This document shows positions 1-64,000 of a DNA stretch of 64,000 nt, in pieces (the stretch's first letter is position 1; each line of letters begins with the position of its first letter). The notes under the pieces are model-generated. The model saw only the letters and a list, made by a program, of their open reading frames with translations. It made no database searches and was not told where the DNA came from. Where the stretch lies: assembly GCF_016616885.1 (NCBI RefSeq), contig NZ_CP067102.1, positions 7,096,501 to 7,160,500 on the forward strand, given 5' to 3'. The DNA comes from Bradyrhizobium diazoefficiens (lineage in GTDB: Bacteria > Pseudomonadota > Alphaproteobacteria > Rhizobiales > Xanthobacteraceae). The position numbers and the translations under genes are program-made.

Positions 1-23
1 GCGGGTCTGGGGCGCTGCCCGCG

Positions 24-40
24 CTGGCACACCGCTTGCT
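24..40 (+). promoter_or_regulatory. sigma-54 (-24/-12) promoter
   Basis: The sequence CTGGCAC-N5-TTGCT matches the sigma-54 consensus, with the invariant GG (26-27) and GC (38-39) exactly 10 bases apart. It lies 66 bases upstream of the monooxygenase start at 106, a normal distance for such a promoter. A sigma-54 activator gene sits in the same cluster (1836-3685), which supports a functional link. The match is seen directly; use of the promoter is inferred. Confidence 0.75.
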
Positions 41-105
41 GAAGCTATTCCTGTTCACGTCAGGGAACGCGCAGCAAGACGCGTCAACATCAGATGAGGA
101 AACCC

Positions 106-1203
106 ATGGAGATCGGCTATTTCACGATGCCTTCGCACCCGCCGGAGTGCGGCCTGAAGGAAGGAAACGACTGGGACCTGCAGGTCATGCGCTGGCTCGA
201 CGAGCTCGGCTATCAGGAGGCTTGGGTCGGCGAGCACCACACCGCGCCCTGGGAACCCAATCCCACGCCGGACCTGCTGATCGCGCAGGCCCTGATGCAG
301 ACCAAGAACATTCGCATCGGACCGGGCGGCTTCCTGCTGCCCTATCACCATCCGGCCGAGCTCGCCAACCGCGTCGCGATGCTGGACCATCTCTCCGAGG
401 GCCGGCTCAATTTCGGCGTGGCGGCGAGCGGCTTGCCGAGCGACTGGGCGATGTTCAACGTCGACGGCATGAGCGGGCAGAACCGCGACATGACCCGCGA
501 GGCGCTGGAGATCATCCTGAAGCTGTGGTCCGATCCCGCGGCCTTCACCTACAAGGGCAAGTTCTGGACGGTGACCAAGCCGGACACGATGTTCGACTTC
601 CTCAAGCCCCACATCAAGCCGCTGCAGGCCCCGCATCCGCCGATCGGCGTTGCCGGGCTGTCGAAGAACTCGGACACGCTCAAACTCGCCGGCGAGCGCG
701 GCTTCATTCCGATGAGCCTCAACCTCAACCCAGCCTATGTCGGCAGCCATTGGGATTCCGTCGAGATCGGCGCCGCCAAGACCGGGCGCAAGCCGAACCG
801 CGCCGACTGGCGTCTGGTACGTGAGGTCTTCGTCGCCGACACCGACGAGGAGGCCTGGAAGCTCTCGACCGGCGACATGATGGGCCGGATGATGAGCGAG
901 TACTTCCTGCCGCTGCTCGGCCATTTCGGCTTCAAGGACTATCTGAAGCACGCGCCCGACGTGCCCGATAGCGACGTCACCGTCGAATATTGCGCCAAGC
1001 GGAACTGGATCGTCGGCTCGCCTGCGACCGTCGCCGAGAAGATCGAGGCGATCCACGAGGAGGTCGGCGGCTTCGGCGTGCTGCTGGTGTTCGGCTTCGA
1101 CTACAAGCACAAGGCCGAGGCGTGGCACCACTCGCTCTCGCTGCTCAAGAACGAGGTGATGCCGCGCCTGAAGCATCTCGGCTCCGCGAAGAAGGCAGCT
1201 TGA
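106..1203 (+). CDS. LLM class flavin-dependent monooxygenase
   Basis: A 365-residue luciferase-like TIM-barrel monooxygenase. These enzymes use reduced flavin supplied by a partner reductase to oxygenate a small organic substrate. The N-terminus MEIGYFTMPSHPPE, the EAWVGEHHT segment and the FLLPYHHPAELANRVAMLD stretch are typical of the family. I chose ATG 106 over ATG 94 because GAGGA at 96-100 is correctly spaced from 106 and overlaps the upstream ATG. It follows a sigma-54 promoter and is followed after 57 bases by a flavin reductase, so the two probably form a two-component system. The substrate cannot be read from sequence; close families include terpene, alkane and alkanesulfonate oxygenases. 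Confidence 0.9.
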   Translation: MEIGYFTMPSHPPECGLKEGNDWDLQVMRWLDELGYQEAWVGEHHTAPWEPNPTPDLLIAQALMQTKNIRIGPGGFLLPYHHPAELANRVAMLDHLSEGRLNFGVAASGLPSDWAMFNVDGMSGQNRDMTREALEIILKLWSDPAAFTYKGKFWTVTKPDTMFDFLKPHIKPLQAPHPPIGVAGLSKNSDTLKLAGERGFIPMSLNLNPAYVGSHWDSVEIGAAKTGRKPNRADWRLVREVFVADTDEEAWKLSTGDMMGRMMSEYFLPLLGHFGFKDYLKHAPDVPDSDVTVEYCAKRNWIVGSPATVAEKIEAIHEEVGGFGVLLVFGFDYKHKAEAWHHSLSLLKNEVMPRLKHLGSAKKAA

Positions 1204-1260
1204 CCCGAGGCGGGTGCGGCGCGATTCTGCCGCACCCGCCATTATTTCGGAGATTTCCGC

Positions 1261-1830
1261 GTGACGGTCGATGCCAATCCTTTCGACGCGCAGCATTTCA
1301 AGCAGGCGATGCGCCAATGCGCCGGTGCAGTCGCGCTGGTCACGGTCGGCGCCGAGCACGGCAAGCGCACCGGACTGACGGTGACATCGGCCTGCTCGCT
1401 GTCGGACAATCCGCCCTCGCTCATCGTCTGCGTCAACCGCAACGCCAGCGCCCACGCCCGCATCCGCGAGGAAGGCGCCTTCGCGATCAATTTTTTGCAC
1501 GAGGATCACGCGCTGCTGGCGCTCACGTTCAGCGGCCAGAAGGGCGTCAATGGCGACGACCGTTTCGCGTTCGGTCAGTGGACGCGCGGCGCGACCGGCG
1601 CACCGGTACTGATGGACGCGGTCGCCTCCTTCGATTGCGTGCTGGCGCAGGAGTTCGAGACCAAGACGCACTCGATCTTCGTCGGCGAGGTGCGCTACGT
1701 CTCGCATTCCGACGGCGCCGCGCCGCTGGTCTATCTGCGCAGCAGCTTCCACGTGCCTCACGAAATCCGCGAGACCGTTTCAGTCGGCGACCTCGATTCG
1801 CGGCATCTTAGCTGGACGGATTTTTCGTAA
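1261..1830 (+). CDS. Flavin reductase family protein
   Basis: A 189-residue protein of the flavin reductase/FMN-binding split-barrel family (HpaC type). It starts with GTG preceded by GGAG. The segments GAVALVTVGAEHG, GLTVTSACSLSDNPPSLIVC and FAINFLHEDH are characteristic: this is the flavin-binding core with the conserved TVTSACSLS-type loop. Its likely job is to reduce FMN or FAD with NAD(P)H and pass it to the monooxygenase just upstream on the same strand. It converges with the sigma-54 regulator, whose stop lies only 5 bases away on the other strand. Function is from family knowledge; the pairing is inferred from position. Confidence 0.9.
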   Translation: MTVDANPFDAQHFKQAMRQCAGAVALVTVGAEHGKRTGLTVTSACSLSDNPPSLIVCVNRNASAHARIREEGAFAINFLHEDHALLALTFSGQKGVNGDDRFAFGQWTRGATGAPVLMDAVASFDCVLAQEFETKTHSIFVGEVRYVSHSDGAAPLVYLRSSFHVPHEIRETVSVGDLDSRHLSWTDFS

Positions 1831-1835
1831 GGGCG

Positions 1836-3685
1836 CTACTGCGCGGTCTCGATCTTCAGCTGCTTGATCTTGCGATACAGCGTGGCGCGGCTGAGTTTTA
1901 GCGCGCGGGCCGCCTCAGTGACTCGGCCACCGTGCTTGCGAAGAGCCTCGATGATCGTGGCGCGCTCAGCCGCTTCAAGATCCGTCTCCGCCGTCCTCCC
2001 GCCAAACGGCGGCAGGTCGAGATCGGCATCGGTGATCACACCATCCTCCGCCGTGCAGCCGGCAAGGCGCAGCACGTGGCGGAGCTGGCGCATGTTGCCG
2101 GGATAGGGATAGGCCGAGAGCAGCGCCCAGGCTTCCGGCGAGAGGCGGCAGTTCGGTGCTTCCTCGCGCGCGATCTGGCGGATGATGTCATCCCTGTCCG
2201 CGCGTTGGCGCAGGGCCGGCAGCCGCACCTCCATGCCGCGCAGGCGGAAATAGAGATCGGCGCGGAAGGCGCCCTCCTCCGCCATGCGGCCGAGATCGCG
2301 GTGGGTGGCGCTGATCAGGCGGATGTCCACCGGCACCGGCTTGAGCGCACCGAGCGGCCAGACCTCGCGATTCTCCAGCACGCGCAAGAGCCGCGTCTGC
2401 AGCGCGATCGGCATGTCGCCGATCTCATCCAAAAACAGCGTGCCGCCATCGGCCTGCACGATCAGGCCCTTCGAGCCGTCGCGTCGCGCGCCGGTGAAGG
2501 CGCCGGCCTCATAGCCGAACAGCTCGGCGTCGATCAGGCTTTCCGGCATCGCCGCGCAGTTCAGCGCGACGTAGTTGTTGCGGGCCCGGTTGCTCGCGGT
2601 GTGAATGGCGCGCGCGAACACGTCCTTGCCGACGCCGGTCTCGCCATGCAGCAGCACCGGCAGATTGTGATCGCCGATGCTCCTCAGCCGCTTCACGCTC
2701 TTGACCAGGCCCGGATCATTGCCTGCTAACCGATGCAGTGCGTCGAATCGATCGACGGACGCATCGCGGCGTAGCGCGGACGATTTTGCGCGCAGCGGCG
2801 GAGCGACATGGCTCTGGCCCAACGGACGGCCATCGGCGCGGCGCAGCTCGACGATCTCGTCTGCATGGCGCGGGTGGTCGAGCTTGATATAGCGCGACAG
2901 ATCGATACCGGATGCGATCAGGCCGTCGGTGAGACCCAGCAAGGCACGCGCCGACCGACAGGCGCGACGATGCGGCGGTCGTCGTCATAAGCGAGCAAGC
3001 CGCTGCCGCCATCGCCCGGCACGGTCGCGATCCAGGCGTTGCGGAAATAATCGCGGAAGATCGCCCCTTCCATCCGCCGCGTCGCCTCCATCGTCACCGC
3101 GAGCGCGAGCTGATGCGCGGCGCGCTCAAGGTCTTCGCGGCAGGAGGTAATGTTGATCGCGCCGGCAAGACGTCCGGCCTGGTCGAACAGCGGCGCCACG
3201 GCGCAGGAGAACATGTGCCACTGCGCACGAAAATGCTCGTCGCGATGCACCAGGATCGGCTTCTGCTCCGCGAGGCAGGTACCCAGGCCGTTGGTGCCCT
3301 CAAAGGTCTCGGCGAAGTTGGAACCGGTATAGATTTTCCAGTCCAGAAACATCCGCGCGTCAGCCTCGCCGGGCAGACGGCTGAACAGCATGGTCGCGTT
3401 CGCGTCAGCGAGATTGACGCAATAGCCGGCGTCGCGCAGCACGCGCGCGAGATCGTCGAGCTCGGGCGTGAGCAGCCGGATGGTCTCTTCCATCGGTTCG
3501 GCGACGTGACGGACTTCGGCTTCAGTGAGCGTCTGCGGCGGGCCCTGTCGGGCCGGATCGAGCTTGTGGCTGATCAGGCAGCGCCGCCAGGATGTCGCGA
3601 TCCGCGACTCCGCATCGACGTCGGCCACATGGTTGGCGACGGACAAGACACGGGCGACATGGTTCGAGGCCGAAAGGCTGGCCAT
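1836..3685 (-). pseudogene. AcoR-like sigma-54 transcriptional activator, frameshifted
   Basis: The gene encodes an enhancer-binding protein in two overlapping frames. The upstream part (3685 to about 2966) has a GAF-type sensor region, with NGLGTCLAEQKPILVHRDEH as in AcoR. The downstream part (from about 2965) has the AAA+ domain with Walker A GETGVGKD, the sigma-54 contact loop GAFTGA and Walker B GGTLFLDEIGDM, ending in a Fis helix-turn-helix (GGRVTEAARALKLSRATLYR). Restoring one G near 2966 joins ...DDRRIV directly to ...RSARALLGLTDG, giving a protein of normal family length. The start at ATG 3685 is preceded by GGAG. It is the natural candidate to drive the promoter at 24-40. It could be a real pseudogene or a sequencing slip. 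Confidence 0.85.
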
Positions 3686-3783
3686 CGCGGACGTCTCCAC
3701 CCTGTATTATTGTGCAAAGTCTGGCACCACAGGCGGGGATGTCAATCGGGAACCAGAAACGGTGGGGCGCACCTCCCTCCGTG

Positions 3784-3886
3784 GTCATTCCGGGGGCGAT
3801 GCGAAGCATCGAACTATGGTGCGCAATTGCGCACCAGAGAATCTCGAGATTCCGGGGTTCGGCTCTTCGAGCCGCCCCGGAATGAC
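3784..3886. repeat. Composite palindromic intergenic repeat
   Basis: A 103-bp element bounded by the 12-base inverted repeat GTCATTCCGGGG / CCCCGGAATGAC. It contains three nested palindromes: CGATGC-GAA-GCATCG (3797-3811), the perfect 18-base palindrome GGTGCGCAATTGCGCACC (3818-3835) and GGCTC-TTC-GAGCC (3861-3873). It sits between two genes transcribed in the same direction, the carboxylase upstream and the regulator's 5' end. Its structure matches short dispersed palindromic elements common between Bradyrhizobium and Rhodopseudomonas genes. The structure is read directly; dispersal is from general knowledge. Confidence 0.8.
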
Positions 3887-3919
3887 GGGGAGTGAGCAAT
3901 TAAGATTGCTGCACCGCGC

Positions 3920-6900
3920 TCACCAGGTGTCGATACAGGGCCGCTTCTTCCCCGTCCGCACCGGCGGCTTCGGCACCGAGCGCAAGCCCGCCATGATCCA
4001 CCGCCGCGTTTCCGCGGGGTCGATGACGTTGTCGATCTCGAACACCGAGGCGATCGAGACCGCCTTGCCGTTGGCGTAGAGCTCGGCGACCTTGTTGCGA
4101 TAATAGGTCTCGCGCTCCTCGGGGTCGGCGATCGCCTCCATCTCCTTGCGGAAGCCGAGGCGGACGTAGCCTTCGAGACCCATGCCGCCGAACTCGCCGG
4201 TCGGCCACGCCGCAGTGAAGAACGAGGCGTGGAAACCGCCGCCGATCATCGACTGCGCGCCAAGGCCATAGCCCTTGCGCAGCACGATGCCGAACAGCGG
4301 CACGGTGAGGCTCGCGCCGGTGACGAACATGCGCGAGACGTGGCGCACGATCGCGGTCTTCTCGGCTTCCGGGCCGACCATGAAACCAGGCGTGTCGCAG
4401 AGCGAGACGATCGGCAGATCGAAGGCATCGCAGAGCTGGAGGAAACGCGCGGCCTTGTCGCCGGCGTCGGCATCGATTGCGCCACCGAGATGGCGCGGGT
4501 TGTTGGCGATCAGGCCGAACGGTTTGCCTTCGATCCGGATCAGCGCGGTGATCATGCCGACGCCGTAGTCCCGACGGAGCTCCAGCACGGAATCCTTGTC
4601 CGCGACGAGATCGATCACGCTGCGGATGTCGTAGACACGCAGGCGGTTCTCGGGGATGGCGCGGCGAACCAGGCGCTGGTCGGCCGCCTGCCAATCCGTT
4701 ACTGCGCCCTGGAAATAGGACAGGTATTTTTGCGCGACGGATGTCGCCTCCTCTTCGTCCTCAACCACGATGTCGATGACGCCGTTCGGCGACTGAAACG
4801 TAACAGGGCCTACCTCGGCCGGGTGATAGACGCCGAGCCCACCGCCCTCGATCATCGCAGGGCCGCCCATGCCGATCGACGCATTCTTAGTGGCGATGAT
4901 CACGTCGCAGCAGCCGAGCATTGCCGCGTTGCCGGCGAAGCAATAGCCGGAGACGACGCCAATCACCGGCACGAGGCCTGAGAGTTTTGCGAACTGCACG
5001 AAGGATGGGCCGTCGAGTCCGGTCATGCCGAGCCGGTCGGTGTCGCCCGGACGGCCGCCGCCGCCTTCGGCGTAAAACACCAGCGGCACGCGCCAGTCTT
5101 CCGCCAAGGTCAGCATGCGGTCGATCTTCTTGTGGTTCATGTGACCCTGCGTGCCCGCGAGCACGGTATAGTCATAGGCTACGATGATGCAGCGCGCGGC
5201 TTCGCCGCCGAACTTTTCGGCGTTGACGGTGGCAACGCCCATCACGAGGCCGTCAGCCGGGGTGTTGCTGATGAGATCGTCGAGCTTGCGCCGGCGCCGC
5301 TGGGCGGCAATGGCGAGGCTGCCATATTCCATGAACGAGCCGTCGTCGACGAGCTGGGCGACGTTCTCGCGCGCGGTACGCTGATTGGTGTTGCGGCGGC
5401 GCTGGACCGAGGCCGGGCGGTTTGCGTCGAGCGTATTGGCCTGGCGCGCGATCAGCTCGGCCAGGTCGGGACGGACGTGGTCGAGGTCGATATCGGCCTC
5501 AGCCGCCGCGCTGTCGGCGGCAACGTCGAGCGGCTCGAGATACAGGATCGGCTCGCCATGCAGCAGCGTGACGCCGTCGCCGGCGACGAGCTTTGTCACT
5601 CGCCCGCCCTGCTCGGCCATGACCAGATGCTCCATCTTCATGGACTCGATCACGGCGAGCTGCTGGCCCGGCCGCACGATTTCGCCTTCCTTCACCTGAA
5701 CGGTGACGATGGTGCCTTGCAGGGGCGCAGCGACCATCACTGTGCCTTCAGGCACGATCTGCGCGATGTGGGCCTCGGCGGCGTGCACACCGCTTCGCTC
5801 GGCTGCGGCAAAATAGAGCGGCTTGGCCGCGCCATCGGCCGCCTCGACCAGCTTTGCGATGTTGCGATCGATGAAATCGGTCGCGATACGATTGGTCCTG
5901 AAATCCGGGTGCGCCAGCACCGCCTGGAGGAAGGCGATGTTGGTGACGACGCCGTCAATCCGGAACTCGCGCAAGGCGCGCGCGGCTTTTGCCACGACGT
6001 CGTGCCAAGCTTCACCCGGCGTATGCACGATGACCTTGGCGAGCAGCGAGTCGAAGGCCGCGCTGGTCTTGTAGCCGGCATAGCCAAAGCTATCGACGCG
6101 GACGCCAGGCCCTGACGGCGGCTCGAACACGGCGAGCACGCCGCCAGTCGGATGCGTCGCGCCGGTCTCGTCCAGCGTCTCCATATTGACGCGGAGCTGC
6201 ATGGCATAGCCGCGCGGCTTCGGGATTGCGCCCTGCGCCAGACCGAGCGAGGCCAATGTGCTGCCTGCAGCAATTGCAAGCTGGGCGCGGACGAGGTCGA
6301 GGCCGAGCACCTCCTCCGTCACGGTGTGCTCGACCTGGAGCCGCGGATTGGCCTCGATGAAGGCAAAGCTGTCTTCGGCGGTGCCGTCGACCAGGAATTC
6401 GAAGGTACCGAGGTTGTCGTAGGACGCCGCCGCCGCGAGCTGCCTGGCGGCCTCGATGATACGACCGCGCAAGCCGTCGCCGAGCGAGGGGCTCGGCGCC
6501 ACCTCGATCAGCTTCTGGTGCCGGCGCTGGATGGTGCATTCGCGCTCCCAGAGATGAGAGATCGCGCCGTGGCGATCGCCGATGATCTGCACCTCGATAT
6601 GACGGGCTTGCCGGATCAGCCGCTCAGCATAGACGCCATCGAAGCCGAACGCCGCCTTGGCCTCGGACTGGCAGCGGGCATAGGCTTCCGCGAGATCGGC
6701 GGCGTTCTCGACAACACGCATGCCGCGGCCGCCGCCGCCGGCCATCGCCTTGATCACGATCGCCGCATCGCTGCCGAGCGAGGTGAAGAACGCTGTGATC
6801 TCGTCGAGCGACGACGGCCCGCTGGTGCCGGCAATGATCGCCACGCCGCAGCGCTTTGCCAGTTGCCGTGCCGCGACCTTGTCGCCGAACAGTTCGAGTG

Positions 6901-7225
6901 CTGCCGGCTTGGGTCCGACAAAGACAATGCCTGCGTCCGCGCAGGCTTTCGCGAATGCCGCGTTCTCACTGAGGAAGCCATAACCGGGATGCACGGCATC
7001 GCAGCCGGCGCTCTTCGCCGCCTTCATCACGGCCTCGATGTCGAGATAGGCCCGCGCGCCGCGGCCGGGGATTTCGACGGCGTCATCGGCCACACGCACA
7101 TGTAGCGACAACGCGTCATCGGCCGGGTGGATCGCGACCGTGGCAATGCCGGCGTCCGCCGCCGCGCGAGCGATGCGGATGGCAATCTCACCACGATTGG
7201 CGATCAGGAGCTTCTTGAACGACAT
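3920..7225 (-). CDS. Single-chain biotin-dependent acyl-CoA carboxylase
   Basis: A 1101-residue multidomain enzyme that carboxylates an acyl-CoA at the expense of ATP and bicarbonate. Residues 1-460 are biotin carboxylase (LLIANRGEIAIRI at 6-18, ATP-grasp glycine loop MAGGGGRGM at 161-169, EANPRLQVEHTVTE at 291-304). Residues about 490-565 are the biotin carrier domain with the biotinylated lysine K530 in ESMKMEH. From about 600 to the end is a fused carboxyltransferase pair (RTARENVAQLVDDGSF; GLGAQSMIGGG near the C-terminus). This domain order and size match single-chain long-chain-acyl-CoA carboxylases rather than two-subunit enzymes. Neighbouring flavoenzymes suggest a role in breaking down branched or terpenoid acyl chains, but the substrate is inferred. 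Confidence 0.92.
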   Translation of the reverse strand: MSFKKLLIANRGEIAIRIARAAADAGIATVAIHPADDALSLHVRVADDAVEIPGRGARAYLDIEAVMKAAKSAGCDAVHPGYGFLSENAAFAKACADAGIVFVGPKPAALELFGDKVAARQLAKRCGVAIIAGTSGPSSLDEITAFFTSLGSDAAIVIKAMAGGGGRGMRVVENAADLAEAYARCQSEAKAAFGFDGVYAERLIRQARHIEVQIIGDRHGAISHLWERECTIQRRHQKLIEVAPSPSLGDGLRGRIIEAARQLAAAASYDNLGTFEFLVDGTAEDSFAFIEANPRLQVEHTVTEEVLGLDLVRAQLAIAAGSTLASLGLAQGAIPKPRGYAMQLRVNMETLDETGATHPTGGVLAVFEPPSGPGVRVDSFGYAGYKTSAAFDSLLAKVIVHTPGEAWHDVVAKAARALREFRIDGVVTNIAFLQAVLAHPDFRTNRIATDFIDRNIAKLVEAADGAAKPLYFAAAERSGVHAAEAHIAQIVPEGTVMVAAPLQGTIVTVQVKEGEIVRPGQQLAVIESMKMEHLVMAEQGGRVTKLVAGDGVTLLHGEPILYLEPLDVAADSAAAEADIDLDHVRPDLAELIARQANTLDANRPASVQRRRNTNQRTARENVAQLVDDGSFMEYGSLAIAAQRRRRKLDDLISNTPADGLVMGVATVNAEKFGGEAARCIIVAYDYTVLAGTQGHMNHKKIDRMLTLAEDWRVPLVFYAEGGGGRPGDTDRLGMTGLDGPSFVQFAKLSGLVPVIGVVSGYCFAGNAAMLGCCDVIIATKNASIGMGGPAMIEGGGLGVYHPAEVGPVTFQSPNGVIDIVVEDEEEATSVAQKYLSYFQGAVTDWQAADQRLVRRAIPENRLRVYDIRSVIDLVADKDSVLELRRDYGVGMITALIRIEGKPFGLIANNPRHLGGAIDADAGDKAARFLQLCDAFDLPIVSLCDTPGFMVGPEAEKTAIVRHVSRMFVTGASLTVPLFGIVLRKGYGLGAQSMIGGGFHASFFTAAWPTGEFGGMGLEGYVRLGFRKEMEAIADPEERETYYRNKVAELYANGKAVSIASVFEIDNVIDPAETRRWIMAGLRSVPKPPVRTGKKRPCIDTW

Positions 7226-7420
7226 GCAGCTGTCTCCATGCCCGCGCGGCCAGGCGCGGGTCGGCAGGTTCGATCGTCCTGCTTCTTCACTTTAGCCGCA
7301 GCCGTCAAGGGTGGGGAAGCCGGTCGCGATGACCGGTCCCGCGGGCCGGAATATCAGTTGCCAACGCGCGCCGTGACGAGGCGAATAATCCGCACCACGG
7401 CAGACGTCGTCAGCGCAGCA

Positions 7421-9103
7421 TCAGGCCGCCCGCACACCCGCAACGAAGGCGCTGACCTCGTTCTCCAGCGATTGCAGCTTCTCGGTCAGGCGTCCGCTCG
7501 ATTGCAGCACGAGGCCCGCGGCCTGGCCGGTCTCCGCCGTCGCATCGGTGACGCCGGAGATGTTCTGCGAGACCTGGTCTGTGCCGGAGGCCGCCTCCTG
7601 CACGCTGTGCGCTATGGCCTGCGTCGCGGCGCCCTGCTCTTCGACCGCGGCCGCGATCGACGAGGAGATCTCGTTGACCTCCATGATGGTGGCGCGGATG
7701 CTCTCGATGTTGCCGACCACCTGGTTGGTCTCGGCCTGGATCGCGCTGATCTGCGCGCCGATCTCGTCGGTCGCCTTCGCAGTCTGGCTCGCCAGCGATT
7801 TCACCTCGCTCGCAACCACGGCAAATCCCTTGCCGGCCTCACCGGCGCGCGCGGCTTCGATCGTCGCGTTGAGCGCGAGCAGATTGGTCTGCGAGGCGAT
7901 CTGGTTGATGAGGTCGATGACCTCGCCGATCTTATGAGCGGCCGCGGCCAGACCCTGCACGGTGTCATTGGTGCGCTGACCGTCGGCGGCCGCCTTGTCC
8001 GCGACCGACGCGGCCTGCGCGACGCGCTGGCTGATCTCGGTGATCGAGGCCGACAGCTGGCCGGCGGCGGAGGCCACCGTCTGCACATTGCTCGAGGCTT
8101 GCTGGCACGCGGTCGCGACGAAGCTCGCGCGATCGGTCGCTTTGTTGGCGGTCTCCGACATGCTCTGGGCTGCCTGTTGCATCGCCCGCGCCTCGTTGAA
8201 GACGTCGCGGACCACGGCCTGGACGCTCGCCTCGAACCTGCCGGCGAGATCGGTCATGGTCTTGCGCTTCTCACCGTCGGCCCGCTGCTTGGTTTCCTGC
8301 TGCTCGGCATGCATCCGGGCGACCGCCGATGCATTGTCCTTGAACACGGCAAGCGCCTTGGCGAGCCCGCCGACCTCGTCGGCGCGGTTGGTGTAAGGCA
8401 CCTCGAACGCGCTGTCGCCGGCGGCGAGGCGCTCGGTCAGGCCGGTGATTTTCGCGAGCGGCCGGGTCACGCTGCGGCCGATCACGAAGGAGGCGCCGAG
8501 CACGAGCACGAACACCACGAGGCACACCAGGCCGAACGTCATCGCATCCTGTCGGAAGACGGCGTCGACGTCGTCGAGATAGATGCCGGTGCCGATGATC
8601 CAGCCCCAGGGCGCAAAGCCCTTCACATAGGAAATCTTGGCAACGGGCTGCTCGAAGCCGGGCTTGGGCCAGAGGTAGCTGTAGAAGCCCGCACCCTGTT
8701 TCCTGACAACGTCAACGAAGCCGACGAACAGCGCGTTGCCGGAAGGGTCCTTCATCCCGGCGAGATCCTTGCCGTCCAGCTCGGGCTTGATCGGATGCAT
8801 GATCATCCTGGGGGTCATGTCGTTGAGCCAGAAATACTCGACCTTGTCGTAGCGGAGGCTCTTGATCTCGGCCATTGCGCCGGCCTGCGCCTGCTCGCGC
8901 GAGAGTTTTCCCTCGCTCTCGAGCTTCTGGTAATGCGCGAGAATGCCGTAGCCGACATCGACCATGTGCTGTGTCTTGGCCTGGCGGTCGGCGATCATCT
9001 GGCTGCGCAGGGTCGACAGCGCGATCGGTGCCAGCGTGATCATGCCGAGAAGGCTGATGCCGACAATGAGGACCAGCTTGAAACTGATGCGGGAGAAAAT
9101 CAT
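7421..9103 (-). CDS. Methyl-accepting chemotaxis protein with Cache sensor
   Basis: A 560-residue transmembrane chemoreceptor. A first membrane segment (about 9-31) is followed by a periplasmic single-Cache domain (about 35-185; [15 protein letters not shown] and [14 protein letters not shown] are typical sCache_2 signatures). A second membrane helix (188-209), a HAMP domain (210-262) and a cytoplasmic signalling domain follow, with the conserved hairpin tip ([20 protein letters not shown]). It should pass ligand binding to CheA/CheW and bias flagellar rotation. sCache_2 domains often bind small organic acids, but the ligand here is unknown. It lies alone, co-directional with the carboxylase but separated from it by about 195 bases. 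Confidence 0.93.
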
Positions 9104-9408
9104 CGGTGCTCACAAGAATTGGCGGGGCTGATATGCCATTTTAACCCGCTCGCCTTAGCAAAGCCTTAAGCATTCGGGTTCCCGAATTTGGCGTCCATCG
9201 GCAGCGAAGGCGTCTGGCGGTGCTGCCGGATGTCTTCAAGAGCGGCGACGATATCGCCGCCCGGTTCGTGTGAGCGAACCTTAGAATTCGTCGACATTGG
9301 CGCGGTCTCCAAATCTAGAAGACCTCGATATCGGCCCGCTCAACGTTGACTTACCGGCGGCTGTGGCGGAACGATCGGCGCAGATACTTTGCACCGGCCG
9401 GAAGCTCA
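9104..9408. other. Intergenic region, no gene seen
   Basis: About 300 bases between the divergent chemoreceptor and the small gene starting at 9409. It should hold promoters for both. I see no RNA gene, repeat or convincing sigma-70 or sigma-54 motif. Confidence 0.5.
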
Positions 9409-9909
9409 ATGCATCAATCGACATCAGTGAAGTCACTCGACCTTCCCGCGCTATGCGCAGCCGAGCGGCTCTTCATCTGGGGATTCCGCGCGAAGGCGCG
9501 AAGCGGGACCGCCGTTCCGACGGCGACCGACATCCAGCAGGTCTACGACCATTTTCGCGTCGGCGACGCCGTGCCGTCGCTGGAGGCCATCATCGAGATC
9601 TTTGCGTGCACGGCGCATACGGCCATCGAAGTTCATTGCCCCACTTGCCCGAAGATGTCGGAGAGCGAGCACGGAATTTTGCACGCGATCGCAGCGGCGC
9701 AGGAGGAGCGCATCGATATCGCGCGCGAGCAGTTCGAGAGCTGGCTGCCTCCAGTCGGCGCGGATTGGGCGCTCGCGCCGGTCAGAGGACTTGCGACGAT
9801 CTTCCGCATGGCCGGTCTCATCCTGCCGGATCGACACATCAGGCCTTCCAACGTTGAACGGACGATGGTGATGAAGAGCTGGTTCGTCGGAAGCCTCACA
9901 TTGCACTGA
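9409..9909 (+). CDS. Hypothetical protein with Cys motif
   Basis: A 166-residue soluble protein of no function known to me. I placed the start at ATG 9409 (MHQSTSVKSLDLPAL) because GGAAG lies 5 bases upstream; the frame is open further upstream, but the extra residues look non-coding. A central CPTCPKMSESEHGILHAI segment has a C-x2-C pair followed by a predicted amphipathic helix. The stop is 11 bases before the next gene, so the two are probably co-transcribed. That gene carries a comparable Cys motif followed by a similar helix. Confidence 0.7.
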   Translation: MHQSTSVKSLDLPALCAAERLFIWGFRAKARSGTAVPTATDIQQVYDHFRVGDAVPSLEAIIEIFACTAHTAIEVHCPTCPKMSESEHGILHAIAAAQEERIDIAREQFESWLPPVGADWALAPVRGLATIFRMAGLILPDRHIRPSNVERTMVMKSWFVGSLTLH

Positions 9910-9920
9910 CGAGATCGTTC

Positions 9921-10325
9921 ATGATGCAGGACAAGCCGGGAAGCATCGAAGGCTGCGATGAGTTTTGCCGCACGGCGCTGTCGCTGTTCCGGTTCATCGG
10001 CGCGGCCTATGCGACCGGCGCGTCGGATTGCTGGGAAGCCGCCTATCGCTTCGCCGACGAGGCGCCTGATATCGCCGACAGTCCGCTGCTGGTGGCGCGC
10101 GTTGCCGCGCTCGTCCGGATTTTGCGCAGCGGCCGGCCTTGCGAGCTGTGCTTCATGCCGCCATCGTGCCGGCGCCTGTCGAAAGACGAGGCGGATCTGA
10201 TGCGGCTGCTGGCGGCCGCGCGGAGCAGGCAACCGGGCGAACTCGAATCCATCGTCGGCCAGTTCGTCGGCTCCGGGAACGGCGATGCGGCAACGCGCGC
10301 GGTCAACGCGCTGGCCCTGTGCTGA
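9921..10325 (+). CDS. Hypothetical Cys-rich protein
   Basis: A 134-residue protein in an apparent two-gene unit with the preceding ORF. It has a CELCFMPPSC motif followed by RRLSKDEADLMRLLAAAR, loosely resembling the Cys motif and helix of its neighbour, so the pair may be distant paralogues. A metal-binding or redox role is possible but not shown. No membrane segment or signal peptide is visible. I do not recognise the family. Confidence 0.65.
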   Translation: MMQDKPGSIEGCDEFCRTALSLFRFIGAAYATGASDCWEAAYRFADEAPDIADSPLLVARVAALVRILRSGRPCELCFMPPSCRRLSKDEADLMRLLAAARSRQPGELESIVGQFVGSGNGDAATRAVNALALC

Positions 10326-10565
10326 CGCCTTGACGGGTTCTACTCGCACATAGAGCCGTCTTGCGGTATCGATATCGCCATGGAGACGCAGTGCTCGATG
10401 CCCTCCATGAAACCTCCAGACGATCCCGGCGCGACCACCGCCGGGGTCGTCGTTCGGGATAGCGCTGAACGACCTGGCCGGTCCCCTCTTGAGAATTGGC
10501 CGCCGGAAGGGTCTGATAGGGTGCGGGGGTAGACCTCCGCCGCTGCAACCCAGGACCTGAGCGGC

Positions 10566-10937
10566 ATGACCATGTCGGTCGAGCAATTGTGGAGCCTGCC
10601 GGAGACCGCGTTGGTCCGCGCCTATGCGGAGGCGCGGCGTCGCTATGCCGAGAAGAAGTTCGAGCGCGACACCCAGCGGGCGCGGCTGGAATGGATGCGG
10701 GCCAAGCTGTTCGTTAACACGGCGGGCAACGTGACCGAGCGCAAGATGGCGGTCGACATCTCGGAGGAGCTGGCGCGCAAGGGCCAGGAGGTCCGCGAGA
10801 TGACGCGCGATCTCGACATGCTGAAGATCGACGTCGACGTGATCGACACCATGATCCGGCTGCGTGGCGCACACGGTGCTCCCGCGGTTCACGCGGACGA
10901 GGCGGCCGAGAAGCCGGCCGAGCCGGAGGCAGAATGA
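10566..10937 (+). CDS. Hypothetical helical protein
   Basis: A 123-residue, highly charged protein predicted to be mostly helical (residues about 15-100, with coiled-coil-like heptads around EELARKGQEVREMTRDLDML) and an acidic, Ala/Glu-rich tail. The start may be ATG 10566 or ATG 10572. Its stop overlaps the region of the GFA remnant's start (TGA at 10935-10937, ATG at 10939), suggesting translational coupling of the ancestral pair. No function is recognised. Confidence 0.6.
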   Translation: MTMSVEQLWSLPETALVRAYAEARRRYAEKKFERDTQRARLEWMRAKLFVNTAGNVTERKMAVDISEELARKGQEVREMTRDLDMLKIDVDVIDTMIRLRGAHGAPAVHADEAAEKPAEPEAE

Positions 10938-10938
10938 G

Positions 10939-11106
10939 ATGGCCGCATTCCGGGGAAGCTGCCTGTGCGGCGAGGTCGCGTTCGAGGTCGAAGGTCCGTT
11001 CGATCGCTTCCTCAACTGCCATTGCGCAATACCCGACCGGCATGTGCAGTGGACCTCGCGCGCGGAATGGTATGTGCACGGCGATGGACTGCCGGTGGAG
11101 GATTGA
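10939..11106 (+). pseudogene. GFA family protein with internal deletion
   Basis: A 55-residue frame that begins as a glutathione-dependent formaldehyde-activating (GFA) family protein: GSCLCGEVAFEVEGPF then NCHC, which supplies the first zinc ligands. It then jumps to RHVQWTSRAEWYVHGDGLP, which resembles the extreme C-terminus of the same family. Intact GFA proteins are about 120-140 residues, so roughly the central half, including the second Cys cluster, has been lost without breaking the frame (junction near 11026-11040). It probably cannot bind zinc normally. Confidence 0.75.
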
Positions 11107-11121
11107 GACGTCGCGCGAGCT

Positions 11122-12048
11122 TCACACCTCGGCAACGCACGCCCCCATGATCCCGTCCAGGTCTGCCTTGGATAGCACCCCGAGCTCGGCGATGAAGACG
11201 ATCCGCGCGCGCGGCACGCCTTCGGTCGGCGGTTCGCCCGGCGCGAGTGTCGCGCGGCCGCCGGCGAACTGAAACACCATCAGCCGTCCGGGCTGCTCCA
11301 CCGTCTCGAACAGGCCTTTCGCGCGCGCAAGCTTCGGCGCCAGCCTGCCAATCGCCTGCTGCAGGCGCGGCAGCGAGAGCGGCCGGTCGGAGGTCCAGCT
11401 CAGCGTCTCGAAGCGTTCTTCTGCCGGCCATTTCGGCCCCGGCTCGCGCGGCGCCGGCGCGCGATCGCTCGCAGGAAACAGCAGCGCGGACGGAATCGCC
11501 CCGTGCTTCGCATCGACCACCACGGCCGGCACACGCTGCGCGCGGATGGCCTCGCGCATTCGCACGCCTGCGCCTTCATCCGTTAGATCCAGCTTGCTCA
11601 ACGCCACGATATCGGCGACGCACAGCTGCGAGCGCTGGAGCGCATCGTCCAGAGCGGCCGGCGGCATTGCGGCGTCGATCACGCAAAGCACGGCTTCCAG
11701 CGGCGCCTCGCGCAGGATCACCGGGTCCATCAGATTGCGGACGATGTCGGCGGGATCGGCGACGCCGCTGGTTTCGATCACGATGTACTCCGGCTTCGGA
11801 TCGCGCCGCAGCAGCGTCGAGAGCGTGCGCAACAGATCGCCTTCGAGCGAGCAGCAGATGCAGCCATTGGCAAGGCTGACCACGCCATCGCTCGCGCCCG
11901 CGATCAGCTCCGCATCGATGTTGATCGCGCCGAAATCATTGACGATTGCGGCAATGCGGCGTCCGTCGGCGTTTGCCAGCAGATGGTTGACGACCGTGGT
12001 CTTGCCCGCCCCCAGAAAGCCCGTCACCAGGAGAATGGGGACCGGCAT
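11122..12048 (-). CDS. CobW/COG0523 family GTPase (metallochaperone type)
   Basis: A 308-residue G3E-family GTPase. Walker A is GFLGAGKTT (10-18), the family's metal-binding motif is NGCICC (61-66), and a CobW C-terminal domain follows. Such proteins bind Zn or another divalent metal and are thought to deliver it to client enzymes using GTP. The gene starts 3 bases after the stop of the upstream amidohydrolase on the same strand, so it is co-translated with a predicted metalloenzyme, its likely client. The generic COG0523 call is secure; the client is inferred from the operon. Confidence 0.9.
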   Translation of the reverse strand: MPVPILLVTGFLGAGKTTVVNHLLANADGRRIAAIVNDFGAINIDAELIAGASDGVVSLANGCICCSLEGDLLRTLSTLLRRDPKPEYIVIETSGVADPADIVRNLMDPVILREAPLEAVLCVIDAAMPPAALDDALQRSQLCVADIVALSKLDLTDEGAGVRMREAIRAQRVPAVVVDAKHGAIPSALLFPASDRAPAPREPGPKWPAEERFETLSWTSDRPLSLPRLQQAIGRLAPKLARAKGLFETVEQPGRLMVFQFAGGRATLAPGEPPTEGVPRARIVFIAELGVLSKADLDGIMGACVAEV

Positions 12049-12051
12049 GGG

Positions 12052-13542
12052 TCAGCCTCCGACGACGGGACGACGCACGGGCCGGCCGGGCCGCGCCGCG
12101 ACGTCGAGCACGCCGTCAGTGATCAGCATCGCGCCGCTGACCACGAGATGGCGGACGCCTTCGGACGGACGGTTCATCGCGCTGAACGTTGCGCGGTCCG
12201 AAAGTTTTTCGTAGTCGAACACCACGATGTCGGCATCGGCGTCCTTCGCCAGCCGGCCCTTGACGCGCATCGCGGGCGTGCTCTGCGACAGGATCTCTGC
12301 GGGGATCAGCGCGCATTTGCGCACGCCTTCGAGCAGCGACACGGTTTTGCGCTCGCGCACCCATTCGCGAATGAATTTCGTGAAGCAGCCGGCCGAGCGC
12401 GGATGCGAGGTGGCGTCATCAGGCAGCGGCCAGGCATCGCCCTTGTAGGTGGTGCCATCCGGCAACGTCCACGGCATCGCGTCCGACGCGATCGCACCGC
12501 CGGGATAGAGCACCGACATGTCGAGGAGATCGCGATGATGCGCATTGTTCTCGGTGTCGAGAATGTGCCAGAGCACCAGCGAGGACGGCTCCTCCGCCTG
12601 CGCCTTGAGCAGCTCCTCGCGGTCGTGGAAGCGATAGCCGTCGGTCACGCGCTGCACGGAATCGTAGCCGGTGCCGTTGCGCTCGACGAATTGCGGATCG
12701 CTGAAGAACGCCGCCGCCAGCACGGTCGAGCCGGTGCCGTAAGGGTAAGCCTCCACCGTGATGGGCAGGCCCTGCGCCTGCGCCTTCTCGACCAAGACGC
12801 GGCAGCGCTCGATGTCGGTCTTGCTCGACGAGTTGAAATGGCAGATGTGCATGTGGGCGCCGGTGGCGCCGGCATAGCCGATCAGGCGGATATAGGCCTC
12901 CGCCGCGCTCTCGGGGTCGATGCGCGACATGTAGGCGACGTGGGTGAAGGTCGGTACATCCTGCTTCGCGGCGAGCTGGCACACCGCGGTCAACTCCTGC
13001 ACGCCGGCGCCCGGCGCATAGGCATTCAAGATGCCGATGCCGATGCCGCCTTCGTTCAGGCCGCGCGCGAGACGATCGAGGATGCCGGCGACCTCCGCGT
13101 CGGTCGCAACGTTATCCATCCAGCGGCGGTCGCGCATGGCATTGCCGAATGCTTCCAGCGAGCTTTCCGCGTTGGAGCCCGTCATCGCGCCGATGCGCGC
13201 AAAGGCCCAGTTGGTGGCGGCGCCGTAGTTCAGCACGCGGCCTCGCCTCGCCTGGCGCTCATACCAGGAGGCGACCGGCAGCACGCCGGCCTCGAGGTCG
13301 AGCGTCGTCGTCACGCCGTCGAACGCCTGCATGCGGTCGGCCGGGATCGACTGGCCGTGGGCGTGGAGGTCGATGAAGCCGGGCGCGACCACGAGCCCGG
13401 TCGCATCGATCACCCGCTCGGCGCCGCCGAGCGAGGAGCCGACGGCGGCGATCTTGCCGTCCACGACCGCCACATCGCCAACGGCGTCCATTCCGCTCGC
13501 GGGATCCACAACCCGGCCGCCAGAGATCACCAAACCGCTCAT
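12052..13542 (-). CDS. Amidohydrolase, D-aminoacylase/dihydroorotase-like
   Basis: A 496-residue metal-dependent amidohydrolase. The N-terminal beta-sandwich strand (MSGLVISGGRVVDPASG) leads into the metal-binding loop GFIDLHAHG (H60, H62); later segments include AGATGAHMHICHFNSS and ASDAMPWTLPDG. The C-terminal AMRVKGRLAKDADADIVVFD closes the sandwich as in D-aminoacylases (N-acyl-D-amino-acid deacylases). Substrate specificity in this superfamily is not predictable from these motifs. The downstream CobW GTPase is only 3 bases away. I see no signal peptide, so a cytoplasmic location is likely. Confidence 0.85.
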   Translation of the reverse strand: MSGLVISGGRVVDPASGMDAVGDVAVVDGKIAAVGSSLGGAERVIDATGLVVAPGFIDLHAHGQSIPADRMQAFDGVTTTLDLEAGVLPVASWYERQARRGRVLNYGAATNWAFARIGAMTGSNAESSLEAFGNAMRDRRWMDNVATDAEVAGILDRLARGLNEGGIGIGILNAYAPGAGVQELTAVCQLAAKQDVPTFTHVAYMSRIDPESAAEAYIRLIGYAGATGAHMHICHFNSSSKTDIERCRVLVEKAQAQGLPITVEAYPYGTGSTVLAAAFFSDPQFVERNGTGYDSVQRVTDGYRFHDREELLKAQAEEPSSLVLWHILDTENNAHHRDLLDMSVLYPGGAIASDAMPWTLPDGTTYKGDAWPLPDDATSHPRSAGCFTKFIREWVRERKTVSLLEGVRKCALIPAEILSQSTPAMRVKGRLAKDADADIVVFDYEKLSDRATFSAMNRPSEGVRHLVVSGAMLITDGVLDVAARPGRPVRRPVVGG

Positions 13543-13699
13543 ATCGTCGCACTCCTCGGCGCTGAGGCCGCATCAAGGCAGATTCCGGCAGCAACGACCA
13601 CCTCCATCGAAGCCGACGCATCATGCATGTAAGGGAGATGCATGTAAGGGAGGTCCGGACGTGCCGTCGCAGCCTCGCGGCATGTTTTGCCCGAGTTAT

Positions 13700-14170
13700 G
13701 CTTCTCTCGTCACCCTCTCCCAGGAAAGGGCGCAGGGAAGACCGGGCGCCGGCTGGCACCCATAAAGCCCCCATGCGAAAATGATGCACACGCTATGCAC
13801 AGGGGAAGTACAGGGCAACCGAAACTCGGCCTTCCCTGCGCGATGGTTTGACGGCTTATGCGCGCTCTCCCCGGAGACGAATTCCTTTTGCCTCCGTCGC
13901 GATCGCGAAATTCACGCCACTGCGCCGGTTGGCGCAAGTGTCGCCTTCGCGAAAGCTTGGCCGTAGCGACGACGGCCAGGACCACACGGTTTCGCCGTAC
14001 GCGAGCTTCGTGTGTCGCCACAAGGCCACACAAGGTCAAACGCCGTTCGTACAACGCGGCTTGCATCTGGCTCACGAGGCTCGGCTCAATCCACTGCCCC
14101 GCCCTGCCACAATCATCCGCGACGGCGCCGCTCGCGTCCACCGCAATTCCAGCCCGCGTTCGTGACGACG
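13700..14170. repeat. Long dispersed intergenic repeat, Bradyrhizobium type
   Basis: The gap between the amidohydrolase and the AraC gene (13543-14314) contains no credible gene. From about 13700 (CACCCTCTCCCAGGAAAGGG) to about 14170 it carries a sequence I recognise as recurring in Bradyrhizobium genomes, often mis-annotated as short hypothetical proteins in several frames. Short stem-forming blocks such as GCCGGTTGGCGCAAG lie inside it. It has no transposase and no clear terminal repeats. Recognition is from memory; only one copy lies in this window. Confidence 0.55.
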
Positions 14171-14314
14171 TACGACCGCCCCTTTGGTGGGCTGGGATGG
14201 GCAACACATACGACAAATCCGAATTTCGGTAAAGTGGAATATTTTTGATGCGATGGCTTGACAGCGGGTTCACGTGTTTCGCCCGCCGCCTGCTCGCTGG
14301 AGCGCCCGACCGGA

Positions 14315-15274
14315 TCAAGCTGCGGGCCTTCCGGGAACGTCCCCGCGTCGTTCCTGGCTTTTGCGCCACTGCGCCGGCGTGATGCCCATGTGGCTCTTGA
14401 AGGCGCGCTGGAATGCCGCTTCGGATTGATACCCGACAGCTTCCGCCACGGCGCCGGTCGACAGCGACGATTTTTTCAGCTCGTTCGCCGCGAGCGTCAT
14501 CCGGATATCGGTCAGGAGATCTGCGGCCGAACGCCCGAGCTTCTCCTGGAATTGCCGCGCGAGCGTGGCGCGCGACATGCCGCACAGACGCGCCAGCTCG
14601 GGCAGCGACCATGCGCGCGCCGGCTCGTTGAACAGAGCGGCCACCGCCGGCGCAAGGCGCGGGTGACCGGCCAAAGCAAGCAGACCCCGCGGGGCGTCGT
14701 CGGTGAGGCTGGCGAGCCGCAGCACCAGCGCAAACATCGCGCTCGAGAGCGCGTTCAACATCGCGCGGCCGCCGAGACGATCGTCTGCGGACTCGCGACG
14801 CATCAGGGCGACGAGGCCGGCAAGTTGCCCCGCCTTGTCCCTGCCGCCGGCGTCAGCGCCGGCATGGACGACGAGACGCGGCGGCAAATAGCTGCGCAGC
14901 AGGCGGTCGTGCGGCGGCGCGATGGCGAAATGTCCGCACAACAGATCGAGCCGTTCCCCCGCGCCCGGATTTTCGCTGATCGTGAAATTGAGCGACGCGC
15001 GGTTGCGCGCCGGCAGCGGCGCCGCTCCGCTGCCGTCGTGCATGACGTGTCGAGAATTGCCGGGAAGCAGCAGGATGTCGCCGGGCTCGAGCTTCAGCGG
15101 CCGCCCGCCCGCCGGATCGTCCAGCATCGCCGAGCCGGCCAGCACGGCGTGGTACGGAATTTCGTTCGGCTCGCCCGGCCCCTGGTCGATGCGCCATGGC
15201 GCACCATAGGCGCAGCGCAGGTCGAGCCGCCCACGCACGGGCATCATCTCGAACAGCCGGCTCAGCCAATCCAT
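14315..15274 (-). CDS. AraC family regulator, RclR-like
   Basis: A 319-residue regulator with an N-terminal cupin sensor (about 1-190) and two C-terminal AraC helix-turn-helix motifs (MSRATLARQFQEKLG; GYQSEAAFQRAFKSHMG). The N-terminus MDWLSRLF...DLRCAYG aligns with E. coli RclR, the hypochlorite sensor, including a cysteine at exactly position 21; a second cysteine at 113 (LLCGHF) falls near RclR Cys89. It is divergent from an AhpD-like gene and a DUF417/RclC-like gene, the same gene types RclR controls. It probably senses reactive chlorine or electrophiles through those cysteines and activates the divergent pair. The homology is from memory, not from an alignment program. Confidence 0.88.
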   Translation of the reverse strand: MDWLSRLFEMMPVRGRLDLRCAYGAPWRIDQGPGEPNEIPYHAVLAGSAMLDDPAGGRPLKLEPGDILLLPGNSRHVMHDGSGAAPLPARNRASLNFTISENPGAGERLDLLCGHFAIAPPHDRLLRSYLPPRLVVHAGADAGGRDKAGQLAGLVALMRRESADDRLGGRAMLNALSSAMFALVLRLASLTDDAPRGLLALAGHPRLAPAVAALFNEPARAWSLPELARLCGMSRATLARQFQEKLGRSAADLLTDIRMTLAANELKKSSLSTGAVAEAVGYQSEAAFQRAFKSHMGITPAQWRKSQERRGDVPGRPAA

Positions 15275-15406
15275 CGCGGTCTCCCGAGCTCATCTCGCCT
15301 TGAGACGCTTGAGCATATAATCTGGTTTTATCGACATTAAAAGTATCAATTTCGACCCCTATTGTCACTCCGCAGTCGTTCACCAACCGGACCCAAGGAG
15401 TGCAAC

Positions 15407-15943
15407 ATGTCCCGTCTTTCCGTTCCCCATCTCGAAACCGCAACCGGCGCCACCGCTGAAGTCTATGGCCAGATCAAGAAGGCGATCGGCAGCGTGCCCA
15501 ACACCTTTGCCGCGATCGGCGCCCATGGGCCGGATGCGCTCAAGGCCATCCTGCTCGCCGACAGTGTGCTTGCTTCGGGTTCGCTGTCGAAGCGCGACCA
15601 GGAAACCATCAAGCTCGTCATCTCCGAGGTCGCCGGTTGCGACTACTGCGTCGCCGCGCACAGCCTGCTCGGCAAGCTCGCGGGCCTCAAGCCCGAAGAG
15701 TTGAAGAATATCCGCGAGCGCAGGGCGACCGGCGATGACAAGCGCGATGCGCTGGCCCGCTTCGTCCGCAAGCTCGCGCAGTCCAGCGGCACCGTCAGCA
15801 ACGAGGAGTTCGCCGCCATCAAGGCTGTCGGCTACACCGACAAGCAACTGGTGGAGATCAGCCTGGCGTTTGCGACCACCGTCTTCACCAACGTGTTCAA
15901 CCGCATCAACGACACCGAGATCGACTTCCCCGCGGTCGCGTGA
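15407..15943 (+). CDS. AhpD-like carboxymuconolactone decarboxylase family protein
   Basis: A 178-residue all-helical protein of the AhpD/CMD superfamily. The redox motif C78-x2-C81-x3-H85 (GCDYCVAAHS) is intact, as in alkylhydroperoxidase AhpD, where the two cysteines reduce peroxides. ATG 15407 has AAGGAG 6 bases upstream, so the in-frame upstream ATG at 15362 is rejected. It is the first gene divergent from the RclR-like regulator and is followed after 55 bases by the DUF417 gene. A peroxidase or oxidant-detoxifying role is likely. Confidence 0.9.
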   Translation: MSRLSVPHLETATGATAEVYGQIKKAIGSVPNTFAAIGAHGPDALKAILLADSVLASGSLSKRDQETIKLVISEVAGCDYCVAAHSLLGKLAGLKPEELKNIRERRATGDDKRDALARFVRKLAQSSGTVSNEEFAAIKAVGYTDKQLVEISLAFATTVFTNVFNRINDTEIDFPAVA

Positions 15944-15998
15944 AGCGACCGCCCAATCAGATTTTGAATGTCAGATCTTGAATGAAAGGATCACGACC

Positions 15999-16505
15999 AT
16001 GACCGCGATGACCAGCAACATGCAAAATCCGTTTGTCCGCGCGCTGCAAAACTCCGGCCTGCTTGCGGAAGATCTCGACTACCATCTCGTCCGGGCCTCG
16101 ATGGTGATCATGCTTCTCTTCTTCGGCTATCAGAAGTGGTTTCCGTACGAGTTCGAAAGACTGGTCCCGTTCATCAGCAACGGGCCGCTGATCTGGTGGC
16201 TCTATCCCGTCTTCGGCCACGCCGGCGCCAGCTATTTCCTCGGCACCTCGGAGTGGACGTTCGGCACCCTGCTGCTCGCCGGCTACTGGGACAAGCGGCT
16301 CGGCGTCCTCGGCGCCCTCGGCTCGACCGGGACCTTCATCGCGACGGTCACGATCATTCCGTTCATGCCGGATGGCTGGGATGTCGCCGCGGGAGGATTC
16401 CCGGCGATGACAGGCAACGTCCCCTTCCTGATGAAGGACGTCGTTCTGCTGGCGGTGTCGTTCTATCTGCTGAGGCAGGATGTGGTTCGGCTGATCCGGC
16501 GATAA
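15999..16505 (+). CDS. DUF417 (YkgB/RclC-like) inner-membrane protein
   Basis: A 168-residue protein with about four membrane helices and the DUF417 core (ASMVIMLLFFGYQKWFPYE, then ISNGPLIWWLYPVFG). E. coli RclC, a member of this family, helps survival of reactive chlorine stress. ATG 15999 is preceded by GAAAGGA. It follows the AhpD-like gene in an apparent operon, with the RclR-like regulator divergent, so the trio resembles a reduced rcl locus without the RclA flavoprotein. Confidence 0.85.
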   Translation: MTAMTSNMQNPFVRALQNSGLLAEDLDYHLVRASMVIMLLFFGYQKWFPYEFERLVPFISNGPLIWWLYPVFGHAGASYFLGTSEWTFGTLLLAGYWDKRLGVLGALGSTGTFIATVTIIPFMPDGWDVAAGGFPAMTGNVPFLMKDVVLLAVSFYLLRQDVVRLIRR

Positions 16506-16527
16506 GGTTTGGGATCGGCATGTAGAA

Positions 16528-16548
16528 CTCCGGGCCCAAGGCCCGGAG
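16528..16548 (+). terminator. Hairpin after the DUF417 gene
   Basis: A perfect 9-bp stem CTCCGGGCC-CAA-GGCCCGGAG lies 23 bases after the DUF417 stop codon. No T-run follows, so it may stabilise the 3' end rather than act as a classical intrinsic terminator. Confidence 0.5.
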
Positions 16549-16573
16549 GTCGCAGATTGCATAGACCGTTCGC

Positions 16574-16783
16574 TCAGTTCTGCCTGTGAATGGTGATGTT
16601 GACGTGGCTGCTGCCGAGAGCAGAAGCCACGGCGTTCTCGGCCTTGGCGAATTCCGAGCCGAGCCATTTCGCAGCCGAAGACACTTCGTGCGATCCAGCC
16701 AAACAGGCCGGCTGCGGCAACGCCGTCGAGTTCGTCGATGGACAGCTCGCGGTTTTCAAACCGGTTTCGTCAGGACGCTTCAT
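16574..16783 (-). CDS. Small hypothetical protein
   Basis: A 69-residue frame starting at ATG 16783 with GGAG 7 bases upstream (CTGGAGATTGACATG). It has a Cys-containing N-terminal half and ends in HVNITIHRQN. There is no signal peptide or membrane segment and I recognise no family. A similar-length open frame exists on the opposite strand but lacks a ribosome binding site, so this strand is preferred. Confidence 0.4.
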   Translation of the reverse strand: MKRPDETGLKTASCPSTNSTALPQPACLAGSHEVSSAAKWLGSEFAKAENAVASALGSSHVNITIHRQN

Positions 16784-16920
16784 GTCAATCTCCAGTTGGC
16801 GACGCGGGGCCATTCCGCGATTGCGGACAGGATGCACGCATGCTCCAGAGACGGCTGTGATGAGAATCACCTCGGTCGCGGCAGGCGATCAGATGGCGCC
16901 ATTCGTGAAGCGACGACCGA

Positions 16921-17454
16921 CTACGACGCCAATCTCCGCTCGGAGATGACCCGCACCGGCGGAAACACAACACAATCCACCACGTCGAACATCACCTCGA
17001 TGCTGCGATCGAACGCCTGTGCAAAGGCAATGGCATCGTTGCGCCGGTTGTCGGCGATGGTGGTGGCTAGCGTACAATGCGGCGTCCACGCGCCGGGCCG
17101 ATAATGAGGACGACAATGCGCAGGATCGATCGCCGTGCTGACGGCGCCATGGATGCGAGCCAGGGCCTCATCGACCGCCGGCTCCGCCCAGAGGACAAGC
17201 GGAGAACCCTCGAACCAGCGAATTCGCTTGAATTCGATGCGCAACTGCGTTTCGCCAGCCGCAGCTGCCAGCATGGCGTCCCATGCAGCCTTTTCATCGA
17301 TCGCGGGCCCATCGTAGATCGCGAACGTAAAATGCGGACGGTAGCCAAGCGCACGCATCGACCCCTTGGCCTCGAACCCGCTGACCTGATCCCACAGACG
17401 CTCGATCTCGTCCGCTGAACTGTTGTCGGCTCGGATGTTGATCGCCAATGCCAT
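16921..17454 (-). CDS. 2'-5' RNA ligase-like 2H phosphoesterase
   Basis: A 177-residue protein of the 2H phosphoesterase superfamily. It has the two hallmark H-x-T motifs, H41-F-T43 (RPHFTFAIYD) and H126-C-T128 (TPHCTLATT), about 85 residues apart, which form the catalytic pair for 2',3'-cyclic phosphate or 2'-5' phosphodiester chemistry. It stands alone between small genes, so the biological substrate is unknown. Confidence 0.85.
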   Translation of the reverse strand: MALAINIRADNSSADEIERLWDQVSGFEAKGSMRALGYRPHFTFAIYDGPAIDEKAAWDAMLAAAAGETQLRIEFKRIRWFEGSPLVLWAEPAVDEALARIHGAVSTAIDPAHCRPHYRPGAWTPHCTLATTIADNRRNDAIAFAQAFDRSIEVMFDVVDCVVFPPVRVISERRLAS

Positions 17455-17526
17455 AGGCTCACCTCACAGGTGGAACAATCAAATCGGGATCGAGGAAGAG
17501 AGCAACTTCGAAAAATGGACGCTCGG

Positions 17527-18216
17527 TCAGCGCGCCTCCGCAAGGGCCCGCGGCTCGACCAACAGGCCCTGTCGTTCGTAACGGCGGCGAGTTCTGCTGA
17601 AGCGCACGACGACTGCATACTTGGCACTGTTCGCCTTCACACGCCGCGTGAGCCGGGCATCGCCCGCGGGCAGAAATTCGAGATCATCGAGGCCAATGCA
17701 GCGCAGACACGCCGGCCCGGGCGGCTCCATCATCAGGAGATCACCGGTGCCGCCGCAGCGATGGCATGTCCACTCGTTCAATGGCTGGACCACCACCAAT
17801 TCCGCGCCGCGGCTTGCCTTTTCCGCCAGGCGCTCGCGCTTCGCTTCGGAGAGTTCCGGCGACACCCAATGTGTCCGAAACGACGCCTCGATCCTGGGGT
17901 CTCTGCTTCGACTGAAATGCAGTGCACGGCGTTGCGGCGTACGATCAACATAGTCCATCGGGCTCGCGATCAGCCCTCTCTCGGCCGCCCAGGACTGGAA
18001 TAGCTGCATGGCTTCCAGGATGCGCAGCGGATTGGTTTGGACAACTTCCTCCAGGCAATCGACCTGCCCGCGCTGCCAGCGCTCCACCGCTCCGGGATCA
18101 AGCCAGCCGATCCCGATGAGGATATCGTTGACGCTCACAGCGTGGCGGGACGCAAGTGCCCTTTCGGCTGCTATGGCGACGCGATCGCCAAGTGGAACCC
18201 GATTCTTCCGGCTCAT
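17527..18216 (-). CDS. Zinc-ribbon protein, DUF2293-like
   Basis: A 229-residue protein. I chose ATG 18216 because GGAAGG lies 7 bases upstream; the upstream TTG start is less likely. Residues about 160-183 form a treble-Cys ribbon (CHRCGGTG ... PACLRC), and the C-terminus VVRFSRTRRRYERQGLLVE is the hallmark stretch of proteins annotated DUF2293 in rhizobia. The protein stops soon after this stretch, so the C-terminus may be slightly shortened. Function unknown; a nucleic-acid or metal-binding role is possible. Confidence 0.7.
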   Translation of the reverse strand: MSRKNRVPLGDRVAIAAERALASRHAVSVNDILIGIGWLDPGAVERWQRGQVDCLEEVVQTNPLRILEAMQLFQSWAAERGLIASPMDYVDRTPQRRALHFSRSRDPRIEASFRTHWVSPELSEAKRERLAEKASRGAELVVVQPLNEWTCHRCGGTGDLLMMEPPGPACLRCIGLDDLEFLPAGDARLTRRVKANSAKYAVVVRFSRTRRRYERQGLLVEPRALAEAR

Positions 18217-18427
18217 CGGCGCACCTTCCAATTGCTAGATGATTTCGACGGAAATATCCCATCCCGACGTGATCCTCGCATGTGCTCATTGACGATGACG
18301 AATTGCACCTTGCGGGTGGGAGGCCTATGTTGAGCGTCTAAACCACGCAGCCGCCCATCGTACGGCGAGACTCTGCAAGGAACAACCTCACGGTGGATGG
18401 CTTGCATTTTGCGCCGGAGGTTGCGTC

Positions 18428-18898
18428 ATGACCATTGCTCCAACACTCCAGAAATATCTAGCCGCTGAAAACATCCAATACGAAGTGATACCGCACGAAC
18501 TCAGCATGACGTCCACTCGGACGGCTGAGGCATGCCACATCTCGGGTGATCGCCTCGCCAAGGGCATCGTGTTGCGGCGTGACGACGGATACATGCTGGC
18601 CATCCTGCCCGCATCGCACCACCTCCGCCCGTCGGAACTGAGGACAATCCTCGGTGACAACGTCCATATGGCCAGTGAAACCGAGATCGGGGAACTGTTC
18701 CGCGACTGTGCGCACGGTGCAGTTCCCGTCGTCGGCAAGTGCTACGGGCTGGATACCATCGTCGACGACAGCATCGAGGCGCAGCCGGACGTCTATATGG
18801 AGGCTGGCGATCACGCGACGCTGCTTCATATGGGTCGCACGCAATTTGCGCGCCTGACGGCCCACGCACTGCACGGACGCTTTAGCGCGCACGATTGA
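18428..18898 (+). CDS. YbaK/EbsC (ProX-like) aminoacyl-tRNA deacylase family protein
   Basis: A 156-residue YbaK-domain protein, the fold that hydrolyses mischarged tRNAs such as Ala- or Cys-tRNA(Pro). Typical elements are the N-terminal IQYEVIPHE, the AKGIVLRRDDGYMLAILPASHH core with the family's catalytic-region lysine (LAKGIVL), and AVPVVGKCYGLDTIVDD. It is free-standing, not fused to prolyl-tRNA synthetase. The next gene, a CBS protein, begins 34 bases downstream on the same strand. Confidence 0.88.
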   Translation: MTIAPTLQKYLAAENIQYEVIPHELSMTSTRTAEACHISGDRLAKGIVLRRDDGYMLAILPASHHLRPSELRTILGDNVHMASETEIGELFRDCAHGAVPVVGKCYGLDTIVDDSIEAQPDVYMEAGDHATLLHMGRTQFARLTAHALHGRFSAHD

Positions 18899-18932
18899 GG
18901 ATGCATCTGAAACCCTGGAACGGAGGCTCGCC

Positions 18933-19352
18933 ATGAAAGTAAAGGACGTGATGCACAAGGGTGTCGACTGGGTCAGCCCCAATACCCCAATCACCGAACT
19001 TGCGAAACTGATGCGGGGGCATGACATCGGCTGCATTCCGATCGGCGAGGACGACAAACTAATCGGGATGGTGACCGACCGCGACATCGTCTGCAAAGGA
19101 CTCGCAAGCAATGGCTTCGACGCCGGCCGCGCGACGGCGCGCGATGTAATGACCGAAGGCATCCATTGTTGCCGCGAGGACGATGACCTCGCCAAGGCGA
19201 TGCATCACATGGAGAAGTTGCAGGTCCGCAGGCTACCGGTGATCAACAAGAGCAAGCGGATGGTCGGCATCATCAGCCTGGGCGACGTCGGCCGTTCCGC
19301 GTCGGGTGATTTGCTGACCGAGACCGTGAGGAGTGTTTCGGCGCACCACTGA
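18933..19352 (+). CDS. Tandem CBS-domain protein
   Basis: A 139-residue protein made of two CBS motifs (VKDVMHKGVDWVSPNTPITE... and ARDVMTEGIHCCREDDDLAK...), a Bateman module that usually binds adenosyl nucleotides. GTG/ATG context: ATG 18933 is preceded by GGAGG (CGGAGGCTCGCCATG). It has no catalytic domain, like the stand-alone energy-sensing CBS proteins common in rhizobia. It probably forms an operon with the YbaK gene. Confidence 0.9.
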   Translation: MKVKDVMHKGVDWVSPNTPITELAKLMRGHDIGCIPIGEDDKLIGMVTDRDIVCKGLASNGFDAGRATARDVMTEGIHCCREDDDLAKAMHHMEKLQVRRLPVINKSKRMVGIISLGDVGRSASGDLLTETVRSVSAHH

Positions 19353-19495
19353 AATCCGGCGAGAGCGCCTCGCGTGATCGCCGCTCGATCAGGCGTCGAG
19401 CCGAGCCTGAGCCATGCGCCTGTCATGCAACCACGCGCGGCTCGAAAGCTACGGCCTGACCCCTTCTGTCGGTGCAAATGCAAGACGAGATGCCG

Positions 19496-19765
19496 GCGAA
19501 CCTTCGACACCACGCCCTCCAGACCGACCTTGCAGGCGTGCGCTAACATGTCTTTTGGATCGATGTCGAAGCTCTCGCTGAACTGCACGTCCGTGCCGGC
19601 CACGATCTTCTTGAGCTCCGCCTTCCTCCTGAAGAGCGGCTCGTTTCTGATGTCGCCTCCGTTCAGGTAGAGCAGGTCGAACGCCACCAGCGCGATCTTG
19701 TCCGAACCACCCTTCAGCTCGTTCTGCAGCACCAAAACGCCAGACATCCCCCAGACTGCATCAAA
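19496..19765 (-). pseudogene. ATP-dependent DNA ligase (LigD type) fragment
   Basis: About 85 residues match the adenylation core of an ATP-dependent LigD-type ligase: VLQNELKGGSDKIALVAFDL, LLYLNGGDIRNEPLFRRKAE, and ending at GLEGVVSKVR, ligase motif IV. Both the catalytic-lysine region upstream and the OB domain downstream are missing, and the frame runs into unrelated sequence after SKVR. It is therefore a relic. It lies just left of the EPS locus, in an otherwise empty 527-base gap (19353-19879). Confidence 0.8.
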
Positions 19766-19879
19766 AGAGAGTCAGAGCCCTTATTCCATGCCGAAACACA
19801 GCTTTGTCGCCGCAGCCGATCCCGCAGCGCTCCTCCATGCCTTCCTCGGCCATGCGCTTCGAACTTGCGTTCCCGATGA

Positions 19880-21430
19880 CTACAAGGCGTTGTGACCGTG
19901 TAACATCTCGATGGGTGTCTGGAGCAGAATCGCGAGGTCAAGCTTGAGACTCCAATTGTCGATATACCAAAGATCGTATTCGACCCGTCGTTCAATCGAC
20001 GCCACAGTGGGAGTTGGCCCCCTGTATCCGTTAACTTGCGCCCATCCAGTAAGTCCCGGCTTCACACGGCGTCGGAACGCGTACCCTCGAACTATCTTGT
20101 CAAAGTGGCTGTCGTGAACCACAGCATGAGGACGCGGCCCCACTAGAGACATGTTGCCCTCGAGCACGTTTAGCAATTGAGGTAGCTCATCGATACTTGT
20201 CCTGCGCAGCCACGTCCCAAAGCGTGTGACTCGCTTGTCGGCAAACTGAGCTTGAGTGATCGAAGGGCCGTCTTCAAGGACCGACATCGTACGAAATTTG
20301 CGAATTGTGAAGCATCTACCGTTGAAGCCGCAACGCTTCTGCCCGAAGAGGACGGGTCCCGGCGAGTCTAGCTTAATCGCTATCGCCACGATTACGAGCG
20401 GGAGCAGGAGCACGATTAACCCCATTCCGGCGAAAAGGACGTCAATGCATCGCTTTGCAGCCTGCTCGGATGACGTCAGTGGGCCGCGCTGCACCTCGAC
20501 GCAAACGGCGTTGCCGAGTTCCCGGAAAGGTCGCCTGAATAGCTCCGAACTTGTCCCAAGGGGAACGAAGCTTACCGGAAATGGCAGAACCCTCAACTCG
20601 GCGACAAGAAGGCGCAGGTCCGACCAACGATTCGGATCGGCACCCACCACAATTTCCTCGACGTCGCAGCCGCGCGCATACTCGATCGCTTTCGCAACGA
20701 ACTCTTCCCTTTGACTGGGCTCCGCAGTGGAAGGTGGGAAGACAAGGTTCCCCTTCACACAGAAGCCGAGGCCAGCAACCGTTTGATTCAGGGCAGTATC
20801 ACCGTCGCGCTGATCGTCGGTAATCAAGATGATGTTTCGACCGACGAATAGTTTCCCAGCGAGCCCCTTCGCAACTAGCGCTGTCAGGACGCTCCGTTGA
20901 ACTATGAGCGAAATCAGGCCAAGCATGGCGAAGAGTGCATTGGTGGCGCGGGATATTTCACTGCCGAGCTTCAGCGCAAACACTGTGCCGGCGAGCAGAA
21001 GGAACACGCTTGTCCAAGCCAAGCAAACCGCGCGTATTTGATTTCGCAGGACCAGCAGTTCGGGCGAGCCGTACATTCCGCGGATTTTCATTACCGAAAT
21101 AAATAGCGCCGAAACGAGGCCTGCGGAACCAAGAGACTTGCTGGTGTCGCCGGGTTCCCCCGATACTGCAAGATCATACGACAGGCTGGACAATACGCTT
21201 GCCAAAACGATAGTTGCGAGATCGGCCAAGATCGTAAGCGGTTCCACGGAATCGTAGTGGATCGGCCATTTGCGGTCTCCATGCGGCTGTTCTAGGCCGC
21301 GAGCAGGAACGCTTTCCGGTACACCCGCGCCCATGCCGGTACATCCGCGTCCATGGTTTTCTTTACGACACTCATCGGAGGCGCACCTACGTACGCTTAG
21401 CGCGCCAAATGGCCGCGCCTCGCCAAGCAA
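19880..21430 (-). CDS. EPS priming sugar transferase (polyprenyl glycosylphosphotransferase)
   Basis: An inner-membrane enzyme that transfers a sugar-1-phosphate to undecaprenyl phosphate, the first step of EPS repeat assembly. The N-terminal half has several membrane helices and a degenerate CoA-binding-like domain (CDVEEIVVGADPNRWSDL). The C-terminal third (from about residue 315) is the catalytic bacterial sugar transferase domain: KRCIDVLFAGMGL, LDSPGPVLFGQKRCG, KFRTM, DELPQLLNVLEGNMSLVGPR and KPGLTGWAQVNG. The start is uncertain: the first 50 or so residues look non-homologous, and ATG 21337 is an alternative. It marks the left end of the EPS locus and is divergent from the next gene. 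Confidence 0.9.
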   Translation of the reverse strand: MLGEARPFGALSVRRCASDECRKENHGRGCTGMGAGVPESVPARGLEQPHGDRKWPIHYDSVEPLTILADLATIVLASVLSSLSYDLAVSGEPGDTSKSLGSAGLVSALFISVMKIRGMYGSPELLVLRNQIRAVCLAWTSVFLLLAGTVFALKLGSEISRATNALFAMLGLISLIVQRSVLTALVAKGLAGKLFVGRNIILITDDQRDGDTALNQTVAGLGFCVKGNLVFPPSTAEPSQREEFVAKAIEYARGCDVEEIVVGADPNRWSDLRLLVAELRVLPFPVSFVPLGTSSELFRRPFRELGNAVCVEVQRGPLTSSEQAAKRCIDVLFAGMGLIVLLLPLVIVAIAIKLDSPGPVLFGQKRCGFNGRCFTIRKFRTMSVLEDGPSITQAQFADKRVTRFGTWLRRTSIDELPQLLNVLEGNMSLVGPRPHAVVHDSHFDKIVRGYAFRRRVKPGLTGWAQVNGYRGPTPTVASIERRVEYDLWYIDNWSLKLDLAILLQTPIEMLHGHNAL

Positions 21431-21706
21431 GGAAGGCCGTCTCCAGTCAGCAATAAGCCGGTGTCACAAGCATATGAGCAGCGTATGCTTGTAAGCGGCA
21501 CGATAACCGGAACGCGCTGGGCCAGCGAGAATTCATTCGTGCTAGCTCCAACGCTCCTTTCTACGTACTTTCGGACGTTTGCAGATGGACGGTGCTAGTG
21601 ACCAAATTCCGATAAGTTTCCTGTGTGTACCGAAAGCCCTAAATCCCGTATTTGCGAAGCGAAGAAGAAGTGGCCCGATAACACCGTCAGGACAGGCGTC
21701 CCTTGT

Positions 21707-23029
21707 ATGCGCCGTACGATTGAGACCGCACCAAGAGATGGAAAAGTCGTTATTCTCGAGGATGACGTGTTTGGGACCTGTGACGTCGCTCACTGGTCGC
21801 CTGAGTCGGGCCAATGGATCGGTGAAAACGGCGAGCCAATCAAGATCACGTCGTCGCATTGGTATCCAATGCAGGGGGACAATGATCTTCAACAAGGTCA
21901 CGATGTATCGAGCAACCCCTCTCGGGCTGGGTCGTCGACGTCGCGGAGCCGCAGCAGTTTTTTCTTCCCCTTCTCCTCGAGGCAGGCCGCGCCACAACGG
22001 CTGCAGGCCGCACCGGCCGAAGCGAAGCGCATGCCGCGCGTGCGGTGGCGATTTGCGGCTCCCTCAATCGCCGCAACTCTTGTCGGGGTGGCGCTCACTG
22101 GCTTGAACCTCCGAGCCGAGATTTCCGCCTATGTGTCCCGATACATCAATCAACAGAATATCGTCAGGATCGGCGCGATAGGTGGGCAGGTCATCGGGCA
22201 AGAGATGGAACTGCCGAGCCAGAACTTGCCGACGCCCGACTTATTGGCGCTTCAGCGGCAGGCCGAAGCCGGTCAGGCCAGTGCGCCGGCGGCGGCCCAG
22301 GTCGGGCACGCCGCGGAGACGTCCGCGCCACAATCTTTCGAGGAGGAGCAGCATCCAGAGGATTTGGCGCACGAGGCCGCCAAGGCCCGACACACGACTG
22401 ACGGGCTCAATCTGCGGCTGGAAACGCAAGACACCAAGACAGCACAATTGCTTGGACAGGAGCGCGAAAGAACGACTGCCCTCGCGCAGGAGGCCGCCGC
22501 AGCGCGACAAGAGCTGACGGCAAGCACGGCGCAATATCGCCGCGCGATCGAAGGCGAACGCGCTCGCAACGCCGCGCTGGCGATCGAACTTGCGATGGCA
22601 CGCCGCGAAATCGAGACACAAGCAGCGCTATTGCGCAAAGCGGACGATAAGGCGGCGCACCCTAAACAGACCACCGAGAGTGTGACCGTGGAACTGCGGC
22701 AGTCTCTACAGCAAGAGGGCGAGAAATTTATCAAGCGGCAACGGGAACAGGCCGTGGATGGGAGACCTTTTGTGTTGGATGAAAAGCCTGGTGTCTCCTT
22801 GCCCGCGTGGGCAAACAGCTACGCCGTCGTGAAGTCCTCCCAGACCGCAAAACAGCCGGACGTGGTGCCCGAGACCGCCAAGCCGCCAATGAGTCTAGCA
22901 ACAGTTCCATTACCACGCCCGCGCGCCGCAAGCGCAGACGTTACCTACGGCTGCCAGCGCTATCGGACGTACGATTCAGCGTCCGGAACCTACACCGGCT
23001 ATGACGGACGACGCCTTTCCTGCCCATAG
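21707..23029 (+). CDS. Membrane-anchored coiled-coil protein with BA14K-like tail
   Basis: A 440-residue protein from ATG 21707 (MRRTIETAPRDGKVVI). An N-terminal module of about 60 residues with a DVAHWSPESGQWIGENGEPI signature is followed by a basic linker and one membrane helix (AAPSIAATLVGVALTGLNL). A long Ala/Glu/Gln-rich coiled coil (EREDTALAQEAAAA-like heptads) comes next. The C-terminus YGCQRYRTYDSASGTYTGYD resembles the end of BA14K-type rhizobial envelope proteins. Topology suggests an inner-membrane anchor with a periplasmic coil, perhaps a scaffold in polymer assembly. It is divergent from the priming transferase. Confidence 0.8.
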   Translation: MRRTIETAPRDGKVVILEDDVFGTCDVAHWSPESGQWIGENGEPIKITSSHWYPMQGDNDLQQGHDVSSNPSRAGSSTSRSRSSFFFPFSSRQAAPQRLQAAPAEAKRMPRVRWRFAAPSIAATLVGVALTGLNLRAEISAYVSRYINQQNIVRIGAIGGQVIGQEMELPSQNLPTPDLLALQRQAEAGQASAPAAAQVGHAAETSAPQSFEEEQHPEDLAHEAAKARHTTDGLNLRLETQDTKTAQLLGQERERTTALAQEAAAARQELTASTAQYRRAIEGERARNAALAIELAMARREIETQAALLRKADDKAAHPKQTTESVTVELRQSLQQEGEKFIKRQREQAVDGRPFVLDEKPGVSLPAWANSYAVVKSSQTAKQPDVVPETAKPPMSLATVPLPRPRAASADVTYGCQRYRTYDSASGTYTGYDGRRLSCP

Positions 23030-23124
23030 ATACAAGTCGGCGTTGGGAACAGTCGCTGGTCGGTCCGGAGGTGAGCTCTCCACTGCTGAATGAGACCTTG
23101 GACTTTCAGAATGCGGCCGTCGCC

Positions 23125-23826
23125 TCAGCTAGTTGTCTTCATGGCCACCAAAGCGAAGTGTCCTTGCGAAAACAGAATGTTGCTCGATGAACCAACGGCA
23201 GGCCTCGTTGGGAAAATGTAAAGACGCGACGAGCGCTTTGCAATATCCGTGTAGTTGTCGAAAAGAGAGTAGGGATACCACCAGCCATCCTCCTTCGAAT
23301 AGCCCCGGTGATTGAAGCCTTGACGAAGGTAGTTGACCGCCTTCAATAGCCCGCAGACTTTGAGACCGATGCGAATGCGCTGGGTCATCACGCCGCCGAA
23401 GGCATAGTTGTTGTGGTCGCTAATCAAAACGGCTCTTCGGGCGACGCGGAACATCTCTGAGATGACCAACGCCGGATTGTCGGCGTGGTGCATAATTCCG
23501 GTGGCGGTCACGACATCGATGGATTCGTCTTGGAAAGGCAGGCGCTCGCCGATTCCCTGGCGGATATCCGCACTGGCCAACCTCTTGGCCGCGATTGCGA
23601 TCATGCTCACCGACGGTTCGATGCCGTGCAGCTCAAGTGTCGGATATTCTTGAGCGAGCCAGGACAGCCCGCGCCCGGTGCCGCATCCGACGTCTAAAAC
23701 AGAATGGACCTCGTCGCCGATGAGGGGCCATCCAATCTCGAGCGCGAATGTGTGTTCTGGCTCGTTTGTGCGAAGCGCATCGTATTGCGCGGCTGTCTTG
23801 TCGTAATATTCGGTCGCTGTACTCAC
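23125..23826 (-). CDS. Class I SAM-dependent methyltransferase
   Basis: A 233-residue methyltransferase. Motif I VLDVGCGTGRGLSWLA (SAM binding) is followed by the acidic end of strand beta-2 (LELHGIEPS) and the FQDESIDVVTATGIMHHADN segment. The N-terminus YYDKTAAQYDAL is typical of methyltransferases of the UbiE/type 11 group. Its place in the EPS locus suggests O-methylation of a sugar or of a lipid-linked intermediate. Flanking gaps of 95 and 226 bases hold nothing recognisable. Confidence 0.85.
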   Translation of the reverse strand: MSTATEYYDKTAAQYDALRTNEPEHTFALEIGWPLIGDEVHSVLDVGCGTGRGLSWLAQEYPTLELHGIEPSVSMIAIAAKRLASADIRQGIGERLPFQDESIDVVTATGIMHHADNPALVISEMFRVARRAVLISDHNNYAFGGVMTQRIRIGLKVCGLLKAVNYLRQGFNHRGYSKEDGWWYPYSLFDNYTDIAKRSSRLYIFPTRPAVGSSSNILFSQGHFALVAMKTTS

Positions 23827-24052
23827 GATGGCATCTCCAAGGCTTGGGCTGCCTCACGTTGCCTAGATCAGTCGGGCCAGGGCGTTGACCGGTCGAACTC
23901 CTTCGCAGGCATATTGGCGCGCCCTCGTCCGAGTTGTCGGTCTAAAGCCGCATGCTTCCAACGCGAACGGGAACAAGATTCACGCTACAAGCACGATAAC
24001 TGTCTGACTCTCCTCCGTCGGAGGGAATAAAACTGCTACGCTAAACTATGGC

Positions 24053-25369
24053 CTATAGCGCCGCGGGCGGCAGATCTTGCTCTATTCCGATCGCAGGAAG
24101 CTGCCGCGACGCACTCTTTGGAAACAGATTGGCCAAGGCCGCAGCCTCTCGGTCAACGTCGTGCAAGGCGAGCACTCGTTCGCGTCCACGCCGACCCATC
24201 GCCCAGAGTTCCTCGCGAGAAGTCTGAAGACACTCCGTCATGGCCTCTGCGAGCGCTTCGACGGAGCTTGCAGGCGCCAGCCAGCCGGTTTCGCGCGGGA
24301 TCACCAGTTCCGGTATACCTGCGATTTGCGTTGCGACGACCACGCGTCGCAACGCCATCGCTTCCATGATGACGACCGGCAGATTTTCAGCCAAACTCGC
24401 CACCACCAGCGCCCGTGCGCCGATCATTTCCCGGCGAACGTCCGCACTGCTCAGCCAGCCGAGCAAGCGCACGGTCGCCGATAGCTTAAGACTGACGACA
24501 AGACGCTCCAATTCCTCCCGAGTCTCGCCGTCGCCAACCACTACGACCTCGAATTTGTGCCCGGCCGCAGCCATCAACGCCGCCGCTCTGATAAGAATGT
24601 CCTGCCCCTTTTCGCGACATAGTCGCCCAACACTAAGGAAACGCGCCGCCACACACGGCGCATCTCCCGCTCCCTCCTGGAAGTCCTGGTCCACCCCGCA
24701 ACGTATCAGCTTGATCTTGCCTAGATCCTCTCTGCCGCACCAGCGATAGAGCTGAGAGCGCCCGTATTGACTTACTGCAACAACGAAGGCCGCGTCATGA
24801 ATTTTGGTCCGCAGGGCGATGAATTCCGGCTTATCAAACTCATCATAACCGTGCACCGTAAAGCTGTATGGCGCTCCGGAGAGCTGCGACGCGAGCAGCG
24901 CGAGCTCGGCAGGGTTCGTTCCAAAGTGCGCGTGAATGTGCACTGCCCCGTTTTTGCGCACTACCGCAGCGACGCCGCAGGCCTCGATCAGGTAGAAGAT
25001 ATGGATGTGAGGCGCGCGATCACTTCTGCGCATCATGCGCAGGGTTGTTATGAAAGCTTGCACAAACCCGAGCGGCCGCACGGCGAGGATTGACACCACC
25101 GCTTGCAACAGGCGCAACGGACGTCGGAGCAGATAGATTGTGCGCTTTTCCTCGTCGAGGTCACCTGGATCTATTAGCGCGCGGCCGGCTCGTGCAGCCA
25201 CGCGGATGATATCAACGCCTAAGCGCTCGAGCGCATTCACCTCTCGCTTGATGAAGGTGTGAGTGATGGCCGGGTATTGGTTGACCAAGTAGACGATCTT
25301 CGGCCCATTCGATGAGATGGCTGCTGACTCGAATGATGGCTCACTGCATTGGCTGGCCGTAGACCGCAT
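24053..25369 (-). CDS. GT4 family glycosyltransferase
   Basis: A 438-residue GT-B fold retaining glycosyltransferase of the group closest to colanic-acid transferases. The N-terminal domain starts IVYLVNQYPAITHTFIKREV, with HIHAHFGTNPAELA and the acceptor-side FTVHGYDEFDKPEF. The donor-binding domain has FLSVGRLCREKGQDILIRA and the E-x7-E-type motif (SLAENLPVVIMEAMA). It adds a sugar to the growing repeat on the cytoplasmic face. It is co-directional with the downstream methyltransferase, and its start at ATG 25369 is 22 bases from that gene's region. Confidence 0.9.
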   Translation of the reverse strand: MRSTASQCSEPSFESAAISSNGPKIVYLVNQYPAITHTFIKREVNALERLGVDIIRVAARAGRALIDPGDLDEEKRTIYLLRRPLRLLQAVVSILAVRPLGFVQAFITTLRMMRRSDRAPHIHIFYLIEACGVAAVVRKNGAVHIHAHFGTNPAELALLASQLSGAPYSFTVHGYDEFDKPEFIALRTKIHDAAFVVAVSQYGRSQLYRWCGREDLGKIKLIRCGVDQDFQEGAGDAPCVAARFLSVGRLCREKGQDILIRAAALMAAAGHKFEVVVVGDGETREELERLVVSLKLSATVRLLGWLSSADVRREMIGARALVVASLAENLPVVIMEAMALRRVVVATQIAGIPELVIPRETGWLAPASSVEALAEAMTECLQTSREELWAMGRRGRERVLALHDVDREAAALANLFPKSASRQLPAIGIEQDLPPAAL

Positions 25370-25390
25370 GCTCGCCTCCGCGACATAAGT

Positions 25391-26059
25391 TCACTGATTC
25401 AGGGAGCGCGGTCCACAAAAGCGGATTCGCCAGGAAACGCCGGAACTGTGTCGCGTCTGGACTTCATCGATGACGCTTACGCTGCCGCGCAATCGCCGCC
25501 AGGCCAGCCGAGATTCAGGTCCATCCCACAGCGAGATAATAAATCGTCCGTTCTGCTCCAGAAAGCCTTCAAACCTCCGTAAGATTTCGCCCGGCCGGTC
25601 GAAATAGTAGAGAACTTCGTTGAAGACGATGATATCGAATTTGCGAACGGGCACATAGGTCGCGACATCCATCGCTATAAAAGCCGTCGAGCCGTCCGTC
25701 CATTCCTGCTTCGCCGTCTCGATTGCGACTTTCGAAAGGTCGACGCCGACATATTCAATTTTTCCTAACCGACCCAGCCAGTGACGGAGGACGCCAGACC
25801 CGCATCCGAGGTCGAGCAAGCTTGAAACGTCGCCGCCATACTCGCAATATCCGCCGATTAACGCGTATCGCGACATCTCCTCGAGGTTCTTGAGATAGTC
25901 CCAGCGGCCGCACGCATACTCCTCGTCAACGATCGGACCCGAGGCGCGCATGATGTGGCGCGAACTGCGCTGGTTTACAAACACGGCGTCGGCCAGATCG
26001 CGAAGACTCTCGCGCAACCGCGAAGGCAATATTTGTTGAATGGCTTGATATTTCTGCAT
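25391..26059 (-). CDS. Class I SAM-dependent methyltransferase
   Basis: A 222-residue methyltransferase if it starts at ATG 26059 (MQKYQAIQQILPSRL); the open frame continues 38 codons further upstream with no family-like sequence. Motif I is LLDLGCGSGVLRHWLG, followed by VGVDLSKVAIETAKQ and FDIIVFNEVLYYFDRP. It precedes the GT4 gene in the same orientation (21-base gap), so both probably belong to one transcript. The likely role is decoration of the EPS repeat; the acceptor is unknown. Confidence 0.85.
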   Translation of the reverse strand: MQKYQAIQQILPSRLRESLRDLADAVFVNQRSSRHIMRASGPIVDEEYACGRWDYLKNLEEMSRYALIGGYCEYGGDVSSLLDLGCGSGVLRHWLGRLGKIEYVGVDLSKVAIETAKQEWTDGSTAFIAMDVATYVPVRKFDIIVFNEVLYYFDRPGEILRRFEGFLEQNGRFIISLWDGPESRLAWRRLRGSVSVIDEVQTRHSSGVSWRIRFCGPRSLNQ

Positions 26060-26193
26060 GGCAGCACTCGTCTCGCGGGACCAGCACAATTGCACGTCAC
26101 GTAATGCATGCAGATGTGCCCCGCCTGCAATCGTCCGGCATTCGAGCGTAACACCCAGTTCGCGCCCGCACACCGTCCTCTCAGTGGAACTAA

Positions 26194-26228
26194 GGACTAG
26201 TTCGGATTGGCGATTGACGCACGCGCCA
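26194..26228 (+). promoter_or_regulatory. EPS-locus upstream element, copy A
   Basis: A 35-bp block, GGACTA-N3-CGGAT-N4-GATTGACGC followed by CGCGCCA, recurs at 31035-31070 and 34140-34175. Each copy lies upstream of a plus-strand EPS-locus gene (here the FkbM gene starting at 26399). Each contains TTGACG (26214-26219), which would suit a -35 box. The similarity is seen directly; a promoter or operator role is inferred. Confidence 0.5.
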
Positions 26229-26398
26229 AATATGAACTTTCGTCACTCCGGCTTCGCTGAACTCCCGAATTCTTTCAATTCCCTTCGACGAGATTCGTTG
26301 GCGTTGGGCTTGCCCCCACCAGACAATCGGCATGCGACTCGCCAACAGCCCACATATTCATCTGAAGGGGGCGCGGCAGTAGTTTGACCGAGGTGAAA

Positions 26399-27328
26399 AT
26401 GGCGCTGTTTCCGAGTGCACTTCAATCGATCGCAACTCGCGTGGTCCGACCCTACTCAATTCGCGAACTGCGTGGTTGGGGCGTCCTATACAAGCTGCTG
26501 ATTGGCCATGCCGAACGCGATCATTTTTGGGTCAATGCGCCTCACGTAGCTGCGGTGGACAAGCGAACGGGGTACGCGATCGAGCTCGACTTATCCTGGT
26601 GGTCAGATCGTTTGACGTACTTCCTCGGCCGCTGGCCCGATCTGCCAGCCCAGATGGTTTTGGATGCGCTTGTAGATCCGGGTGACTTGGTTGTCGACGT
26701 CGGAGCCAATCGTGGAAGCTTCGCACTTTATGCTTCCAAACGAGTAGGCGAGAATGGGCGGGTGATGTGCTTCGAGCCGAACCTCCGGTGCGTTTCAATT
26801 CTTAAGAGGGCGATTGAAGTCAATTCGATCGGGAATATTGAAGTCTTCAACCTCGGCCTTTCAGATTCGAGCGGCATTTTGACTTTGACGATTCCCAAGA
26901 TTAATTCCGGCGAAGCTACCTTTGGCGCATCGTCATACTCCGCGGACGAAACCTACTCGGTCGATGTTGACGTCACGCGGGGGGACAGCGTCATCTCCGC
27001 TGTAGTGCCCCGTCTTATCAAGATCGATGTGGAGGGCTTTGAGTCGCGCGTTTTGAGGGGTCTCGCTACGACAATAGCGAAGAGTCGGCCACTTATTATT
27101 ACGGAGGTGTTCTCCTCGCACCTGGCCAGCTGCCGCTCTTCGGCAGAGGAGCTGGTTCAGTTAATGACGTCGCAAGAATACAAGGGATTCCAGATCGGCC
27201 TTTCGACGGACCGCAATGACTGGACTCTCACTCATCTCACCAATCAAGTTGATTGCGACGTTCTGTGGATTCCAGACGGACGAATGTCAAAAGAGTTGCA
27301 TGCACGGATCAATGCAGACACGCGATGA
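26399..27328 (+). CDS. FkbM family methyltransferase
   Basis: A 309-residue methyltransferase of the FkbM group, which usually methylates sugar hydroxyls. ATG 26399 is chosen over the in-frame TTG at 26384 because GAGGTG precedes it. Motif I is LVVDVGANRGSFALYA, followed by VMCFEPNLRCVSILK, IEVFNLGLSDSSG and the diagnostic RLIKIDVEGFESRVLRG. It is one of two FkbM proteins in the locus. It is transcribed toward, and converges with, the secreted-protein gene whose stop lies 30 bases away. Confidence 0.88.
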   Translation: MALFPSALQSIATRVVRPYSIRELRGWGVLYKLLIGHAERDHFWVNAPHVAAVDKRTGYAIELDLSWWSDRLTYFLGRWPDLPAQMVLDALVDPGDLVVDVGANRGSFALYASKRVGENGRVMCFEPNLRCVSILKRAIEVNSIGNIEVFNLGLSDSSGILTLTIPKINSGEATFGASSYSADETYSVDVDVTRGDSVISAVVPRLIKIDVEGFESRVLRGLATTIAKSRPLIITEVFSSHLASCRSSAEELVQLMTSQEYKGFQIGLSTDRNDWTLTHLTNQVDCDVLWIPDGRMSKELHARINADTR

Positions 27329-27358
27329 CCCTCTGATACGATCTTGGGCGGGGAATTC

Positions 27359-28431
27359 TCACTTCGCGATGCGCGTCTTGAGGGCTTGCAACTTGTCCCA
27401 GGGAAAGCCACGCAGCCGTTCCGGCGCCCAACACTCATAGATGACCTGATTGTTCGGATCCGATGCGTCGACCCCAGGCGGACAACGTAAAATGCCTCCT
27501 TCTTTCCAAAAAGGATGGCCGTCGGGATACCTATTTGCAGGGTTCTCCGCCCGAAAGCCGACTACACCGGATATATCCCATAGTATCATTCCGTGCTTCT
27601 GCACGGCTTTCGCGATCATGCGCGCAAAAGGATCCATGTCCATCTCGTCAAAATTCAATCTTGCGGGAAGACGAAAGATGGCGCCTTCGGGGATCGCATC
27701 AGCGCCATGGGTGTTACCATCGGTGCGCTGCGCAGGGTAGGACCAGCGCTCAGCCAGCGTCTCGGGGAGGGCGAATCCGACGACGTGATCGATCGCCCCG
27801 CGCTTCAGCTCATCTATGGTGATCAGGCCCGCCAGGAAAGGTATGCCGGAGGCGGTCGCGCCAAACTTGTAGCCGTCTGGCGTTGTCACCCAATAACCGC
27901 GGTTCGTCGCAATATTGTCCATGCGTCCGCCCCAGTTTGCACCCCATTCATCCACACTCTTGCCGGCAGAGTTTACCGCCTTTGCGCCCGTCTTCTGAAT
28001 GCGCCAGAACTCCCACATCTTTCCCGTCGATGGTTGATAGACGACTGCCTCAGCGTCGCCTCCGGGCGGCGGAGGCTGAAAATTATCTGGAAGGGGCACG
28101 GTCTCCCACTGCGCTTGCAAAGGCCGGACGGTTTCGCCCGGCCTGTCCCAGGCCACATATTTTACGCGGACTGTCGGCTGGTCTATCGGAACGATGTAGA
28201 TGGGAGGCGTACCGCCGTCGATGTTCACGTCAGGATGATCATAGTATTTTTTTATCTGCCGCTGGAGATTGGCTACGTATGAGCGCGATTGAGGATCGAG
28301 AGGAGCATCATCGGGTAAAGGCTTATGGACATAGCTGTCGGCAGAGAACTCTCGTCCGGGCCTAGCGAGCGTTCGTCTGCGGCAGCAAGCGAACTCCACA
28401 TTCCAACGATGAGGCCGAAAAGTGCCTTCAT
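27359..28431 (-). pseudogene. Secreted protein of an uncharacterised family, frameshifted after the signal peptide
   Basis: Translation should begin at ATG 28431, preceded by TAGGA and coupled to the upstream gene's stop, giving the signal peptide MKALFGLIVGMWSSLAAAD. The mature part (FSADSYVHKPLPDDAPLDP onward) lies in a different frame from about 28385, so one base appears to be missing between 28360 and 28399. The body carries motifs I know from uncharacterised secreted proteins of actinobacteria and rhizobia: YQPSTGKMWEFW, GGRMDN, GLITIDELKRGAIDH, YPAQRTDG and IPEGAIFRLP. The function is unknown. An alternative start at GTG 28399 would give a 346-residue protein without a signal. A diverged relative lies at 31156-32367. 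Confidence 0.75.
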
Positions 28432-28435
28432 GATC

Positions 28436-29440
28436 CTACCCTGGTGGTGGATAGGCAGACGATGCATGGGAACGTTCATTGCCATTGTCTCCAAGGGCAT
28501 GCTCATTTTGCCATTCGGGCGCCGCCGCCATGAACCGGGCGAACGCCGATCGGCGGATCTCGAGCGGGGTGCCGGATTTCGATTGGATGAGGATTGCGAC
28601 ATCGTCAGCTGACAAACTGCGCAGGAACATGTCTGCGCCAGCTTCGTCCAAGGGGCTTGTATCCCAGTAGCTGTGGCACAGCGCGCTGGTCACAAAGGTA
28701 TTAGCGGACGGGCCGAGGACCTCGTCGACAAACACGCCGTATAAAATGTGTTCAGAAAAGGTGTTTTGGGCTCCGAGGACATCAATCCAACGCCGACGCG
28801 TTATCCGCTCAATTCGCTCTAGAAGAGCGAGCACGACGCGGCGGTCCCAGACGTTGACGGCGCTGACATAGTCAGGGAGGGGTAGCTTGGGGGCAGGTAA
28901 GCCAAGCCACTCACGCGCGATCCTATGCCACGCGACGTGCTGCGGAAGATGCTCACTAACCGTCCCATCCCTTCGGTACAGGCGCAACCTACCGTTTTGA
29001 ACAAGTGTGTCGGAAGTAACGGGCCGCACAAACTGCACATCCGAGTCGACGAGAAGCAATATGTCCGCGTCCAACCGGGTCGCCGCCGCCAATTTGAGAA
29101 TTTGCTGCATTATCCATCCACGAACCGGCGGATACGGCCTGGCGGGATTTAGGGCAACGAGGTTCGCGCTCGGCCCGCCTCCCAAGATTAGCCGAACCAC
29201 GTCGTTGACCCGCGGTGATACCCAAATCATACGCTTAAGAAGGAACTCGTTCGCGGCTAAAACGATACAGCGAGGGCCGCGGAGACTTTTGAACAGTTCG
29301 ACGTCGGCCGGGGGAACAATCAGATAGTGCACGATTGAGCTGTCAGCAAACCTGAGCACTGACTTGTGCAGATCGGCGCATACGCCATAGTCTGGCGCAT
29401 AGGTCGGAGTGACAATTGCGATGCTCTTCACCGGTACCAT
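28436..29440 (-). CDS. DUF6492 family protein, glycosyltransferase-like
   Basis: A protein of 334 residues from ATG 29440 (MVPVKSIAIVTPTYAPDYGV); a GTG 33 bases upstream is also possible. It resembles DUF6492 proteins: an N-terminal Rossmann-like strand, the DxD-like LLLVDSDVQFVRP and the WDRRVVLALLERIE segment. These features suggest a GT-A-like sugar transferase or related enzyme of surface polysaccharides. It sits between the Wzy polymerase and the secreted-protein gene, with only 4 bases before the latter's start codon. Confidence 0.7.
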   Translation of the reverse strand: MVPVKSIAIVTPTYAPDYGVCADLHKSVLRFADSSIVHYLIVPPADVELFKSLRGPRCIVLAANEFLLKRMIWVSPRVNDVVRLILGGGPSANLVALNPARPYPPVRGWIMQQILKLAAATRLDADILLLVDSDVQFVRPVTSDTLVQNGRLRLYRRDGTVSEHLPQHVAWHRIAREWLGLPAPKLPLPDYVSAVNVWDRRVVLALLERIERITRRRWIDVLGAQNTFSEHILYGVFVDEVLGPSANTFVTSALCHSYWDTSPLDEAGADMFLRSLSADDVAILIQSKSGTPLEIRRSAFARFMAAAPEWQNEHALGDNGNERSHASSAYPPPG

Positions 29441-29514
29441 TATTTTACGCCAGTTTCTTGGGTTGTCCGTCACAGCACCCAGATGACACTCTACGATCTA
29501 GTAACGAGTCCGCG

Positions 29515-30816
29515 TCATCGAACGAACGCAGGTTGAAGCGTCTGGAGTCGTCTGTCGGGAAGCCGATTCCAGGCACAAACCGTCCCCATGACGAACCAGA
29601 AGAACCATTGATATACGAGATAATCGATCACGTTATCCGAGTAGCACTCAACGAGGTATGACGCTGCAAACGTAGACATTATCAGCGTACCGCGCGGATC
29701 CGATCGACAACCTTCCTTCAATTTCGAGAATAGCGAAAGGAAAAGCCAACCGAAGGCAAGAACGCCCACAACGCCCATCTCAAAATAGATCTGCAGAAAG
29801 ACATTATGAGGCCCAACACCAGCTTCGTCGTTCGCCTCACGCGCGTAAGGAAAAAACGCTGGTACGTAGTGCACAAACGAATTCAAGCCATTGCCGACCA
29901 AAACGGCGGGATTCACCGCCATCCATTGCAGGGCGCTATCCCAGAGTAGCTGGCGCCAAGCAAGAGAATCGAGAGAGTGCCTATAGTCGTCGTCATACCA
30001 GCTAACGTCGAGCAATCTCTGTTCGACACCAGGTATAAGCATGATCAGAGGACACAGAAGAAGGAAACCGAGATATCGCCTATCCACAAGACCGACGAAA
30101 ACGGCAACAACAACCGCGCAAGCAATCCATGCGCTGCGCGTTTGTGTAAGCGCAATGAGGAGAACCAGCACGGGAAGGTACAACACCAGCAGCGGTCGCA
30201 CGTTCGGCGGCAGAGATATCCGATTTGAACTCAGCATGAACATGCCGAGAGCGAGTACGCCAACGAGGTAAAACGCGAAAATGTTGGGATGGGCAAATGT
30301 GCTCTGCAGCCTACCGCCAGCCTCCCCGTCGGAGAGCCCGAATACCAGTTCGATGAATGCATAGGCGACGGGTACGAAGGACGAGTACATGGCCGCAGTC
30401 AAGCACCGCAAGCCCCAGTCCGGCGATCGGACCAGCGCGAACGGGATTGAGAAAGCTGCAAAATAGCTGGCCAACCAGCCGACCGCTCTTGCGGCCGCCG
30501 CTTGCTCCGGTGAGAGCATCGCGGACGTTGAGGCAACCACGAAAACTCCCGCCCACATCGGCAGGGTAGCAGCTCCCACCAAGACCGGCTCTTGGATAAC
30601 GTACCAGAGGCCCAGACCGATCACGAGGGCGTTTACGGCACCACCGGGTCCGGCCTCCCCGCCGAGCACAGATCTTGCCAGGCCGAAAATCGGATCGCAT
30701 GATGGTCGTACGAGAACGATCGCCAGGACGAGATAAGATAACCTAAGGCAGCCCACGACGCAGAGCAGGAGGATGCTTAGAATCGCCACTATGACGATCA
30801 TTGCCTCTATTGGCAT
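29515..30816 (-). CDS. Wzy-type EPS polymerase (O-antigen ligase family)
   Basis: A 433-residue inner-membrane protein with about 11 hydrophobic segments. The family core is present: GRLQSTFAHPNIFAFYLVG, LTQTRSAWIACAV, a large periplasmic loop (VEQRLLDVSWYDDDYRHSLD) and VGPHNVFLQIYFEMGVVG, all as in Wzy_C/O-antigen ligase proteins. In a Wzx/Wzy pathway it joins lipid-linked repeats in the periplasm. As this locus has a Wzx flippase, polymerase is preferred to ligase. It is flanked on both sides by members of one secreted-protein family. Confidence 0.88.
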   Translation of the reverse strand: MPIEAMIVIVAILSILLLCVVGCLRLSYLVLAIVLVRPSCDPIFGLARSVLGGEAGPGGAVNALVIGLGLWYVIQEPVLVGAATLPMWAGVFVVASTSAMLSPEQAAAARAVGWLASYFAAFSIPFALVRSPDWGLRCLTAAMYSSFVPVAYAFIELVFGLSDGEAGGRLQSTFAHPNIFAFYLVGVLALGMFMLSSNRISLPPNVRPLLVLYLPVLVLLIALTQTRSAWIACAVVVAVFVGLVDRRYLGFLLLCPLIMLIPGVEQRLLDVSWYDDDYRHSLDSLAWRQLLWDSALQWMAVNPAVLVGNGLNSFVHYVPAFFPYAREANDEAGVGPHNVFLQIYFEMGVVGVLAFGWLFLSLFSKLKEGCRSDPRGTLIMSTFAASYLVECYSDNVIDYLVYQWFFWFVMGTVCAWNRLPDRRLQTLQPAFVR

Positions 30817-31025
30817 ACTGGCTCCCTGGTCAGGGAAATAGTTTACATTTTTAATGTCGAATTTGGAATGTCATATGCCCGGAGTTGAGTTGGACAGGAT
30901 CATCAATCACGTGAGACCCGGAAGAGTCGGCGAGCCCCGCTTCCGGTGATGCCGGCACTCCTAAGCCTTCCAATGTTCGCTCTCAATCGGCAAGCCGGCC
31001 TTCAGCAGCAAAAATGATTCTTCGG

Positions 31026-31322
31026 CAGAATTCCGGACTACTACGGATAGACGATTGACGCACTGCGCCAGACGTCGACTATCGATAAATGCGGGATTGT
31101 CTTCGTATTGACAAATCCGGGATTGTCTTCGGTCAGATCAGTTGTGAGGGGCGCGATGCACGCGACATTCCCCAGCGCCGCTTGTAGTTCCGTCGAAAAG
31201 TCCCACCTGCGCGCCGCTTCATCGGTTGCCATCGGTTTGCTGCGCGACGTTGTTCGGAAGCCGAGCTATCGGACCGGAGCCCTATCTCCCTATCACTGGC
31301 TTCGCAACCGTCAGGTCCTGAC
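31026..31322 (+). repeat. Duplicated segment, copy B (upstream element plus deacetylase 5' end)
   Basis: About 297 bases are a diverged direct copy of 34131-34399. The homology starts upstream of the genes (including the 35-bp element at 31035-31070) and ends in GCAACCGTCAGGT-TGAC. The coding part corresponds to the first 70 or so residues of the polysaccharide deacetylase gene. Copy B also has an internal 26-bp tandem repeat: GGGATTGTCTTCG at 31093-31105 and 31119-31131. The stretch 30817-31025, before it, holds no gene. Confidence 0.8.
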
Positions 31323-32367
31323 ACCGCAGAATATTCCAGCGCAGGTTAATAACCCCGCGGCGAGCTCGCACTTCGCTAGGTATCTCGCCTTGGGACTTGC
31401 GATCTTGATGGTTGTCCAGGGGGTTCTTATTTGGAATGCTCACGCATCCGACGATCCAGACGATCACACTCGACCGGTGTTTGGAGTGGGGAGATTGTTC
31501 TCTGCGGATAGTCCTTGGAACACACCTATAGATCCGTCGCGCGTCACGTACACTGCGCCACGCACGATAGAGAACCGTCAGTTTAGGGATACGGCCCTGG
31601 CGAACACTTGGATACAGGAGGAAGATCTTCTATTCAAAACTCCGGCAGATGCGCCCGTCCGAAAGTGGGACTACGAAACGTTCAATAATGGAGACAAGGA
31701 TGTTAATGCGGGTAGATTTTCCCATAGCGGCACCCTTAACCTCGCCACGCCAGAAAGTAAGATTACGCATGGGGGTGATGGATGGTTGATATTCACCGAC
31801 CTGGACGGCGTTCATTTTTGGGAGACGTGGGGCGCTCACTACGATGCCAAGACAAACACTTACCACGTTGCATATATTGTGAAGGGAAACCTGAAGAACG
31901 GGACGGGTTGGGGTAAAGACGGCGCGGGGGTCGGCATTCGAGCGGCGGGTGCATCGCTTCTTGGAGGTCTCATCCTTCCTGAGGAGCTGAATAACCTCTC
32001 GATCGAGCACGCCTTGTCGATGGATCTAGATTGGTCTCAGCTCAAGGAGGGAAAGGAGCCGACCGATCAATATGTGTTCCCTGCAGTGGCGCCCGACTCT
32101 GACAGTCTCACGGCCTATAAAGGCACGATTCCTATGGGCGCTCGTTTCGCTCTACCCCACGACGTCGATCTCTCGGCCGCCGGCCTCACGCCCGAGGGAC
32201 TCGCGGTCGCAAAAGCGTTCCAGAAATACGGGGGATACGTGACCGACGCGGCGGGCCACACCGCCTCAGTCGCTATGATCACTGGGGGAACAAAGCAGCA
32301 AATCGCTAATCTATATACCGACGCCAATTGGATACGCCAGCATCTCGTAATGGTCGTCCCCAAATAG
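31156..32367 (+). CDS. Membrane-anchored secreted protein of the same uncharacterised family, chimeric N-terminus
   Basis: From ATG 31156 (GAGGGG upstream), 403 residues. The first 56 or so residues are a copy of the deacetylase N-terminus (RAASSVAIGLLRDVVRKPSY). A membrane helix (YLALGLAILMVVQGVLIW) then exports a domain beginning FSADSPWNTPIDPS. Motifs shared with the protein at 27359-28431 include GGLILPEELNNLSIEHALS, an IPMGARFALP counterpart of its IPEGAIFRLP, and AVAKAFQKYGGYVTDAAG. The two are diverged members of one family on either side of Wzy. The family has no function that I know; polymer binding or cleavage is possible. Confidence 0.75.
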   Translation: MHATFPSAACSSVEKSHLRAASSVAIGLLRDVVRKPSYRTGALSPYHWLRNRQVLTPQNIPAQVNNPAASSHFARYLALGLAILMVVQGVLIWNAHASDDPDDHTRPVFGVGRLFSADSPWNTPIDPSRVTYTAPRTIENRQFRDTALANTWIQEEDLLFKTPADAPVRKWDYETFNNGDKDVNAGRFSHSGTLNLATPESKITHGGDGWLIFTDLDGVHFWETWGAHYDAKTNTYHVAYIVKGNLKNGTGWGKDGAGVGIRAAGASLLGGLILPEELNNLSIEHALSMDLDWSQLKEGKEPTDQYVFPAVAPDSDSLTAYKGTIPMGARFALPHDVDLSAAGLTPEGLAVAKAFQKYGGYVTDAAGHTASVAMITGGTKQQIANLYTDANWIRQHLVMVVPK

Positions 32368-32688
32368 ACGGGGCTTCAAAACTCCCCCATCAGGCGAACA
32401 CTACGATGGTGTGTGGTCTTGCCAAATTGGCAATATTGCTGGCGGCCGTCGGCGAGAAGTCATCTGGCCGTGAAGCGTTTGTCAGCCGCCAAGCTGCGAT
32501 CTGTCGCCAGCTCTTGTCGCGCCGCCTCATTTTCACGGGCGCCTGTCTCCCTGCCAAGAAGGCCCACGCGCGGATGACTTCCCACCACAAAGCTTCAGCA
32601 AGACAGCCGGGCGGCGTCCGCACTGGCGCCGCCCATTCAGCAGTTCAGAAGGGCGGCTTTTGTCACCAAACTTTGCCGTGGCGGGCAA
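32368..32688. other. Intergenic region, no gene seen
   Basis: About 320 bases between the secreted-protein gene and the polytopic membrane protein. Short open frames on both strands show no family motif, good ribosome binding site or hairpin terminator. Confidence 0.4.
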
Positions 32689-34101
32689 ATGAGTGCTCAA
32701 TCCAACGTCTCTGAAGCTGCTTCACGAGTAACAATGCGCGAGCGCGTGATCGCTGCCTTGTGCGCTGTCGCCGCCACTGCGGCTCTCCTCGTGCCCGCAA
32801 TCGTCAACGGATATCCATTTATTTTTTGGGACACGGGCACCTACTTATTTTCCGCTATGCGCATGCAGGTTCCTCACGACCGGCCTGTCTTTTACAGCAT
32901 TTTCACTGCGTTGCTTCATTGGCGCCTTTCGCCTTGGCCGATTGTGATTGCGCAATCTGCATTGGTCGCAATCCTAATCCGGCTTGTCGCGAAAGCTGTC
33001 TTCAACATCGCAAGCGCGTGGGTAACGCCCATCGCAGCTATTGCGCTGGTATTTGGCTCAAGCCTGCCATGGTTTTCCGGGCAAATCGTGCCGGATATCT
33101 TCACCTCTGTACTAATGCTAGCGCTCTTGCTCATCGTCTTCGGCTGGGGACGGATGACGTTGGCGGAAAGATGGTCCGCCTTATGCATGGTCCCAGTTTG
33201 CGTGGCCGTCCACAATGCGAACCTTTTTGTTCCCCTCAGCGTCGTTCCCGTGATTGGCATCCTGCTTCTCGTGGGCTGGCGACCTGGTCCACAAGCGGCC
33301 CACCGAACGTTCTGGGTCGCGAGCGGTGTGGCGCTAGCGCTTGCGGCCTTGGTAAGCTCAAACTATGCCGCTCGCGGCAAACTCGTCCTATCATCTGCCT
33401 CCTCAACCCTCCTTCTTGCTAAGATGCTTGAAGATGGCCCCGCCATGGCGGTCTTAGAGCACGAATGTCCTGCAGCTTACCCGTTGCTATGCAGCCAGCT
33501 TCCGCTGTTGCAAGCGCACAAAGCGTCGGGCATCGAACCCACGCTCGCAGACTTCTTCCTGTGGGAAGGTCCGCTCGACAGTCTTGGCTGGTGGAAACCA
33601 GTAGAGCCAGAGGCATCGCAAGTGGTCAAAAAGGCTTTCGCACAGTTCTGGCGACAAGAGATACCGACCGCGCTTGCCAACGGCGCGCGCCAATTTTGGC
33701 ACCTTAAAACTGGTGATGGCTTGGTTTCAGACCCCGGTGTCTGGGCGACGGACGCCATTCGCGACTTGTTCGGCCAAAGCAGCCTGGCGGCGTATCAGGC
33801 GTCGCTGCAAGGGAAGGGCGAGCTGCAGTTTTCGTTGCTGAACGTAATGCACTTGGCTACGCTCGTAGTTTCATCTGGGGTCCTGGCATGGGCCGCAATT
33901 GCATCCTTCCGGACCGACCGGAAAGCTCTCCACGTCGCAGCTTTCATATTGGCGATGCTCGCAGGGCACGCTATCGCTATCGGGGCCCTTACGCCGCTCC
34001 ATGATCGCTATCAGAGCCGGGTGGTTTGGCTGATTCCGTTGCTCGCGACGCTCACCCTATGCCGACTGGCATTCAATGCGACTCCAAGCGCCGACCGATA
34101 G
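32689..34101 (+). CDS. Polytopic membrane protein, GT-C-like
   Basis: A 470-residue inner-membrane protein with about 10 hydrophobic segments. An early periplasmic-side acidic motif (NGYPFIFWDTGTYL) follows the first helix, and a large soluble loop occupies about residues 250-380. The early D-containing loop followed by many helices is the layout of GT-C glycosyltransferases, which use polyprenyl-phosphate sugars to decorate polymers outside the membrane. I cannot assign a Pfam family from sequence alone. Its position in the EPS locus supports a sugar-modifying role. Confidence 0.65.
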   Translation: MSAQSNVSEAASRVTMRERVIAALCAVAATAALLVPAIVNGYPFIFWDTGTYLFSAMRMQVPHDRPVFYSIFTALLHWRLSPWPIVIAQSALVAILIRLVAKAVFNIASAWVTPIAAIALVFGSSLPWFSGQIVPDIFTSVLMLALLLIVFGWGRMTLAERWSALCMVPVCVAVHNANLFVPLSVVPVIGILLLVGWRPGPQAAHRTFWVASGVALALAALVSSNYAARGKLVLSSASSTLLLAKMLEDGPAMAVLEHECPAAYPLLCSQLPLLQAHKASGIEPTLADFFLWEGPLDSLGWWKPVEPEASQVVKKAFAQFWRQEIPTALANGARQFWHLKTGDGLVSDPGVWATDAIRDLFGQSSLAAYQASLQGKGELQFSLLNVMHLATLVVSSGVLAWAAIASFRTDRKALHVAAFILAMLAGHAIAIGALTPLHDRYQSRVVWLIPLLATLTLCRLAFNATPSADR

Positions 34102-34130
34102 TGCAATAACGTTAAGCCGGCAGTTTTCGG

Positions 34131-34399
34131 TAGAGTTCCGGACTACTCCGGATTGATGATTGACGCGGTGCACCAGACGTCGAATATCCATAAATCGGGG
34201 ATTGTCTTCGATGAGATCAGTTGTGAGGGCGCGCTGGGGAATGTCGCTTGCATCGCGTCCTAGGGCCGTCGCGAAGTCCCACGTGTGCGCCGCATCGTCG
34301 GCCGCGTTCCGTTTGCTGCGCGACGTAGCTCGGAAGCTGAGCTATCAAAGCGGAGCCCTATCTCTCTACCATAAGGTTCGCAACCGTCAGGTATTGACG
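34131..34399 (+). repeat. Duplicated segment, copy C (native deacetylase 5' end)
   Basis: The partner of 31026-31322. It covers the upstream element (34140-34175, with TTGACG at 34160-34165) and the first codons of the deacetylase gene. Here the coding part continues naturally into the NodB domain (VLTVAMFHRVL), so this is probably the original and copy B the derived one. Confidence 0.75.
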
Positions 34400-35386
34400 G
34401 TTGCGATGTTTCACCGCGTTCTGAAGCGAGACGATCCGCGCTGGGAGACAGCCTTATACTCATGGACGCTTCCCGACGACGTGTTCGATGAGTGTCTGAC
34501 GTTCTTTAGACGCCATTACGCGTTGGTTAAGCTTGATGACGTCAAGGCCTCGCTGGAAGGAACACGCCCACTCCCGCCAAGGAGCCTGCTGATTACGTTC
34601 GACGACGGCTATGCCGACAACAGCGAATACGCTCTGCCTTTGCTGCGAAAGCATCGGGTTCCCGCCACCGTCTTCATATCTTCGGACGTTATTGGGCGTA
34701 ACGAGCGGCTCTGGACTGAGGATCTTCTTTGGGCCTTCATGGAGGGGCGGCTTCATCAACGAGACCTTGTCAGCTTGTATGCGCTCCTCATGGGCGACAC
34801 TGCACGCGACGTCGAAGACTCGGAACTAATCTGGGAGATCGTGCGGCGCGGACCCGAGTTGGAGAACGCGCGCGTTGAAGCAGCGTTTTCCGCGCTCAAG
34901 GTCGACCTCCACCGGGTCGAACAGCCGCGCCAAATGTTGACCCGAAGCGAAATTCGGAACCTCACCGCAAACGGAATCTCCATCGGAGCGCATGGAAAAA
35001 CCCACACTGCGCTGACATTCTCATCTGACATTACAAGTGAGCTATGTTCGCCACGCGTGGTACTGGAGGACGTTGTAGCGTCGTATCATCAGCGCTCGGT
35101 TGATACGCTGTCCTTTCCGCATGGAGCGTATACCTCCGAGATCGTTGATCGCTCTCTCGCCGCGGGCTACGCGCTTGCATTCACCAGCGATGCTGAACTT
35201 TGCGTCCTGAAAAATGGCTTTCTGGCGAGCCCACTCGTCGGCCGCGTCGACGTCAACGGGCCGGGCATAGCTCCGACCGGCAAGCTTCGGCCCGAAATTC
35301 TGGCTCTCGCATTCTTCACTGCGCCGCGGGGACGTGCGGGGCGCGCGCTAAGGGCCGGCGCCCACTCAACGCGGGAGAACCGCTAG
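34211..35386 (+). CDS. Polysaccharide deacetylase (NodB domain)
   Basis: About 391 residues from ATG 34211 (ATG 34241 is also possible). After a 55-residue N-terminal segment ending in YHKVRNRQVL, the carbohydrate esterase 4 fold begins at TVAMFHRVL. Metal-binding motif 1 is TFDDGYADN, and motif 2 is GAHGKTHT with an H-x3-H pair. It would remove N- or O-acetyl groups from polysaccharide or its precursor. I see no signal peptide, as in related rhizobial EPS-locus proteins. Its stop TAG shares a base with the GTG start of the flippase gene, implying translational coupling. Confidence 0.87.
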   Translation: MRSVVRARWGMSLASRPRAVAKSHVCAASSAAFRLLRDVARKLSYQSGALSLYHKVRNRQVLTVAMFHRVLKRDDPRWETALYSWTLPDDVFDECLTFFRRHYALVKLDDVKASLEGTRPLPPRSLLITFDDGYADNSEYALPLLRKHRVPATVFISSDVIGRNERLWTEDLLWAFMEGRLHQRDLVSLYALLMGDTARDVEDSELIWEIVRRGPELENARVEAAFSALKVDLHRVEQPRQMLTRSEIRNLTANGISIGAHGKTHTALTFSSDITSELCSPRVVLEDVVASYHQRSVDTLSFPHGAYTSEIVDRSLAAGYALAFTSDAELCVLKNGFLASPLVGRVDVNGPGIAPTGKLRPEILALAFFTAPRGRAGRALRAGAHSTRENR

Positions 35387-36879
35387 TGCGCCTGCGCCAG
35401 GCAATGCTGATCTCGACCTTGCAACAGAACGCAACGTTGCTACTGACCTTTGGAACAGGCGTCGTCATTGCGCATCTGCTCACGCCGCGGGAAGCCGGCT
35501 CTTACACGGTGGCGATGGCGGCTTCCAACGTGGTCGCGGCGTTGAAGGACTCGGCTATTGGATCATACGTAATCAGCGCGCCCAAGCTTGACGACGCACT
35601 CTTGAGCACTGCATTCGGTTTGAGCCTCGCTATTGCCGCCTGTCTCACGATTGGATTGATCGGCTTGAGTTTCCCTCTGGCGAATTTTTATCAAGATCCA
35701 ACCATCGGCATATCGTTGAGGATTGTCGCCTTTGGACACCTCTGCTTTGCCGCGGCCCTTCCTGCCAGCGTTCGCCTGATGCGCGCCATGCGCTTCGGGT
35801 CGCTTCTCGCTATCGGCGTTGCCGCGGCCGCGGCCCAAAGCCTGACTTCGATCACCCTCGCCCTCGTGGGTCATGGAGCCGCCGCCCTGGCATGGGGTTC
35901 GCTTGCATCCTCGCTCGTTATGGCGGTCATGACGATGGCTTATCAACTCGATGCGATAAAATGCCGACCGACTCTGAGAGGTTCAGGCCGACTGATCGCC
36001 TTCGGCGGCTGGACGTCGGCGACGCTCCTTGTCGGATGCTCGGCGATGTCAGCGCCGGAGCTCATGATGGGGCGCGCCCTGGGACTCGCGAATGCTGCTC
36101 TGTTTGCGCGCGCCCAGAGCCTGGTTTCGGTCGTTGCAAACGGTCTTTTCGTCGGCATGACGCGCCCCCTCCTTCCGAACCTCAGCAAGCGCGACCATGA
36201 AGGCTTACCTTTGGCGCCACTTTACTTGCGCATCATTGAATCAATTACCGGACTTTCATGGCCGGCCTACGCCGTGCTGGCGATTTGGGCCGCACCTCTC
36301 GTGAGAACGATCTATGGGGAGGCGTGGAGCGTCGCAGGCGCTATGATGGTACCTATCGCGATCGCCCAAGCATTGACGTTCAGCGTTGCAGGCTATTACG
36401 ACGTCATGATCGTCAAGCGACGTCAAAGATTGCTCTTCCTTTCCGAATTCGCGGGAGCTCTCTTCGCGATCCTCGCACTCGGAGTTGGCGTGATGATCGG
36501 AATGGAGGCCGCGCTCTGGAGTTTGGTTTTGAGCAGCGCCCTCTGCGCAGCCTGCTACTCCTTCGTGCTCAAGGTCGTCATCGATTTGGCGCCCGGCGCG
36601 CTTTTTATGGCGTGGGGCCGAAGCCTGATACTGACCTTCATCGCCATCCCCGCCCCTCTCGCTTTTCGTTATCTTGACGCTCAGGCCCACGTGGACGTCA
36701 TGCTTCGATTTTCTGCATCGAGCGCAATCGCGGCGTTTATTTGGATCGCTGGCGTCATATTCATCCGGCACGAATTGGCTCTTCATATCGAGCCGCCGCT
36801 CAAGAAGGCGCTCGCGTCCGTCACGTTGCGCCTGCTCCCGCGCTTCCTGACAGCAGCCAAAAAAACGATGGGCCGTTGA
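35386..36879 (+). CDS. Wzx-type lipid-linked oligosaccharide flippase
   Basis: A 497-residue polytopic protein of the MOP exporter superfamily with 12-14 hydrophobic segments, starting at GTG 35386 with GGGAG 8 bases upstream. The N-terminus LISTLQQNATLLLTFGTGVV followed by AHLLTPREAGSYTVAMA is the usual start of polysaccharide-biosynthesis flippases. It moves undecaprenyl-linked repeats across the inner membrane to meet the Wzy polymerase (29515-30816). It is coupled to the deacetylase upstream, and a methyltransferase follows. Confidence 0.9.
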   Translation: MRLRQAMLISTLQQNATLLLTFGTGVVIAHLLTPREAGSYTVAMAASNVVAALKDSAIGSYVISAPKLDDALLSTAFGLSLAIAACLTIGLIGLSFPLANFYQDPTIGISLRIVAFGHLCFAAALPASVRLMRAMRFGSLLAIGVAAAAAQSLTSITLALVGHGAAALAWGSLASSLVMAVMTMAYQLDAIKCRPTLRGSGRLIAFGGWTSATLLVGCSAMSAPELMMGRALGLANAALFARAQSLVSVVANGLFVGMTRPLLPNLSKRDHEGLPLAPLYLRIIESITGLSWPAYAVLAIWAAPLVRTIYGEAWSVAGAMMVPIAIAQALTFSVAGYYDVMIVKRRQRLLFLSEFAGALFAILALGVGVMIGMEAALWSLVLSSALCAACYSFVLKVVIDLAPGALFMAWGRSLILTFIAIPAPLAFRYLDAQAHVDVMLRFSASSAIAAFIWIAGVIFIRHELALHIEPPLKKALASVTLRLLPRFLTAAKKTMGR

Positions 36880-36919
36880 GCTTCCGGGCATGCAGATGAA
36901 GCATTTACTCAGGACACCC

Positions 36920-37675
36920 ATGGAAAGCTACAAAGGTCGGATCATTGGATGTGCTCCCGGGACGCACGCCGCTCTTGCCGCAGTCATATCTCGAAATTTG
37001 AAAGCGGAGGATCGATCTGCTGTCCTCGACATTGGGACGCATTCGGGGGCGTTGCTGCTACGGCTGAAAGACGATCTTGGCTTTTCGGATCTCACAGGCA
37101 CAGATCTCGACGCGACGCGATTTGATGTTCCTGATGCCGACTTCAAGCGCCTGGAGTTAAACCAGCCATTTTCGCATCATTTCGACAAGAAATTTCGATT
37201 GATCACCGCGACCGATGTCATTGAGCACCTCGACAGCCCACGAATGTTCCTGACCGAAATACATGCATTGCTGGAGGAGGATGGTTGGCTCGCCATTTCG
37301 TTACCTAACGTGGCCTCTTGGCAGGGGCGGGTCAAGTTCTTGCTCAAGGGTGAGCTTTGGGGCTTTGGCGAAAGGAATTACCGATCGCAACGCCACATCT
37401 CGCCCATTACAGGGGAGCAGATGGTCATGATGATGCATGAACTAGGGTTTAGTGTCGTCTCCAAAGGATCGGCGGGGTCTTTCTCTACTCCTTGCATGAA
37501 AGCTCTGACGTTTCCTGTTTGGGCACTGGCTTCGTTGCTTAACGGCATATCGCCTCTCGGCGAATGCGCCATTTTTCTCGCAAGAAGAACCGCTCCCGAC
37601 GAAAGTCTAAAACTGCCGACCCATTATCAGAAACGCTGGAAAGGAATGCCAGATCGGGTTGGCCTCGATGACTGA
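36920..37675 (+). CDS. Class I SAM-dependent methyltransferase
   Basis: A 251-residue protein from ATG 36920, preceded by AGGAC; ATG 36890 is in frame but lacks a ribosome binding site. It has the motif I-like VLDIGTHSGALLLRL, then LTGTDLDATRFDVPD, and the LITATDVIEHLDSPRMFLTE segment common to sugar and lipid methyltransferases. A WLAISLPNVASWQGRVKFLL stretch follows. It lies 40 bases after the flippase gene and probably belongs to the same transcript. Confidence 0.85.
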   Translation: MESYKGRIIGCAPGTHAALAAVISRNLKAEDRSAVLDIGTHSGALLLRLKDDLGFSDLTGTDLDATRFDVPDADFKRLELNQPFSHHFDKKFRLITATDVIEHLDSPRMFLTEIHALLEEDGWLAISLPNVASWQGRVKFLLKGELWGFGERNYRSQRHISPITGEQMVMMMHELGFSVVSKGSAGSFSTPCMKALTFPVWALASLLNGISPLGECAIFLARRTAPDESLKLPTHYQKRWKGMPDRVGLDD

Positions 37676-37815
37676 AAACGCGAATCCGTCGTAAGCCTGA
37701 TAGCCGGGTGACGTCGGATTTGACCCGGAGCCTTCCCAGCAGCACAAAAACTTACCGGCACGACGCGAACACTTCGACTGTTGATATTCGATTGGTCGGC
37801 AATCTTAGATTCGGG

Positions 37816-38511
37816 CTAATTGAAACGTCGCTGAAAGAAGCGAGCCGCAACACGTTTTACCCCAAACCAGTTGCGTGTCACGATCCTGTGGTACAATAGT
37901 TCTGCCTTGCTGATCGGCAGCATCTTTCGATTGATAAGCCACGTGTCTTGGTGGCCGACCCGGGACATTCTGATGCCTTCAAATCCGATCGAGTGAAGCC
38001 GTCCGATCGCCTCCCTGACGGCCACTGGTGGCGTGATTCCGCAAAAGTCGTGAAACTCTATCGAGATTTGCCGGATTCGTTCTGACAAGAATTGGTCGGA
38101 GCATGCTTGCAGCATCTCAATTTCTGCGCCTTCTATATCGACCTTGAGGAGGTCGATATAGGGCCATCGCAAGTCCCGGAGCAGATCTGGAAGCGTCACG
38201 ATTTTTACTTGCACATCGGCTTCCGCATCCTCCGCCAGGGCGCTTGCGAGTTCGTTGTCGAGATCGACATGAAATCCTGTGGTGCCGGATTTGCCGCCTA
38301 CGGCGGCCTGTATCGTTCTTATGCGATCCGATGGCGGAATAGCGCGGAACGGCTCTGGCGACGGCTCCAGAGCAACGCAACGACAACCGGTGCGCTCGGT
38401 AATAGCGTGAGCAAATAGACCGCAATTGGCGCCAAGATCGAGAACGCGCGATGAGGAATCCAAGAACTTCGGCGCCAGAGTATGCCAGTGGATAGTCTCT
38501 ATTGAAATCAT
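37816..38511 (-). CDS. FkbM family methyltransferase
   Basis: A 231-residue FkbM-type methyltransferase from ATG 38511 (ATG 38523 is an alternative). Motif I is VLDLGANCGLFAHAI, followed by CVALEPSPEPF and the diagnostic IDLLKVDIEGAEIEMLQA. It is the second FkbM protein in the locus and lies on the strand opposite its neighbours, converging with the methyltransferase at 36920-37675. Sugar O-methylation is the likely role. Confidence 0.87.
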   Translation of the reverse strand: MISIETIHWHTLAPKFLDSSSRVLDLGANCGLFAHAITERTGCRCVALEPSPEPFRAIPPSDRIRTIQAAVGGKSGTTGFHVDLDNELASALAEDAEADVQVKIVTLPDLLRDLRWPYIDLLKVDIEGAEIEMLQACSDQFLSERIRQISIEFHDFCGITPPVAVREAIGRLHSIGFEGIRMSRVGHQDTWLINRKMLPISKAELLYHRIVTRNWFGVKRVAARFFQRRFN

Positions 38512-38523
38512 TGTCGGCTCCAA

Positions 38524-39009
38524 AAACGCCCTCGCGTTGAGCCCCCTTACCCTCCGATCTCAAGCGTATGGTAGACCCATTCTCCATCTTTCTCTACGCC
38601 GATTCAGCACACAGACGCGCCTGGCCCCATGTGAGAACCCTTGCATCGAGCAATAGTCAGTCGTTCCGGTTTTCATTCCGGCCTTCCACTGCCTCAAGCC
38701 CGCCTTTTTGGGCAAGCGAAGATGGAACGGATGAAGGGCGGGGCGTAGGCCTGCCCAACATCACGACAACTATTGCCACCAATGCAAAACGCTGAGGAAA
38801 CGGGCCCCTTCATTCGCCAACTTCAATTCGAGAATGCGGGTGGATCGCCAGTCCCCTTTTTGTTACGATCGGAGCGAAAGGGTGAACTGCGCATTTGATG
38901 TACAGTTTCTGCCACGAGCGCGCCTTTCCCTCGGAACGCGCGGCGCTCGACAGATAGACCTATCAGCAAGCAAGGAAATACCGCAATCTGGTAGAGTGCA
39001 GCGGCTCCG
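38524..39009. other. Intergenic region, no gene seen
   Basis: About 490 bases between the divergent FkbM and GT4 genes. It should contain promoters for both, but I see no strong motif, RNA gene or repeat. No open frame has a credible family match. Confidence 0.45.
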
Positions 39010-40215
39010 ATGAAAATAGGATATCTGGTCCCTGAATTTCCGAGCCAAACACATATTTTCTTTTGGCGTGAAGTTCTGGCTTTACGGCGCCTCGGCGAAA
39101 GTATCGTTCTTTTATCGACTCGAAGACCGCCCTGGCAGGCCTGTCGGCACGAGTTTGCTTCTTCAGCTCGTGCCGAGACTCGGTACCTATTTCCGCCCCG
39201 ACTATCCACGTTACGCCGATGGGCTTTTGAAGGTTGTCCCGGCCTATTTCCAGCACTTGCTTATCGGAACCAATTGAAGAGGGCCGGCGCGAAAGATCGT
39301 GCGCGGCAATACATCTTATTGCTCTGCGCTATCGATCTAGCCATGTGGGCACGGGAACATCGGATCGACCATATCCATGGCCATTCCTGCGCCGACGCGG
39401 CGCACATTTTAGCTCTCGCAAGGCGCGCGGGAGGACCGGCCTTTAGTTTGACACTTCACGGTGATCTGGATGTCTATGGAACAGATCACCAACTGAAAAT
39501 GGCAGAAGCAGCCTTCATTTGCACCGTTGGTGACCACCTTCGGCAACAGGTTGTGAAGCAAGCCAACGTCCCCAGCGACCGCGTGCTCGTGACTTGTATG
39601 GGCGTGGACACGTCGCGGCTCAAGCGATTGGGCGGTGAGCGCTCCTACCAAAAAGGATCGCTAAATCTAGTAACTGTTGCGCGGCTTCATCCTGCGAAGG
39701 GCCATCTGTACGCCCTCGGCGCAGTTCGCCGCGCCATCGACCTTGGTTTGAATATCCGATATACCATTGCGGGTGAGGGACCATTTAGAGATGCCATCGT
39801 CTCTCGCATTCGCGAGCTCGGATTGGATGGAAACATTTCGCTAACTGGCACCCTCGCCGAGAATGACGTGTTTGAATTGCTTTCTCAAGCTGACGCGTTT
39901 GTTTTGCCGAGCACCGGTTTAGGGGAGGCCTGGCCAGTATCTGTTATGGAAGCGATGAGCGCTGGCCTTCCCGTTATTGCGAGTATTATTGGCGCGACGC
40001 CGCAGATGATTACCTCAGCCGTAGACGGATTTCTCGTGCCTCAAGAGGATGAGGAATCGCTATTGCATGGGATTACCTTGCTTGCCCGCGATATTGAGAC
40101 CCGACAAAGAATAGGTCAGGCTGCCCGACTTACGGCGGCTCGATGTTTCGATGTTGTAACGACGGCCACCAAGCTTCGTGATGCCATTCACGCGTCGCGC
40201 AATTCGATGGGTTGA
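39010..40215 (+). CDS. GT4 family glycosyltransferase
   Basis: A 401-residue GT-B glycosyltransferase. The N-terminus MKIGYLVPEFPSQTHIFFWR is followed by HIHGHSCADAAHILALA and FSLTLHGDLDVYG. The donor domain shows NLVTVARLHPAKGHLYAL and a donor-binding acidic pair (GEAWPVSVMEAMSAGLPVI). It is similar in type to the GT4 enzyme at 24053-25369 but clearly diverged, so the two probably add different sugars to the EPS repeat. Confidence 0.9.
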   Translation: MKIGYLVPEFPSQTHIFFWREVLALRRLGESIVLLSTRRPPWQACRHEFASSARAETRYLFPPRLSTLRRWAFEGCPGLFPALAYRNQLKRAGAKDRARQYILLLCAIDLAMWAREHRIDHIHGHSCADAAHILALARRAGGPAFSLTLHGDLDVYGTDHQLKMAEAAFICTVGDHLRQQVVKQANVPSDRVLVTCMGVDTSRLKRLGGERSYQKGSLNLVTVARLHPAKGHLYALGAVRRAIDLGLNIRYTIAGEGPFRDAIVSRIRELGLDGNISLTGTLAENDVFELLSQADAFVLPSTGLGEAWPVSVMEAMSAGLPVIASIIGATPQMITSAVDGFLVPQEDEESLLHGITLLARDIETRQRIGQAARLTAARCFDVVTTATKLRDAIHASRNSMG

Positions 40216-40362
40216 TCCTTGCATTGTTCGTTTCTTGGATCTCGTTAAGATCGACACGGAGAGGGTTTTGAGGAGCAGGTCTTGATCTCCTGTTTTGAGC
40301 ACTTGGTAGGGCTGTAGCCGCGCTGCGAGGACATAGACGACGATGTCTGCGAAACATCAGCG

Positions 40363-41412
40363 ATGAAGCAGCACGCATTAGACGGGCGCCACATGCGTGG
40401 GAGCGAGTTGGAAGATCACCGCAATCCCGCGCTCGATGGTCTTCGCGCGATCAGCATCTGCCTCGTCCTGGCGACCCATCTTCTTCCCCTGGGACCGAAG
40501 GCTCTTCATCTGAATTCGACCGCTGGTCCGATGGGGATGAGTCTCTTTTTCGTCCTTTCGGGATATTTGATCCTCAGCACGCTTCGGTCGGCCCCGATCC
40601 CGGAATTCATCGTAAAACGGTTGGCTCGAATACTGCCGCTCGCCTATCTCTATATTCTGCTGGTCTTTATTTTGGGCGGTTTGAGCAAACAAGCGCTGCC
40701 TTACCATTTGGGGTTCGTCGTCAACTATCGACCCGACCAGATGACGCCTGTTACGGAGCATCTCTGGTCTTTGTGTGTCGAGGTTCACTTCTATGTCTTC
40801 GTGATGCTGCTCGCGGTGGGTGGCCGGAAGGCTTTCGTACTCGTCTGGCCTTGTTGTCTCGCCATCACCGCCATCCGCGTCATGGAAGGTGCTTACATTG
40901 ACGTTCCGACGCACCTGCGCGTAGACGAAATCTTGGCGGGCGCCTGTATTGCGACGTTGCCGATGCGCCGATTCCGCGCATTCGCAGCGCCGCTGGTCAT
41001 CTGGGTGCTGGCGGTCGGCGCCTGGTTCGGGACTTCTCATCCGGATAGCGGCTGGGTTCAATATCTGCGACCCTATGCGGCAGCTTTTCTGCTTGCAGCA
41101 ACGCTAGCTCAACCGCCCAATCGACTGACCGCCGTACTAAGCGGTCGGGCTCTTCGCTACATCGCCGCCGTTTCCTACGCTCTCTATGTCTTTCATCCGC
41201 TTGCGGCACACGGATGGTGGAATGACGCAAACGTCTGGCAGCGATATCTGCTCAAGCGGCCGTTAGGCTTTGCTCTCACGCTGGCTGCCGCTCACATTTC
41301 GACTTTCTACTGGGAGGCGATATGGATACAGGCCGCCAAGCGTTGGGGCCGTTCGAGGCGCACGGGGGCTCTGCAGTCCGTTGGACGACTGGAAAATGTC
41401 GCTGGAGAATAG
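40363..41412 (+). CDS. Acyltransferase 3 family (OafA/ExoZ type) membrane protein
   Basis: A 349-residue protein with about 10 membrane helices of the acyltransferase 3 family, which acetylates or succinylates exported sugars. The N-terminal catalytic signature ALDGLRAISICLVLATH is present, with the family's conserved His in helix 1, followed by SLFFVLSGYLIL and the KRLARILPLAYLY arginine motif. It probably O-acylates the EPS repeat, opposing the deacetylase at 34211-35386. ATG 40393 is an alternative start. Confidence 0.88.
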   Translation: MKQHALDGRHMRGSELEDHRNPALDGLRAISICLVLATHLLPLGPKALHLNSTAGPMGMSLFFVLSGYLILSTLRSAPIPEFIVKRLARILPLAYLYILLVFILGGLSKQALPYHLGFVVNYRPDQMTPVTEHLWSLCVEVHFYVFVMLLAVGGRKAFVLVWPCCLAITAIRVMEGAYIDVPTHLRVDEILAGACIATLPMRRFRAFAAPLVIWVLAVGAWFGTSHPDSGWVQYLRPYAAAFLLAATLAQPPNRLTAVLSGRALRYIAAVSYALYVFHPLAAHGWWNDANVWQRYLLKRPLGFALTLAAAHISTFYWEAIWIQAAKRWGRSRRTGALQSVGRLENVAGE

Positions 41413-41534
41413 TGTCGCGTCTGCCGATGTGGTGCCTCCGACGGACGCAGGCACCGCTCGGATTCTGCGACGATTTGCCAGGCCGGCCGCGCCACAAGGT
41501 CATACGAAAATCGAACCGGGAATGGTCGTGAGGA

Positions 41535-44495
41535 TCATCGTTCTGTTTCTTGCGAACGCCCTGCCCGCGACAAATTGATGTAGGGGTTCGAAGCGAGCGG
41601 CTTGGAGCGGATTGTCGGGACTTTGATGATATCGTTCGGTTCGATGATAGTCGTCTCGTCTGCCGTGATCTCTCGCATGAGCTCGCCGTCCTTCCTCAGC
41701 AGTGTGACGCTAGGCCGCTCGCCTTTCTCCGCCGAGCGCTCCCGCGCCTCGGCCGGCGCGCCGAATTGCGCCTCTTTCAGCAGGTCGTCTGCTGTCTCGA
41801 TCCGCACTTGCACCTCCGCGATCTCATCCTTCGTCAGCTGCAGATCCCGCGTGTTCGTCCGGCTTCTCTCGAGAGCGCGTTCCCGAACCCGTTGCTCCGC
41901 CAAAGTGATGTTCTCTCCAGCTCTCACGATTTCCGTTTCGGCGGCCATCTGCTGGTTTGCGATCTGTGCGAGCGACCGTTCCAGGGCGAACAGCGTCGGC
42001 GCAAGGGCGAGGCCCCTCGCTGAGAGCGAACGAAGCTCGTCCAATTGATGTTCGATGGTGCCTTTCTCCTGCTTCAGCGCCTCGATCTGTCCGCGGAGCG
42101 AATCGATCTCACGCTGGTAGAGCGACTTGATATCTTTGAATGCCGATACTTCCGAGCGCGCCGTGTCGTTTTCCTGCGCGAGCGCCGCGCGTTCGCTTTC
42201 AATGATCGCGGAGATGGTGGCGTCGACCTGTTCATTCGAAAGCTCTGTCGGAATAGTAACACTCTCCTGCCCGGCAAGCGCCGCCGTCAGGCGTGCCGCG
42301 CGCACGACCAGGCGGTTCTGTTTCAGGGCCAACGTGCGGATGTCGCCTTTCGCGAGCGCAACGTCGCGATCTAACCGCAACAGGCGCAGACCACTACTAT
42401 CAGGGCGGTAATACCCGCCGGCGGCGCTGATCGCTTGAACAACGGTGAGGCCTGGCCGATACGGATATTCGCCAGGTCGTTGCACGTCGCCCAGGATTGA
42501 GAACGGGCGAAACTGAACAATCTCGACGGCCGTGAAAGGCCGTTCGATCCTGCCCCCGCGCTGCTGCAACCGGTCAGATATTTCCTGCGCCAGATCTTTG
42601 ACCTGGAGACCAGTGGCCTTGATGCCGCCGATCAGGGGCAGCGAAACCAGGCCATCCGTAGTCACAGTGTATTCGCCGCCGATGTCCGGCCATTCCTGCA
42701 CTTTGATCTTTAGCCGATCCGAGACGCCAAGCCTGTACTCGTCTCCGAAAGCCGGCGACACAGCAAGGGCCAGAGCGAAACCCGAGACAATCGAAATTTC
42801 GCAAAACCATTTCCATAGCCGGCCTTTGCCCTCCAAAGCGTCGCGGGCCGGCCACTGCTCACCACGCGCATCCGGATCAGGCGTGGCCCACGGGGTCTTG
42901 TTTATGACCGTGCCAAGAATCTTGTCCCGAACGGGTCCCAGTGACTGCAGCGATTGCTCAAGCTGAACTTCCGACGTGCGCCCCCATTCCACAACGATCA
43001 GCAACTCGTCGACAATCTGACCCGCAGAGCGGACGTCGGCGACGGGGCTCAGCGCAGGTAGATCGAGAATAACCCATTCGTAACCGCACTCGCCGGACGC
43101 TGTGATTGCGTGAACTAGATTGTGCCACTGCATGTCGATGTTGCCAACCACATGCCCGCTCGGCAAGAAGTCGAGATTGGGACGAACTTCCGCCCGGATG
43201 ACTTCGTCCGGAGCAGCTGAGCCTCGCAGCAACTGGTAAAGGCCTTGCGTTTCGCTTGGCGTCAGACTGTTCGAAAGCGCCGCAGTCTTCGATGCATCGA
43301 CGAGAAGAACGCGCGAGCCATCTCCAGCGATAAGTCCGGCCCAGTGCGCTGCGAACGTCGACTTGCCCTCTCCGCAGCGACACGATGTTATGCCCACAAT
43401 GTGAGGGACGTCCCCGCGCCGTTCGAGGACCGCCGATCGCGCACGCCGCAGCACTGTGCCCCGCAAGGTAGAACCCAATTCCGGATCGGCGTAATGCAAG
43501 GTGCGCGCATAGGCATGGGGAGAGAGCTTCTGAAGCATCCAAGCGCCGAACCGGCCGCCACCTGGCCATCGTTTTGGCTCTCGCAAAGCGGGCCGGTCCA
43601 TCATTCGCGGCAAATACCCAAAGCACTCGGCCGACGTCATCGCTAGCTGCTCGGCAGTGCGCACACGTCGATCAAAAAGCACGATTGCGAGCCCAACGCT
43701 CACACCCAGTGCGGCACCAAGGACGGCTGCTAACGCGGACATGACCCCGGCCGTCGGCCCGTCTTTGGAGCCAGGGGGAACCGCCTCGCTGATGATTCGA
43801 GCCGTAGGACCCAATACCTTGATACGTTCCCTCACTGCTGCGCTCGTCGTGACGACGGAACTTGTGTCGTTTTGCTCTTGCACGAACGATTCCGCGATCT
43901 CGTTGGTCAGCCTCGCAGCATCCTCCGCAGTCAGGGCTTTAGCTCGCACTGCAATGATTTGGCTGGTGCCGACCCGGTTGACAGTGATGTTGGATTTCAG
44001 GGCCGCCAGCGCCGTCTGCCTTCTTGACGTTTCGGAGCTCGTTCGTTCCGGCGCAAACATCTGCAACAGCCCAAGATCGCGGATGCTACGTGATTTCGGC
44101 AAGATCAGTTCTATTTCCTCCAATCCAAGCCGGTCGACGGCCCTTTCAAGCACCCTGCTGGACTTCGCCATTTCGATTGCGCTCTGGACCAGCGAGTTCT
44201 CGACCAGCAGCTGCGTAACGACCGCATCCGGGCCTGACTGTTGCAGCGTGGTGTTCGAAATCAACAGTTCGGAAGAAGCGCTGAACGCGGTCGTTCTGAG
44301 CAGGACATAAGCAACACTCGCCAACCACACCATGACGGCGCCAGCAAGCATCAAACGAACAATCATCCGCCCCTGCTGACGAATCTTCGCAAGATTGATT
44401 CTGAAACCGATCCCGTCACGCCCGGGCTCCGGCGCAATGGATCGCATTGCCGGTTCGAATAGGACTGAGCGCTGACTCTTGGTCGAATCGAGCAT
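41535..44495 (-). CDS. Fused EPS co-polymerase (Wzc/ExoP-like) and export protein (Wza/ExoF-like)
   Basis: A single 986-residue frame from ATG 44495 (AGGAG 8 bases upstream). Residues about 44-66 and 249-274 are membrane helices bracketing a Wzz-like periplasmic domain, with the co-polymerase AVPPGSKDGP motif before the second. About 360-530 is a BY-kinase-like ATPase: Walker A CGEGKST, A' VLLVDAS (the usual second Asp is absent) and Walker B WVILDLP. No tyrosine cluster follows. At 564-583 a third hydrophobic segment, resembling a signal peptide (GFALALAVSPAFG), leads into an outer-membrane polysaccharide export/SLBB region (YRLGVSDRLKIKVQEW; GDVQRPGEYPYRPG), then an ExoF-like coiled coil. 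The two parts are normally separate genes. Internal initiation at TTG 42836 is possible. Confidence 0.85.
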   Translation of the reverse strand: MLDSTKSQRSVLFEPAMRSIAPEPGRDGIGFRINLAKIRQQGRMIVRLMLAGAVMVWLASVAYVLLRTTAFSASSELLISNTTLQQSGPDAVVTQLLVENSLVQSAIEMAKSSRVLERAVDRLGLEEIELILPKSRSIRDLGLLQMFAPERTSSETSRRQTALAALKSNITVNRVGTSQIIAVRAKALTAEDAARLTNEIAESFVQEQNDTSSVVTTSAAVRERIKVLGPTARIISEAVPPGSKDGPTAGVMSALAAVLGAALGVSVGLAIVLFDRRVRTAEQLAMTSAECFGYLPRMMDRPALREPKRWPGGGRFGAWMLQKLSPHAYARTLHYADPELGSTLRGTVLRRARSAVLERRGDVPHIVGITSCRCGEGKSTFAAHWAGLIAGDGSRVLLVDASKTAALSNSLTPSETQGLYQLLRGSAAPDEVIRAEVRPNLDFLPSGHVVGNIDMQWHNLVHAITASGECGYEWVILDLPALSPVADVRSAGQIVDELLIVVEWGRTSEVQLEQSLQSLGPVRDKILGTVINKTPWATPDPDARGEQWPARDALEGKGRLWKWFCEISIVSGFALALAVSPAFGDEYRLGVSDRLKIKVQEWPDIGGEYTVTTDGLVSLPLIGGIKATGLQVKDLAQEISDRLQQRGGRIERPFTAVEIVQFRPFSILGDVQRPGEYPYRPGLTVVQAISAAGGYYRPDSSGLRLLRLDRDVALAKGDIRTLALKQNRLVVRAARLTAALAGQESVTIPTELSNEQVDATISAIIESERAALAQENDTARSEVSAFKDIKSLYQREIDSLRGQIEALKQEKGTIEHQLDELRSLSARGLALAPTLFALERSLAQIANQQMAAETEIVRAGENITLAEQRVRERALERSRTNTRDLQLTKDEIAEVQVRIETADDLLKEAQFGAPAEARERSAEKGERPSVTLLRKDGELMREITADETTIIEPNDIIKVPTIRSKPLASNPYINLSRAGRSQETER

Positions 44496-45400
44496 CAAAC
44501 AAACTCCTGCGTTGATGCTGCGAAAGCGTGTCGATGCTATGTTCGCGCATCCGTTGCCAATATTTGCTCGGCTCCTGAAGAGTTGCCTAAACCGTCTCCA
44601 ATTGTCCGACGGGAGGGCCGAGGTTGGTTCTCGCCGTCGGCGGAGCAAGCCGCTTCAGCGCGCCCCTTTTGCGCATCGCAAAGTGCGGCCGGCTGCGAAT
44701 CGGGATGATCTGCTCCTTTTTACAGCGGGTTTTCAGCACACGGGACAAGCTGGTCAGCCGCGCCGCCGCGAGTTTCCATAGTCAGTAGAGCGAAAATGCC
44801 ACCCCCGAAGCGAGCGCAGCGATGCGAGCACCACCGAGACGCGCGACTGCGCCTTTGCTTGTACGCATAGAACAGCTCTCCGGCGAGAATCCGGTCAACG
44901 TCGCCGCGTCGCTGTGTCGATTCTCGACAACGACAGCAGCGACTACGGTCGACGTACGGATATTAAGCGAAAGGTGTTGGATTGGCCAGAATTGCACTCA
45001 TCACGCGTCGCGAACGAAACGATGACGACAGGCGGCGCGACGCGACAATCACTCCAAAGTAGATAGTCCTTTCGAATAGTCCCGAAGGCCGCTCGGATTG
45101 CCGCATAGTCGAAGATGGCCTCGAGTTCGGAGCTGACGACGGCGGCTTACTTCTCGCCGCGTGCGGCAGCTTTATTCAAGCCGATTGTCAGCGGCCGGCC
45201 TCGGATTAGTCAGGATGGGTCGGTCCTCCATCCGTGAGAGCCGATATTTCAAGCCGCCGTGCTGGTTAGATTGCACATCACTCCATCACGCTGAATCACG
45301 GCTCGGTGGAGTGGCCTAGTCGGTTTGGTTTGACCGCGCGAAGCGCCGGCGATTTACGCCGGTTTGGGGTTGACCGACAATCAATGTGCAGGAGACTGTC
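44496..45400. other. Long intergenic region, no gene seen
   Basis: About 900 bases between the divergent co-polymerase and WecG-like genes. The open frame of the former extends to 44648, but without family similarity. The remainder has scattered short frames with no ribosome binding sites. A regulatory region for two divergent EPS operons is the simplest reading; I could not define operators. Confidence 0.45.
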
Positions 45401-46690
45401 GTGACCATTGCCCTGCAATATGGACCGACTTCAAACGTCCCACGATGCGACGCTCAAAGACCGATTGCACCCGACTTTTCGCGGCCGGTTTACTGTCTCC
45501 AGGGGCTAGTATGCGATGTGGTGACGATGGAGGAGGCAACTCAACGACTCCTCCTGTCGATTAAAGAGGCGCGCCGGTGCAACGTCGCCACGCCAAACGC
45601 AAGCTTCCTGCGAATGATACGGTCGGATCCGGATTTTAGAGACGCCGTGCTCGCCAGCGATCTTTCCGTGATTGATGGCATGCCGCTTGTTTGGCTTGCA
45701 CGCGCGCTAGGTATCTCCGTCCCTCATCGCGTATGCGGATCAGATCTGTTTGACGCACTGATGCGTCTGCGTCGCTCGGGCGACCGGACCAGCGCCTTCT
45801 TCTTCGGTGCAACCGATGAAGTCGGCCGACGCGTACGCGAACGCCTCAACGCGGGCACGTCTGGCGTCCGCTGCGCTGGCGCCTACGCGCCCGGATTCGG
45901 CACTGTTGAATCCATGAGCGATCCTAGAATTTTCCGTATCATCAATCAAGCGGCTCCCGATCTATTGGTCGTATCGGTCGGAGCTCGCAAAGGGCTTTTG
46001 TGGCTCAAGCGAAACGAGCATCTGCTTTCAAGCCCTGTGATCTGCAACCTCGGTGCGACGATCCATTTTGTCGCCGGAAGCATCAAGCGCGCACCCGTTT
46101 TCTTTCAGCGTCATGGGCTCGAATGGCTCTGGCGGATCAAGGAAGAGCCAGCGCTTTGGAGGCGGTACGCTCTCGATCTCGCGACGCTGATATCGGTGTT
46201 GGTGGGCCAGATCGTACCATACCTCGTCAAGCGCGCGTTGCACAAGCTATCTGCGGCGCAGCCCTCAACGCCACGCTTGCAGCATTATCATGACGAAACG
46301 GCTGAGGTGTTGAAGTTTTCCGGCGCTTGGACGGAAGACAATCTCGCGCCGGCGCGCTCGGGTCTTGCGGCGGCGACACAGAGAGCGAGCAACCTCGTGT
46401 TAGACCTTGAAGGCGTAACGTTTGTCGACGCCTCCTTCTTGGGCCTGGTGCTGGTTGCGTACGGGTATCAGCGGCGAATGCAACGCGGCTTTTTCCTTAG
46501 TGCATCGAGTCGACGAGTTAAGAGCATGATGCGCTTGAATGGCTGCGGCTTTTTGCTCTCTCCCGAACGAACGCGTACGAAACCAATTCGACACCGTTGG
46601 TCCGTTTCCACGCACAGCCTGGGCGTCCGCAAACTCTGGCAGACGATCGCCAACCACGGGGAACTCTGGGGCAATTTCCGCCACCACTAA
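45401..46690 (+). CDS. WecG/TagA/CpsF glycosyltransferase with C-terminal STAS domain
   Basis: A 429-residue protein starting at GTG 45401, with AGGAG 6 bases upstream (an in-frame ATG at 45386 overlaps the binding site). Residues about 25-260 are a WecG/TagA transferase (TPNASFLRMIRSDPDFRDAV; SDLSVIDGMPLVWLARALG with the conserved Asp), which transfers a sugar to a polyprenyl-linked acceptor. The usual G-x-PKQE motif is replaced by VGARKGLLWL. Residues about 300-395 are a STAS domain (LVLDLEGVTFVDASFLGLVL), as in anti-sigma antagonists. It lies 8 bases before the GT2 gene and is probably co-transcribed with it. Confidence 0.87.
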   Translation: MTIALQYGPTSNVPRCDAQRPIAPDFSRPVYCLQGLVCDVVTMEEATQRLLLSIKEARRCNVATPNASFLRMIRSDPDFRDAVLASDLSVIDGMPLVWLARALGISVPHRVCGSDLFDALMRLRRSGDRTSAFFFGATDEVGRRVRERLNAGTSGVRCAGAYAPGFGTVESMSDPRIFRIINQAAPDLLVVSVGARKGLLWLKRNEHLLSSPVICNLGATIHFVAGSIKRAPVFFQRHGLEWLWRIKEEPALWRRYALDLATLISVLVGQIVPYLVKRALHKLSAAQPSTPRLQHYHDETAEVLKFSGAWTEDNLAPARSGLAAATQRASNLVLDLEGVTFVDASFLGLVLVAYGYQRRMQRGFFLSASSRRVKSMMRLNGCGFLLSPERTRTKPIRHRWSVSTHSLGVRKLWQTIANHGELWGNFRHH

Positions 46691-46698
46691 GGTTGGCC

Positions 46699-47886
46699 AT
46701 GCTTATCTCGGTCCCGCAGATACTCTTGGAATTCGCGGCCGTCGGTTTGATTTTTGCGACGATGGCTTTCGCGGCCCAGGCGGGAGCTGCGCTGCTCTTG
46801 TCTGATCGCTCGCTACCGGCAGCGTCACTTCGCCCTTCCATTGCAGTGTTGCTACCGGCGCATGATGAAGAACAGACCATCGAAGCAACCCTAATTCGGA
46901 TTAAGGAAGAATTATCGCCGGCCGATCGCCTCTTGGTCGTCGCCGATAATTGCGTCGACCGAACAAGGACGCTCGCGACGCGAGCGGGCGCAGAGGTCGT
47001 GATCCGAAATGATCCCAATTTGCGCGGAAAAGGCTTTGCTCTCGCTGCGGGTCTCCGCCACCTTGCCGCGACGCCACCCGACGTCGTCGTTTTCATCGAT
47101 GCAGACTGCCGGGTCGGGTCTGGCGGCGTTGGGCTGCTCGCTCAAGCCTGTGCCGCTTCGAACGCGCCGGTGCAGTGCCTCAATCTGATGATCGCCGATC
47201 CGGATAGTCACGCTCCGCCGCCTCACTTGGCCGAGTTCGCATGGCGCATCAAGAACGATCTCAGACCTAATGGTTACGCACGCCTCGGCTTACCTTGCCA
47301 GCTGCTTGGGACCGGTATGGCGCTGCCTTGGAGACTGATTGATCCCGGGATGTTTGCGACAGGACACCTGACCGAAGATTTATTCGTTGGGCTTGAACTT
47401 GCGATGAAAGGCTTTTCGCCGCGCTTCTTTCGGGAAGCTTCTGTGACAAGCTATTTTCCCGAAAGCCAAGGCAGTCGAGATCGGCAGAAACAGCGCTGGA
47501 TGCATGGGCATTTCGCGCTGATCTACAGCCATGCGCCTCGGCTCATCCATCAGGCATGGCGGCGACGAGATTTCGGGTTGCTGGCTTTGGCAGCTGACCT
47601 TGCTGTTCCACCTCTCGGGGTGCTCGCTTGCGCCAATATGGCGCTGCTACTGATGTCCCTGGCCTGGATGGCTGCGGTCGGCGCGCGGGCCCCGCTCGTT
47701 TTTGCGACCCTCGCCAGCGCGCTCTTCGCGTCGTCCCTCGTGGCCGCTTGGTGTGTCTGCGGACGGGATCTTATTGGCCTGAAGGAAGTCAAGCTCTTGC
47801 CGCGGCACATCATCACGGTCATGGGCTCTGCCTTGAACGCGGCTCGCGGACATAAGGTGCCATGGATTCGGACCGATCGGGTCTAG
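46699..47886 (+). CDS. GT2 family membrane glycosyltransferase
   Basis: A 395-residue GT-A glycosyltransferase with one N-terminal and two or three C-terminal membrane helices. The catalytic core has SIAVLLPAHDEEQTIEATL, the donor-site D-x-D (VVFIDADCRV), a GHLTEDLFVGLELAM acid motif and a Q-x-x-RW-like QKQRWMHGH. That set is typical of inverting, membrane-bound EPS transferases. It is translated 8 bases after the WecG-STAS gene. Confidence 0.88.
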   Translation: MLISVPQILLEFAAVGLIFATMAFAAQAGAALLLSDRSLPAASLRPSIAVLLPAHDEEQTIEATLIRIKEELSPADRLLVVADNCVDRTRTLATRAGAEVVIRNDPNLRGKGFALAAGLRHLAATPPDVVVFIDADCRVGSGGVGLLAQACAASNAPVQCLNLMIADPDSHAPPPHLAEFAWRIKNDLRPNGYARLGLPCQLLGTGMALPWRLIDPGMFATGHLTEDLFVGLELAMKGFSPRFFREASVTSYFPESQGSRDRQKQRWMHGHFALIYSHAPRLIHQAWRRRDFGLLALAADLAVPPLGVLACANMALLLMSLAWMAAVGARAPLVFATLASALFASSLVAAWCVCGRDLIGLKEVKLLPRHIITVMGSALNAARGHKVPWIRTDRV

Positions 47887-47953
47887 ACGGACCACCAAAC
47901 ATCTCAGGCGACGGGTTCGCGTACTTTGGGGCGGATACGTTCCCGTCGGCGGC

Positions 47954-48901
47954 TTACCGGTGCAAGCGCCTGGCCGCCCCTCGGCTTAGCTGAAACAGCG
48001 CCTGCCCGGGCGGCCATGTTCTAAGCAAGCGCTTCACAAAACGATTGGCATCGTAGCTGACGTGGCACTGATTGAGCAGGACTGCGCGCGCCTCGACAAA
48101 CTGACCGCGGTCGATCAACTGACGAGCATACTCCAGGAGAAGGAAATTCGCGTAACGCGTGCCGCTCGCCACGAGAGCGGGCGGCACTCCGCCTTCTCTT
48201 ATCATGTCGGGAAACCGCTGGGCAAAGAGTGGACGCCATACCTCGCGTGCTCCGCCGCTTGCCGTATTGTTCGGCGAATGCGCGTCGTTATACGTCGCGG
48301 AGAGCTTGGCGTTGTAAACGAATGGGCCCTGACAGGCGAGCCTGCACCACATATCGATATCTTCGCCCGCCGATACTCCGACAGTAAAAAGGCCCGCCGC
48401 CAGGAGTTCGTCCCTAAGAACCAGGATCGAGCTCGAGCTCATCGGGTAGCCGCCATTGGCGAGCGCGAATGAAAAATAATCATCAACCTTCTGGGCTGCA
48501 ACCTTCCGGTCAATCAACGGCCCACCAGCGCGGCTCTGAAGCTGGAGATTGCTGAAAGCTGCAATCGCCATACTGTCATTCACTGCATTTAAAAGGCAAG
48601 CAAGGTGGTCGTGCGACCACAGGTCGTCCGCATCAAGAAATGCGATCCATTTCCCTTCCGCTGCGGCGATCCCCCGATTCCGCGCGGTCGAAACCCCTGC
48701 ATTCGCTTGCTGAATTAGACGCAGCCGCGGCCCACCCGAGCTTTCCACCAAACGGGCGCCGCCGTCCGTCGATCCGTCGTCAACAACGACTATCTCAAAC
48801 TCGACGTCAATCTGACCAGCCGCTGATCGAAGCGTATTCAGAATGAAGTCCGCCTTGTTGTACAAGGGTATTACGACCGAGATGAAAGGCTTCCCACTCA
48901 T
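47954..48901 (-). CDS. GT2 family glycosyltransferase
   Basis: A 315-residue soluble glycosyltransferase from ATG 48901 (MSGKPFISVVIPLYNKADF); an upstream ATG at 48937 is less likely. It has the standard GT-A elements: VVVDDGSTDGGARLVE, NAGVSTARNRGIAAAEGKWI and the metal-binding FLDADDLW. It converges with the membrane GT2 gene, 67 bases apart, and probably adds one sugar of the repeat unit. Confidence 0.88.
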   Translation of the reverse strand: MSGKPFISVVIPLYNKADFILNTLRSAAGQIDVEFEIVVVDDGSTDGGARLVESSGGPRLRLIQQANAGVSTARNRGIAAAEGKWIAFLDADDLWSHDHLACLLNAVNDSMAIAAFSNLQLQSRAGGPLIDRKVAAQKVDDYFSFALANGGYPMSSSSILVLRDELLAAGLFTVGVSAGEDIDMWCRLACQGPFVYNAKLSATYNDAHSPNNTASGGAREVWRPLFAQRFPDMIREGGVPPALVASGTRYANFLLLEYARQLIDRGQFVEARAVLLNQCHVSYDANRFVKRLLRTWPPGQALFQLSRGAARRLHR

Positions 48902-49293
48902 CGTCGCCACACGGCACCGCGCATCCCCATTTATCATGCGACGGCTGCGATGAGGCTGCCATACCGAGCCGCCGTCTAAATTGTAAAATTGTGCGCCGCT
49001 TCCCGGACGGCCGCAAGTGGCGGACTAAGGGCCCCTCCCGCGGGACTACTTCCTTTGGGTCATCAAATCATTCGGAGGTGCCGTTGAACTTTTAGATCAT
49101 TGAGCCGTTTAGGATCGCTAATCCGTTCCGTCCGCTAAGAATCAAAGCACCTTATCGCCCGTTTCGATCACCAAATCGCCTTCTTAAGGCCCAATACATT
49201 TACAACTTATGTACAGAGAAATTCAATTTTGCGGCATCCGGCTTATCTGAACCGAGTTTGGGACCGGCCAAGCGGTATGACAATCGGGGTATC

Positions 49294-49328
49294 TCAATAT
49301 CTTTGGAATCGAGTCAATATATTTGGAA
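49294..49328 (+). promoter_or_regulatory. Direct repeats upstream of the LuxR-type regulator
   Basis: TCAATATCTTTGGAA (49294-49308) and TCAATATATTTGGAA (49314-49328) match at 14 of 15 bases with a 20-base period, about two helix turns. They end 14 bases before the preferred start codon. This layout suits a pair of operator half-sites, perhaps for autoregulation. The repeat is seen; binding is inferred. Confidence 0.5.
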
Positions 49329-49342
49329 CAAGGATCGTATTG

Positions 49343-50074
49343 GTGGACTCGATCGTGCCGACATTCATCCTGGAAAGCGACGGCCTCTTCCGTGAAGGCC
49401 TCCGCCTCATACTGTCGAAGACGCGCTTCCGTCCGCAAAGTTGGGGAGCTGAACTGGAAGATCTCACGAACATTCCCGTTGATACGCCAACCTTGTTCAT
49501 CGTCGGAATCGGCCATAAGCATGATCTAGTCTCCAAATTGAAAGAGATCCGAGGTCAACATCCATCTTCGTCCATCGTGGTCATTGGCGCCGACGACGAT
49601 CGTAGATGCATGGTGAGCGCGCTAGATGCCGGTGCAAACGCGGCGCTTTGCTCATCGGTCTCCTCAACCAGTCTCGTTAGCTCGCTTCATGCGATCATGA
49701 GCGGCGGCGTCATCGTTTTCGATGCGCGGCTCTGGCCATCGGGCATTCAACCGAATGAAGAACCAACGTCATTGCCGAGCGGAAATGCTGCCGCAACCAA
49801 GAGCGAGTCGCTGGCGCTGAAGCAACTGTCGGCGCGAGAGATCGCAATCCTGGAAAGGATTGTCCAAGGTGAATCCAACAAACATGTTGCTCGTTTTTTT
49901 GACATCGCCGAGCCGACGGTAAAGGCTCATGTCAAGGCTATTTTTCGAAAGATAGGCGCGAGTAATCGTACCCAGGCGGCGATTTGGGCGCTCAACCACA
50001 GACATTTCGAGAGCTTGAATGGGATTGCGCAGGATATCTCCGTGTTAGTCGAGCGCGAAGTTGCTCCGGGGTGA
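49343..50074 (+). CDS. LuxR/NarL-type regulator with degenerate receiver
   Basis: A 243-residue regulator. The frame is open from 49229, but GTG 49343 is preferred: AAGGA lies 8 bases upstream, and homologous sequence begins at DSIVPTFILESDGLFREGL. The receiver-like half lacks the phosphorylated aspartate; the position reads TLFIVGIGHKHD, with Gly where D is expected. The C-terminal LuxR helix-turn-helix is normal (LSAREIAILERIVQGESNKH, then VKAHVKAIFRKIGASNRTQA). It stands at the right end of the EPS locus and probably controls it independently of phosphorylation. Confidence 0.85.
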   Translation: MDSIVPTFILESDGLFREGLRLILSKTRFRPQSWGAELEDLTNIPVDTPTLFIVGIGHKHDLVSKLKEIRGQHPSSSIVVIGADDDRRCMVSALDAGANAALCSSVSSTSLVSSLHAIMSGGVIVFDARLWPSGIQPNEEPTSLPSGNAAATKSESLALKQLSAREIAILERIVQGESNKHVARFFDIAEPTVKAHVKAIFRKIGASNRTQAAIWALNHRHFESLNGIAQDISVLVEREVAPG

Positions 50075-50533
50075 ACAGACGCACCCAGAAACGGCTCGCT
50101 CTTCGGAACAGGGACAATCCATGAAATCCTCACCGGTCACGCCGACACGCACCAGTTAACCAGGTCGCCTAGTTGCCGCACTTGGGAAACTTTACGGGTG
50201 GCGATGGCGTAAACCCCCGCGGAGACCGGGTGCTGTCCCAACTGGGACACGCACGCGCCCGCTCGGGAACTGCCCTTGATCGGCAGGTAATATTCAACTT
50301 GCTGCGCATGGCTGGGAAGATACCGACGTCAGCTATGAGCTTCGGCTATATGCCCATCCTCGTGCGCCGCGCTGGGCCTAGTGGGCTGTCTGATCCCTTG
50401 ATCGGCTTGGGCTTTACGCGTGGCGGGTTTCACCAAACAGCTTATGCGAGTGCCTTGTTGCGGGCTCGGCAAATGCATTCTGCTTCCTCGTCGCACGGAC
50501 AAGAGGCGGGGCTGGGTCCTGCCAGTTAACTCT
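50075..50533. other. Intergenic region, no gene seen
   Basis: About 460 bases to the right of the EPS locus. Open frames exist on the plus strand but show no family motif or ribosome binding site. Confidence 0.4.
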
Positions 50534-50725
50534 TTAGCTGATGATCTCCTTGACCTTGATGCCGCGCAAGGCTTCGATGCAGTCGGCCACCAAATGCAAG
50601 AGTTCTTGTCGCTTTATGTTTTTCACTTGGCGGCCTTCCATATTGGTGAGAATGAATCTCGCCATCTCGTAGGCGACTTCAAACTGCGATTTGCCGGTAA
50701 CCTCGACATCGATTTTTTCAGCCAT
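50534..50725 (-). CDS. Small hypothetical protein
   Basis: A 63-residue protein with a strong ribosome binding site (GGGGGAG 4 bases before ATG 50725). The sequence is predicted to be helical and charged (YEMARFILTNMEGRQVK; LLHLVADCIEALRGIKVK), with no membrane segment. Its size and composition fit a small soluble DNA- or protein-binding factor, but I recognise no family. Confidence 0.6.
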   Translation of the reverse strand: MAEKIDVEVTGKSQFEVAYEMARFILTNMEGRQVKNIKRQELLHLVADCIEALRGIKVKEIIS

Positions 50726-51256
50726 TTCGCTCCCCCGCTAGTTGTAGTTGGAAAGCCGCAGTCCATGGGTAAACCTATCGGAAAGCGGATGGCCCAGTCG
50801 AGTCCGACGTAAGGAGTGCGGATACCATCGACCGCCCTTGAAGGTCGTGGGACGAACGGCCGCGAAAGAGCGAGTATGAGCGCTGCTTCGCAAGGGGATC
50901 GACCATGCGAGTCGCGTTGCCTTATTCCGGGATTGCCGTCTGCCTCTCTATCACCGCTTGGCTCCTGCTGGCGCTGAGAACGTCCTTCCCGGAGCGCAGC
51001 GGTGGTGCGCTTCGCCGGGGCCAGCACCTTCTCGCCGCGTTCCCACGCGGCATATTTGCTTGCTGTCCATTCCTGCTCTAGCCGCCACTCCTCGAAATCT
51101 GCCCGGGTTCGCTTGGAGACGAACAAGGCCCATGGCCGCCTGGCTTATCTGCTTCCTTCTCTACCCCGCTGTTACGCGGAATAGCGTGAGAATGGAGGTT
51201 TGGTTTGTGCTGATGCTGTGGAGATGGCACATGGAGAAGCCGCCGACCTGCTCGAC
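50726..51256. other. Intergenic region with a doubtful frame
   Basis: About 530 bases. A minus-strand frame reaching 51126 begins MFVSKRTRADFEEWRLEQEW, which looks protein-like for about 40 residues, then becomes low-complexity and overlaps the gene at 50534-50725. It may be the 5' relic of a small gene; I do not call it. Confidence 0.3.
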
Positions 51257-51490
51257 CTAGATCACCCGCTCCTTGGTGATCCGCAAGCTGCGAACGTAGT
51301 AGCCCTGTCGCTGAACGGCTGACCTGATCTCATCACTGACTTTGAAAACTCTTTGTCTGCTCTTGCGCCACTTATGCCTAGAGCTGAGCACGGGTATTGC
51401 TGAGCCTGTGTTTAGCACGAGCAAATCGCGCTTATCATTGCGATAGACATCAAACACTTTTTGTCCCCGCTGTTCGTATGAAGTAAGCAT
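51257..51490 (-). CDS. Small hypothetical protein
   Basis: A 77-residue basic protein ([20 protein letters not shown] start; [20 protein letters not shown] near the end). The composition is protein-like and free of stops, but the ribosome binding site is weak. There is no signal peptide or membrane segment. Function unknown. Confidence 0.45.
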
Positions 51491-51589
51491 GAAATATGTT
51501 TCGGTCGTCTAGATCGAGCAGCTTACTATCTCGAATGGCTGTGCGGGTTGTAAATCTGCAACGCCCGCGACTTTTGCTTCACCGCGTTC

Positions 51590-51880
51590 CGGATTTGGAA
51601 CGAGCTGATGGTGCCGCTGTCGGTGCGGGCAATCCTGACAGTGGTGATCTTTACGTTCACCCTGACCTTGCAGGAGTTCGTCTACGCGCTGACCTTCGTC
51701 TCGTCGTCCGACCAAAAGCCGATCACGCTGGGCGTCTCGACCGATCTGATCCGCGGCGACGTGTTCTTCTGGGGCGAGATCATGGCAGGCACCTTGATCG
51801 CCGCCGTCCCGGTGGCGATCGCCTATAATCTCTTCCTCGATCGCTTCATCGCGGGCATCACCGGCGGCGCGGTCAAATAG
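51590..51880 (+). pseudogene. Sugar ABC transporter permease (MalG type), 3' fragment
   Basis: The last 97 or so residues of a carbohydrate ABC permease of the MalG family: WNELMVPLSVRAILTVVIF, FTLTLQEFVYALTFVSS, and the C-terminal RGDVFFWGEIMAGTLIAAVP and FIAGITGGAVK. The N-terminal two-thirds, including the EAA loop that contacts the ATPase, are absent, so it is a relic. Together with the ligD fragment it brackets the EPS locus with broken genes. Confidence 0.85.
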
Positions 51881-52231
51881 CCGTAGCGCTGCTCTGGGAG
51901 GGTTTCACTAGGCTCCTGCGCGCCCTGGTCCCATGGCCGCCACGGCCGCGCCTCCTTCTCCTCGCGGTGCCCGGCGCGATCTCGACGGAGTGTTGAGGTC
52001 CGTCATTGCCGCGACAGCCGTTTCGCTGGCGCGAGGCCGGGCGTAGCCTTTCGGCGGTGCTGCCGCGTGGCAATCGCGGTGCGTTAAGCGTTTGCCAGTG
52101 AAAGCATTGTGCTCTCCGGAACGCGGCGACCTGACGCTCCTGATCACGCCAGGAGACCCCGCATGAAGGCGCTGACGTGCCCACGACAGTATCCGCGCCT
52201 TCGGGCTTGCCGCATCTCCTGGGCCGCTCGG
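51881..52231. other. Intergenic region, no gene seen
   Basis: About 350 bases between the permease relic and the oxidoreductase gene, which converge. No terminator with a T-run and no repeat was recognised. Confidence 0.4.
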
Positions 52232-53407
52232 TTACCTGATCCGAACCCAGGCGCCATTGCTTGCTGATGATCTCAGTGCAGCATCGATGAACTTCACGCC
52301 GGCGAGGCCATCCTCGATGGTCGGGAAGATCACCGCCAGATCCTGTTTCCTGCCGGTCTCCGCTGCGCGAATGGCCCGCGCCGCCTCGGCATAGATTGTT
52401 GCGAAACCCTCAAGGTAACCCTCGGGGTGGCCGGACGGGATGCGGGTGACGCGGCCCGCCTCGACCAAGGCGCCGGCCCCGCCGCGGGTCAGGAACTGCT
52501 TGGGCCGGCCGTGGAGCGTGAACCACAGATGGTTCGGATTCTCCTGCGCCCATTCGAGGCCGCCTTTGCTGCCGTAGACACGCAGCGTCAGACCGTTCTC
52601 ATTGCCGACGGCGACCTGACTCGCCCACAGCATGCCCTTGGCACCGCCCTTCCACCTGAGAAGGATCTGAACGTCGTCGTCGAGAAGCCGTCCCTCGACG
52701 AAGGTCGAGAGCTGAGCGAGCAGTTCGTCGAGCTCGAGTCCGGTGACGAAGCAAGCGAGATTGTAGGCATGGGTGCCGATGTCGCCGATGCACCCGCCGG
52801 CGCCGGAACGGGCGGGGTCCGTGCGCCACGCTGCCTGCTTCTGGCCGCTGGTCTCCAACCGCTCCGTCAACCAATCCTGCGGATACTCGGCCTGAACGAG
52901 ACGGATCTCGCCAAGGTCGCCGTTCGCGACCATAGCCCGAGCCTGCCGGACCATGGGATAGCCGGTGTAATTGTGCGTCACCACGAAGACCCTGCCGGTC
53001 TTCCTGACCAGCGCCACCAGTTCCTCAGCCTCGGCGACTGTCGTCGTCAGTGGCTTGTCGCAGATCACGTGTATGCCGGCTTCAAGGAAGGCCTTCGCGA
53101 CCGGGCTGTGCATGTGGTTGGGCGTCACGATCGAGACCGCCTCGATGCCGTCAGATCGCGCGGCTTCCGCCTTCGCCATCTCCTCGAAGGAGCCATAGGC
53201 ACGGTCGTCGGCGATGCCGAGGTCCTTCGCCGAGGCCTTGGCTCGGATCGAATCCGACGCGAGCGCACCGGCGACCAGCTCGAATTGGTCGTCGATGCGA
53301 GCGGCAATGCGGTGGACGGCGCCGATGAAGGCGCCCTGACCGCCGCCGACCATGCCGAGCCGGATACGACGATGACCGGCAGATTCATTGCTTGCTTCGA
53401 TAGCCAT
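52232..53407 (-). CDS. Gfo/Idh/MocA family oxidoreductase
   Basis: A 391-residue NAD(P)-dependent sugar dehydrogenase. The N-terminal Rossmann motif is LGMVGGGQGAFIGAVHR, and the catalytic lysine lies in the EKP-type motif, here CDKPLTTTVAEAEELV. The C-terminal alpha/beta domain carries the usual GGCIGDIGTHAYNLA with the catalytic His/Asp region. It oxidises a sugar or cyclitol hydroxyl. It starts 15 bases after the stop of the TIM-barrel isomerase gene, a pairing seen in loci that make and epimerise 3-keto sugars. Confidence 0.88.
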   Translation of the reverse strand: MAIEASNESAGHRRIRLGMVGGGQGAFIGAVHRIAARIDDQFELVAGALASDSIRAKASAKDLGIADDRAYGSFEEMAKAEAARSDGIEAVSIVTPNHMHSPVAKAFLEAGIHVICDKPLTTTVAEAEELVALVRKTGRVFVVTHNYTGYPMVRQARAMVANGDLGEIRLVQAEYPQDWLTERLETSGQKQAAWRTDPARSGAGGCIGDIGTHAYNLACFVTGLELDELLAQLSTFVEGRLLDDDVQILLRWKGGAKGMLWASQVAVGNENGLTLRVYGSKGGLEWAQENPNHLWFTLHGRPKQFLTRGGAGALVEAGRVTRIPSGHPEGYLEGFATIYAEAARAIRAAETGRKQDLAVIFPTIEDGLAGVKFIDAALRSSASNGAWVRIR

Positions 53408-53422
53408 ATTATTCCCCTTCGC

Positions 53423-54478
53423 TCAGGAGATGCCCAGCATCTTGCGGTTCGCCTGCTGGTCCGTACCGGAACCTGCGAAATCGTCGAACGCTTTTTCGGT
53501 GACGCGGATGATATGGTCTTTGATGATCTGCGCGCCCTCCCGCGCACCTTGCTCAGGATGCTTCAGCGCGCATTCCCATTCGAGCACCGCCCAGCTCCCG
53601 TAATCGTATTGCGTGAGCTTCGCGAAGATGGCGCCGAAATCGACTTGGCCATCGCCCAGCGAGCGGAAGCGGCCGGCACGGTCGACCCAGCTTTGGAAGC
53701 CGCCATAGACACCCTGGCGGCCGGTCGGGTTGAACTCGGCGTCCTTGACATGGAAGGCTTTGATACGCGCGTGGTAGATGTCGATGTAGTCGAGGTAGTC
53801 GAGCTGCTGCAGCACGAAGTGCGATGGGTCGTAGAGCAGGTTCGCGCGCTTATGGTTATTTACCCGATCGAGGAACATCTCGTAGGAGACACCGTCATGC
53901 AAATCCTCGCCCGGGTGGATCTCGTAGGCGAGATCAACGCCGTGCTCATCTGCATAGTCAAGGATCGGCCGCCAGCGCTTCGCGAGCTCGTCGAAGGCGG
54001 CCTCGACGAGGCCGGCCGGACGCTGCGGCCATGGATAGATATAGGGCCAGGCAAGTGCGCCTGAGAAGGTCGCGTGCACCGTAAGCCCGAGACGCTTGGA
54101 GGCTAAGATCGCGCGCTTGACCTGGTCGACGGCCCATTCGGTGCGCGCCTTCGGATTGCCGCGGACCTCAGGTGCGGCGAAGCCGTCGAACGCCGTGTCA
54201 TAGGCCGGATGAACGGCGACGAGCTGGCCTTGGAGATGGGTCGAGAGCTCAGTGATGGAAAGGCCGTGACGAGATGCGATACCCTTCACCTCGTCGGCGT
54301 AGGTCTGCGACTCCGAGGCCTTCTTCAGATCGAGCAGCCGCCCGTCCCAGCTCGGAATCTGAACCCCATTGTAGCCAAGTGAGGCTGCCCAACCGCAGAT
54401 CGAGTCGAAGGAGTTGAACGGCGCCGCGTCGGCGGCGAACTGAGCAAGGAATATCGCTGGTCCCTTGATCATCTTCAT
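53423..54478 (-). CDS. Sugar phosphate isomerase/epimerase (TIM barrel)
   Basis: A 351-residue xylose-isomerase-like TIM barrel. Metal ligands are visible in LAYEIHPGEDLHDG (Glu/His), LLYDPSHFVLQQLD (Asp/His) and IKAFHVKDAEFNP (His/Asp), with a late EWECALKHPEQG glutamate. Such enzymes epimerise or isomerise free or keto sugars. It is the first gene of a pair with the Gfo/Idh oxidoreductase. The 5' gap (54479-55036) should hold its promoter. Confidence 0.87.
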   Translation of the reverse strand: MKMIKGPAIFLAQFAADAAPFNSFDSICGWAASLGYNGVQIPSWDGRLLDLKKASESQTYADEVKGIASRHGLSITELSTHLQGQLVAVHPAYDTAFDGFAAPEVRGNPKARTEWAVDQVKRAILASKRLGLTVHATFSGALAWPYIYPWPQRPAGLVEAAFDELAKRWRPILDYADEHGVDLAYEIHPGEDLHDGVSYEMFLDRVNNHKRANLLYDPSHFVLQQLDYLDYIDIYHARIKAFHVKDAEFNPTGRQGVYGGFQSWVDRAGRFRSLGDGQVDFGAIFAKLTQYDYGSWAVLEWECALKHPEQGAREGAQIIKDHIIRVTEKAFDDFAGSGTDQQANRKMLGIS

Positions 54479-55036
54479 CGAGTGCCTCCTTCTACCTTGG
54501 ACGCGCCAGCAGCACGCGCCCGCTGAGTTCGATACCCTACCAAAACTCGCCTCCCCTTGCTGGTTCCGGGAGACAGAGTGGGCATTTCACCCCAATGCCC
54601 AGACCAGGCAATCGCATCTGGGGAGTCCCGCTTCAGAAGATCTCCCCCGTCCACAACGCCATCGCATCAACGTCGGACAGCGGTGCCGATCGAACCAAAG
54701 CTGTCGTGCAGGCGGGTGCGCGGTACCACCTTCGACAACATGGCGCGATTCACCGGTCATTCCAGCTGCGGATAGCTGCCGACCACCGTGGTCGGAAGGA
54801 TGTGCGTTGGCATAGCCGTGGGGTTCTCCTTCTTGTTATTGCTGAGGGCGACCGTTCAAGCCGCACGTCCCTCGTCCTTCACGGGATTACTGAGACACCT
54901 TCTTGACGAGGAAAGAGATTCGGACTCCCTTTGTGAAGCGTCCTGCAACTGGCGCGCCTGTGAAAGGCAGCTCCCGACGCGCTACAGCGAGCGTCTCGCC
55001 AGCGGCCATGGCAAGCTTCAGGCGGCACCAGCGCTC
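54479..55036. other. Intergenic region, no gene seen
   Basis: About 560 bases between two co-directional isomerase genes. A minus-strand 40-codon frame near 54904-55010 (MAAGETLAVARRELPF start) could be a gene relic. Nothing else is recognisable. Confidence 0.35.
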
Positions 55037-55930
55037 TCACGGTTTCTGCGCTGCTGAAACGAGCTCTGCCTTGCGCCGCGCCGTCTCCAACCCGAGCGCA
55101 ATGAAGCGACGAGCATGATGCGCAAGCTCCATGTTGTCGGTCCACAGATTGCGCCAGATGGCGGTCTTCCTGGACAAGTTCCCGTCGACGATCTCGGAGG
55201 AGAAAGATTCGAAACTGAGATCGTCCCTGTAGCCGATTGCCGTGAGCACGTCGAAGACCGCTGCGAAATCGATGCTCCCGGTGCCGAGGAAACCGCGATG
55301 GCTCTCGCCGATATGGACATAGCCGATCTTGTTCGCGGCACGGCGGATGGCCAGTCCAATATCGGCCTCCTCCAGGTTCATATGGAATGTGTCGAGATGG
55401 AGGAAGATGTTGTCGGATCCGCTGTCCTCTATGAACGCAAGCCCTTGTGCCGTGGTGTTGAGCAGATTGCTTTCGAAGCGGTTCACCATCTCCAGATTGA
55501 GTGTGACACCGGCGGCCTTAGCTCTCTCCGCGACCTCGGCAAGCGTGGCCGCACTGCGGTTCCACTGGTCACGCGTCGGCGCCGTCGTCTGCAATCCATG
55601 GCCGGATGACAGGATGCCGCCGACCTTCCGGCCACCGAGGTCGCGCGTGAGCGCAATCGTTCCGTTCAGGATTTCAATGCCGCGCGCGGCGATCGCGCTG
55701 TCCGCGCTGGAAATGTCGCCGTCCGGCGGCAGGCCGATGCTGATCGCCACCCCGAGGCCAAAGTCAGCAATGCGCTTGGCCAGCCTGCCGATATCGACAT
55801 TGGCGGGATCGAGATAGGAGAACTCGATTAGATCGAAGCCGGCCTCCTTCGTGTTGGCCAGCGTGCGTTCGAGGTCGGCTTGCGCCGAGCTCGCCGACCA
55901 GACGAAAGAGTGGATTCCGATGCGCGACAT
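55037..55930 (-). CDS. Sugar phosphate isomerase/epimerase, tagatose-epimerase-like
   Basis: A 297-residue TIM barrel of the D-tagatose/D-psicose 3-epimerase group. ATG 55930 is chosen because GGAGGAG precedes it by 6 bases; upstream in-frame residues look non-coding. Metal ligands appear in LNLEMVNRFESN (Glu), LHLDTFHMNLEE (Asp/His) and YVHIGESHRG (His), with a late Glu in LSFESFSSEI. It probably interconverts keto sugars. It is followed downstream by the intact isomerase/dehydrogenase pair and preceded by the truncated sugar-binding protein gene. Confidence 0.88.
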   Translation of the reverse strand: MSRIGIHSFVWSASSAQADLERTLANTKEAGFDLIEFSYLDPANVDIGRLAKRIADFGLGVAISIGLPPDGDISSADSAIAARGIEILNGTIALTRDLGGRKVGGILSSGHGLQTTAPTRDQWNRSAATLAEVAERAKAAGVTLNLEMVNRFESNLLNTTAQGLAFIEDSGSDNIFLHLDTFHMNLEEADIGLAIRRAANKIGYVHIGESHRGFLGTGSIDFAAVFDVLTAIGYRDDLSFESFSSEIVDGNLSRKTAIWRNLWTDNMELAHHARRFIALGLETARRKAELVSAAQKP

Positions 55931-55998
55931 GATCATCTCCTCCTGTCGGGAATTTGGGCGGCCGCGGCGAGGCGACCGCACTGATGTTTCGAGCGGCT

Positions 55999-56460
55999 CT
56001 AGCGGGCCGCCGTCCAGCCCTTGTAGTCCTTCAGGTTCTCAGCTGTGATCAGCTTCGGGTCAAGCAGCACGACTGACTCGGCTGGCTTCTTACCGGCAAG
56101 CACCTGGGCAGCCATCTGCAGCGACTGACCCGCCATGACATAAGGATCCTGTGAGGCCGAGGCCTTGATCAGCGAGGTGCCGGATGAGAATTCTTTCTCG
56201 ATATCCGGCGCGCCATCGACAGCCGTGATGATGAAGTCGGAGCGCTTTAGCTGCCGGGCCGCGAGCTCCGCGCCGATTGCCGTGGGATCGTTGATCGCGA
56301 ATACGGCGTCGATCTTGTCGAAGCGGGTCAGCAGCGACTGGAATACCTTCAAGCCGCCGTCCCGAGAGCCTTCGGCATTCTGATCGTCCGAGAGGATATT
56401 GATGTCCGGATGCTGTTTGAGTACGTCCTTGTTGGGATCCTCGCTGACCATCAAGATCCT
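55999..56460 (-). pseudogene. Sugar ABC substrate-binding protein, 5'-truncated
   Basis: The C-terminal 151 or so residues of a ribose-type periplasmic binding protein: FDKIDAVFAINDPTAIGAEL, ITAVDGAPDIEKEF, LIKASASQDPYVMAGQSLQM, ending LKDYKGWTAAR. Signal peptide and first lobe are missing. The homology stops near 56460, where it abuts the 5'-truncated FGGY kinase on the other strand. The remnant cannot form a binding protein. Confidence 0.88.
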
Positions 56461-56482
56461 GTCGGATCGGCCGATTTCGGCA

Positions 56483-56976
56483 CCACGCTACGGGATCTAC
56501 AGTCACCGGTTGGGTGGCACTTGGCTGGCCGGTGGCGCCTCGAATTCTGGAGGCAGGGTGCTGGCCCAGCATTTCCCCGTTCGACGCATCGTCGCACCGA
56601 GCGCCACGATCGATCCCGAAACCGATACCGGTCTCGACTATTATCCGCTTGCCGCCGCCGGCGAACGCTTTCCGATCGCAGATCCTGCCCTGCAGCCACG
56701 AATGGCGCCACGACCGGCGGCCGATGCGGATTATCTGAAGGCGATGTTCGAGAGCATCGCGGCAATTGAGGCACTCGGCTTTAGACGCCTGGCCGAGCTC
56801 GGCGCCCCCCGTTGACCTCGGTTAGGAGCGTCGGTGGTGGGGCCGCGAATCCAGCCTGGACCAGAATCCGGCAGCGCAAGCTAGGGGTTGCGCTGCTGCC
56901 GGCACTCTCGGACGAAGCGGCTGCCGGCGCCGCAAGGCTCGCGCTGACTGGTGCGCGCGAGGCGGGACTGCTGTAG
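56483..56976 (+). pseudogene. FGGY carbohydrate kinase, 5'-truncated and frameshifted
   Basis: Homology to FGGY sugar kinases starts at PRYGIYSHRLGG and runs through WLAGGASNSGGRVLAQHF, GLDYYPLAAAGERFPIAD and IEALGFRRLAELGAP. The frame then stops at 56813. The C-terminal SVRSVGGGAANPAWTRIRQR continues in the next frame to the stop at 56974-56976. A run of six C (56805-56810) marks the shift; one more C would restore the frame. The N-terminal ATP-binding half is absent. Confidence 0.85.
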
Positions 56977-56980
56977 CGCG

Positions 56981-57810
56981 ATGCACATCCAACACCTTAA
57001 TGGGATCAGCCCGCTCGCGGAACGATATGAGGTGTTCCTGCTCGACCAGTTCGGCGTGCTACATGATGGTCGGCGGCCCTACGCCGGTGCTGTGCACGCT
57101 CTTTCTGCACTGAAGCGCGCGGGTAAGACCATCGTCTTGATTTCGAACTCCGGCAAGCGCGCTGCGCCGAACGAAGCCCGCTTGCTGAAGCTTGGCTTTG
57201 AAGCGGGAAGTTGGGACTACTTCGTTTCCTCCGGCGAGGTGGCGTGGCGCTCCTTCGCTGACATGGTGGCGGCAGGGACTTTGCAACCAGCTACCAAATG
57301 CCTGCTGATCAGCCGCGACGCTGATCGCTCCGCAGTCGAAAGCCTGCCCTTCGTCTTGACCGGCAGCGGCGACGATGCCGAACTGGTACTCATTTCGGCC
57401 AGCGAAGGTGACCGTTATAATCTTGATCATTATCGTGCACTACTCGCTCCGGCGGCCGCGCGAGGCGTACGAACCCCGACAGGATTATGCTGACGGCACT
57501 CGGCCCGCGCTTCGGCGCCGGCGAGCTGGCCGATCTCTACGAGAACCTGGGCGGCAGGGTTACCCGCATCGGTAAGCCCAACGCACAAATTTTCGAAACC
57601 GCGTTGGAATTGGCGGGCAAGCCGGGCCATAAAAGTGTCGTTTGCGTCGGCGACAGCCTTGAGCATGACATCGTCGGTGGACGCGGGGCCGGCCTTGCGA
57701 CCGCGCTGGTGCTCTCTGGCATACTAAGCAACACCGCCGATGTGACTGCATTGTTCAAGCAACGGTGCGCTTTTCCCGATTACACGATCGACACTTTTCG
57801 CTGGGGCTGA
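56981..57810 (+). pseudogene. HAD superfamily hydrolase (class IIA), frameshifted
   Basis: A sugar-phosphatase-like HAD protein of the TIGR01459 type split over two frames. The first part (from ATG 56981) has motif I FLLDQFGVLHDGRRPY and motif II VLISNSGKR, ending abnormally at 57493. The second part (NPDRIMLTALGPRFG onward, from about 57470) has motif III/IV IGKPNAQIFE and VVCVGDSLEHDIVGGRGAGL. Comparison with the usual spacing suggests a deletion of about 13 bases near 57467. The start is 4 bases from the FGGY kinase stop. Confidence 0.85.
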
Positions 57811-58489
57811 TCTGCTGCAGCCGCGCCCGCTCGGACAGTGCGCAATCATATCGCTCCGATCTTGATGCGCCAGTTCATGCCACTGTTTGTCGGCTCCTTG
57901 ATCTTTGCCGTTGCGAGCGTCGTTAGCGTTGTCGGTCGCAGACCTTCATCGTCGTCGACGGCTGGCGGTTGCTCAGTTGCTATGGCTTGAGCGGGCTCTT
58001 TGCACCGTCGAGCTCGTTGGCCCTTTCTCCCCAAAAGACTGCTTTGAAAAATCGGAGGCTAGCGCCTGCTGCAACACGCCTGATCACGTTGGCGTGCGCA
58101 AGATTTTTCTTGATCACCCAGTGCATGACGATATGCACACGCTGCCCTTTAACCGATTGAAAAACCGAACTCTCGCTCCAATCCATCATGGGCAAGTTTG
58201 ATCTAGCTCCAGCAACCAAGGTCCAACGAGATCTTGTCAACAATGACGTGGGGTCGCTGATGGAGAGCATGCTCGCCCGGACTCTCCGCCCTGAAGGTTC
58301 ATATCGAGGGACGTGCAAGCATCTCAAATTGCTTTTTCAGGCGGTAGCCTGACGTTCATTGCGTCCCGAACGCAGTGAGCATCTTCTAAGTTATTGATCT
58401 TTCTCACAGTGGTAGTCGCACCAGTCCCGTTCTGTTCACGGTCGTTTCACCCAATTCGTTGCGATTTCGTTGCGGCATTCATAGACGCG
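57811..58489. other. Intergenic region, no gene seen
   Basis: About 680 bases of apparently decayed sequence. A plus-strand 54-codon frame from ATG 58188 (MGKFDLAPATKVQRDL start) is protein-like but has no recognised family or ribosome binding site. Confidence 0.35.
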
Positions 58490-58726
58490 AACGAGAGCTG
58501 CTGAGGACGCTGGAGGCCGGACCCGCGCGCCCGACGCGGAAACCGGTCGTGCGATCACCCGGCGTTGCATGGAGCGGGGCATGTCTATGAACATCGTTTC
58601 AATCGGGACAATGTCAGCAATCTGGCGTATCGCCCCGCCGCTTACCATCACCCGCACCGAAATCGATCGTGGTATCCAAATCATCGATCAAGCCATTAAT
58701 GCCGGAAACGTGCCGGCAACGGTCTG
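58490..58726 (+). pseudogene. Class III aminotransferase, C-terminal fragment
   Basis: About 75 codons encode the end of a PLP-dependent class III aminotransferase: APDAETGRAITRRCMERGMS, then SAIWRIAPPLTITRTEID and RGIQIIDQAI before the stop. The conserved R-x-APPL segment, with the substrate-binding arginine, is intact, but the whole PLP domain is missing and an in-frame TAG lies just upstream. It is a relic. Confidence 0.65.
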
Positions 58727-59094
58727 AAGGAGGATGTCGCCTATCCTCCGAGCCACTTGGATACGCTCGATAAGTTCGGCACCGCACACTTCTCCGGTCC
58801 CGGCGATGCCCCTGCTGATCGATTCGCCCACAGCGCATAATGTTAGGGGCTTCCCACGCACAATTGACAAGAGCGAGCCGCACACTCGCTTCGTCGGCGA
58901 GATCATCCTGCGGTCACGATCGTTGCAGACGAAGCCGAAGGTTGCGCGCACGGCTGCTTGATGCGTGCCGGATTTCGCCGCCAGCATGATATCGTTTGAC
59001 TGAGCAGCCGCACGTCAGGCGCGAGTATACCCAGATTCTGGCCGCAAAGCGCTGCTGTCCTTGCAGTGATGTACAGGTGAATGCACGTGGCTTG
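58727..59094. other. Intergenic region, no gene seen
   Basis: About 370 bases after the aminotransferase relic. A minus-strand frame (58688-58987) is open but matches no family I know. Confidence 0.35.
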
Positions 59095-60288
59095 TTACTC
59101 CATGCTGCGGTCATCTGTGAAAAGTAACGGGGTCGATCGCATGTCCGAACCCAAAAGCGCCTGACCAACCATCTGATAATTGGCGGGTGCTAGAGTGATG
59201 TGTTGCGTGGCCGCATGAACATCGCGCATGCAGCGTTCGAGCCCGGCGCTCACATAGGGGGAGGCCGAGCCGCCCGCGCTAAATATAAGTTCGGTGGCTT
59301 CTTTGGCGACGTTCGCGGCATGCGTCGAGGCGAGCCATAGCGTGGCGCGCTGAGCAAGGTTTACGGTCTCGCCTTGACTGACGACCCGCCATGCCTCTTC
59401 AAGTGCATCGTAAAGGAACGCCCGCCCCGAGCGCAGCAATGCCTCGGCCCGTCCCAAACTGGCTTGCATCGTAACATCCTCGCTGAGCGACTTTCGAGAA
59501 CGGGCGGCGATCTTGGTTCCGGAAAGCCCGACCAGAACATCGATCGCGTGGCGCGCGATGCCCAACGGTACGGCGGCGAGCAGAGCACCGAAAATTGCGA
59601 TTGTCGGAAGCGCATATAGCGGCCCCTGTTCTACAGGCGGTTCGCGAAGCGAGAGGGACCGCTCGGACGGAACGAAAACGTCTGCGACCGCGTAGTCGTG
59701 GCTTCCCGTGCCGCGAAGCCCGATACTGTGCCAAGTATCAAGGATTTCGCATTCCGCGGCAGGAAACAGCAGGAGGCGCGTGACTGGCGTGCCGTCCGCT
59801 CTCAGGCGAGGCTGATCCCCGTCCAGGATTCGACAGCCGCCCACGATCCAGGTGGAGTGCTGGCAGCCGCTTCCGAGTGGCCATCGGCCGGTGACGCGAT
59901 AACCTCCATCGACGACCACAGCATTCCCGGAGGGTCGTAGGCCTCCGGCTACTCTAACGAACGGATCGCCACCGTAAATCTCGAGCGCTGCGTCCTTCCG
60001 GAGATATCCGCCGAATGCGCCATATCCGCCGCCGATTGCCATACACCAACCCGCCGCACCATCTGCGCGCGAGATCTCTTCGACGACCCGAACAAGTGAC
60101 ATTGGGTCGGTCTCTTGACCGCCGATGCTGCGCGGAATCCACAGGCGAAAAAGCCCCGACCGTGCCATCGCCTCGACCAACGGCGTAGACAGCCTCCGCG
60201 ACCGCTCGCTCTCTTCCGCAGACGCCTGCACCAGCGGTGCGAGGGCCGCAGCAGTCTCGATGAACGACGGCACCGCGGTTTCGGCCAT
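59095..60288 (-). CDS. Acyl-CoA dehydrogenase family flavoprotein, HsaA-like monooxygenase type
   Basis: A 397-residue flavoprotein. ATG 60288 is preceded by GGAGG (TGGAGGGATCAATG); the upstream open frame is non-homologous. It has the acyl-CoA dehydrogenase fold: N-terminal helices (GLFRLWIPRSIGGQETDPMS), the middle beta domain (SIGLRGTGSHDYAVADVFVP) and a type-2 C-terminal helical domain. The RGTGSHD motif and the C-terminal type are those of flavin-dependent oxygenases such as HsaA and DszC, rather than true beta-oxidation dehydrogenases. The next gene downstream in transcription is remote; the LivK-like gene upstream is co-directional (91-base gap). Confidence 0.85.
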   Translation of the reverse strand: MAETAVPSFIETAAALAPLVQASAEESERSRRLSTPLVEAMARSGLFRLWIPRSIGGQETDPMSLVRVVEEISRADGAAGWCMAIGGGYGAFGGYLRKDAALEIYGGDPFVRVAGGLRPSGNAVVVDGGYRVTGRWPLGSGCQHSTWIVGGCRILDGDQPRLRADGTPVTRLLLFPAAECEILDTWHSIGLRGTGSHDYAVADVFVPSERSLSLREPPVEQGPLYALPTIAIFGALLAAVPLGIARHAIDVLVGLSGTKIAARSRKSLSEDVTMQASLGRAEALLRSGRAFLYDALEEAWRVVSQGETVNLAQRATLWLASTHAANVAKEATELIFSAGGSASPYVSAGLERCMRDVHAATQHITLAPANYQMVGQALLGSDMRSTPLLFTDDRSME

Positions 60289-60379
60289 TGATCCCTCCAC
60301 CCCATTCCGATAGCCCGGAGCCGACGCTTCGCGCCGGCTCCTTTCAAAATGCACGACGATGTCAAGAACGTTTGGCGCC

Positions 60380-61498
60380 TCACATGCCCTTCGCGTCGAG
60401 CTGGGCATAATTCCCCTTGGCGTCCCATTTGTAGACGACATAGTCCATCACCTTGATGTCGCCCTTGGAATCGAATGCCATTTTGCCGAGCACGGTGTCC
60501 CATTCACCGGCCTTGATCGCGGCAATCACCTTCTTTGGATCGGTCGAGCCGACCTTGGTCACGGCTTGCGACCACACCTGGAAAGCGGCGTATGTATAGA
60601 GCGTATAGCCTTCGGGATCGACGTTCTTTGCCTTGAACTTCTCGACGATCGCCTTGGCGGTCGGCTTGTTCCGGGGGTCGGGACCAAAGGTGAATAGCGT
60701 GCCTTCCCCGGCGGGTCCAGTGATCGAGGCGAATTCCTTGTCGTTGATGGCATCGCCCCCCATCAGCACGGTCTTGAGACCCTGGTCGCGCATTTGGCGA
60801 ACGATTAGGCCGGCCTCTTGGTGATACCCACCGACATAGACCAAGTCGATGTTGTCGCGCTTCAGGCGGGAGACAATCGAATTAAAATCCTTGTCGCCCT
60901 TGTTGTAGGACTCGAACATCTTCTCAGTGAAGCCCATCTTGTTGAGAGCCTTCTTGGTCTCGTCGGCCAAGCCCTTTCCGTAGGTCGTCTTGTCGTTGAG
61001 GATGGCAACGTTCTTGCCCGCATAGTTCTTCGCAATGTAGGCGGCGGCGATCAGGCCCTGCTGGTCGTCGCGGCCGCAGACGCGCGCAACGTTCCACAGC
61101 TTGCGTTCGGTGAAGAGCGGATTGGTGGAAGCGGGCGTTATTTGCAAAACATTACCATCTGCGTAAGCTTCCGAGGCCGGGATCGAAGACGACGAGCAGT
61201 AATGTCCGGCGACGAACGGAATTTTAGAGCCGGCGATCTTTTCCGCGACCGAGCGGGCCTGCTTGGGATCGCAGGCGTCGTCCTCGACATCGAGCACAAG
61301 CTTCTTGCCGAGCACGCCGCCGGCGGCGTTGATGTCGGACACCGCCTGTTCGGCTCCATTGCTGAACTGACGCCCGAATGCGGCTTCGCCTCCCGTCATC
61401 GAGGACGCAACTGCAACTGTGATGTCCTGCGCCAGTGCGGCCGTCGTAAGCGCAACGGATGCACCCAATGCCAGACCAATGAGATTCAATGCTTTCAT
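60380..61498 (-). CDS. Branched-chain amino acid-type ABC substrate-binding protein
   Basis: A 372-residue periplasmic binding protein of the LivJ/LivK family. ATG 61498, with GAGGAC upstream, begins a clear signal peptide (MKALNLIGLALGASVALTTA, cleaved after ALA-Q). The mature start DITVAVASSMTGGEAAFGRQ and the GGEAAFGRQFSNGAEQAV segment are typical, as are VAILNDKTTYGKGLAD and DLVYVGGYHQEAGLIVRQM. No permease or ATPase genes accompany it here, so it may serve a transporter encoded elsewhere. Confidence 0.92.
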   Translation of the reverse strand: MKALNLIGLALGASVALTTAALAQDITVAVASSMTGGEAAFGRQFSNGAEQAVSDINAAGGVLGKKLVLDVEDDACDPKQARSVAEKIAGSKIPFVAGHYCSSSSIPASEAYADGNVLQITPASTNPLFTERKLWNVARVCGRDDQQGLIAAAYIAKNYAGKNVAILNDKTTYGKGLADETKKALNKMGFTEKMFESYNKGDKDFNSIVSRLKRDNIDLVYVGGYHQEAGLIVRQMRDQGLKTVLMGGDAINDKEFASITGPAGEGTLFTFGPDPRNKPTAKAIVEKFKAKNVDPEGYTLYTYAAFQVWSQAVTKVGSTDPKKVIAAIKAGEWDTVLGKMAFDSKGDIKVMDYVVYKWDAKGNYAQLDAKGM

Positions 61499-61685
61499 GG
61501 ACGTCCTCGTGATAGTTTCAGATGGCCGGCGATCGCGCCGGATTCTTCGGCGGTGAAAGTCTTTGTTCGTTAGCTCATACTCTTCTAACCCGTGTCTTGC
61601 ATTGGTCCTCGCTTCGATGCGCCTTGCAGCTGAAACATTTCGTGTCACCCCTCTCCAGGGCGGCGTGTGCCTCGGTGGGCGCGCA

Positions 61686-62582
61686 TCAGGTCGATCGTTT
61701 TCTGCCAAGATCAGGGGACAGCTGATCAAGATAGTGCGACCACTGCATGTTGATTGGCTGCTCCTCGATCAAAGTATGAAATCGCACCAACATCGAGATC
61801 AGAAATAGCGGCTTTATGAATGCTGCTCTTATGGCCATTGCAAAAAGAACAGCGATCACGACTGCAACGCCCGCTCCCATTTCCCGCGCTGCTTCTGGCA
61901 ATGTCGCCACTGCGGTTACAGCAACAATGAAAAGCGAGAGGAACAAAAGCAAACTGACCGCACGCTCCATGACGAGGATCCAAACCGATGTTTTCAGGAT
62001 GTCTTTGGCGTTCTGGCAGTAGTAAACTATGCCGTCGTGCGCACTCTGCCATGGATCGCCATCGTTTCGCGCCAGCGTGTAGGACAGGACAACTTTGTCC
62101 AGATAACGTGTGGCAGCTTTCGCAATCGAGTCGATGACGCTTGTGACTGCACGGAGCCCACGAATGGGAAGCATCTCGCTGATCGTATCCAGCGTTTCGT
62201 GAAAAGCGTTGAGAACGCCTCGAACGAACGCCTGAAAGCCAAACAGCACGGTGATCTCCCCAATGCTGGACTTGACGATGCGGCGTCCATAGCTGAATTG
62301 GGACTCGTTTGGCTCTCCTGTCGTCCCTTCCGTGATCAGACGCGTAAGAACCGCGACATGACCGCAGGCAACGAGGTGAAGCGTGTAGCGAAGAATCGTC
62401 CCCCAAATCCAGCCTCCCGCCGCCAACCAGGGCATTAGCCACACAACGCCAAGTGTTGTAGAGACATGAATGCCGATCCATGCGGCGCCGCCAACGGCAA
62501 TAACGAGCCAAAGGCTCCATAGCAGCGCCGACCCGAGCAACGTTGCCAGTCGAACCATCGCGTAAGGCAGGCTCCGCATCAT
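61686..62582 (-). CDS. Polytopic membrane protein, possibly choline-transporter-like
   Basis: A 298-residue protein from ATG 62582; an in-frame TTG at 62726 would add a polar, non-conserved leader. Three membrane helices lie near the N-terminus, a soluble or re-entrant middle section spans DTISEMLPIRGLRAVTSVID, and three more helices follow YYCQNAKDILKTSVWIL. The order of the charged middle segment, the QNA-type motif and the late helices recalls eukaryotic choline-transporter-like (SLC44) proteins, but the resemblance is weak. Function unknown. Confidence 0.6.
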   Translation of the reverse strand: MMRSLPYAMVRLATLLGSALLWSLWLVIAVGGAAWIGIHVSTTLGVVWLMPWLAAGGWIWGTILRYTLHLVACGHVAVLTRLITEGTTGEPNESQFSYGRRIVKSSIGEITVLFGFQAFVRGVLNAFHETLDTISEMLPIRGLRAVTSVIDSIAKAATRYLDKVVLSYTLARNDGDPWQSAHDGIVYYCQNAKDILKTSVWILVMERAVSLLLFLSLFIVAVTAVATLPEAAREMGAGVAVVIAVLFAMAIRAAFIKPLFLISMLVRFHTLIEEQPINMQWSHYLDQLSPDLGRKRST

Positions 62583-63330
62583 CAGCGACCAGCACGTTGC
62601 CAGGCTATGATCACGGATCAACAACGGATAAGTGTGAGGACGATCAGTTGACTCCGCTCGGGGCCCAGGCTGCGTGGGGATCCATCGTGGTGTACTGTTG
62701 CCAAAGAACAAACTCGAATCAGACAACTACATCTCCTATCGAGATTGCGTGAGCCACTGCCCGGGTATTCCCGACCAGTCTTAGTTGATGTGCCAGAGCG
62801 TCTGCTTGGGCAGGCGCGACACGGCCCCGGTCACTGCTGTCATGCCAAACGCAATTACCGCATATCAACATGCAACCGAGGTATGCCTTGGGCATTTGGC
62901 GATGCCCCGTCTCCGAAGTACCCCTGCGGCTGGCATTTCCGGCCTTAGTTGGCCATTCAATGGGCACCGCACCGCTGGGAGGCGAGCACGGCGGCCTATC
63001 AACGACTCTGCATCATTCCGCATGGGCGCCATATCCGCTGTCGCGCGCTAATCCGCCCGTAAAGCGACACACGCTTTTGTCCGAAAGCCGCTTCCTTGGT
63101 GCTACGCTTTGCCGGCGCGGCAGCTCTCTGGCGAGCGCTGGCTTTTCCTTGCTGATGCCCCATTCAATGGTCGCGAAGTCAGAATGCGGACCGGGTCGAC
63201 GTCACCTATGGCCAAGTCCGTCGTCGCGCGTTGCCAAGCCCGATATTTTTGTTCCTCCTATAAATTAACGCGCGTCGCTCAGTCTCGCTGAGCGAACATG
63301 GACAGCGGATAGCAATACGTGGAGGAGCCG
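62583..63330. other. Intergenic region, no gene seen
   Basis: About 750 bases between divergent genes. No open frame on either strand has both a ribosome binding site and recognisable sequence, and no repeat or RNA gene was seen. Confidence 0.4.
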
Positions 63331-64000
63331 ATGACTCGAGCGAATTTATATAGCCTCGCGCGCGTAGCGCTCGTCGGGCTTGCGACCTGCACGCTCGTCG
63401 GCACGCGCGCTCAGTCGGTGGATAAACCGGGCTGCAATGATGTCTCCAGCCTCAATCGGTTCACTGGGTCGGCGATCGTGATGTGCGAGCAGCGCAATTT
63501 TGCGGAATATACGTTGCCAACGGGCGGCGTCACGGAGTTCAGCGGAAACAAAGCGAGCTTCGAGCGCAAGGAAGATCTCGAGGGTCAGCTGACGCAAATT
63601 ATCTATGCCGTGCCGCTAGGGGCGTCGTCAGTCGAGGTGTTCCGCAACTACAGGAATGACTTGGACCGGGCCGGTTTCAACATCCTGTTCGAAGCAAAGC
63701 AGGAGGAGACCAAGTATCTTGAACGTGTCTTCGAGAGCATGGGGCCTGGAGGTCAGCTGTTCGGCTACAGTCCTGAAGAGGCGCGCTATGCCGCGGCGGT
63801 GAAGGAGGATGGTGGTGACAAAAAGTATCTCGCGCTCTATGTCATCGAATTCCAGGACGGTTATGTTCCCGGCCTGTCTCCGAAAAAGGGACAAGTCTTC
63901 GTCCGTCTCGATGTGCTGAGGGTCGGCAAGCTGTCCAATCAAATGGTCGCAGTCTCCTCGACCGACATTGCCAAGGGTCTTGAGGCATCTGGCAAGGTCG
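63331..64000 (+). CDS. OmpA family envelope protein, N-terminal part (runs off window)
   Basis: An open frame from ATG 63331 to the window end (223 codons, no stop), with GGAGGAG 3 bases upstream. A signal peptide (MTRANLYSLARVALVGLATC...) is followed by a domain I know from the front of rhizobial OmpA-like proteins: SLNRFTGSAIVMCEQRNFAE, QLTQIIYAVPLGASSVEVFR, VEVFRNYRNDLDRAGFNILF and FVRLDVLRVG. The last residues, STDIAKGLEASGKV, normally lead straight into the peptidoglycan-binding OmpA domain, expected just beyond 64000. Confidence 0.78.
   Translation, partial: MTRANLYSLARVALVGLATCTLVGTRAQSVDKPGCNDVSSLNRFTGSAIVMCEQRNFAEYTLPTGGVTEFSGNKASFERKEDLEGQLTQIIYAVPLGASSVEVFRNYRNDLDRAGFNILFEAKQEETKYLERVFESMGPGGQLFGYSPEEARYAAAVKEDGGDKKYLALYVIEFQDGYVPGLSPKKGQVFVRLDVLRVGKLSNQMVAVSSTDIAKGLEASGKV

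Follow-up and report, generated by a model that had tools for sequence, protein, structure and literature searches.

In the Wza-Wzc system of E. coli, exporter (OPX) and co-polymerase (PCP) are two proteins, with extended periplasmic arms and an active, tyrosine-tailed kinase. Active BY kinases feature a Walker A' motif of the form DxDxR. Besides, co-polymerases of the pseudokinase type have already been described, including single-chain versions of pseudokinase PCP-2 proteins (PMC12004946, in its accessible part). EcpK/EpsV, HfsB/HfsA and the single-chain S. meliloti SMc01795, a PCP-2 protein with a BY pseudokinase, share with the protein reported here the same kinase fold without a tyrosine tail. 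According to the accessible text of that source, EcpK is without any Walker motif, whereas our protein keeps Walker A and the Walker B Asp, and none of the pseudokinase PCP-2 systems treated there is joined to an OPX protein, whereas ours is. On the exporter side, several OPX classes including a class 3 are distinguished (PMC9603273, available portion). Class 3 or alphaproteobacterial OPX proteins (OMA) of the ExoF type combine, like the one presented here, Poly_export and SLBB domains with no predicted Wza_C helix, but they are separate proteins. Alphaproteobacterial OPX proteins were further described to carry a coiled coil homologous to HlyD (PMC2850547, in extracts). The PCP-OPX pair itself is known, and its fusion recurs within one genus. 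In a non-exhaustive search of the literature on the fusion and its families, covering the sources in part, no PCP-OPX fusion was found described.

The window, i.e., the whole stretch of 64,000 nucleotides of Bradyrhizobium diazoefficiens DNA that was analysed, contains on the minus strand a continuous frame of 986 residues (41535..44495) with its ATG at 44495 and the stop codon ending at 41535; upstream of this ATG the frame stays open for 51 more codons, as far as a TTG. The gene is a true PCP-OPX fusion, and the continuous co-polymerase/exporter frame proposed in an earlier note on this DNA is borne out by the open frame, by Pfam domains in both halves and by fused homologues (P0002-P0011). 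Matches above the Pfam cut-off comprise AAA_31/BcsQ at residues 366-520, Poly_export at 585-659 and SLBB at 666-706, while a Wzz match at residues 47-122 is sub-threshold. The co-polymerase half (residues 1-540; 42876..44495, minus strand) is arranged as TM1 (~44-66), a periplasmic domain (~67-248), TM2 (~250-274) and a BY-kinase-fold ATPase (361-534), that is, with two TM helices around a Wzz-type periplasmic domain and the ATPase thereafter, as in PCP-2 proteins (Wzc/ExoP). It is followed by a linker modelled with low confidence (residues 538-556; 42828..42884, minus strand), which is the fastest-diverging part of the protein (residues 537-556 share 11/20 identities with P0005 and 7/20 with P0006) and lies in a region with an AlphaFold pLDDT <50 (residues 537-561). 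The former OPX signal peptide (residues 557-585; 42741..42827, minus strand) features the n-region KGRLWKWF, an uncharged run of 14 residues and a candidate signal peptidase I site, AFG↓DEY, with the cut before Asp585 as read by eye. The OPX half (residues 585-986; 41538..42743, minus strand) shows the Poly_export domain and then SLBB, as is typical of the OPX family, a HlyD/LipC-like hairpin (~703-923) and C-terminal strands (930-959). Fold searches returned Wzc, HlyD-type and OPX structures among the matches listed. The orientation of the fusion, with the cytosolic ATPase end preceding an internal N-in signal, is topologically sensible, as had been suggested.

In a protein database of 5.8 billion entries, 7991 candidates were scored and 260 passed; among the best 120 of these 260, ten were fused (P0002-P0011; 983-1117 aa). 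Five of them, P0002-P0006, are window-like with 99, 92, 89, 82 and 74% identity and are all open through the same joint, and the other five, P0007-P0011, form a second branch with 51-54% identity. Not one of the remaining 110 among the best 120 of 260 showed a Poly_export domain, OPX-only proteins falling outside the length limits of this search, and a query with the OPX half returned split OPX proteins, the nearest with 83% identity. Because fused relatives recur among the best 120 of 260, a sequencing error is rejected; the suspicion of a stop codon hidden near 42840-42900 finds no support, since the same joint is crossed by P0002, which is 99% identical and comes from another record, and by four further proteins. 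That the locus merely reflects an assembly error or a decaying gene is hardly credible. Fused genes are indeed in the minority, but no stop interrupts the joint in the five window-like clusters (identity as low as 74%), which originate from two kinds of source (lgn, jgi) and have conserved domains on either side of it, and three of the four genomes compared retain the gene cluster. The fusion is not unique, as the architecture search yielded nine fused clusters besides the near-identical P0002. The condition that orthologues are always split fails as worded in view of P0002-P0011, although split genes are the usual state (9/10 genus genomes with the locus). Two split co-polymerases, P0096 and P0097, end with ~22 residues resembling the first residues of mature OPX and may represent partial or broken fusions.

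Within the genus, the locus was detected in 10 of 265 genomes (E up to 1e-80), fused in this genome and split in nine. Six of these nine were already contained in a first scan of 195 genomes, which at E up to 1e-60 gave four more genomes with a match to the OPX half only (36-37% identity); the first genome-contig search with the single protein as query had returned no match. Across the phylum, 89 of 398 genomes matched, both halves being matched in this genome only, with at most two candidates scored per genome. Separate genes are also found at each of four named Bradyrhizobium loci, of which three probably equal the genomes G058, G096 and G222 already counted. A fusion outside the genus was considered for a plasmid of Rhizobium sp. 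007, where the match spans residues 48-973, and was rejected, as the DNA holds two frames with ~85 bases and stops between them. Eight plasmid records covered ≥80% of the query; six were read as DNA and showed separate frames in all six cases. The Aminobacter niigataensis plasmid has the reversed order, OPX then co-polymerase, the co-polymerase of R. gallicum M101 (H5) is frameshifted, and H3 and H4 (Aminobacter sp. MSH1) appear in the record listing as two separate annotated features. Besides, the OPX frame L038 481-2778 is open for 766 aa and includes a long low-complexity N-terminal stretch which is probably non-coding.

The earlier designation as co-polymerase/kinase is supported for the first term and not for the second. 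Walker A and the Walker B Asp are present in the window protein, and the Walker A' region reads VLLVDASKT. The second Asp of Walker A' is absent in 76/76 relatives with the motif found (66 of 83 split and 10 of 10 fused; 93 were examined and the motif was located in all but 17 split ones). Moreover, residues 534-566, preceding and crossing into the joint, contain no tyrosine, so that a Tyr-rich tail is absent, and the last 40 residues of the 83 split relatives feature no tyrosine in 51 cases, one in 26 and two in six. Regarding the paralogues in the same genome, the tails of L002 and L003 are Tyr-rich, that of L006 is without and that of L008 has one tyrosine; a regular-expression scan for Walker A' in these four fits only L003 (VILIDADLR). 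The kinase domain of the co-polymerase is thus, judging from these motifs, probably a pseudokinase. Compared with E. coli Wzc, the co-polymerase of the window has a periplasmic part of ~182 aa, no tyrosine tail and is fused to the OPX part. Whether cut or joined, the fusion shows that the C-terminus of a pseudokinase co-polymerase can be blocked; an active kinase with a tyrosine tail would probably not allow this. Tolerance of the fusion may stem from the earlier loss, in this family, of the tyrosine tail, which in active kinases docks into the neighboring subunit.

The split ancestors would have been genes of a PCP-2 pseudokinase co-polymerase and an alphaproteobacterial OPX protein in a Wzx/Wzy exopolysaccharide cluster. 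At the junction, the window, where stop and start are lost, reads CTATGG in frame (codons 560-561; 42813..42818, minus strand), where split relatives, e.g., G054, have an ATGA stop/start overlap at the equivalent place. For the split junctions the first possible ATG was taken, the start itself being predicted. On this basis, the junctions of the nine split genomes range from a 23-nt overlap to an 82-nt gap: G054, G058 and G223 (3/9), of which G054 is the closest in sequence, have the ATGA overlap, G027 and G096 overlap by 23 bases, and gaps of 1 and 82 bases occur in G256 and G165, respectively. In G186 the ATG directly follows the stop and in G222 it lies 12 bases after it; the halves are in the same frame in both, and therefore one stop codon alone separates them. 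In L009 and L029, co-polymerase and OPX are split in the same frame with one stop (TAG and TGA) between them, one mutation or readthrough away from fusion. An alignment of the joint gives CTATGG--AAATGG for the window and ACATGACCAGAAAA for G054, with the TGA gone and the frame moved by two bases. The co-polymerases of the nearer split relatives end with ..GQL (..KGQL) or ..GQP, which fits NNATGA, and their OPX proteins start with MTG or MIG, from which we infer a similar ATGA overlap. In P0007-P0011, the old start Met of OPX is kept inside the chain (AMIKRR/K.., AMAKRR.., AMTKRR..), which represents a different joint. Overall, small changes where stop and start overlap would have turned two overlapping or adjacent genes into one; the joint is visible in the sequence, and the exact change is a proposal derived from it.

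A single origin of all fusions was considered and is contradicted by both large trees, built from 94 co-polymerase and 131 OPX rows, each of which forces at least four changes between fused and split. In smaller careful trees, AU tests rejected one clade of the window group and P0006 with p 1e-4 (co-polymerase) and p 8.7e-4 (OPX). A clade of the window and P0002-P0005 is opposed with p 0.033 in the co-polymerase half, and is present in the best OPX tree without support (75/43). Judging from the trees of both halves and the AU tests, the fused/split state has changed several times within the genus; gains are likelier than losses because the split state is general, and some of the changes could be losses. 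The joint and signal of P0006 resemble those of the window, with 17/19 residues of the h/c-region in common, and a short fused segment could have been spread by recombination.

Whether the product stays in one piece depends on the former signal peptide, which was compared in 113 of 120 OPX rows; the other seven either lacked the anchor motif or had it among their first 20 residues and were left out. The stretch devoid of charged residues and of Pro, Asn, Gln and His comprises 12-17 residues in the window and the ten fused clusters, and 14.3 on average in the 113 split rows. The best 19-residue hydropathy amounts to 1.5-1.8 for the window together with P0002-P0005; P0006 reaches 2.1, and P0007-P0011 range over 2.0-2.5. 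The split kin of the first and second branch average 1.81 (31/32 rows) and 2.23 (22/22 rows), and TM1 and TM2 give 2.3 and 2.5. The second fused branch thus reaches the level of TM2, and its split kin do likewise. Since the fused segment is neither longer nor more hydrophobic than the split signal peptides, there is no drift to a membrane helix in either branch. A strict A/V-x-A/G site at most a few residues away from the mature domain, a simple rule of our own, was found in 10/10 fused clusters, in 106/113 split rows and in 24% of background windows in mature OPX sequence. Because of this background and the relatedness of the fused rows, the retention of the site is supportive and no proof, and it could reflect shared ancestry instead of selection. 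The h/c-region has 14-18 of 19 residues (74-95%) in common with P0002-P0006, against as few as 7/20 in the linker, and is not better kept than the surrounding domains, and AlphaFold places a 23-residue helix at 555-577 with low confidence. By its sequence features, an internal signal with a signal peptidase I-type site is present between two functional parts.

The joint matches split signal peptides in length, hydrophobicity and cleavage motif, so that cleavage may occur; the third membrane helix and fixed 1:1 complex of the earlier note are putative. We favor, with a probability of about 0.5, a cleavable precursor as the product of the recurrent fusion, rather than a machine whose parts stay joined permanently. 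The product would be a single polytopic precursor of TM1, periplasmic domain, TM2, cytosolic ATPase and the old OPX signal peptide, which would act as an internal signal sending the OPX part to the periplasm. Signal peptidase I would most likely still cut at AFG↓DEY, and the two mature parts, inevitably synthesized in equal amounts, would assemble much like those of the split relatives. Internal-signal cleavage in a polytopic protein is less usual than N-terminal cleavage, which counts against a cut precursor. Still, the same genome encodes a fusion of the FbcH kind, with all domains of cytochromes b and c1 in one frame of 688 residues (L064 160-2223), and the FbcH cytochrome b-c1 polyprotein of Bradyrhizobium japonicum is reportedly cut at an internal signal. 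FbcH joins, like the fusion described here, a polytopic membrane protein to a periplasmic partner via an internal signal; its proteins are unrelated to PCP-OPX, for which such processing is a prediction. If cut, the window protein would add a new pair to the bacterial polyproteins and illustrate how little it takes for overlapping genes to fuse across a signal peptide.

In contrast, the chain could stay whole with the old signal peptide as a third membrane helix and the OPX ring anchored in the inner membrane, which we regard as somewhat less likely. HlyD-type adaptors sit on the inner membrane. In an uncut chain, the HlyD-like hairpin would extend in the direction of the outer membrane in the manner of a membrane fusion protein, with co-polymerase and exporter at 1:1 by construction; this gains from the OPX hairpin being of the kind used by HlyD-type adaptors and carried by alphaproteobacterial OPX (PMC2850547, in extracts). 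However, the segment exceeds split signal peptides neither in length nor in hydrophobicity, and its cleavage motif is retained. On geometric grounds, an uncut chain would leave only ~10-15 residues between the membrane segment and the first OPX strand (594), although the OPX ring of the E. coli complex rests on the co-polymerase arms. It is unlikely that the protein is a single-chain trans-envelope exporter in the full sense, i.e., uncut, with an inner membrane-anchored OPX ring by the co-polymerase and the hairpin working as a type I secretion adaptor, so that a covalent kinase-free machine, arisen several times in one genus, would replace phosphorylation-controlled docking. If joined, co-polymerase and exporter would be held at a fixed ratio and in a fixed geometry, and the protein would lend itself as a natural construct to structural studies of polysaccharide export, in which the two parts usually separate. 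Two proteins formed by a restart of the ribosome inside the frame are quite improbable: P0007-P0011 (5/5 of the second fused branch) do keep a Met at the split OPX start position, but codons 491-620 of the window are without ATG. The internal initiation suggested at TTG 42836 concerns a real codon (554), but no AGGAGG-like stretch was seen by eye in the preceding 20 bases, and the aligned residue in P0006 is, also by eye, a Pro.

The term outer-membrane exporter requires care, as a helix spanning the outer membrane after the last strand (956-959) is absent in both predicted models, which are of middling confidence with a tail pLDDT <50. The AFG↓DEY site lacks the lipoprotein Cys that, with a C-terminal helix of this kind, marks OPX class 1 (Wza). 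An outer-membrane beta-barrel family, the partner of OPX class 3, was not found by Pfam among 20 neighbors, four of which had no match at all, some small frames lying outside the scan. Published short OPX proteins are proposed to work together with co-polymerases whose periplasmic helices are extra long (PMC9601211, available portion). In the models, the window protein looks like a reversal of this length compensation, with ~182 periplasmic co-polymerase residues and a long OPX hairpin.

The surrounding cluster features genes for Wzx, Wzy_C, glycosyltransferase, acyltransferase and deacetylase. The fusion gene has as conserved neighbors a WecG/TagA/CpsF-type glycosyltransferase with a C-terminal STAS domain (45386..46690, plus strand) and an acyltransferase (40363..41412, plus strand); a Wzx-type flippase (Polysacc_synt_3; 35200..36879, plus strand) and a Wzy_C protein of the polymerase or ligase type (29515..30816, minus strand) also belong to the cluster. 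Among the four genomes compared for gene order, the WecG-STAS gene and the acyltransferase flank the split pair in G054, G222 and G058, and the neighbors of the pair differ in G186. Two further proteins of the cluster, encoded at 32689-34101 and 31108-32367 (both plus strand), gave no Pfam or NCBIfam match; the product of the former looks like a polytopic membrane protein.
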